This document shows positions 1 to 25,324 of a stretch of 25,324 nucleotides of DNA, piece by piece. The stretch is from a virus: the IMG/VR virus record IMGVR_UViG_3300042565_002595, positions 1-25,324 of that record. One strand, 5' to 3'. The first letter of the stretch is position 1, and the number at the start of each line of letters is the position of its first letter. The notes beneath the pieces were generated by a model. The model was not told the origin of the DNA, did not search any database, and saw nothing but the letters and a program-made list of their open reading frames with translations. The position numbers and the translations under genes are program-made.

Positions 1-17
1 CGGAACCCCAAGCGCTA

Positions 18-153
18 ACCGGCCCCAGCCTCCGCGCCCCGGCCACCGGTGGCCCCAGCCCACCCGCCCCGGGCACCGGCCCCAGCCTCCGCGCCCCAGC
101 CCCTCGCGCCCCAGCCCACCCGCCCCGGGCACCGGCCCCAGCCTCCGCGCCCC
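18..153. repeat. GC-rich direct repeats at the left edge
   Basis: A motif beginning ACCGGCCCCAGCCTCCGCG recurs at about 18-40, 75-97 and 131-153. The last two copies lie inside a longer 45-bp direct repeat (53-97 and 109-153, period 56 bp). Several reading frames are open across it. One + strand frame is open from the window edge to a TGA at 171-173 and would encode a Pro/Ala/Arg-rich tail, so this may be the 3' end of a gene that starts outside the window. Because all frames of such DNA tend to be open, I do not call a gene. Confidence 0.8.
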
Positions 154-162
154 CAGCAAAAG

Positions 163-198
163 GTTCGGAATGATACGGCTTTTTGGTTCATTCTGAAC
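163..198. terminator. Hairpin after the left-edge repeat, possible terminator
   Basis: GTTCGGAATGA at 163-173 can pair with TCATTCTGAAC at 188-198 (10 of 11 positions), with a 14-nt loop that contains a run of T. It overlaps the stop codon of the open frame entering from the left. No clear U-run follows the 3' arm, so it may instead be an operator or a processing site. Confidence 0.4.
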
Positions 199-461
199 AA
201 GAAGCGTAGGGGTAGAAAATTTTCTGTTCGCTGATCCTTCAATCGTTCAGTCGTGGCTTGGAGTTTCGCGGGTCCTTCTACGCCGATTGGGTTTGAGGGT
301 TATTCGGACCACGGTTTCTCTGTTGATACTGGTCGCCCAGAAAAATGTGACAGCCTAGCAAACCCAGTCAAGGACTACAGTTTCCCCTTCCCCGTACGGA
401 GCCTGTCACATCAGGGTGTCACATTTGCGCTAATGTGACAAGTATGTGACAGGAGAGGGCA
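199..461. other. Non-coding region upstream of the late operon
   Basis: I see no convincing gene here. A short open + frame at 253-438 has no ribosome binding site and no recognisable protein. The final 116 bases hold the TGTGACA/TGTCACA cluster. No clear -35/-10 pair could be picked by eye, although a late promoter is expected in this interval. Confidence 0.6.
346..451. promoter_or_regulatory. Cluster of five TGTGACA/TGTCACA sites before terS
   Basis: TGTGACA occurs at 346-352, 434-440 and 445-451, and its reverse complement TGTCACA at 404-410 and 417-423. The sites at 417-423 and 434-440 belong to a 24-bp near-perfect palindrome (417-440) with GCGC at its centre and one mismatched pair. 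The last site abuts the AGGAGAGG ribosome binding site of the small terminase gene. In lambda-type phages the terminase small subunit binds repeated sites (cosB) next to its own gene, so a packaging site is a reasonable guess. A transcriptional operator is the alternative. Confidence 0.6.
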
Positions 462-1046
462 ATGGCCCTCATCGGACTGAGCGAAGCGCAACGAATTTTG
501 GGGCTGTCGAGTAGGGGCACGCTTCACCGAAAGGTGAAAAGCGGCGAGCTGTCGAGTGTGGATGGTCCTAGGGGCGCCAGGTTGGTGGAGAGCGATGGTC
601 TGGCGGATCGCTGGGCTGAGATCGTGCGAAAGAAGGGGAGCTCTGCCTCGACTTCATCTTCAGCAGCCAAGAGACGACAGAAGGCGCGACCACGGGTAGA
701 GGATAGCGATGATGGCTTAGATGATGATGATGGCGAACAGCTTGATTACAACAAAGAAAGAGCATTGCTAACAAGAGAGCAAAGAAAAAAAGTAATCAGG
801 GAAAGGGAGAGATTGGGGCTTGAAATTAAAAAAGAAACCGGAGAACTAGTGTACAAGGAAGACATGGAGAGAGCTTATAGCGCTGTGCTGCTGCAGCTTA
901 CTACAAGAGGTTTGGCTGCGGCAAAGCTGATAAAAACTGACATTCCAGAGCTTACAGATAAACAGATTAAAAAGATTGAGCAGCGACTAGCCGATGTATT
1001 TGATGGGACGGCCGAGCATAACTACGAGGAACTGGAGGAAGCATGA
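462..1046 (+). CDS. terS: Terminase small subunit (Nu1/DUF1441-like)
   Basis: This 194-residue protein is the likely DNA-recognition subunit of the packaging motor. Residues 2-50 look like a small winged-helix/MerR-type DNA-binding domain (GLSEAQRILGLSSRGTLHR followed by a GARLVE wing). Residues 58-93 are a low-complexity Ser/Lys then Asp-rich linker. Residues 95-190 are strongly helical and charged, fitting an oligomerisation region. The start is supported by AGGAGAGG four bases upstream. Its stop overlaps the next start in an ATGA (1043-1046), so it is translationally coupled to the large subunit. The first gene of the late operon and the order TerS-TerL-gpW-portal support the call. It could bind the TGTGACA cluster directly upstream. 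Confidence 0.85.
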   Translation: MALIGLSEAQRILGLSSRGTLHRKVKSGELSSVDGPRGARLVESDGLADRWAEIVRKKGSSASTSSSAAKRRQKARPRVEDSDDGLDDDDGEQLDYNKERALLTREQRKKVIRERERLGLEIKKETGELVYKEDMERAYSAVLLQLTTRGLAAAKLIKTDIPELTDKQIKKIEQRLADVFDGTAEHNYEELEEA

Positions 1047-2974
1047 TTAACAGGAATGTTCCAAGTTTGGCTAGAGACCTTGCCAAGAAGGTAAAGCCTA
1101 GGCCTAAGATGACGGGATTGGAATACGTGGAAGAATATGGTTATATCACAAGTAGCACCGATGGCCGGCAGAAATGGAGGACAAGACCTTATCAGCGGGA
1201 TTGGTTTTTAGCGATTACAGATTCAGAGGTTGAGTGCATGGTATGCGTGAAACCATCACGGGTTGGATGGTCTCAATATGTAAAGCTAGTAATTCAGTTC
1301 TTTTGTCATTGGCGACCGTCTAAGATTATGCTTATTCAGCCTACAGATTCTGAGGTTGACACTTATAGCAACGAAGATATAGATCCGATGTTTCATCCTA
1401 TTGATGGTGTGCCATGCCTTAAAGGGATGCTAAGTAATAAAAAAACAAAAACGGCATTGAAGAATACTTACGGCTTTAAGCAATTGCTAAATGGGGCCTT
1501 AATTCATCTTGCTAGCGCTGCCACGCCACGGTCCGGCCGACGGGTGGAGCGAAGCCCGATCCTATTCGAGGAGCCGGCCACCTACGACAGCCCCGAAGGT
1601 GACACTATCGGCAACCTGTTTCAGCGGGCCGGTAACATCTGGGATCCGTTTTTCACGATTGGCGGAACCCCGATTTATCCTAATGACTACATGGATCAAG
1701 CATTTAAGAAAGGCGATCAACAGTATCGATATTATCCGTGTCCGCATTGCCGGCATTATCAGCAGCTGAGGTGGGAGCGGTTTATAAAGGAAGGGCCAGA
1801 CGAAGGCCGTATCAGCTGTGAAAATTGTGAGCAGCCCATCGACTACAGCCACCTACGGGAAATGGATGAGGATGCTGGATGGGCCTGCCCGCTAGGCCTA
1901 GATCGCAGTAAGCAGGTGCTCAGAAATGGCGTGCCCATCTGGCGATCTCAGCAGGTGGGGCCAGGCATGAGCTACCACCGGGCGGCGATGTGGCCCGAGC
2001 TAGTGAGCCGCTATCGCGTGGCACTAGAGCAAATGAAAATGGGAAACACAGACCCTATGCAGACCTTCCACAACACCGACTTAGGAGTACCGTGGGAAGA
2101 TTCCATCACCAGCAAGCTTACGGGCGATGGCCTGGCGGAGCGCAGGAAGAACGAGGGCTTTGGCAATGGCTACCCCTGGAACGGCGAGGACTGGGACATC
2201 CCCACCGGTGTGCTGGTGCTGACTGCCGGGGTGGACGTGCAGGGCGGCGGTGGCACCGTGGGGGAGCGGCTGGTGTTCACGGTCTGGGGCTGGGGCCGCA
2301 GCGAAGAAGGATGGCATATTGCCCACTTTGAGATTGATGGCGACCCTCAACAGGCCGAAGTGTGGGAGCAGTTGGATCAAGTGAGCCAGACGGCGTGGAA
2401 ACGACAGGACGGCGGGACCATGAAAGTCAACATGGGCGGCATTGATCACGGCGGTCTGGCTAGCAAGCAGGTTGAAGACTTCTGTCGCACACGCGCTGAT
2501 CGGTGGGTAGCGATGAAAGGGTCAGGCACCAAGGATCTGCCGATCATTCAGAAGGGCAAGCCGCTGGAGGTGAACAGAAAAAACCAGACAGTTACCAAGG
2601 GATCGAAGCTCTACACGGTCGGGTATACCAACAGCGTCAACCAACTGAAGAAACAGCTCAGGGTGGAGCAGCCTGGTCCCAGCTATCTGCATTTTGGTAC
2701 TGCATCAACTGATGCGTTCTTGGGGGAGCTGTTCCCATGGAAGTGGGTACCCAAGACAAAAGAGCGCAAAGAGTACAGGTGGGACCTACCGGCCGGATCA
2801 CATGATGAGGGTGGGGATTGTACCAGGATGGCGTACGCAGCATTGCAGCTCGTAGCAAGGCGCTACAACCGAGCGACGATGTGGGATCAGCTGGCGGCGC
2901 AGTTGAAGCGGCCTGGTGTGGAGCATGGCGGCGGGGCTGGGTCGGTGCGGCGACGCAGCAGTTGGCTTAACTGA
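1043..2974 (+). CDS. terL: Terminase large subunit (lambda GpA family)
   Basis: This 643-residue protein is the packaging ATPase and nuclease, which translocates DNA into the prohead and cuts it. The ATPase part shows the GpA-type Walker A variant KPSRVGWS at residues 70-77 and a Walker B-like PILFEEP at about 172-178. A zinc-ribbon pair follows (CPHC at 233-236 and CENC at 259-262). The nuclease part has AGVDVQ with D398, GGIDHGG with D468, and the C-terminal HDEGGD (587-592), which occupy the usual acidic metal-site positions. The length matches lambda gpA (about 640 residues). The first 470 bases are AT-rich, while the sequence from about 1515 on is clearly richer in G and C, suggesting an old recombination inside the gene. 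Confidence 0.95.
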   Translation: MINRNVPSLARDLAKKVKPRPKMTGLEYVEEYGYITSSTDGRQKWRTRPYQRDWFLAITDSEVECMVCVKPSRVGWSQYVKLVIQFFCHWRPSKIMLIQPTDSEVDTYSNEDIDPMFHPIDGVPCLKGMLSNKKTKTALKNTYGFKQLLNGALIHLASAATPRSGRRVERSPILFEEPATYDSPEGDTIGNLFQRAGNIWDPFFTIGGTPIYPNDYMDQAFKKGDQQYRYYPCPHCRHYQQLRWERFIKEGPDEGRISCENCEQPIDYSHLREMDEDAGWACPLGLDRSKQVLRNGVPIWRSQQVGPGMSYHRAAMWPELVSRYRVALEQMKMGNTDPMQTFHNTDLGVPWEDSITSKLTGDGLAERRKNEGFGNGYPWNGEDWDIPTGVLVLTAGVDVQGGGGTVGERLVFTVWGWGRSEEGWHIAHFEIDGDPQQAEVWEQLDQVSQTAWKRQDGGTMKVNMGGIDHGGLASKQVEDFCRTRADRWVAMKGSGTKDLPIIQKGKPLEVNRKNQTVTKGSKLYTVGYTNSVNQLKKQLRVEQPGPSYLHFGTASTDAFLGELFPWKWVPKTKERKEYRWDLPAGSHDEGGDCTRMAYAALQLVARRYNRATMWDQLAAQLKRPGVEHGGGAGSVRRRSSWLN

Positions 2975-2987
2975 CTAATATGGTGGC

Positions 2988-3188
2988 ATGGCTCGATACA
3001 CTCTCCAACAACTTGCAGACCTACGCGCCGCAATGGCGGAAGGGGTCTTGAAGGTAAGCACCAATGGCCGTAGCGTTGAGTATCGTAGTTTAGCTGAGAT
3101 GCAACAGCTTGAGCAAAGCATGGCGGCGGAACTGGAAGCTACGATAATTCGGCCTCGCCGAATTTACCCAAGCTTTAAGAGGGCGTAA
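2988..3188 (+). CDS. gpW-like head-tail connector protein
   Basis: This 66-residue protein sits between terminase and portal, where lambda gpW lies. The sequence has the family layout: a first helix (YTLQQLADLRAAMAEGV), a beta hairpin (KVSTNGRSVEYRS), a second helix (LAEMQQLEQSMAAELEAT) and a basic tail ending in RRIYPSFKRA. In lambda, gpW joins the filled head after packaging and is needed for tail attachment. Its TAA overlaps the portal ATG by one base (TAATG). The size is almost identical to lambda gpW (68 residues). Confidence 0.9.
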   Translation: MARYTLQQLADLRAAMAEGVLKVSTNGRSVEYRSLAEMQQLEQSMAAELEATIIRPRRIYPSFKRA

Positions 3189-4681
3189 TGGGAAAAAAAT
3201 CTAAGCAATCCAAGCAGGTTGAAGTAGAGCTAAGGCAAGTTCAAGCCTTGCGGCGTGCGGTTGCGATTGAATATCTGCGAGCATTTGAAGCTGGTAAAAA
3301 ATCTAGGCGTACCGAAAACTGGTACACAAATAGTTTGGGTCCAAATGCAGACATGCGGCGTGTGTTGCATGTTATTGTAAAGCGCCATCAGGATTTAGTA
3401 GATTCTGACCCGTGGGCTTCTAAGGCAGTTTCTGTTGTTGTTAACAATTGGGTTGGTGATGGAATTATTGGCGCTCCGTTTAATGCTACGAAGCGATTTG
3501 GGGATGGTTGGCGTGATTGGTCTGAGTCTACAGATTGCGATTGGGATGGGCTGGGAAATTTTTACGCAAAGCAATCGTTAATCGCTCGTACGGTTGCTGT
3601 TCGCGGCAGTTGCTTGGTGCGGCGAAGGATTGATGAAAGCATGTTATCTCAAGGCATGGTGCCACTTAAGCTGCAAGTATTAGAGCCAGATTACTTAGAC
3701 TTAAGCAAAGATGACGGCGCAAAGATTCGGTTTGGGAAACAGTACTTGGAAGACGGGAGGTTGGACGGGTACTGGATCCGCCGCGCTCATCCGGGAGAGA
3801 GTGACTGGACTGCCAACAGCAGTATTAGTGATTTTGTACCAGCGTCAGAAATTTGCCATGTTTATGACGTGCGTCGACCTGGCCAGGCTACTGGTGTTCC
3901 GTTTGGTGTATCGGCATTGTTGAAACTGAGAGATGTTTCCGATACAGATGCGGCGCAACTACTGAAAGATAAATTGGCGGCTTGTTTTATGGCTTTTATA
4001 TGTGAGCCAGATGCGGAAGAATATATGCAACGACTAAACGCCAAGCCACCTGATCCTGACAATCCTTATCCAGAGATGCCGGCACTTCTTGATAAGATGG
4101 AGCCTGGCGCTATGGAGATTCTAAAACCAGGTCAAAATGTGACATTTGCTACACCGCCGGGCTCCGGTGACTTTGTGGCCAATCAAAAGTTTCATCTTCT
4201 GAGTATTGCTCAAGCGTATGAAATTACATACGAATCGCTAACCGGAGACTTAAGTAATGTCAACTTTTCCAGCGGTCGCATGGGCCGTATGGACATGCGG
4301 CAATCGGTAGCTCGTTGGCGCTGGGCAATTATGATACCTCAATTATTGAATCGCGTTTCTCAGTGGTATCGAGATGCTGCCGCAATTAGCGGAACTGGAC
4401 GGGTTACAGCTCGGTTTGAGTGGACTCCGCCCGTTGCGTGGCTGATTGATCCAGCACGCGAAATTCCGGCCTATGTGGATGCTGTGCGCGCTGGTTTTAT
4501 GAGCTTGTCAGAAATTCAACGGATGCTGGGTTATGTGCCAGAAATGGTTATCCGGGAACTTGGACAGGATCTAGATCGTGCTCGTGCAGCTGGTATCAAA
4601 CTGGACGTAGACCTAGCAATGGGGCCTGGTAGTGTGCGCCCTGTGCCAAATGACCAACCCCAGCAACAGCCGCTAAGATAG
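3188..4681 (+). CDS. Portal protein (lambda gpB family)
   Basis: This 497-residue protein should form the dodecameric ring at the head vertex through which DNA enters. The lambda-family signature is visible at residues 67-92: RHQDLVDSDPWASKAVSVVV followed by NNWVGDGI. Further on are an EPDYLDL segment, the IxRAHPGE region, and the crown-side region VYDVRRPGQATGVPFGVSALL, all typical of this family. AAGAGGG ahead of the start is a good ribosome binding site. Codons here favour A/T third bases much more than in the second half of terL or in the capsid gene. The lambda homologue is cleaved by the prohead protease; no cleavage site can be assigned here. Confidence 0.93.
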   Translation: MGKKSKQSKQVEVELRQVQALRRAVAIEYLRAFEAGKKSRRTENWYTNSLGPNADMRRVLHVIVKRHQDLVDSDPWASKAVSVVVNNWVGDGIIGAPFNATKRFGDGWRDWSESTDCDWDGLGNFYAKQSLIARTVAVRGSCLVRRRIDESMLSQGMVPLKLQVLEPDYLDLSKDDGAKIRFGKQYLEDGRLDGYWIRRAHPGESDWTANSSISDFVPASEICHVYDVRRPGQATGVPFGVSALLKLRDVSDTDAAQLLKDKLAACFMAFICEPDAEEYMQRLNAKPPDPDNPYPEMPALLDKMEPGAMEILKPGQNVTFATPPGSGDFVANQKFHLLSIAQAYEITYESLTGDLSNVNFSSGRMGRMDMRQSVARWRWAIMIPQLLNRVSQWYRDAAAISGTGRVTARFEWTPPVAWLIDPAREIPAYVDAVRAGFMSLSEIQRMLGYVPEMVIRELGQDLDRARAAGIKLDVDLAMGPGSVRPVPNDQPQQQPLR

Positions 4682-4686
4682 ACAGT

Positions 4687-6594
4687 ATGGAACAGCAAAC
4701 CATCCAACGCATGGCGCTTTTGGCGCCAAATACCTGGGACGAAGAAACCCGGTCTGCACAGATCGTGGTATCTACGGATCGGGATGTAGGTGATGGGTTT
4801 ATGTTGCTCCATGAACAGTCGGCTATCCGTTGGCCAGGGCGACCATTGCCGGCGGATTACGACCACAAGCGCAGCTCAGATAGTGTCTGGGGTGCCGTGA
4901 CTGATTTAAGTCTGGAACGTGCTGGCGACGGCACAGCTCAGCTTGTCGGTCGCGTTGTGGTTGACGGACCGGAGGATGCGATGGCGATTGCGCTGCCGCG
5001 TCTTCGCAATGGGTCTGCGCGTTTCTCTGTGGATGCGCGGCTCTATGACTGGCGCAACGGCGCAGACGGAGTGCTGGAGGCAACCGACTGGGAACCTCAA
5101 GTAGTTTCGCTGGTGGTTGCCGGCCAAGATACGCATGCCGTGATGCGCGGTAATCAACTCTCGGGAGACCCCCCAATGTCGTCTGACGAAACCAAGGCCG
5201 GGGGCGACCCGGGCACTACCACCATGGAGACGCCGCCTATTGCGCCTGTTCCTGTTGCGCCGCCAGTTTCTGGTGACGGTGAACAGCTGGAGCGAAACGC
5301 CAGGGATGAGCGTATCGAGCTAAGCGTGCGCCGTGCCGCCAGTGAGGCTGGCTTGCCTGAAGCCAAAGTTCAGGAAATTCTTGCTGCTACTCGTGGCCAG
5401 GGCGAAACCGCTGCCGTTACCGCCGTGGTTCGTGCCTACCGCCAATCTGTGGAAACGTCGGCGCCAACCTATGCCGGCCATCCTGCTCGTGTGGAAGTGA
5501 CTCGCGACAGCGGCGACACTTTGGTCCGTGCATTTCACGATGAGATCGAGCGGCGTGTCGGTCTGATCCAGGCCCCAACCGAAACCGGCAAGCAGGTGCT
5601 TGGCCATTCTCTGTTGGAGATGGTGCGATCTTATCTGCAGTCCCGCGGTGTGAACACCATTGGGATGAGCCGCAGCGAAGTGGTTCGTCGTGGTTTCCAT
5701 TCCACAAGTGATTTTCCCAATTTGTTTGCCAATGTTGCCAATAAGCGACTGCTGGCTAGCTATGCGGAAGAAGTTGCTACGTGGCGTCCGCTGGCCCGGC
5801 AACGAAACCTGCCGGACTTCAAGCAAGTCACTGACCTGCAAATTGCAGGCCAGGTTATTCCTGAATTGATCACTGAAGGTGGTGAGTACAAAGCCGGTAC
5901 CTTGACCGAGGGAAAGGCAACTTGGAGCATTGGCACCTACGGTAAGAAGATTACCGTTACTCGTCAAGCGATCATCAATGATGATCTTGATTCTTTGAGC
6001 CGTGTTCCTGAAATTTTGGGCCGCGGTTGCCGGATGTTGGAATCCAACATGGTGTGGGCGTTGCTAACCGACGGGGCTAACGGCGCTACTGTCAACCTTG
6101 ACGGACAAGCGTTGTTTGCGTCTGGTCATAACAACACCTTTACCGGTACCACCAGTGTGATCAGCATTGCTGGCATGGATGGTGCAAAGACGCGACTGCG
6201 GAAACAGACTGATCTTGCTGGCAACAGGATTAATCTTCGTTCGGCCTACATGCTTGCTCCGGTCGAGCTTGAGACCACAGCATTGCAATTCTTGTTCCCG
6301 ACCGGATATGCACCTTCCAACCTGACCGGCGCAAATGGCACTAATCCATTCGCCGGTGGCGTAGAGCTCATTGTTGAGCCGCGTCTTTCCGATGACAGCA
6401 CCGCTGCTTGGTACGTGACGGCTTCGCCGAATCAAGTGGAGATGATCACGTTCGGCTATCTGGCCGGCGAAGAAGGTCCCACAATCACCAATACCGAAGA
6501 GCGTGACCCCGATGGGGTTGAGCTGTTGGTTCGAATGGATTTCGGATGCACGTTGTCCGATTATCGCGGCTTTGTGCGCTGCGCCGGTTCCTGA
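4687..6594 (+). CDS. Prohead protease-scaffold-major capsid fusion protein
   Basis: One 635-residue frame carries three parts. Residues 1-155 resemble a serine prohead protease of the U35/S78 kind, with PADYDH ending at H60 and GSARFS with S110/S114 as candidate catalytic residues, followed by the strand WEPQVVSLVVAG. Residues 160-335 are Pro-rich then helical and charged, as in a scaffold or delta region. Residues about 340-635 match the Mu gpT-like HK97-fold capsid protein (FANVANKRLLASYAEEVATW, RQAIINDDL, YMLAPVELE, C-terminal LVRMDFGCTLSDYRGFVR). Protease-capsid fusions are known in other phages, so this is a variant rather than an error. An in-frame ATG at 5176 (codon 164) after GGGAG could give a separate scaffold-capsid product. 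Confidence 0.88.
   Translation: MEQQTIQRMALLAPNTWDEETRSAQIVVSTDRDVGDGFMLLHEQSAIRWPGRPLPADYDHKRSSDSVWGAVTDLSLERAGDGTAQLVGRVVVDGPEDAMAIALPRLRNGSARFSVDARLYDWRNGADGVLEATDWEPQVVSLVVAGQDTHAVMRGNQLSGDPPMSSDETKAGGDPGTTTMETPPIAPVPVAPPVSGDGEQLERNARDERIELSVRRAASEAGLPEAKVQEILAATRGQGETAAVTAVVRAYRQSVETSAPTYAGHPARVEVTRDSGDTLVRAFHDEIERRVGLIQAPTETGKQVLGHSLLEMVRSYLQSRGVNTIGMSRSEVVRRGFHSTSDFPNLFANVANKRLLASYAEEVATWRPLARQRNLPDFKQVTDLQIAGQVIPELITEGGEYKAGTLTEGKATWSIGTYGKKITVTRQAIINDDLDSLSRVPEILGRGCRMLESNMVWALLTDGANGATVNLDGQALFASGHNNTFTGTTSVISIAGMDGAKTRLRKQTDLAGNRINLRSAYMLAPVELETTALQFLFPTGYAPSNLTGANGTNPFAGGVELIVEPRLSDDSTAAWYVTASPNQVEMITFGYLAGEEGPTITNTEERDPDGVELLVRMDFGCTLSDYRGFVRCAGS
5163..5178 (+). promoter_or_regulatory. 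Possible internal translation start in the capsid gene
   Basis: GGGAG at 5163-5167 lies eight bases before an in-frame ATG at 5176, right where the protease-like domain ends and the linker begins. Starting here would give a protein of about 472 residues with scaffold and capsid parts but no protease. Nested starts of this kind are known for lambda C/Nu3. The protein evidence is missing, so this stays a proposal. Confidence 0.4.
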
Positions 6595-6624
6595 TTTATT
6601 CCCTTTTCCGTTGAGGATCAACCC

Positions 6625-6957
6625 ATGAAGAACTGGATTCAAGAAGGCGAAACGCTGGACTATACGGCACCATCTAATGTCGTTTCTGGTCAGCTCGTCC
6701 AAATTGGCAACTTGCATGGTGTAGTTGTCGCGGACATCGCCAGCGGCGCCGTTGGTGCTGTTAATTTGGAAGGCGTTTACACGTTTCCAAAGCTAACCAG
6801 CGCTTCTGCTGATGCTTGCACACTTGGTGGCCCTGTCTATTTTTCTTCTGGCTCTGTCAGTGGAAGCGATAGTAGCGGCACCCGCAAGCTGGTTGGCCAT
6901 TCCATTGAAGCAGCAGCTCAGGCGGTTACTTCTGTCAGGGTGAGGCTGCAAAACTGA
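6625..6957 (+). CDS. DUF2190-type capsid decoration/stabilisation protein
   Basis: This 110-residue protein directly follows the capsid gene. It has the characteristic DUF2190 pattern: N-terminal WIQEGETLDYTAPS, then VSGQLVQIGNLHGVVVADI, the GAVNLEGVYTFPK strand pair and a C-terminal VRVRL. Members of this family are small beta-rich proteins found next to phage capsid genes and thought to stabilise the shell, like lambda gpD. A GAGG ribosome binding site lies before the ATG. Its TGA shares one base with the next ATG at 6957. Confidence 0.85.
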   Translation: MKNWIQEGETLDYTAPSNVVSGQLVQIGNLHGVVVADIASGAVGAVNLEGVYTFPKLTSASADACTLGGPVYFSSGSVSGSDSSGTRKLVGHSIEAAAQAVTSVRVRLQN

Positions 6958-7346
6958 TGGGCTGGGCCAGTCTGGTTGCTTCTACTCGACAGACTGCCCA
7001 TCGCATACTGGGCGGCGTCAGCGTAACTGCTGGCGCCGTTTCCGGTTTTGGGATATTAAATCATTTGCCCGCATATGTGGGAGAGGATGAATCTAGGTCA
7101 GTTACCGAGTATGAGCTAACACATTTGCAGCGGGCTTTGTTTGGTGGCTTGTTATACGATGATTATATTACCGTTGCGGGTGAGTCGTACAAAGTTCGCC
7201 AGGAAGCGCGGCCATACGGCGACGGCAGCGATTGCTTTGTCCTACTGACTAAACTTGATGTAGTGACAGGGTTCGGTCGGATCATGCTTGAGGGCGGTGG
7301 ATTTCTGTTGCTTGAGGATGGCGGTTACTTTCTGCTGGAGGCCTGA
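6957..7346 (+). CDS. Putative head-tail joining protein
   Basis: This 129-residue protein follows the capsid stabiliser, where lambda-like phages encode FI/FII head completion proteins. The middle section (TEYELTHLQRALFGGLLYDDYITVAGESYKVR as a region, about residues 46-82) reads like the beta-rich core of FII-type attachment proteins, ending in a strand pair (DCFVLLTKLD). The C-terminus carries two short LEGGGFLLLE/LEDGGYFLLE repeats, a common tail on phage virion proteins. The function is inferred mainly from position and size. It shares one base with the preceding gene. Confidence 0.55.
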   Translation: MGWASLVASTRQTAHRILGGVSVTAGAVSGFGILNHLPAYVGEDESRSVTEYELTHLQRALFGGLLYDDYITVAGESYKVRQEARPYGDGSDCFVLLTKLDVVTGFGRIMLEGGGFLLLEDGGYFLLEA

Positions 7347-7348
7347 TC

Positions 7349-8827
7349 ATGCCAGAAGACAAGACGCTGAGTCAGTTACTGGTTGACATTGATGTAACCG
7401 GAAACGAGCTGATACCGTTTTTAGACGTGGGTGCAACACCCCCTAATAAGCTAGTAACTATCAATACGATTACTGCTAAGACTATTGCCGCTCACAAGGC
7501 AGAAGAAAATCCCCACCCGGAGTATTTGACCAATACAGAAGTCATTTCTTTATATGTTCCAGTCCGTAACAATAGTGGCGCGACAATTGGCAAAGGTGTG
7601 CCTGTTTATCCGACAGGTTCTAGCGGCACGACAATTACTATCGCCCCAGCAGATGCTTCTGCTGCAGCTACAGCATCCCGCACGTTAGGACTGACTTATC
7701 AATCAATTCCCAATAATACTAACGGCTTGGTAATTGCCGTTGGGCCGCTTGAGGGGCTTAATACATCAACATTAACCGAAGGCGCAATTATTTATCTTAG
7801 TGAGACAACTGGTGCGATGACAACCACCAGGCCACCGGCACCGGCGCATAGTGTCGTGTTGGGTTATTGTATTAAACAAGCATCGGGTACGGCTGGCATT
7901 GTTGATGTAAAGGTTGATAATGGGCTGGAGTTGGAGGAGCTGCATGATGTACTAATTGCTGCAAAAACGCCAGGGCAGGCATTCATTGTGGCTGCCAATG
8001 GCCTGTGGGAAAATCGCTTTTTGTTGGCGGCTGATCTTAGCGATGCCGGGGCCACGGGCCTAGATGTGATCAAGGCTGCAAATCAAGCGGCAGCTCGAAC
8101 GGCGCTTGGTCTAGGGTCAGCCTCAACTGCAGCGACAACGGAGTTCGCCTCGGCAGCGCAGGGCGTAAGCGGAGGGAATGCGCATGACCATAATGGCGGT
8201 GACGGGGCACAGATTGCCTACGGCAGCCTGTCAGGCCTGCCCCCCCTCGGCACAGCTGCAGCTGCCAACACGACCGATTTCGCCCCGGCGGCGCAGGGCG
8301 TAAGCGGAGGGAATGCGCATGACCATAATGGCGGTGACGGGGCACAGATCGCCTACGGCAGCCTGTCAGGCCTGCCAACCCTCCCCGCTGCTGCCAATGT
8401 TGCCCCGCAACCCCTCGGCGCTGTTGCGACGATCGGCACCAGCCCGCAGTACGCTCTGGCAGATCACGGTCACCAGCGGGACACCATTCCGTTGGTGGTC
8501 AATCTGTCTGGCAGCCAGAGTGATCCAATCGCAGCAAACACGATCGAGCGGTTCAGGTTCCAGTGGCCTGCGCAGATTTTGGAATCGGAGCTCATTGCGG
8601 AAACTGTAGCGTCAGGAGCAGCGTTTGAAGTAAACGCCAGATTGAACACCAACTCAATCTATAGCGTCCGCCCACAGATTGCGATAGGGAACACCATAGG
8701 CACCGGCGGCACGCTAGCGATCACAACTGCAGCGGCCGGCGATATTCTGCGATTCGATATATCTCAGGCTGCGGGCGGGTGCCGAAATGCTCAGTTATAC
8801 CTGACCGTGCGGAGGACCGACACATGA
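7349..8827 (+). CDS. Fibre-like structural protein with internal repeats
   Basis: This 492-residue protein has a good GGAGG ribosome binding site upstream. Residues 1-55 look like a capsid/tail-binding N-terminal region (TLSQLLVDIDVTGNELIPFL). Residues about 65-190 form a beta-rich domain found in many phage fibre-like proteins (VRNNSGATIGKGVPVYPTG). Residues about 235-345 are Ala/Gly-rich and contain two nearly identical repeats with AQGVSGGNAHDHNGGDGAQI. The C-terminal 100 residues form a beta-rich domain that may bind a receptor or trimerise. Because it sits between head and tail genes it may be a head fibre rather than a tail fibre. The DNA becomes GC-rich from about 8040, matching the repeat region. 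Confidence 0.7.
   Translation: MPEDKTLSQLLVDIDVTGNELIPFLDVGATPPNKLVTINTITAKTIAAHKAEENPHPEYLTNTEVISLYVPVRNNSGATIGKGVPVYPTGSSGTTITIAPADASAAATASRTLGLTYQSIPNNTNGLVIAVGPLEGLNTSTLTEGAIIYLSETTGAMTTTRPPAPAHSVVLGYCIKQASGTAGIVDVKVDNGLELEELHDVLIAAKTPGQAFIVAANGLWENRFLLAADLSDAGATGLDVIKAANQAAARTALGLGSASTAATTEFASAAQGVSGGNAHDHNGGDGAQIAYGSLSGLPPLGTAAAANTTDFAPAAQGVSGGNAHDHNGGDGAQIAYGSLSGLPTLPAAANVAPQPLGAVATIGTSPQYALADHGHQRDTIPLVVNLSGSQSDPIAANTIERFRFQWPAQILESELIAETVASGAAFEVNARLNTNSIYSVRPQIAIGNTIGTGGTLAITTAAAGDILRFDISQAAGGCRNAQLYLTVRRTDT
8156..8376 (+). repeat. 135-bp-period tandem repeat in the fibre gene
   Basis: Copies at 8156-8241 and 8291-8376 are 86 bp long and differ at one base (agattgcc versus agatcgcc). 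The period of 135 bp is 45 codons, so the repeat stays in frame and encodes the HDHNGG segment twice. The near-identity suggests a recent duplication or ongoing gene conversion. Confidence 0.92.
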
Positions 8828-9498
8828 ACAATCAAAATTTTGTGCGGTTTGACCAACAGACCGGAGCGATCCTGAGCTATCCGAGGCTGGACGACGGCCC
8901 TGTACTGGGCCTCGATTCGCGCTATATAGTGCTCCGTGTTGTGCGCGATCCTGTCCCATCGGTCGGCCCGGGCCAACAGGCCAGCCAGACTCGCTCGGTG
9001 GACGTGGAGGCCCGCGAATTGCGATGGGGCTGGAGCGTGGTGGACCTGTCGCCACCACCACCGGAGCCGCCGAACTATCTAGCGTTCTACGATGCCCTGT
9101 TGGCCAGCCAGGTGTATGGCGCCGTGGTGACCACGACGGGGAAGAGCGGCGATCAGGCCGCCGCTATGACGGTGTTTCTCGGTGCCATTCAAGACGCGTT
9201 GAACAGCCGCGAGAACCGCCTTGCATTGCAACAGGCAATTTGGCTGCTTCTGGATGCGCTTCAGGATCAGCTCAATGCCACCAGCCTGTCGGAACTGCAT
9301 GGACTGATGGAATTGCATCATCTGTCAAATATCTATAGCTTATTCCCGATGCCACCGGCAGAGACGGTGGGGCAGACATGGACCGACCCGATCGGCCTGG
9401 AATGGGTGGTAGTTCAGGCCCGTGACGGCCATGGCCAATTTATGGCCGATGACCCAGCGACGCCCGAGCGGGAATCCCTGGTGTGGGAGAAAGTTTGA
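8824..9498 (+). CDS. Unknown protein of the fibre module, possible fibre chaperone
   Basis: This 224-residue product is not recognised. The start at 8824 was chosen over an upstream in-frame codon because GGAGG lies nine bases before it and the ATGA overlaps the preceding stop. The N-terminal part has beta-rich phrases (RLDDGPVLGLDSRYIVLRVV), then a Pro run (SPPPPEPP at about 80-87), then a helical section (residues 90-165) and a final beta/Trp-containing part (EWVVVQARDGHGQFM). Its position just after the fibre gene suggests an accessory or assembly factor for that fibre. That is inference from location only. Confidence 0.7.
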   Translation: MNNQNFVRFDQQTGAILSYPRLDDGPVLGLDSRYIVLRVVRDPVPSVGPGQQASQTRSVDVEARELRWGWSVVDLSPPPPEPPNYLAFYDALLASQVYGAVVTTTGKSGDQAAAMTVFLGAIQDALNSRENRLALQQAIWLLLDALQDQLNATSLSELHGLMELHHLSNIYSLFPMPPAETVGQTWTDPIGLEWVVVQARDGHGQFMADDPATPERESLVWEKV

Positions 9499-10328
9499 TG
9501 GGAATTATTTGGATTAGGGGAGGAAGTTTTGTTTCTTACATCGGTCCTGTTCAGGACTTCATAGATCGACAGATCGCCGCTGATGTAGCGGCGGGCAACA
9601 CCATGGGCTTGGAAGTTGAAGTGCGTAATGCTTATGACGTGTTTATCCGTGACTCGATCAACGCTGGGGACCTAGGCACCAGCGGCGGCGTATTAAGCCA
9701 GGCGAACAGCATTATGAAAGCAACTGTCCCTATGTGCGGAGCCCGCACTTTACAGGGCTGCTTGGTGCCGCTGGTGGGGCCTTCGCCGACCCGATTCGGT
9801 ACTGCTGCGGGATGGAACTATAACCGCAAGACCGGCCTAGCCGGGAACGGAACAGATAATTATCTGAATAGCAATCGACTTACCACTAGCGATCCACAAG
9901 ACAACTGTTCTTTGGGCGTTTACGTAACTACTGCGGCAACTTTATCGGGTAGGGCTTTAATAGGATATGCTGGTGGCTCAGGAGAAACAGCAATTTTTGA
10001 TACCATTGCTCCATTTCGTCTACGGGGCACCGCAACTACGGGGCTCTCTATCTTTGGTGTTGCCGGGTTTCTTGGTGCATCAAGGTCAGCAGCAACAAGT
10101 TATTCTTACAGACTTAATCAAAACACGGCTTCTGTCAATAATACATCAGCAACGCCCCCCGCAGTTAATATGTCTGTTTTTTCGAGAACATCTGCATCTG
10201 GTGTCTTAGGCAGTAACCCTGCAAACGCCAGAATCAGTTTTTATCACATAGGAGAAGCTTTGAGCCTCACGCTAGTAGACGCTCGCGTGACCACACTGAT
10301 GAACGCCATCGCGGCGGCAATCCCCTAA
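9498..10328 (+). CDS. Fibre/spike protein with lectin-like C-terminal domain
   Basis: This 276-residue protein starts at the ATG sharing one base with the previous TGA, with GGGAG upstream at 9485. The section from about residue 110 to the end resembles concanavalin-A/LamG-like domains of phage adhesins: GLAGNGTDNYLNSN, alternating strands, then ARISFYHIGEALSLTLVDAR near the C-terminus. Such proteins bind surface carbohydrates. Together with the two preceding genes it forms a three-gene fibre module between head and tail genes. No peptidase or lyase active site can be seen. Confidence 0.7.
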   Translation: MGIIWIRGGSFVSYIGPVQDFIDRQIAADVAAGNTMGLEVEVRNAYDVFIRDSINAGDLGTSGGVLSQANSIMKATVPMCGARTLQGCLVPLVGPSPTRFGTAAGWNYNRKTGLAGNGTDNYLNSNRLTTSDPQDNCSLGVYVTTAATLSGRALIGYAGGSGETAIFDTIAPFRLRGTATTGLSIFGVAGFLGASRSAATSYSYRLNQNTASVNNTSATPPAVNMSVFSRTSASGVLGSNPANARISFYHIGEALSLTLVDARVTTLMNAIAAAIP

Positions 10329-10345
10329 CACCCCCTTGCGTCCCC

Positions 10346-10813
10346 ATGACCGCACCAGGCCCATCAAAAACAGAGCAAATCCTTACAGCAATTGAAACAC
10401 TGCTGGCGCCAACGTATGGGATCAAAAAGGATAACCTTGCAAAGCCGCGAATTTATCGCGGGCGACCAGAAGCAGTCGCCAGGCCTGAATTGCCAGCACT
10501 AATAATCGATGCGGTTCAAGAACTGTCGGATTCTAACGTAACCAATTGCCGAATTTTTCGTACCTTACTCCTTAGAATCTGTATCCATGTGCAAGGTGAT
10601 GCCGCAAGTCGTGCCGCTGATCCGATTCGTTGCAGCATTCATAGCCTCCTATTCAGTGACCAGCATCTAGGCGGGTTGACCACGCGGCTCAGATGCAGCG
10701 AACGCCGCGCAGCGGTTGACTGGGACGATCTACCAGGCGACAACTCGCCTGGAGTCGTGAATTTGTTCTATGAGTACGACTTCACTACACTTGAAGGGGA
10801 CCTGACACAGTAG
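10346..10813 (+). CDS. Putative tail terminator/minor tail protein (gpU-like)
   Basis: This 155-residue protein has the order typical of tail terminators: a leading helix (TEQILTAIETLLAP), strands around LPALIIDAVQE, a strand rich in Leu/Ile/Arg (IFRTLLLRICIHVQG), then a helix (ADPIRCSIHSLLFSD) and a closing beta segment ending FFYEYDF-like (VVNLFYEYDFTTLEGD). In lambda-like phages this protein caps the finished tail tube and joins it to the head. The gene lies two genes before the tail tube protein, as expected. No strong ribosome binding site is seen. Confidence 0.65.
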   Translation: MTAPGPSKTEQILTAIETLLAPTYGIKKDNLAKPRIYRGRPEAVARPELPALIIDAVQELSDSNVTNCRIFRTLLLRICIHVQGDAASRAADPIRCSIHSLLFSDQHLGGLTTRLRCSERRAAVDWDDLPGDNSPGVVNLFYEYDFTTLEGDLTQ

Positions 10814-10819
10814 TGGGCT

Positions 10820-11020
10820 ATGCGCCACGTTGCCCAGTCACCACCGGAACCACCGCCGATGCCAACCCATGCCGGTCGGTATGTGTTGGGCAATGGCGCT
10901 TGGGATCGGACCGATGAGGATGCTACGCCGGCTGAGGAGACTCCGGCGGCTGTAAATCCCATTGAGCCGTCGCCGGCCATTCCGCAGGCTATTGATCCTG
11001 CCCCACAATCTGAGGAATAA
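10820..11020 (+). CDS. Small Pro/Glu-rich protein of unknown function
   Basis: This 66-residue frame fills the gap between the tail terminator and tail tube genes, starting seven bases after one stop and ending two bases before the next start. The protein is rich in Pro, Ala and Glu (SPPEPPPMPT, ATPAEETPAAVNP, SPAIPQ) and is probably disordered, with a short AGRYVLGNGAWDR motif in the middle. There is no clear ribosome binding site. The tight packing supports a real gene; the function is unknown. Confidence 0.5.
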   Translation: MRHVAQSPPEPPPMPTHAGRYVLGNGAWDRTDEDATPAEETPAAVNPIEPSPAIPQAIDPAPQSEE

Positions 11021-11022
11021 CC

Positions 11023-11958
11023 ATGTATCTGACGAATCTTGCGCTACTGACGTACGCACCAGAATCAACGTATGGCGTGGCGCCAACCAGTGGTTATGTG
11101 CCGCTGATGGTGTTGGCTGATCCCGATTGGTCGCCCATGGAAGGCGATACATTGGAAACGGATCTGATTTTGCCGTATTACACCGGAAATCGGCAAGTCA
11201 ACATCAATCGATTTCAGACCTTTACTTTCCAGGTGCAGCATAGCGGTAGCGGTGTTGCCGGTACGGCTGTTAATTGGGCTGGGTTATTTCCGGCTTGTAA
11301 AGTGCTGGAAACGATTGTAACCAGCAGCGCAACCTATACCTCAGCGGCCAGCACGGCTTCTAGTGTGACCCTGCGATGGTCGCTGATTAAATCGGATGGT
11401 ACCGCTTCGCTGATTCATCAAATGACCGGAGCGCGAGGCAATCCAAGCCTCACGGCAAATAATAACCAACATGGTACAGTACAGTTTGAAATGACAGGGT
11501 TGTATAGCAACCCAACCGACGGAGGCGCTATTTCTACCGCAAGTTACACAAATCAAGCGGTTTCTTATCCGATTATCAATACTGCTACTGTCACTGTTAA
11601 TTCTGTATCGGTATGTCTTGAGTCTTTTGAATTCAACATGGGCAACGAAGTCGTTTTTACTTCAAGGGCAGGTTGTAGCCCTCAAGTGTTAATTACGAAT
11701 TCAAAGCCTTCAGGTTCTATCACGATTGAACAGAAGGCAATGGCATCGCAAGACTTGTCGTTGTTGTCTACCAGCGGATTGACGTATCCGATTTCTGTGG
11801 TGAATGCCTCAGGCGGTACTGGCAATACGCAAGCCGTCAATATTGCGGCGGCATCGTTTGGCCGCCCCAGCTACTCAGCCGGTAATGATAAGGTATTGCT
11901 TCGCACGTTGCCGTTTACGGCTACTGGAGCTACACCATGGTCGATCGTGCATACTTGA
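11023..11958 (+). CDS. Major tail tube protein
   Basis: This 311-residue beta-rich protein has features of siphovirus tail tube proteins: an N-terminal phrase common to them (LALLTYAPESTYGVAPTSG), a long loop with ETDLILPYYTGN, a FTFQVQHSG strand, and a C-terminal part with SGSITIEQKA. It lies immediately upstream of the chaperone pair and tape measure, which is the standard order. It is longer than the lambda homologue (246 residues), leaving room for an added surface domain in the middle or C-terminal part. Confidence 0.8.
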   Translation: MYLTNLALLTYAPESTYGVAPTSGYVPLMVLADPDWSPMEGDTLETDLILPYYTGNRQVNINRFQTFTFQVQHSGSGVAGTAVNWAGLFPACKVLETIVTSSATYTSAASTASSVTLRWSLIKSDGTASLIHQMTGARGNPSLTANNNQHGTVQFEMTGLYSNPTDGGAISTASYTNQAVSYPIINTATVTVNSVSVCLESFEFNMGNEVVFTSRAGCSPQVLITNSKPSGSITIEQKAMASQDLSLLSTSGLTYPISVVNASGGTGNTQAVNIAAASFGRPSYSAGNDKVLLRTLPFTATGATPWSIVHT

Positions 11959-11988
11959 TCTGTTTATCCTCATCCAACATTCTGAATC

Positions 11989-12405
11989 ATGACAATGCCT
12001 TTTTTTCTTGACGATGATGGCTATTACTGGACAATAAGATTTCAGGCTCCTGTAGACAGCGATGTTCATGTGTTGGAGCAGGAAGTTTTTTTCAAACGAC
12101 TCGGTAATGCTCGCACCAAAGAGATTATGCGTCTAGCGGTTGAGAAAAATAAGCATTTTCAGGAAACTGGCGAGATGCCTACTGATGATTTGCTTTCTGA
12201 TGAAGCACTGGCAGATGAGATTTTGGGCGGCTGGCGCACAATGAAAAGTCGCGCCGGTGAGGAGATCGCCTACACCGAGCAATCGAGATCTCGTTTTCTT
12301 GATTGTGAGGGTATCCCAGCGGCCATCGTGACGGCTTGGTACGAGTCAAAGCGAGCACGTACGGAGGGAAACTTCGAGGCGCCGCCCGCTTTATCTGGAA
12401 GCTAA
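11989..12405 (+). CDS. Tail assembly chaperone G-like protein
   Basis: This 138-residue protein is the upstream partner of a G/T chaperone pair. It begins MTMPFFLDDDGYYWTIRFQA, followed by a beta-strand and helix layout and ESKRAR near the end. Lambda gpG is 140 residues. The gene ends at TAA 12403-12405, but a GGGAAAC heptamer at 12366-12372 in the correct phase allows a fraction of ribosomes to move into the -1 frame and make a G-T fusion. These proteins bind the tape measure and recruit tail tube subunits but are absent from the mature particle. Confidence 0.8.
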   Translation: MTMPFFLDDDGYYWTIRFQAPVDSDVHVLEQEVFFKRLGNARTKEIMRLAVEKNKHFQETGEMPTDDLLSDEALADEILGGWRTMKSRAGEEIAYTEQSRSRFLDCEGIPAAIVTAWYESKRARTEGNFEAPPALSGS

Positions 12406-12725
12406 GTCAGGCGCCGGACGTAGAGGCCCAGCAGGCGGGGCAAGACCTCGCCGCCGATGCCTTGGGAGTAACTGGTCTGCCCCCTGTGGCACCATCAGAG
12501 CCTGAGCGATTTGGGCTGTATCCAGAGACATGGGAAACCGTCGTATGGTTCCAGCGATTGCAAACACAATGGCGGCATGGATCACATGGGCCGACGGGAC
12601 TAGACTATGGTGTAGCGCTACAGATGTTTACCTTGTATCAAGTTGAAGATTCACGCGAGCTGTTAGGTGATCTTCGGATCATGGAAAATGAATGGCTCGC
12701 TTGTATTTATGAGGAGGTTAATTGA
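12309..12725 (+). CDS. T-like extension of the chaperone (DUF1799), reached by -1 frameshift
   Basis: This frame opens after a TGA at 12306-12308 and ends at 12725. From position 12372 on it encodes 117 codons with the DUF1799 pattern: FGLYPETWETVVWFQRLQTQ, GPTGLDYGV and the C-terminal DLRIMENEW. It has no good start of its own: the only one near its beginning is a TTG at 12336 without a ribosome binding site. It is -1 relative to the G-like gene, so the expected product is a 245-residue fusion of G residues 1-128 with this part. That mirrors lambda gpGT. Confidence 0.82.
   Translation, partial: GYPSGHRDGLVRVKASTYGGKLRGAARFIWKLSQAPDVEAQQAGQDLAADALGVTGLPPVAPSEPERFGLYPETWETVVWFQRLQTQWRHGSHGPTGLDYGVALQMFTLYQVEDSRELLGDLRIMENEWLACIYEEVN
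12366..12372 (+). other. GGGAAAC slippery heptamer for -1 ribosomal frameshifting
   Basis: In the G-like frame the bases read G GGA AAC, which fits the X XXY YYZ rule. Lambda uses GGGAAAG at the same place. After slippage the codons are GGG AAA and then CTT in the T frame. Two copies of GGCGCC at 12378-12383 and 12410-12415 could pair to form a stem five bases downstream, though the loop would be 26 nt. Confidence 0.85.
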
Positions 12726-15667
12726 TGGCGACTACATTTGATGCGATTCTGCGGATTGGTGCTCGTGTCCAAGGTGTTGGAGATGTGCGAGCATTATCCG
12801 CTGCTATGCGGCAGGTTGCGGATGAAACTAGGCAGGTAGCAGCGTTAGAACGGGCTCAGGCCAACCTGGCACGGGTTCTACTTGATAACCAGAAGGCAGC
12901 AGCAGCGACAGAACGTGAGCGTGCAGCCTTTGCTACGCAGAGACTGCAGCTTAGTCTCAAGGTGGCGGAGACTGAATATGCAGCGACAATCAAACAGTTA
13001 GCAGCGCAGAAGGAATTACAGGCTGCCCAGGTAAAAGCTGCGGCTGATCGTGTGCGTGCTGCTGATGCAGCAATGAAGCAAGCATTGGTCACCACCAACG
13101 AGATGCGATCGGAAAAAAAAGCAGCGGAAGAGAATTTACGAGTACAAATACAGAAAGCTAAAGCACAATATGAATCAATAGGCAATCTAAAGCAAATTGC
13201 GCAACTTGAGCACCAAGCGACTATTGCTGCTGCCCAAGGGGCAGAAGCGGCAAATAGACGTGCTCAAGCCACAGCCTCTAAGGCAAAAGCAGATGCTCAA
13301 ACATTTGCCGCATTTAGGGAAATGGACAGGGAAACCCAAAGGCGGCAAACAGAAGCTGTTAAAGTACAAGCGGCTTCTCAGCAGCGGATGCTGGAGGGAA
13401 TGCAATCAGTCAAAAGTATGGCGCTGGGTGCAGCTGCGGCACTAGGTGCATTCAGTGCTGTACAAGTTGGAGGAAACATTATTGCTGCTGGACAAGAAGC
13501 AGAATTGACGCGGCGACGCATTAATGCCGTTGCCGGAGGACTAGGAGAAGTGGCTGGTGTTTATGCAATTGCAGCAAGAGGCGCCAATGAATTTGCCATT
13601 GCAAACATTGATTCGCAAGTCGCGGTTGCAAATTTATATAACAGATTGCGTCCGATGGGCGTTTCATTGGAGCAAATTGAAACGGTATATAATGGCGTCA
13701 ATAAAGCTGTTTTATTGGGTGGCCTTAGTTCTTATGACGCTACTGAAGCATTTAGACAGCTTAGTCAGGCGATGGGATCGGGAAGGCTACAAGGTGATGA
13801 ATTGCGCTCATTGATGGAGCGCATGCCGGCGATTGGTGTTGCATTGGCAAAGGTACTAAATGTATCAGTAGGAGAAATTAAGAAATTAGGCGCAGATGGA
13901 AAGCTTACTACTGATGTAATCATAAAGGCTACACAAGAACTAGCAAAGCTACAACCGCCTGAGCCTACCCCAGTACAGCGCTACACCGCTGCTGTTAAAG
14001 ACCTTTCTACAGCATTAGGTGAAGAGCTGTTGCCGCAAATTACACCGACAATCCAAGGCCTAACAAGTCTTGTTAATTCGTTTGCAAAAAATACCGAACA
14101 TATAATGGATGTAGTTGCATTGCCTTCGATTGGATTGGCGAAGATATTTGCCGGATTGATGGGGGTTATTCGTGGTGAGCCGGAAGTAGCTTTAGCAGAA
14201 TGGAGAAAAATTGATGAGATTGCGCAGCAGGCAAAGATAGGAGCCATAAATCGCAAGTTAGCCGAAGAAGGCGCTGCTACTGCTATAGGGAACTACAGCG
14301 CTTCTGCTGTTGCCGCTGTTGCCGCTGCTAGACAAGCTGCCAATGTGGCTTCAGAGAAAGCAGCAGCCGAAGCAGCAGTTGAAGAAACCAAAAACCGTCA
14401 AGTCAAACTAGAAAAAGAAATACTAGAAGCGGAACGTCAAGCCGTCGCGCTTGTTGATGTTCAATTCCAGCAAGTTGAGCGGATCAATAACGCAGCGGCT
14501 GCCAGGGCTGAAGGAATGCGCGATATGGCTCAACAAACGTTGAGTGTTGAAGAAGCGCAGATTGACGTGGCGCGGGCGATATTAGATCAAAAGATGGGCA
14601 TGGCGACAAGCGATCAGGAAAGACTAAGCATTACTCGTCAAATTGCAGAACTTGATAGACAAGCCGCACAAGCTAACTATGCTGCGACGATGGCGCAGAT
14701 TAAAGCCGAACAGCAACTAGAAAAAATTAGAGTTATGAATGCGGAAAACAACTTTGTTCGCGCCAGATCAGCCTATGATATTGCTGTAAAATTTGGCACT
14801 TTAACCGCAGATATTGCTAACAAACTGGAATCGGCAAGGAATGAGCTTAGAGCTTCAGCGGTTCAAAACGTTGCAACTGAGCGAAGCTTGGCGGCTAAGG
14901 GTACAGTTGCTGGTTATCAATTACAAGTCGCCAACATTAGATCTAATACTGCAGTAAGCCAAGCAATGCAACAACCCCTTGTTAAAAACTTTGGCATGCC
15001 AATTGCAACAGGTAATAACTTCCTTGAGATCAATGGGCGGGTGCTTAGCGGCGTTCCACAATTCGCCAAGGGTGGTCATGCCAAAGGGCCCACATTGGCC
15101 TTGATCGGTGAGGGTGGTGAAGGTGAGAGTGTGGTGCCCGATAGTAAGCGACTGGGCTTTGCGATAAATGTTCTACGTGGAATTACTGGTGCGGCTGCAA
15201 TTCCAGCATTTGCGAAGGGTGGATATATTGCAGGGGAAAATCCAGCTAATAGAGGATGGGTAACAAATTACCAGCGAAGAGGAAGTTACCCAATACTTGA
15301 CGAGTATAGCAGGCTTGTCGCAATAGCAGCGCAACGCAATAAGTCTTCCCTTGGCTTGGAGATAGAAAAGAATCAAATCGCCCGGGAGTTAGGGTTGTCT
15401 CCCGGTGTGGGCGATAAACCATTCATGGTGCCAAACTCTAGGGGATTTGGCACATCATGGAGAAGGAATGGCCAAACCGGATCTACTGGTAAGATGAGTT
15501 TTGGGACAATCAGAATCGAACCTAAAGTAACACCAATGCCTGATGGGCAAATGTGGGCGCCGCAAACAGAAATTGAACGCGTTGCTCTAGTGGTTGCTAC
15601 TCAAGCGATTGGGGCCAATAATGCCAAGCAACGGCAACCTAGCGTCAGACGTAGAGGTAGGCGATGA
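12725..15667 (+). CDS. Tail tape measure protein
   Basis: This 980-residue protein sets tail length and is ejected with the DNA. The ATG at 12725 follows AGGAGG by seven bases and shares one base with the T-frame TGA, so it is preferred to the adjacent TTG. Residues 20-215 are Ala/Gln/Arg-rich coiled coil. A hydrophobic stretch lies at about 229-254. The conserved tape-measure domain (TRRRINAVAGGLGEVAGVYA; LQGDELRSLMERMPAIGVAL) spans about residues 260-400. Coiled coil returns at 540-740, and a common C-terminal motif (FAKGGHAKGPTLALIGEGGE) is near residue 780. At roughly 0.15 nm per residue, a known rule of thumb, the tail would be about 150 nm. Codons favour A/T endings. Confidence 0.95.
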   Translation: MATTFDAILRIGARVQGVGDVRALSAAMRQVADETRQVAALERAQANLARVLLDNQKAAAATERERAAFATQRLQLSLKVAETEYAATIKQLAAQKELQAAQVKAAADRVRAADAAMKQALVTTNEMRSEKKAAEENLRVQIQKAKAQYESIGNLKQIAQLEHQATIAAAQGAEAANRRAQATASKAKADAQTFAAFREMDRETQRRQTEAVKVQAASQQRMLEGMQSVKSMALGAAAALGAFSAVQVGGNIIAAGQEAELTRRRINAVAGGLGEVAGVYAIAARGANEFAIANIDSQVAVANLYNRLRPMGVSLEQIETVYNGVNKAVLLGGLSSYDATEAFRQLSQAMGSGRLQGDELRSLMERMPAIGVALAKVLNVSVGEIKKLGADGKLTTDVIIKATQELAKLQPPEPTPVQRYTAAVKDLSTALGEELLPQITPTIQGLTSLVNSFAKNTEHIMDVVALPSIGLAKIFAGLMGVIRGEPEVALAEWRKIDEIAQQAKIGAINRKLAEEGAATAIGNYSASAVAAVAAARQAANVASEKAAAEAAVEETKNRQVKLEKEILEAERQAVALVDVQFQQVERINNAAAARAEGMRDMAQQTLSVEEAQIDVARAILDQKMGMATSDQERLSITRQIAELDRQAAQANYAATMAQIKAEQQLEKIRVMNAENNFVRARSAYDIAVKFGTLTADIANKLESARNELRASAVQNVATERSLAAKGTVAGYQLQVANIRSNTAVSQAMQQPLVKNFGMPIATGNNFLEINGRVLSGVPQFAKGGHAKGPTLALIGEGGEGESVVPDSKRLGFAINVLRGITGAAAIPAFAKGGYIAGENPANRGWVTNYQRRGSYPILDEYSRLVAIAAQRNKSSLGLEIEKNQIARELGLSPGVGDKPFMVPNSRGFGTSWRRNGQTGSTGKMSFGTIRIEPKVTPMPDGQMWAPQTEIERVALVVATQAIGANNAKQRQPSVRRRGRR

Positions 15668-16128
15668 GTTCACAGCGACCGATCTTTCTTAGAATATGGG
15701 AACCGATAAGCGGCTCTACTGTTTATAGCGTACAAAACTATTACCATTCTACGATTAGCAGCGGCGGCAACCCATATCAATTCATGGATTTTGGTGTTGA
15801 GGGGCTGGAAGCCACCGCCAGTGCTGACGCCAATGAACTCACCATCAGAATGCCGGCCCTGACAGGGGCTGTAGACGCTGCAGGACGTGGCAGCGGGCAA
15901 TACTTGGTTAGCGTCACCATCTACGCATTTGATGCTGCTACAGCCCCGGAAGCCCCCCCCCTAGGGCAAGCTACGATGGTGCAGTTCGTTGGAATGCTCA
16001 TTGGTTGGCAATTACCCAGAATGTCTGAACTGATTCTCACAGTTGGTTCCCCGTTGTCGCCGATTGATGCGCAGTTCCCGCCGGGGCGTTTTAGTTCTGG
16101 CATTATCGGAATCCCCTGCCGCCTTTGA
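15664..16128 (+). CDS. Putative distal/minor tail protein
   Basis: This 154-residue beta-rich protein overlaps the end of the tape measure gene by an ATGA. It starts with RPIFLRIWEPISGS and ends GIIGIPCRL. The middle has a repeating strand pattern with EGLEATASADANELTIRMPA. The place directly after the tape measure is where lambda-like phages encode gpM or the distal tail protein, which links tube and tip. The C-terminal Cys could join a tip Fe-S or disulfide site, but no partner cysteines are seen. Assignment is by position and general character. Confidence 0.6.
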   Translation: MSSQRPIFLRIWEPISGSTVYSVQNYYHSTISSGGNPYQFMDFGVEGLEATASADANELTIRMPALTGAVDAAGRGSGQYLVSVTIYAFDAATAPEAPPLGQATMVQFVGMLIGWQLPRMSELILTVGSPLSPIDAQFPPGRFSSGIIGIPCRL

Positions 16129-18182
16129 TGTTGAATCCTGCTGCTGTTGCCGTCCCGTTACTGGCTGCTGAGAGGCGGCAGGTAGACCAGTCTGACGCGA
16201 TGACAGCCGCTGCAGATCTGAACCAGGGGCAGACGAGCTTAGAGGTAGGGCAGAGCATCCCGGTTGTGTTTGGGAAGCGCAGCGGGGGAGCTGGGGGCGT
16301 GTGGATCAGTGCGGCGGCATCAGAATGTAGATTTGAAAATGATTCTGTTAATCGTGTTACTGCATCGTATTTGATCGTGCCTTGTACAGGACAGCTTCCA
16401 ACTATTGCGGTAGGTGACATTTACCAGGGCGATACCCCGCTGGTGTCTGGTGAATTTTTGCAGGCATTCAACGGTAGAGCGGGGACATGGTTACCGGGAA
16501 ATTTTATACAACAAAAATTTAACGTAACATCATCTTATCAGGAGATAAAGCTAGAAGGTAAACGGATTGGCAATGAAGAGTTTTTAGATATTAGTGAGTT
16601 TGGCGTGACTGAGTTAGCGCAAGAAATCGCCGATGCTGTGGCGACTGGTACCATAAAAAGCAACGGTAATTACTTGACTCAATTCAACGTTACGGTAAGT
16701 AAAGCCATAAGTTGGAATAAGCCCGGAATGATTCGGGCGCAGCTTGGACCGGATTATTACGCGGTTTCCTTTGTCAATACCGGCAACAGTGGTGGCATGT
16801 CTGTTATGGCCCCATCTTTGCCATCTTTGTCATTCTATGAATCAAGAACGTGGGCAATCGCATATTCTGCAAATGTCCCATATACTTACGCTCCTAGGAT
16901 TGGTGGCACCGGTCACCCATGGTCTGTTCTGTTAGATGTTTCCAATCAATGGATTTATGACCGTGCCGATCAAGGCAGGCATCTAAACTTTAACGGTTAC
17001 TTTGTCAGCAGGCCAGCATCTACTGAACCCTACGGTGACATAGAAATTGAGATTACTGAAGCCATTCGAGGCGGTTTTCTCATGGCAGAAACCGTTAGCT
17101 TTCCTTGCAGTGACGGTACATACACTGCCGGATTGTTTGGCGGATTAGCTAGTGTTACCTACACTTTGACTGTAACAGAAGAGAATAGCGAGCCATACCC
17201 CAAACCAGAAGCTACTCTGTATTGCGGTACTGGTGGCAGCTATGCAGGCGTAACAACCATTTCAGTAACAAAGCAATACCCTGCGGAAAATGAAGGATGG
17301 CGGCGACAGGTTCATTTTTTTGCCCGTGAATGTCCACCGATATATCGAGTAATCGAGGGTACAAATGGTTCTAGCAACTTGTTTCCAGATCTTGCTCGTT
17401 ACGCATTGCTGGCTACAAACAAGATTGAACCTACGCTTTTGGATGATGCTTCATTCATAACAGCCGCCAGGTTTAACCTGGCTAATAATATCACCTGTGA
17501 TGGTCGAGCTACGGTGCCAGCTAATGTTCCAGAATGGTTAGATCGTATGGCGCCATTATTTTTGCTTACCCCCACAAACCATTGGGGTAAAATCGGTCTA
17601 CGGCCATCTGTTCCGATCACAACCTCCTACGCCTTTGATACCAGTCCTATCACGCCAGTCGCGATATTTGATGAGTCAAACATTGAGCCCGGTTCATTCA
17701 CTGCTCAGGGGGTGACGGCTGAAGACCGAAACTGGAGGGTCGGCATTTTACCGCTCTGGCGTGAACAGCCTGAGAACGGCCTTGGATTGGTGCGCGGCAC
17801 AGGCCCTGTGCGATTTTCAGACGTGCCCGATAGTGCGCCGGTTGAGACAGTAGATGCGTCTGAATGGGTCACTCGTGAGCTTCATGGCGTACGGCTGGCC
17901 GCACTGGAGCTGGCGCGGCGGCGCCACATTGAGCACACAGCGACTATTGCCACCAAACCAACCACAGCGATAGCTGCCATCAGGCCTGGCGATATTGTAC
18001 AGATCAATTTGGCACGCATTCCAACGGTAGGAAATCCGGGGGAATGGTCCTATTTTTACACGGTGCTGAATATTGGTGGCCCCCCGATGGGTCCGTGGCA
18101 AATGCAGCTAGAGCATCACCCTGTAGACATGATGGGTAGAAGCCTATTAGCGCGCGAGTTGGCAGCCGCTAATATTGCTTAA
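16128..18182 (+). CDS. Tail tip/hub protein
   Basis: This 684-residue protein starts at the ATG sharing one base with the previous TGA. Residues 30-60 contain GQTSLEVGQSIPVVFGKRSG, resembling the N-terminal region of gpJ-like tip proteins that plug the tube. After that come long beta-rich stretches and a middle section (about 440-520) with ARFNLANNITCDGRATVPA and PEWLDRMAPLFLL, followed by a hub-like section near 550-660 (ELHGVRLAALELARRRH and RPGDIVQINL). This last part resembles the hub domain common to siphovirus and T4 hubs. I call it the central tip protein from these features and its size; the exact homologue is not certain. Confidence 0.65.
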   Translation: MLNPAAVAVPLLAAERRQVDQSDAMTAAADLNQGQTSLEVGQSIPVVFGKRSGGAGGVWISAAASECRFENDSVNRVTASYLIVPCTGQLPTIAVGDIYQGDTPLVSGEFLQAFNGRAGTWLPGNFIQQKFNVTSSYQEIKLEGKRIGNEEFLDISEFGVTELAQEIADAVATGTIKSNGNYLTQFNVTVSKAISWNKPGMIRAQLGPDYYAVSFVNTGNSGGMSVMAPSLPSLSFYESRTWAIAYSANVPYTYAPRIGGTGHPWSVLLDVSNQWIYDRADQGRHLNFNGYFVSRPASTEPYGDIEIEITEAIRGGFLMAETVSFPCSDGTYTAGLFGGLASVTYTLTVTEENSEPYPKPEATLYCGTGGSYAGVTTISVTKQYPAENEGWRRQVHFFARECPPIYRVIEGTNGSSNLFPDLARYALLATNKIEPTLLDDASFITAARFNLANNITCDGRATVPANVPEWLDRMAPLFLLTPTNHWGKIGLRPSVPITTSYAFDTSPITPVAIFDESNIEPGSFTAQGVTAEDRNWRVGILPLWREQPENGLGLVRGTGPVRFSDVPDSAPVETVDASEWVTRELHGVRLAALELARRRHIEHTATIATKPTTAIAAIRPGDIVQINLARIPTVGNPGEWSYFYTVLNIGGPPMGPWQMQLEHHPVDMMGRSLLARELAAANIA

Positions 18183-18197
18183 GAGTGATTTCCTTCT

Positions 18198-18653
18198 GTG
18201 GCTGATTTTCCTTTTTACAGTTTTGACAGTGCATTGCTGCAGCTGGCATTGGGGAAAAATTCTGCATTAGATCTTACTACTGATACTCTTGCTGTTTATT
18301 TTACAAACACAGCTCCCAATAGAGCCAGCCATCAAAAAAAAGGCGACCTAGCTGAGATTGCTACTGGTGGTGGATATACAGGTGCTGTAAACTTAACAAT
18401 TACAAGTCGCGCTATTGAATCCAATAATTGGGTTATCAAGGCAAATAGTATTGACTGGACTGGCAGCGGATCAGGATTCGGTCCATTTCGATACGTAATT
18501 CTCTATGATATAACAAGCAATGCAACCGATAGCGAGCGTAAGTTATTGGGTTACTGGGGTTTTCCGTCTAGCCAAACAGTAGTAGCCGACTCAGTGGTTA
18601 GGTTTGGCGTTTCTTCTCTTAATGGCCTTATCCGGCTTTCGCTTATTATCTGA
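18198..18653 (+). CDS. Tail protein of unknown role
   Basis: This 151-residue protein begins with a GTG at 18198. It has a beta-rich pattern seen in small phage tail and tip proteins: DTLAVYFTNTAPNRASHQ, GGGYTGAVNLTIT, then FGPFRYVILYDIT and a final strand VVRFGVSSLNGLIRLSL. Proteins of this style occur near receptor-binding genes and are thought to be structural. No strong ribosome binding site is visible. The gene shares one base with the following ATG (TGATG), so translation is likely coupled. Confidence 0.65.
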   Translation: MADFPFYSFDSALLQLALGKNSALDLTTDTLAVYFTNTAPNRASHQKKGDLAEIATGGGYTGAVNLTITSRAIESNNWVIKANSIDWTGSGSGFGPFRYVILYDITSNATDSERKLLGYWGFPSSQTVVADSVVRFGVSSLNGLIRLSLII

Positions 18654-19360
18654 TGACTACGTTTCCGGCGATCAATCCAGACGAAGGCAAAGTTTATAGT
18701 CCTGGTACTGTACTCACTGAATCATACGTGGGACCCGGAGGAGTGCCATATTTGTTTCAATTGGGTACGGTACAGGTTGGGGCACCTGTAGAGCTACCAT
18801 TCACTAATAGACCATTTACGGAAATTGACGCAATTTGGAATCATTACACAACACAAGAACTCAATTCATTTGATCTACCGTTAGCGGTATGGTGCGCAAA
18901 TTCTGCCACCGCCACCATTGCCGGTGCGGGATTGCTATGGCGGTACCAGGAACCGCCATCGGTAGAACGCATATCGCCAGGCTGGGGCAGTATCACGGTG
19001 CGGATCATTTCTGCTGGTACTGCAATTGGCCCAACGGTTGCCGCAACGCCTGCCGCCGGATTATTTGCGGGCATCGTGGCCGGCGGAGTGCCATCGGCTC
19101 CGCCCCCTCCTATTCCGGTTGCAGATCCGCCTATCGTACCGGCTACTACAACAATCACTGGACCCCCAGATTTGATATTTGCTCCTTTTTCTGTGTTGAT
19201 AGATTCTGGGGTAGAATTGATTCATAGCAGCGTCGGGTTTCCGTCTACTGGAGTGGTTGGGATTTCTGGAAACATTGATTTAATCCATAGCAGCGTGGGG
19301 TTTCCATCTGTCGGAACAATTGGCATGGGTGGAACAGTAGAGTTATCAATTGATCCATAA
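18653..19360 (+). CDS. Tail tip adaptor protein, short paralogue
   Basis: This 235-residue protein has an N-terminal domain (residues 1-120) that aligns by eye with the start of the next gene: both have a helix ending in W-H/Y, then LLWRY or ILWRY followed by a proline and ERIS/TEIT. After it comes a Pro-rich linker (APPPPIPVADPP) and two copies of LIHSSVGFPS in a 21-residue repeat, ending TVELSIDP. The protein stops just where its neighbour continues into a large C-terminal domain. It may be a truncated or minimal receptor-binding adaptor. Its TAA overlaps the next ATG by one base. Confidence 0.65.
   Translation: MTTFPAINPDEGKVYSPGTVLTESYVGPGGVPYLFQLGTVQVGAPVELPFTNRPFTEIDAIWNHYTTQELNSFDLPLAVWCANSATATIAGAGLLWRYQEPPSVERISPGWGSITVRIISAGTAIGPTVAATPAAGLFAGIVAGGVPSAPPPPIPVADPPIVPATTTITGPPDLIFAPFSVLIDSGVELIHSSVGFPSTGVVGISGNIDLIHSSVGFPSVGTIGMGGTVELSIDP
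19217..19309 (+). repeat. 63-bp-period repeat encoding LIHSSVGFPS
   Basis: Segments at 19217-19246 and 19280-19309 encode the same ten residues with a period of 63 bp (21 codons). The DNA copies differ at several third positions, so the peptide rather than the DNA seems to be conserved. Confidence 0.85.
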
Positions 19361-21228
19361 TGGCAAATTTTCCCAGCGGAATCCGTTGCAGCACCATTAC
19401 CCCTACAGCCGGTGCATACCCCGGCAATCGGGTTGCGTCAATTAGTGGTAATGAGGCGTCGTTCCAGGGCGGTAATAGAATGACGGGAGCTAAGTTATCA
19501 ATTGAGTTTGAACAAAAAACACCGGCGGAAATTGCTAGTATTCGTACTCACTGGGACGGGGAAGGTTTAACCGATTCGTGGCTGCTGTCAGAAGAGTTGA
19601 TGGATGGATTGGAAGAATACGCAGCTGAATATGGATCAATTTTATGGAGATATGCTGTGGCTCCACAGATTACAGAGATCACCTCCGAAGCCGGTGGCGT
19701 GCATGATGTAAGTATTGAGCTAGCACAAGCGCCCATGCCTGCATTCATTGATACGCTGTTATTAAATGCACAACCGGCAACGGTTGGTATTGGTGGAATG
19801 GTAAGATTATTGGGACCGGATACTTTGCCGGATTTATGGATAAGCAGGTTGACAACGGCAACACGAACGCCGCACTCAAATGGTGGCGGGATTGGTTCTA
19901 TTATTTATGGAACAAACGGGGAAAATTTTCAGGCATTTTGGTTTGAAGAAGTTGGGGGATCAGGCGTACGTGTTGCAGTGGTAAAACGTGACATAAGAGG
20001 TGCTGTGCTGTGGATTGTTTACACGTCAGCAGAATTCGGCAGCACTACTACATCTTTTTTAAGTTATGCTCCCCAGGTAGTAGCATCATCTGATGGTGGC
20101 TGCGTGGTTTTTGCGATTGAATCGGGAACATTGCCATTTTCAAGTAGTGTCTTGACAATGCGTGGATGGCGGCTTGGAAGTAATGGAACTGAAATATGGA
20201 GGAAAGATTACACGGGGAATACGTTAGGAGCTTATCGAGTAGCAATCAACGGTTCTGAAGTAGTTGTATATAGCGCAAGTTTCCATCCTGATAGCGGCAG
20301 AATATCACCAGCGTTGTATCGGATAAATTTGGCAAATGGCAATTATATCGGTGGATCCGTTTATCGCATAGACAACGCCACCGGCGGTATCTCTCCGGGC
20401 CGCCGAGATAATATGTTTGTTTTGTCTTCTGGTGCAATCGCCTTAAAAATTGCTCAAACCATATTTATGGAAGTATCAAACACTGGATCTAGTGTAAATA
20501 AATGCGCTGGTTTTACAGTGACCACGGGCAGTTGCCTTGACGGCCCAGCGGCCCAAATGGGCACAGGGTATGTATGCAGAAATGACGCCACAACACTGGT
20601 GCATCTTGATTCTGAATTCAATATTACAGCTAGATATAGGCATGAAAATACGATGCTTGCAAGTGGTGAGTTTCTTGGCTTTTTTGGGCTTGGAATTGCC
20701 GCATTTCCGTCTGGTGTTGGATATGCAGTGTCGTATAATTTTGCGTCTGGTGACTTTTTAGGGCTGGGCGTTAAGATTGCGAAGTTTGCAAATAATGGGG
20801 CTAATTTGGTTGGCTATGGAGAAATTGCTCATGGTTCTGGTATTGGATCCTTTCAGTCTGCAGACGTAGACAAGAATTCTATTTACGGCATGGATATTAG
20901 TTTAGGTCGTGGCCTGTTGCATATTCCTGGACAAGGGGCATCATCCTCATGTAGGATTAATGCCATCGGTTTTGCTTTGGATCTACCCCCCAGCACAGCA
21001 GCCAACACCACACCGGCAGGAACGTTGGATACTGGCACATGCAGTAATACTATGAGCATAAGAGGATGGAATTCAGTTACTTATACATCCGGCACGCCAA
21101 ACGACATCACAAAATCAACGCTCCCGGTTAATGTCGCATCGTTTAGCCTGACAGTTACAACTGGAAGCCTTAGCATGATTGATGCCAGCGGCGTCTTAAC
21201 GTGGAATCGTAGTATCCTGTATGTCTAA
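19360..21228 (+). CDS. Receptor-binding tail protein with probable beta-propeller
   Basis: This 622-residue protein has an N-terminal adaptor domain (about 1-130) related to that of the preceding gene, then a short linker (TVGIGGMVRLLG) much like the TIGMGGTVEL of that protein. Residues 160-520 have repeated blade-like phrases (SSDGGCVVFA, GWRLGSNGTEIWRKDY, YRINLANGNYIGG, GVGYAVSYNF) that suggest a beta-propeller of the PQQ/Kelch sort. The C-terminal 80 residues are a separate beta domain. The last position in the structural operon and the modular layout fit a receptor-binding protein. The stop codon lies inside the terminator stem that follows. Confidence 0.65.
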   Translation: MANFPSGIRCSTITPTAGAYPGNRVASISGNEASFQGGNRMTGAKLSIEFEQKTPAEIASIRTHWDGEGLTDSWLLSEELMDGLEEYAAEYGSILWRYAVAPQITEITSEAGGVHDVSIELAQAPMPAFIDTLLLNAQPATVGIGGMVRLLGPDTLPDLWISRLTTATRTPHSNGGGIGSIIYGTNGENFQAFWFEEVGGSGVRVAVVKRDIRGAVLWIVYTSAEFGSTTTSFLSYAPQVVASSDGGCVVFAIESGTLPFSSSVLTMRGWRLGSNGTEIWRKDYTGNTLGAYRVAINGSEVVVYSASFHPDSGRISPALYRINLANGNYIGGSVYRIDNATGGISPGRRDNMFVLSSGAIALKIAQTIFMEVSNTGSSVNKCAGFTVTTGSCLDGPAAQMGTGYVCRNDATTLVHLDSEFNITARYRHENTMLASGEFLGFFGLGIAAFPSGVGYAVSYNFASGDFLGLGVKIAKFANNGANLVGYGEIAHGSGIGSFQSADVDKNSIYGMDISLGRGLLHIPGQGASSSCRINAIGFALDLPPSTAANTTPAGTLDTGTCSNTMSIRGWNSVTYTSGTPNDITKSTLPVNVASFSLTVTTGSLSMIDASGVLTWNRSILYV

Positions 21229-21254
21229 GAAGGGCTCCTTCGGGAACCCTTCTT
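21227..21254. terminator. Strong hairpin terminator closing the structural operon
   Basis: AAGAAGGG at 21227-21234 pairs with CCCTTCTT at 21247-21254. Inside, TCC and GGA enclose a TTCG tetraloop (C-UUCG-G), with one C/A mismatch in between. The arms give T-rich ends on both strands, so it can serve the + strand operon and the minus-strand small genes that converge on it. Confidence 0.88.
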
Positions 21255-21277
21255 CATGAAACCGGCCGCGGGCTGGC

Positions 21278-21505
21278 TCACAGTTCGCCACGTTTGCGCT
21301 TTTTTCTGGCCTTGCGGACGCGCTCCGCCTTATATTTTTTTCCATCTTCATCTAGCCGCTCAAAGCAGCGCGAGCAAAAGGGCCCTCGAGCGCCGGTGTG
21401 GGTGATGCCACAGCCGGGGCACACTGGATGTGGCGCAGGCGGCAAGCGGCCGGCCTGCCGTTCCCTGTAGCGGCGAGCGCGATCGGCGGCGGTGGGGTCC
21501 GTCAT
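21278..21505 (-). CDS. Small zinc-ribbon protein
   Basis: This 75-residue protein has two Cys pairs, CPGC at about 29-32 and CSRC at about 44-47, forming a probable zinc ribbon, flanked by an Arg-rich helix (RARRYRERQAGR) and a strongly basic C-terminus (KAERVRKARKKRKRGEL). This suggests nucleic-acid binding. Its ATG overlaps the TGA of the upstream HTH gene (ATGA at 21505-21502). A similar basic two-CxxC protein is encoded at 23515-23784, so the phage has two of them. It could be an HNH-like remnant, but no HNH residues are visible. Confidence 0.72.
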   Translation of the reverse strand: MTDPTAADRARRYRERQAGRLPPAPHPVCPGCGITHTGARGPFCSRCFERLDEDGKKYKAERVRKARKKRKRGEL

Positions 21506-21690
21506 GCCGCCAGCGCTTTCCGCACCTGGTACCGCGTGCAGTGGAGGTGATCGGCGATTTGCTGCTGAGTCCAGCCCATGGCTTTAAGGCGGTGGATCCG
21601 CTCGGGGCGGGTCATCGTCATCCAGTCAAGAAGTAGTACCGGGAGCACCAGCAGGGCTAGAGCCCAGGCGAAAACACATGTGAGTGACAT
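21502..21690 (-). CDS. Tiny membrane-anchored HTH protein
   Basis: Starting at the ATG at 21690 this gives 62 residues; an upstream in-frame TTG at 21726 would give 74. The N-terminus is a hydrophobic segment (CVFAWALALLVLPVLLLDW), long enough to cross the membrane once. The C-terminal 38 residues (RPERIHRLKAMGWTQQQIAD then HLHCTRYQVRKALAA) form a clear homeodomain-like helix-turn-helix. A third start at MTMTRPER would leave only the HTH. A 6-bp inverted repeat (21699-21712) lies just before the ATG. The function is unknown; a small regulator is plausible. It is coupled to the zinc-ribbon gene by an ATGA. Confidence 0.6.
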   Translation of the reverse strand: MSLTCVFAWALALLVLPVLLLDWMTMTRPERIHRLKAMGWTQQQIADHLHCTRYQVRKALAA

Positions 21691-21698
21691 TGATGGAA

Positions 21699-21712
21699 CC
21701 GGCAAGTGCCGG
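21699..21712. repeat. Inverted repeat CCGGCA-2-TGCCGG
   Basis: A perfect 6-bp inverted repeat with a 2-bp spacer ends eight bases before the likely ATG of the HTH gene. It could be an operator for that protein or an RNA hairpin covering its start. Confidence 0.5.
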
Positions 21713-21757
21713 ACGATGGTGGACAACGGCGACGCGATCGGTCAGCCGCTGGGGGGA

Positions 21758-21867
21758 TGGTGTGCGGAGATTGGCGACTGCTTGCCAGGCTCTCCGCGGG
21801 CCAGGGGTCAAAGCCCCGGAGGAGGCATCTGCCTCCCGATAAACAGACAGTAGCGTATCCGTGACGG
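21758..21867. repeat. Structured 110-bp direct repeat, copy 1
   Basis: This copy matches 22117-22225 almost base for base; the differences seen are one base in a hairpin loop and a short change before ACAGACAG. It contains three potential hairpins: GCGGAGA 21764-21770 with TCTCCGC 21791-21797 (inner TGGC/GCCA); GGGG 21804-21807 with CCCC 21814-21817; and GGAGGCA 21821-21827 with TGCCTCC 21830-21836. Read on the minus strand it lies upstream of the HTH gene. Confidence 0.9.
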
Positions 21868-21908
21868 TAGAACGACCCTGACTGGTGTCGCTTAACCGAT
21901 TGTCACAG

Positions 21909-22100
21909 TTACATCTTGTCGGCGTCGGCGCGGGCGATGTCGGCGAGGGCGAGGGCCTCGGCGTCGTTGAGGGCGGCGAGGGCGTCGGCGCGGGCGAGGG
22001 CGCGGGCCTCGGCGGCGGCGGCGGCGGCGCGGGCGCGGGCGGCGGCGGCGCGGGCGCGGGCGTCGGTGTCGGCGAGGGCGCGGGCAAGAGGATTTTGCAT
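21909..22100 (-). CDS. Small Ala/Arg/Asp-rich repeat protein
   Basis: This 63-residue protein begins MQNPLARALADTDARARAAA and is made almost only of Ala, Arg, Asp, Glu and Leu, probably forming one long helix. The frame is chosen because the same peptide pattern (AEARALARADALAALNDAEA then LALADI) recurs in the gene at 24212-24985 in a different setting, while the overlapping Pro-rich frame does not. There is no purine-rich ribosome binding site; the leader on the coding strand is pyrimidine-rich. It lies between the two 110-bp direct repeats. The function is unknown. Confidence 0.55.
   Translation of the reverse strand: MQNPLARALADTDARARAAAARARAAAAAAEARALARADALAALNDAEALALADIARADADKM
21936..22035. 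repeat. Shared GC-rich coding cassette, copy A
   Basis: This stretch is nearly the same as 24515-24605, which lacks one 9-bp unit and has a few substitutions. In both places the minus strand encodes the [20 protein letters not shown] peptide, so the cassette is shared by two different small genes. Confidence 0.85.
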
Positions 22101-22116
22101 TTCAGTGGGGTGGGAG

Positions 22117-22225
22117 TGGTGTGCGGAGATTGGCGACTGCTTGCCAGGCTCTCCGCGGGCCAGGGGTCAAAGCCCCGGAGGAGGCATGTGCCTCCCGATG
22201 ACAGACAGTAGCGTATCCGTGACGG
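22117..22225. repeat. Structured 110-bp direct repeat, copy 2
   Basis: Second copy, 359 bases after the first. All three hairpin stems are preserved; the perfect GGAGGCA/TGCCTCC stem is at 22180-22195 with its loop changed from TC to TG. It ends 81 bases before the first lysis gene on the + strand and, on the minus strand, lies directly upstream of the Ala/Arg-rich gene. The interval 22226-22306 that follows holds a 12-bp palindrome (22225-22236) and no gene. Confidence 0.9.
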
Positions 22226-22306
22226 CCTGGCCAGGCTGAGTCGTGCCAGTTCACAAGCCTTAACACATTCTCCCACGCTAAACTGGTTCATAATGGATCG
22301 GTCAGC

Positions 22307-22576
22307 ATGTTCGGGCGCAAGCCTCCTCTCCCCCCATCGCCTACCCCCGGATTTTCGGCGATGCAGGTTGTAGAAATGGCGGGCGGTACCGTACTGGCCG
22401 CTTTGGTTATTTACATTGCACATATAGTAACATTTCTACCAGCTAGGTTATCTAGCGTGGAACAAGGGCAGCAGCAAATATTGAGCAATCAAAACAGAAC
22501 TGACAATGTGATGGATGCAATACGGGGTGAATTGCGCATGCTTGACAGGCGCACTACGAAACTCGAAAGTCAGTAA
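22307..22576 (+). CDS. Small membrane protein of the lysis cassette (XhlA-like)
   Basis: This 89-residue protein has a Pro-rich N-terminus (PPLPPSPTPG), one membrane helix at about 24-44 (EMAGGTVLAALVIYIAHIVT), then a soluble coiled-coil tail (SSVEQGQQQILSNQNRTDNV and RMLDRRTTKLESQ). This layout is like XhlA-type lysis accessory proteins, although in those the helix is often C-terminal; a spanin-like role is also possible. It shares one base with the next gene (TAATG), a putative holin, and both precede the endolysin. The ribosome binding site is weak. Confidence 0.65.
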   Translation: MFGRKPPLPPSPTPGFSAMQVVEMAGGTVLAALVIYIAHIVTFLPARLSSVEQGQQQILSNQNRTDNVMDAIRGELRMLDRRTTKLESQ

Positions 22577-22773
22577 TGCCAGAACGTCGCCTGTTGATTG
22601 CTTCACTTCTTGCCTTTCTTGCTATTGGTTCTATAGTGAGAATTGTTGATCTTGCATACTGTCGTGTGGTCAAGTTATCAGACTGCAATGAATCATCCAC
22701 TGCTATCAGTAGGGCTGTGGACTTTGCCGCTGGTACGATCCTAGGTATTCTAGTAAAGTCTTCCGACCCGTAG
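22576..22773 (+). CDS. Putative holin
   Basis: This 65-residue protein has two hydrophobic segments, at about 6-24 (LLIASLLAFLAIGSIVRIV) and 46-61 (AVDFAAGTILGILVKS), joined by a polar loop with two Cys residues (YCRVVKLSDCNE). Size, two membrane helices and position just before the endolysin fit a class II holin, which would open the membrane to let the endolysin reach the cell wall. No family is recognised from sequence. Seven bases separate it from the endolysin start. Confidence 0.65.
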   Translation: MPERRLLIASLLAFLAIGSIVRIVDLAYCRVVKLSDCNESSTAISRAVDFAAGTILGILVKSSDP

Positions 22774-22779
22774 CGATCA

Positions 22780-23457
22780 ATGAATAGCTATCTTCGCCTT
22801 ACCCAAACCGCGCAATACAACCGAAATGGTTTGCAACTACTTAAGCTCGCGTATGTCAAACTTGTTGATACTCCACAAACAACACGGGAGAGTGTTTCTA
22901 TCGTTGATGTAATCAAGCATTACAAAAATCTTGACCATCAGGAAAAAGCGTTGCCGATGCTTGAAAAAGATCTAAAGGCTAACTCTTACAATGTTGTAAT
23001 GTCCAGTCAACGGCCGTGGTATCGGCAATGGGCACAAAAAGGTAACACCATTGCGGAGTATATATTCGTTGTCAGCGGGGCCCCTAATCGTCAATTTTTT
23101 AGGGTAGGATCCGACAGCCGCTCCGGCAGTCTGGAGCCATTACCAGAAGGCGAATGGGAAATTGATGATATCGCATGGGCAAGCGGTAAGCCCGATGACT
23201 GGGGGGCAAGCTGGGGGCCAGGCTTGGGGCCGGTCAGTGTGCCGCTCCAGTGGCGCGGTCCCGGTCGGACTAGCCGATCCTCTATTGAAATTCATATCGA
23301 CTGGAATGGTCGCACCTCGCCGGGGACAGCCGGGTGCATCGGTGTTGAGAATCAGGCTGATATGCGCAAGCTGATTCGATGGTTGCGGGATACGGACCCC
23401 CGGCGGCTGTATGTGGATTGGGGGCTTGGGAGCTGCCCCCGTCCATCGTTGAGGTAA
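22780..23457 (+). CDS. Endolysin with L,D-transpeptidase (YkuD-like) fold
   Basis: This 225-residue protein carries the signature EIHIDWN-(5)-SPGTAGCIGV. H172 and C186 are in the spacing of YkuD-type active sites (H ... S/T-x-G-C), where the Cys is the nucleophile. The N-terminal part (LRLTQTAQYNRNGLQLLKLA) and the GEWEIDDIAWASG section resemble a group of small cell-wall proteins found, as far as I recall, in cyanobacteria and their phages. Following the holin-like gene it is most likely the lysis enzyme, acting as a peptidoglycan peptidase. No signal peptide or wall-binding repeat is seen, which is consistent with holin-dependent release. Confidence 0.72.
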   Translation: MNSYLRLTQTAQYNRNGLQLLKLAYVKLVDTPQTTRESVSIVDVIKHYKNLDHQEKALPMLEKDLKANSYNVVMSSQRPWYRQWAQKGNTIAEYIFVVSGAPNRQFFRVGSDSRSGSLEPLPEGEWEIDDIAWASGKPDDWGASWGPGLGPVSVPLQWRGPGRTSRSSIEIHIDWNGRTSPGTAGCIGVENQADMRKLIRWLRDTDPRRLYVDWGLGSCPRPSLR

Positions 23458-23467
23458 AATGATGGGG

Positions 23468-23499
23468 TCAACCGGCGGACAGGCAAATTCGCCGATTGA
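23468..23499. repeat. Hairpin after the endolysin gene
   Basis: TCAACCGGCG at 23468-23477 pairs with CGCCGATTGA at 23490-23499 with one mismatch and a 12-nt loop. It lies just before the terminator stem and may add to it. Confidence 0.5.
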
Positions 23500-23503
23500 C
23501 AGT

Positions 23504-23531
23504 CCCCCCTTTGGCTACGGCCTTAGGGGGG
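23504..23531. terminator. UACG-loop terminator between lysis and accessory genes
   Basis: CCCCCC at 23504-23509 pairs with GGGGGG at 23526-23531. Inside, GGC and GCC enclose a TACG tetraloop, with two T/T mismatches between the stems. ATTTATCTTTTT follows on the + strand. The minus-strand zinc-ribbon gene ends within this hairpin (stop at 23515), so the site may end transcription from both sides. Confidence 0.82.
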
Positions 23532-23784
23532 ATTTATCTTTTTGTTGCGTAGACATTTTGGGAGTGGCGGAGCGGCTGGTTTGTTGTTGTTTTTCTCGGT
23601 AGTTGCGTTGTTGCCGAGCCTTTTCAGCTTTACCTTCTGGTGTTTGCTTTACGCAAACACTACAAATATCATCGAGTTTTTTGCTTTGAATGCGCCGACC
23701 GCACGCGCAAATTTTTAGCGCGGGCAGTTCACCTAGCTTTCGCAAGCGGTGCCTTTGCACTCGTTGAGAGACAGAATCGGGCAT
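23515..23784 (-). CDS. Second small zinc-ribbon protein
   Basis: This 89-residue protein has CACG (about 27-30) and CSVC (about 41-44), the spacing of a zinc ribbon, and many Lys, Arg and Gln residues around them (QRVQRHRLRKLGE; KARQQRNYREKQQQ). It resembles the protein at 21278-21505 in size, charge and Cys arrangement, suggesting an old duplication or a shared role in binding nucleic acid. The ATG lies three bases after the stop of the small membrane protein gene. The C-terminus is low complexity (Ser/Thr/Lys/Gln). Confidence 0.72.
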   Translation of the reverse strand: MPDSVSQRVQRHRLRKLGELPALKICACGRRIQSKKLDDICSVCVKQTPEGKAEKARQQRNYREKQQQTSRSATPKMSTQQKDKSPLRP

Positions 23785-23787
23785 CGG

Positions 23788-23943
23788 CTAAAAGCGATTG
23801 CACGCATTGGCATTAGATACCCACTGTTTGCAGCTACGCTCTAGGCGTGTTTCATCATTGCCGGCCCATGTGAAGGCCAGCAAGATCAATAACAACACGG
23901 CCACAGTTGCTCGGGGGGCGAAAGGGATGTAATGGCGTTTCAT
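23788..23943 (-). CDS. 51-residue single-pass membrane protein
   Basis: This short gene reads MKRHYIPFAPRATVAVLLLI then LLAFTWAGNDETRLERSCKQ and a short tail with a second Cys. One membrane helix spans about residues 12-27 after a basic N-terminus, so the C-terminal half should face the periplasm or outside. The ATG overlaps the stop of the upstream Ala-rich gene (ATGA at 23943-23940), and the next gene starts three bases after its TAG. Two Cys residues (38 and 48) in the outer part could form a disulfide. The function is unknown; a lysis or superinfection-related role is only a guess. Confidence 0.62.
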   Translation of the reverse strand: MKRHYIPFAPRATVAVLLLILLAFTWAGNDETRLERSCKQWVSNANACNRF

Positions 23944-24179
23944 TGTGCGATGGGGTGGGGTGGGGTTGTGGTGATCGTATCGCCATGTTCATCGTCTGCC
24001 GCAGCAAGAGCACTGGCGCGGGCGTCGCCGCGGGCGCGGGCGCGGTCGGCGAGGAAGCGGTCGCGAGCGCGGGCGAGGGCGCGGTGGGCGTTGGCAATGG
24101 CGGCGGCCGCGGCGCGGGCGTCGGCGAGGTCGTGGGCGCGGTCAGCGTCGGCGCGGGCGGCGAATAAGGGGTCGGTCAT
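23940..24179 (-). CDS. Ala/Arg/Asp-rich small protein
   Basis: Starting at the ATG at 24179 this gives a 79-residue protein: MTDPLFAARADADRAHDLAD followed by Ala/Arg-rich helix and a polar tail (DDEHGDTITTTPPHPIAQ). The start is supported by a 30-bp leader repeat shared with 24731-24760, which also ends in ATGACCGAC. An upstream in-frame ATG at 24257 lies inside the preceding gene and is less likely. The leader is CT-rich and lacks a Shine-Dalgarno motif. The stop overlaps the start of the membrane protein gene, indicating one minus-strand operon. Confidence 0.6.
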   Translation of the reverse strand: MTDPLFAARADADRAHDLADARAAAAAIANAHRALARARDRFLADRARARGDARASALAAADDEHGDTITTTPPHPIAQ

Positions 24180-24200
24180 GGGTGGGGAGAGATGATGGGG
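24171..24200. repeat. 30-bp leader/start repeat, copy 1
   Basis: This matches 24731-24760 at 29 of 30 bases. On the minus strand it comprises a CT-rich leader (CTCTCCCCACCC) and the first codons ATG ACC GAC. It marks the starts of two different Ala/Arg-rich reading frames. Confidence 0.9.
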
Positions 24201-24211
24201 CTGGCGGGCGG

Positions 24212-24985
24212 TCACTCGCTGGCCTGCTGCTTCAGCCAAGTAAAAGCTGCCAGCCACCCTTGGTGCTCACCTGGTTCGCTTACGTTGTTGAACGGGTTGG
24301 CGTAGCCAACAGCCGCCACGGCACGAATCGCGGCGCGGGCGTGGTAGTCCCACGTCATGTTCGTCAGTCCTTCGTCATCTGCTGCGGCGATGCCTTGCGC
24401 CACCCTCTCCACCAGCGAGTCGGCTGCGGCCGGCGCGGCAGTGGCACTGAGCTGGTCCGTACTCAGGTGACGCACCAGGTCCCGGGCGTGCGCGTTCGCC
24501 TCGCCGTAGGTGATGATGTCGGCGAGGGTGAGGGCTCCGGCGTCGTTGAGGGCGTCGGCGCGGGCGCGGGCGCGGGCCTCGGCGGCGGCGGCGGCGGCGC
24601 GGGCGTGCTGGGTGGCTTCCAGCTTTTTCACGCGGGCGCGGAGTTCGAGAAGGCAGGCATGGGTGGCGCTCCAAAAAACGGCAGCTTCGCTGGCGACGAG
24701 GTCCCACTGCTCAGGCGTGGCGTGATGTTGGTCGGTCATGGGTGGGGAGAGGTGATGGGGAACTGATGGTGCGGCGGCGCGGACCAAGGCGTCAACGAGG
24801 TCGTGGGCGAGGGATCGGGCGCGGGCCAGAGCGTGGGCGTTGGCGTCGGCGTCGGCAAGGGCTAGGGCGTTGACGAGGGCGTCGGCGAAGTCGTGGGCCA
24901 GCTTGTGGGCGTGGGCAAGGGCGGAGTCGTCGTGGAGGTTTGGCATTTCGGTGGTCGGGGAGGTGGGGGAAGTGGGGGAGGTCAT
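24212..24985 (-). CDS. Ala/Arg/Asp-rich protein, possible two-gene fusion
   Basis: One open frame encodes 257 residues. The first part (1-75) begins with TSP tripeptides and continues as Ala/His/Asp/Leu-rich helix ([20 protein letters not shown]). The second part starts at M83 (24739), within the 30-bp leader repeat, and reads [20 protein letters not shown], then coiled coil ([12 protein letters not shown]), the shared Ala-rich cassette, and a less repetitive C-terminus ([40 protein letters not shown]) that looks like a real folded domain. It may be translated as one protein or as two nested ones; a start at M14 (24946) is also possible. It is coupled to the upstream partial gene by an ATGA. 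Confidence 0.6.
24515..24605. repeat. Shared GC-rich coding cassette, copy B
   Basis: Partner of 21936-22035, lacking one 9-bp unit. Here it lies in the middle of the 257-residue frame rather than near the end of a 63-residue one. Confidence 0.85.
24731..24760. repeat. 30-bp leader/start repeat, copy 2
   Basis: Second copy of the leader at 24171-24200, with one base changed. It lies inside the open frame 24212-24985 and places an internal ATG at 24739. Confidence 0.9.
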
Positions 24986-25324
24986 GGGCTGTCGGTGAGT
25001 GCGGTTGAGTGGGCGCGGGCGAGGGCGTCGGCGAGGGAGCGGGCTTCGGCGAGGGCTTCGGCGAGGGCGTCGGCGATGAAGAGGGCGGTGGCGAGATCGT
25101 CGGCGAGGGATCGGGCGCGGGATCGGGCGTCGGCGAGGGATCGGGCGTCGGCGAGGGCGCGGGATCGGGCGTCGACGAGGGCGTCGGCGAGGGATCGGGC
25201 GCGGGCGAAATCGTCGGCGAGGAATCGGACGCGGGATCGGGCGACGACGAGGGCGTCGGCGAGGGATCGGGCGTCGACGAGGGCGTCGGCGAGGGAGCGG
25301 GCGTCGGCAAGGGCGAGGGCGAGC
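24982..25324 (-). CDS. Partial [10 protein letters not shown]-repeat protein running off the right edge
   Basis: A minus-strand frame without an ATG in the window runs from the right edge to a TGA at 24984-24982, giving at least 113 residues. Ala is found at about every second residue, with a loose ten-residue pattern [10 protein letters not shown] seen several times and variants such as [10 protein letters not shown]. This would form a long amphipathic helix with Asp/Arg on one side and Leu/Val on the other. The frame is favoured because its stop overlaps the ATG of the next gene (ATGA) and its composition matches the other Ala/Arg/Asp proteins here. The start lies outside the window. Confidence 0.55.
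25010..25324. repeat. GC-rich short-period repeats at the right edge
   Basis: The DNA is built from 6-bp steps (GGCGTC, GGCGAG, GGGATC) with longer units around GGGATCGGGCGTCGACGAGG that recur near 25160-25195 and 25263-25295. It encodes the [10 protein letters not shown] pattern on the minus strand. The same DNA opens several other frames, which are taken to be by-products. Confidence 0.85.

Follow-up and report, generated by a model that had tools for sequence, protein, structure and literature searches.

A portable structured leader RNA at a fixed distance from the start codons of unrelated small phage genes

The DNA analysed here, IMG/VR record IMGVR_UViG_3300042565_002595 (25,324 bases, probably a fragment; hereafter the window), carries two copies of an element for which the evidence strongly supports the identity of a promoter followed by a structured 5′ leader on the minus strand. 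Its membership of a family, structure, strand, fixed spacing and portability were established by computation; the folded RNA is previously undescribed and its family has no Rfam model. The best explanation overall, to which we assign a probability of about 0.6, is that phages of freshwater cyanobacteria use this portable leader to control the start of translation of small genes that are unrelated to one another and include anti-defence genes. A regulatory RNA leader was one of the readings offered in the original prediction, and on the minus strand it was strongly supported: the element has homologues, its stems covary, and both a −10-like box and the start codon keep a fixed position relative to it.

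The window contains a siphovirus-like head and tail module (with a terminase of PHROG 15 and a fused protease/capsid protein). The almost identical direct repeats of ~110 bp that had been predicted were recovered as copies at 21753–21840 (copy 1) and 22112–22199 (copy 2), which aligned without gaps over 88 bp at 97% identity with an offset of 359 bp and shared an extension to ~21867 and ~22225, ~110 bp in total (22112–22225 was matched at E 2e-49). The longest exact repeat within 19000–24000 was 71 bp, compared with a maximum of 14 over 50 shuffles, and no third copy was present across the 25.3-kb record. All three hairpins were found, including the perfect 7-bp stem (GCGGAGA/TCTCCGC), and the differences between the copies did fall in a loop (AGAT/ACAT, in H1) and a linker (a single-nucleotide indel in the spacer that separates H1 from the −10 box). 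A small ORF indeed lies behind each copy on the minus strand, at 22100..21909 and 21726..21502; outside the leader and core promoter the copies differ. By itself, the minus-strand fold gave a modest z-score (−2.1 to −2.4, compared with −3.6 on the plus strand), and the case rests on the comparison between phages; the thermodynamically better fold of the plus strand counts against our best explanation. Elsewhere in the window, GC-rich arrays of 3-nt periodic repeats at 21913–22083 and 23991–25324, the latter running to the end of the record, encode Ala/Arg/Asp-rich ORFs, and a tail-region ORF contains a 135-bp tandem duplication (87%) at 8111–8380.

Read along the minus strand, the parts follow one another in the order TAnnnT box, H1, H2, H3, G-poor linker and ATG. 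The leader of copy 2 (22123–22199) scored 108 bits with covariance model R1, in agreement with covariation and fold, and consists of H1 (22196–22179), H2 (22178–22160) and H3 (22156–22123). A −10-like box, TACTGT, lies at 22205–22210, and the transcript is predicted to start near 22199. A G-poor linker without a Shine-Dalgarno sequence (22101–22122) leads to the ATG, 22 nt past the copy, of a 63-residue Ala-rich ORF (21909–22100) with no Pfam match. Copy 1 has the same design, with the box TACTGT at 21847–21852, a predicted transcript start near 21840 and a leader at 21764–21840 (R1 112 bits, with covariation) made up of H1 (21837–21820), H2 (21819–21801) and H3 (21797–21764). The ORF behind it encodes a small protein with a TM segment and a helix-turn-helix, whose HTH_23 match was slightly under the cut-off. 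It was listed from TTG 21726 (74 residues); judged from its homologues, its true start is probably ATG 21690, giving 62 residues (21502–21690) and a linker of 73 nt, an exception to the usual spacing. Homologues in three other contigs have the same leader with a 60-nt linker. The second ORF of the copy 1 unit (21278–21505, minus strand) encodes 75 residues, Cys-rich and zinc-ribbon-like by eye, and in another contig a gene resembling it is placed directly behind the leader.

An exact 20-mer of the window repeat was found in no contigs, so that degenerate DNA patterns were needed. Three such patterns, in part independent of one another, were used as anchors. H2 combined with portions of H1 and H3 retrieved 21 contigs as well as a contig of one Cyanobium genome, H3 alone retrieved 60 contigs and H2 alone 36. 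The patterns fix some bases, and conservation was judged solely on the parts that each pattern left free. The whole element, H3 included, was present in 31 of the 36 contigs anchored on H2; thus the conservation of H3 was not produced by the search pattern. The search for further copies, proposed earlier as a check, thereby showed that about 60 IMG/VR contigs and a single Cyanobium prophage carry the element, many of the contigs being of recent common ancestry so that copy counts do not equal independent events. A covariance model gave 77 matches in the collected loci, 63 of them above 50 bits, and 30 whole viral records held mostly a single strong copy each. Relatives carry one copy before other genes. 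Two contigs found by their tail proteins (55% identical) have one copy each, at ~84% nucleotide identity. The locus itself is covered by no sufficiently close relative, the near-identical one stopping at window position 19848, and the endolysin as search bait returned no relatives.

Comparison of the window repeats with cultured phages by BLAST gave no match. Rfam release 15 at curated gathering thresholds gave no matches in the window and nothing relevant in the contigs with the mini form described below. An HDV ribozyme was rejected as a chance-level hit (E 3.6, 18.4 bits against a threshold of 50, opposite strand), as was a tRNA-like or other known RNA, none being found. The open-licence literature, searched for the element's sequence, held no relevant paper, which is weak evidence of absence. 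Among 400 genomes of the family to which the Cyanobium genome belongs, a strong match was obtained in that prophage-bearing genome only and nine others were weak, so the element was rejected as a host feature. The Cyanobium copy is flanked by a tRNA-Met-like sequence on one side and an integrase ORF on the other (both read by eye), which places it within a prophage. Together with Synechococcus phage S-H1 (below) and sigma-factor-like ORFs in the two tail-protein relatives, this copy points to picocyanobacteria as hosts, presumably also for the window itself.

Covariation was analysed in 44 aligned copies across H1, H2 and H3. Paired cells amounted to 97.3% (90.9% when shuffled), both sides had changed at eight pairs and in 54 cells (12.6 cells when shuffled), and the covariation score was 0.190, compared with 0.082 for shuffled and 0.03–0.09 for slid controls. 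Compensatory change, another of the checks suggested at the outset, was thus strong in all three hairpins, and the leader has a covarying secondary structure. The H3 stem GCGGGGA/UCCCCGC, for example, occurs as GCCCGGA/UCCGGGC, GCCCAGA/UCUGGGC and GUGGGGA/UCCCCAC, and GCC/GGC of the P2 hairpin is swapped to GGC/GCC among copies. On the minus (leader) strand there were 50 G-U and 13 A-C combinations; 31 of the 50 are the closing pair of H1, without which this evidence for the strand is modest. One locus (L036:10047-10149) has two mismatches in the H3 stem, as if its 5′ half were like that of L061 and its 3′ half like that of L058.

H3 looks like an H-type pseudoknot (GGC/GCC plus the 7-bp stem) that carries an extra hairpin. 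Scanning placed the candidate at 22123–22161 in copy 2, where it is also suggested by the mini forms, and at 21764–21802 in copy 1. In copy 2, the candidate stem S1 would pair GGC (22161–22159) with GCC (22149–22147) around the loop CC, and S2 pairs GCGGAGA (22156–22150) with TCTCCGC (22129–22123), the P2 hairpin being inserted in loop 3. S1 is invariant in all 44 long-leader copies and so gives no covariation; in hairpins resembling the mini form, wobble pairing preserves it in about three variants, whereas about six are without it, suggesting that the pseudoknot may be a hairpin only.

The element has a fixed place between promoter and start codon. In the alignment upstream of the 44 copies, a TAnnnT box precedes H1 at a constant position and is followed by CATCGGG, with the A and the final T each kept in 39 of 44; no −35 consensus was found there. 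A dual box of the family form TGTnACnnnnTGTGAAC lies ~38 nt upstream of the −10 box (counted by eye in two relatives) and may bind an activator of phage or host origin; the same alignment placed it at 22249–22267 upstream of copy 2 (TGTGTTAAGGCTTGTGAAC) and a similar motif at 21891–21907 upstream of copy 1 (TGTGACAATCGGTTAAG). The distance from H3 to the ATG was mostly 21–30 nt, and 29 of 35 H3 modules lay 15–40 nt before an open ATG, compared with 11% of random positions. On the reverse strand the figure was 0 of 35. A plus-strand reading involving the lysis genes was rejected on this count, and the proximity of copy 2 to those genes, to which attention had been drawn, seems incidental. G made up 9% of the linker bases, compared with a background of 28%, and none of 29 linkers had an SD-like motif, for which the background was 23%. 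Since the element keeps a fixed position ahead of start codons, a role in cis is favoured over a processed small RNA.

Further genes are preceded by H3 on its own, lacking the usual H1, H2 and −10 box (L046:2335, L060:3034 and L063), and an H3-only covariance model retrieved weaker relatives of 36–38 nt that lack the P2 hairpin (ACGGCCCGCCGGGAGCCYAUCCCGGCA). The resulting mini form of 22–24 nt can be modelled as a compact H-type pseudoknot, reading as S1 GGC/GCC, loop CC, S2 GCCGGGA/UCCCGGC and a two-base loop 3. We scanned for it with S1 and the pyrimidine loop fixed and S2 free. The 704 kb of collected loci gave 29 matches, 26 of them 19–35 nt before an ATG-ORF, and a wider viral collection gave at least 120 stretches. 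Among the matches listed, 109 of 138 mini forms lay 15–40 nt before an open ATG (12% for random positions; 8 of 138 on the reverse strand), at a modal distance of 24 nt. They form islands, a record having at most five, which generally lie near one another on one strand; a scan of the window found none. In a BLAST search of cultured phages, the only sensibly placed match was in Synechococcus phage S-H1 (host WH 7803), where one mini form with an 8-nt loop 3 sits exactly between two genes; a match in Vibrio phage VP16T, inside a gene and on the other strand, was rejected as chance.

Variants of the mini form were also observed. In six contigs from other phages (one of those of this type has 39% G+C) a normal Shine-Dalgarno sequence (AGGAGG) directly follows the 22-nt form. 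Three others carry a version with loop CG and stem GCCGGGA (GGC CG GCCGGGA GCC TA TCCCGGC). A different hairpin, GCCAGGC-GCC-GTGG/A-GCTTGGC, occupies the same place before ATG-ORFs in four contigs and is perhaps a sister element.

The genes behind the elements are diverse. First genes behind the long leader fell into 37 unrelated clusters, and all genes behind the long leader or mini form into 105. Members of a single gene family, such as the AcrF31-like one, can follow H3 or the mini form depending on the phage, and the small TM-HTH type was found behind both. A Pfam search with 101 representatives gave few matches: SSB, Tad4 (E 5e-28), AcrF31 (E 6e-11, besides further members), helicase, DNA polymerase beta clamp and HTH; these names are taken from library matches, and the functions are predicted. 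PHROGs added one terminase small subunit (E 3e-7), with no capsid or tail family among the best 25, and PADLOC produced helicase- and nuclease-like cross-matches only, which were rejected. AcrF31-like genes (PF25703, above cut-off) form the largest cluster, of 14 members, and lie directly behind the long leader or mini form (L008:19458-19811, L125:2142-2477, L039:4216-4548 and L029:2339-2539, for example). A Tad4 Thoeris inhibitor gene is similarly placed in one contig. Phage SSB genes, in a cluster of five, follow the mini form (L159:2813-3463, L062:69-500 and L166:7550-7924), an arrangement reminiscent of T4 gene 32.

From its position we infer an action of the element on translation, and we likewise infer the S1 pairing and the sense of the action, enhancement or repression. 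Initiation is suggested as the step because the ATG lies within a narrow range of distances, the SD-less linker is open and internal genes are also preceded by the element. Transcription would start just 5′ of H1 on the minus strand, and the RNA would fold into H1, H2 and the conserved H3, probably a pseudoknot, ending a short fixed distance before the AUG, to which an unstructured, G-poor linker without a Shine-Dalgarno sequence connects it. H3 may then act in cis on translation initiation of whichever small gene follows, keeping the start site open and substituting for a Shine-Dalgarno sequence as the platform for docking or regulation. The promoter with H1 and H2 would serve only the gene that opens a unit, those farther inside having just H3 or the 22–24-nt mini form. 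The mini forms that directly precede a normal Shine-Dalgarno sequence in some phages mean that its replacement cannot be the sole role.

Position alone fits a translation role, mRNA stabilisation or protein binding alike, and cannot separate them. Cyanobacteria possess both RNase E and RNase J, and a 5′ H1 with a pseudoknot before each cistron could block RNase E, or 5′–3′ decay by RNase J. H1 begins within ~3–4 nt of the predicted transcript start, and mini forms occupy the gaps between cistrons in which processing would create new 5′ ends, as such a stabiliser would have it. Stabilisation alone would leave unexplained the narrow spacing from H3 to the ATG, the G-poor linker, the missing Shine-Dalgarno sequence and the conserved unpaired bases of H3, and we consider it unlikely.

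Somewhat less probable still is a shared operator at which a phage RNA-binding repressor, perhaps SSB, would nucleate on the pseudoknot and spread over the linker, shutting off a regulon. The analogy is with the T4 gene 32 operator, in which an RNA pseudoknot of ~28 nt precedes an unstructured region containing the start site [PMC535899]. The layout here is the same, a candidate pseudoknot (its S1 invariant in the 44 copies) and then an unstructured start region, and the SSB genes themselves lie behind the mini form. However, T4 gene 32 is one gene autoregulated by its product, with UUAAA repeats and a normal ribosome-binding site [PMC535899], whereas the present element fronts dozens of unrelated genes with a C/A-rich linker.

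HK022 put is a structured antitermination RNA with which an early phage transcript begins. A similar RNA, transcribed first and modifying RNA polymerase in cis, would suit an element that stands at the very start of the predicted transcript, once per genome in most phages, but is highly improbable here, as each unit in the window spans just one or two genes, internal genes are preceded by H3 and mini forms without a promoter, and a fixed ATG spacing would not be expected. A cassette boundary, recombination site or replication site in the DNA is likewise highly improbable: although the direct repeat surrounds a small gene, as the earlier proposal of a mobile cassette noted, and gene families swap behind the element, nearly all relatives have a single strong copy before unrelated genes, the two window copies differ outside leader and core promoter, and compensatory changes, G-U pairs and fixed orientation and ATG spacing stand against it.

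Among phage elements, the closest parallel in use to the proposed translation leader is SAS/ESAS of Cluster K mycobacteriophages, short conserved elements at the translation starts of many unrelated non-structural genes, SAS being a 13-bp linear sequence (GGGATAGGAGCCC) and ESAS an extended form with inverted repeats just upstream; their function was left open by the authors [PMC3203893]. Both systems have a simple and an extended form. However, the present element is a covarying RNA fold ~24 nt back from an SD-less start, its long form has its own promoter, the hosts differ and no homology is claimed; by inspection, GGGATAGGAGCCC was absent at the start codon from linkers and mini forms. The structured leader candidates wcaG and PhotoRC, found by comparison and in some cases in cyanophages [PMC2864571], are in Rfam, in which our element has no match.

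More tentatively, picocyanobacterial phages may initiate translation quite generally with a module made of a portable pseudoknot and an unstructured linker, which would replace the Shine-Dalgarno sequence and have the long, promoter-bearing form for first genes and the 22–24-nt form for internal ones. If so, early, accessory and anti-defence genes would make up a regulon defined by the element, and the presence of AcrF31-like and Tad4 genes among its targets suggests that it may serve as a search tag for new anti-defence genes. How SD-less cyanobacterial genes recruit ribosomes is an open question, for which a portable RNA gives a concrete handle. Most small cyanophage genes are without known function, and a conserved RNA before their start codons offers an entry point.
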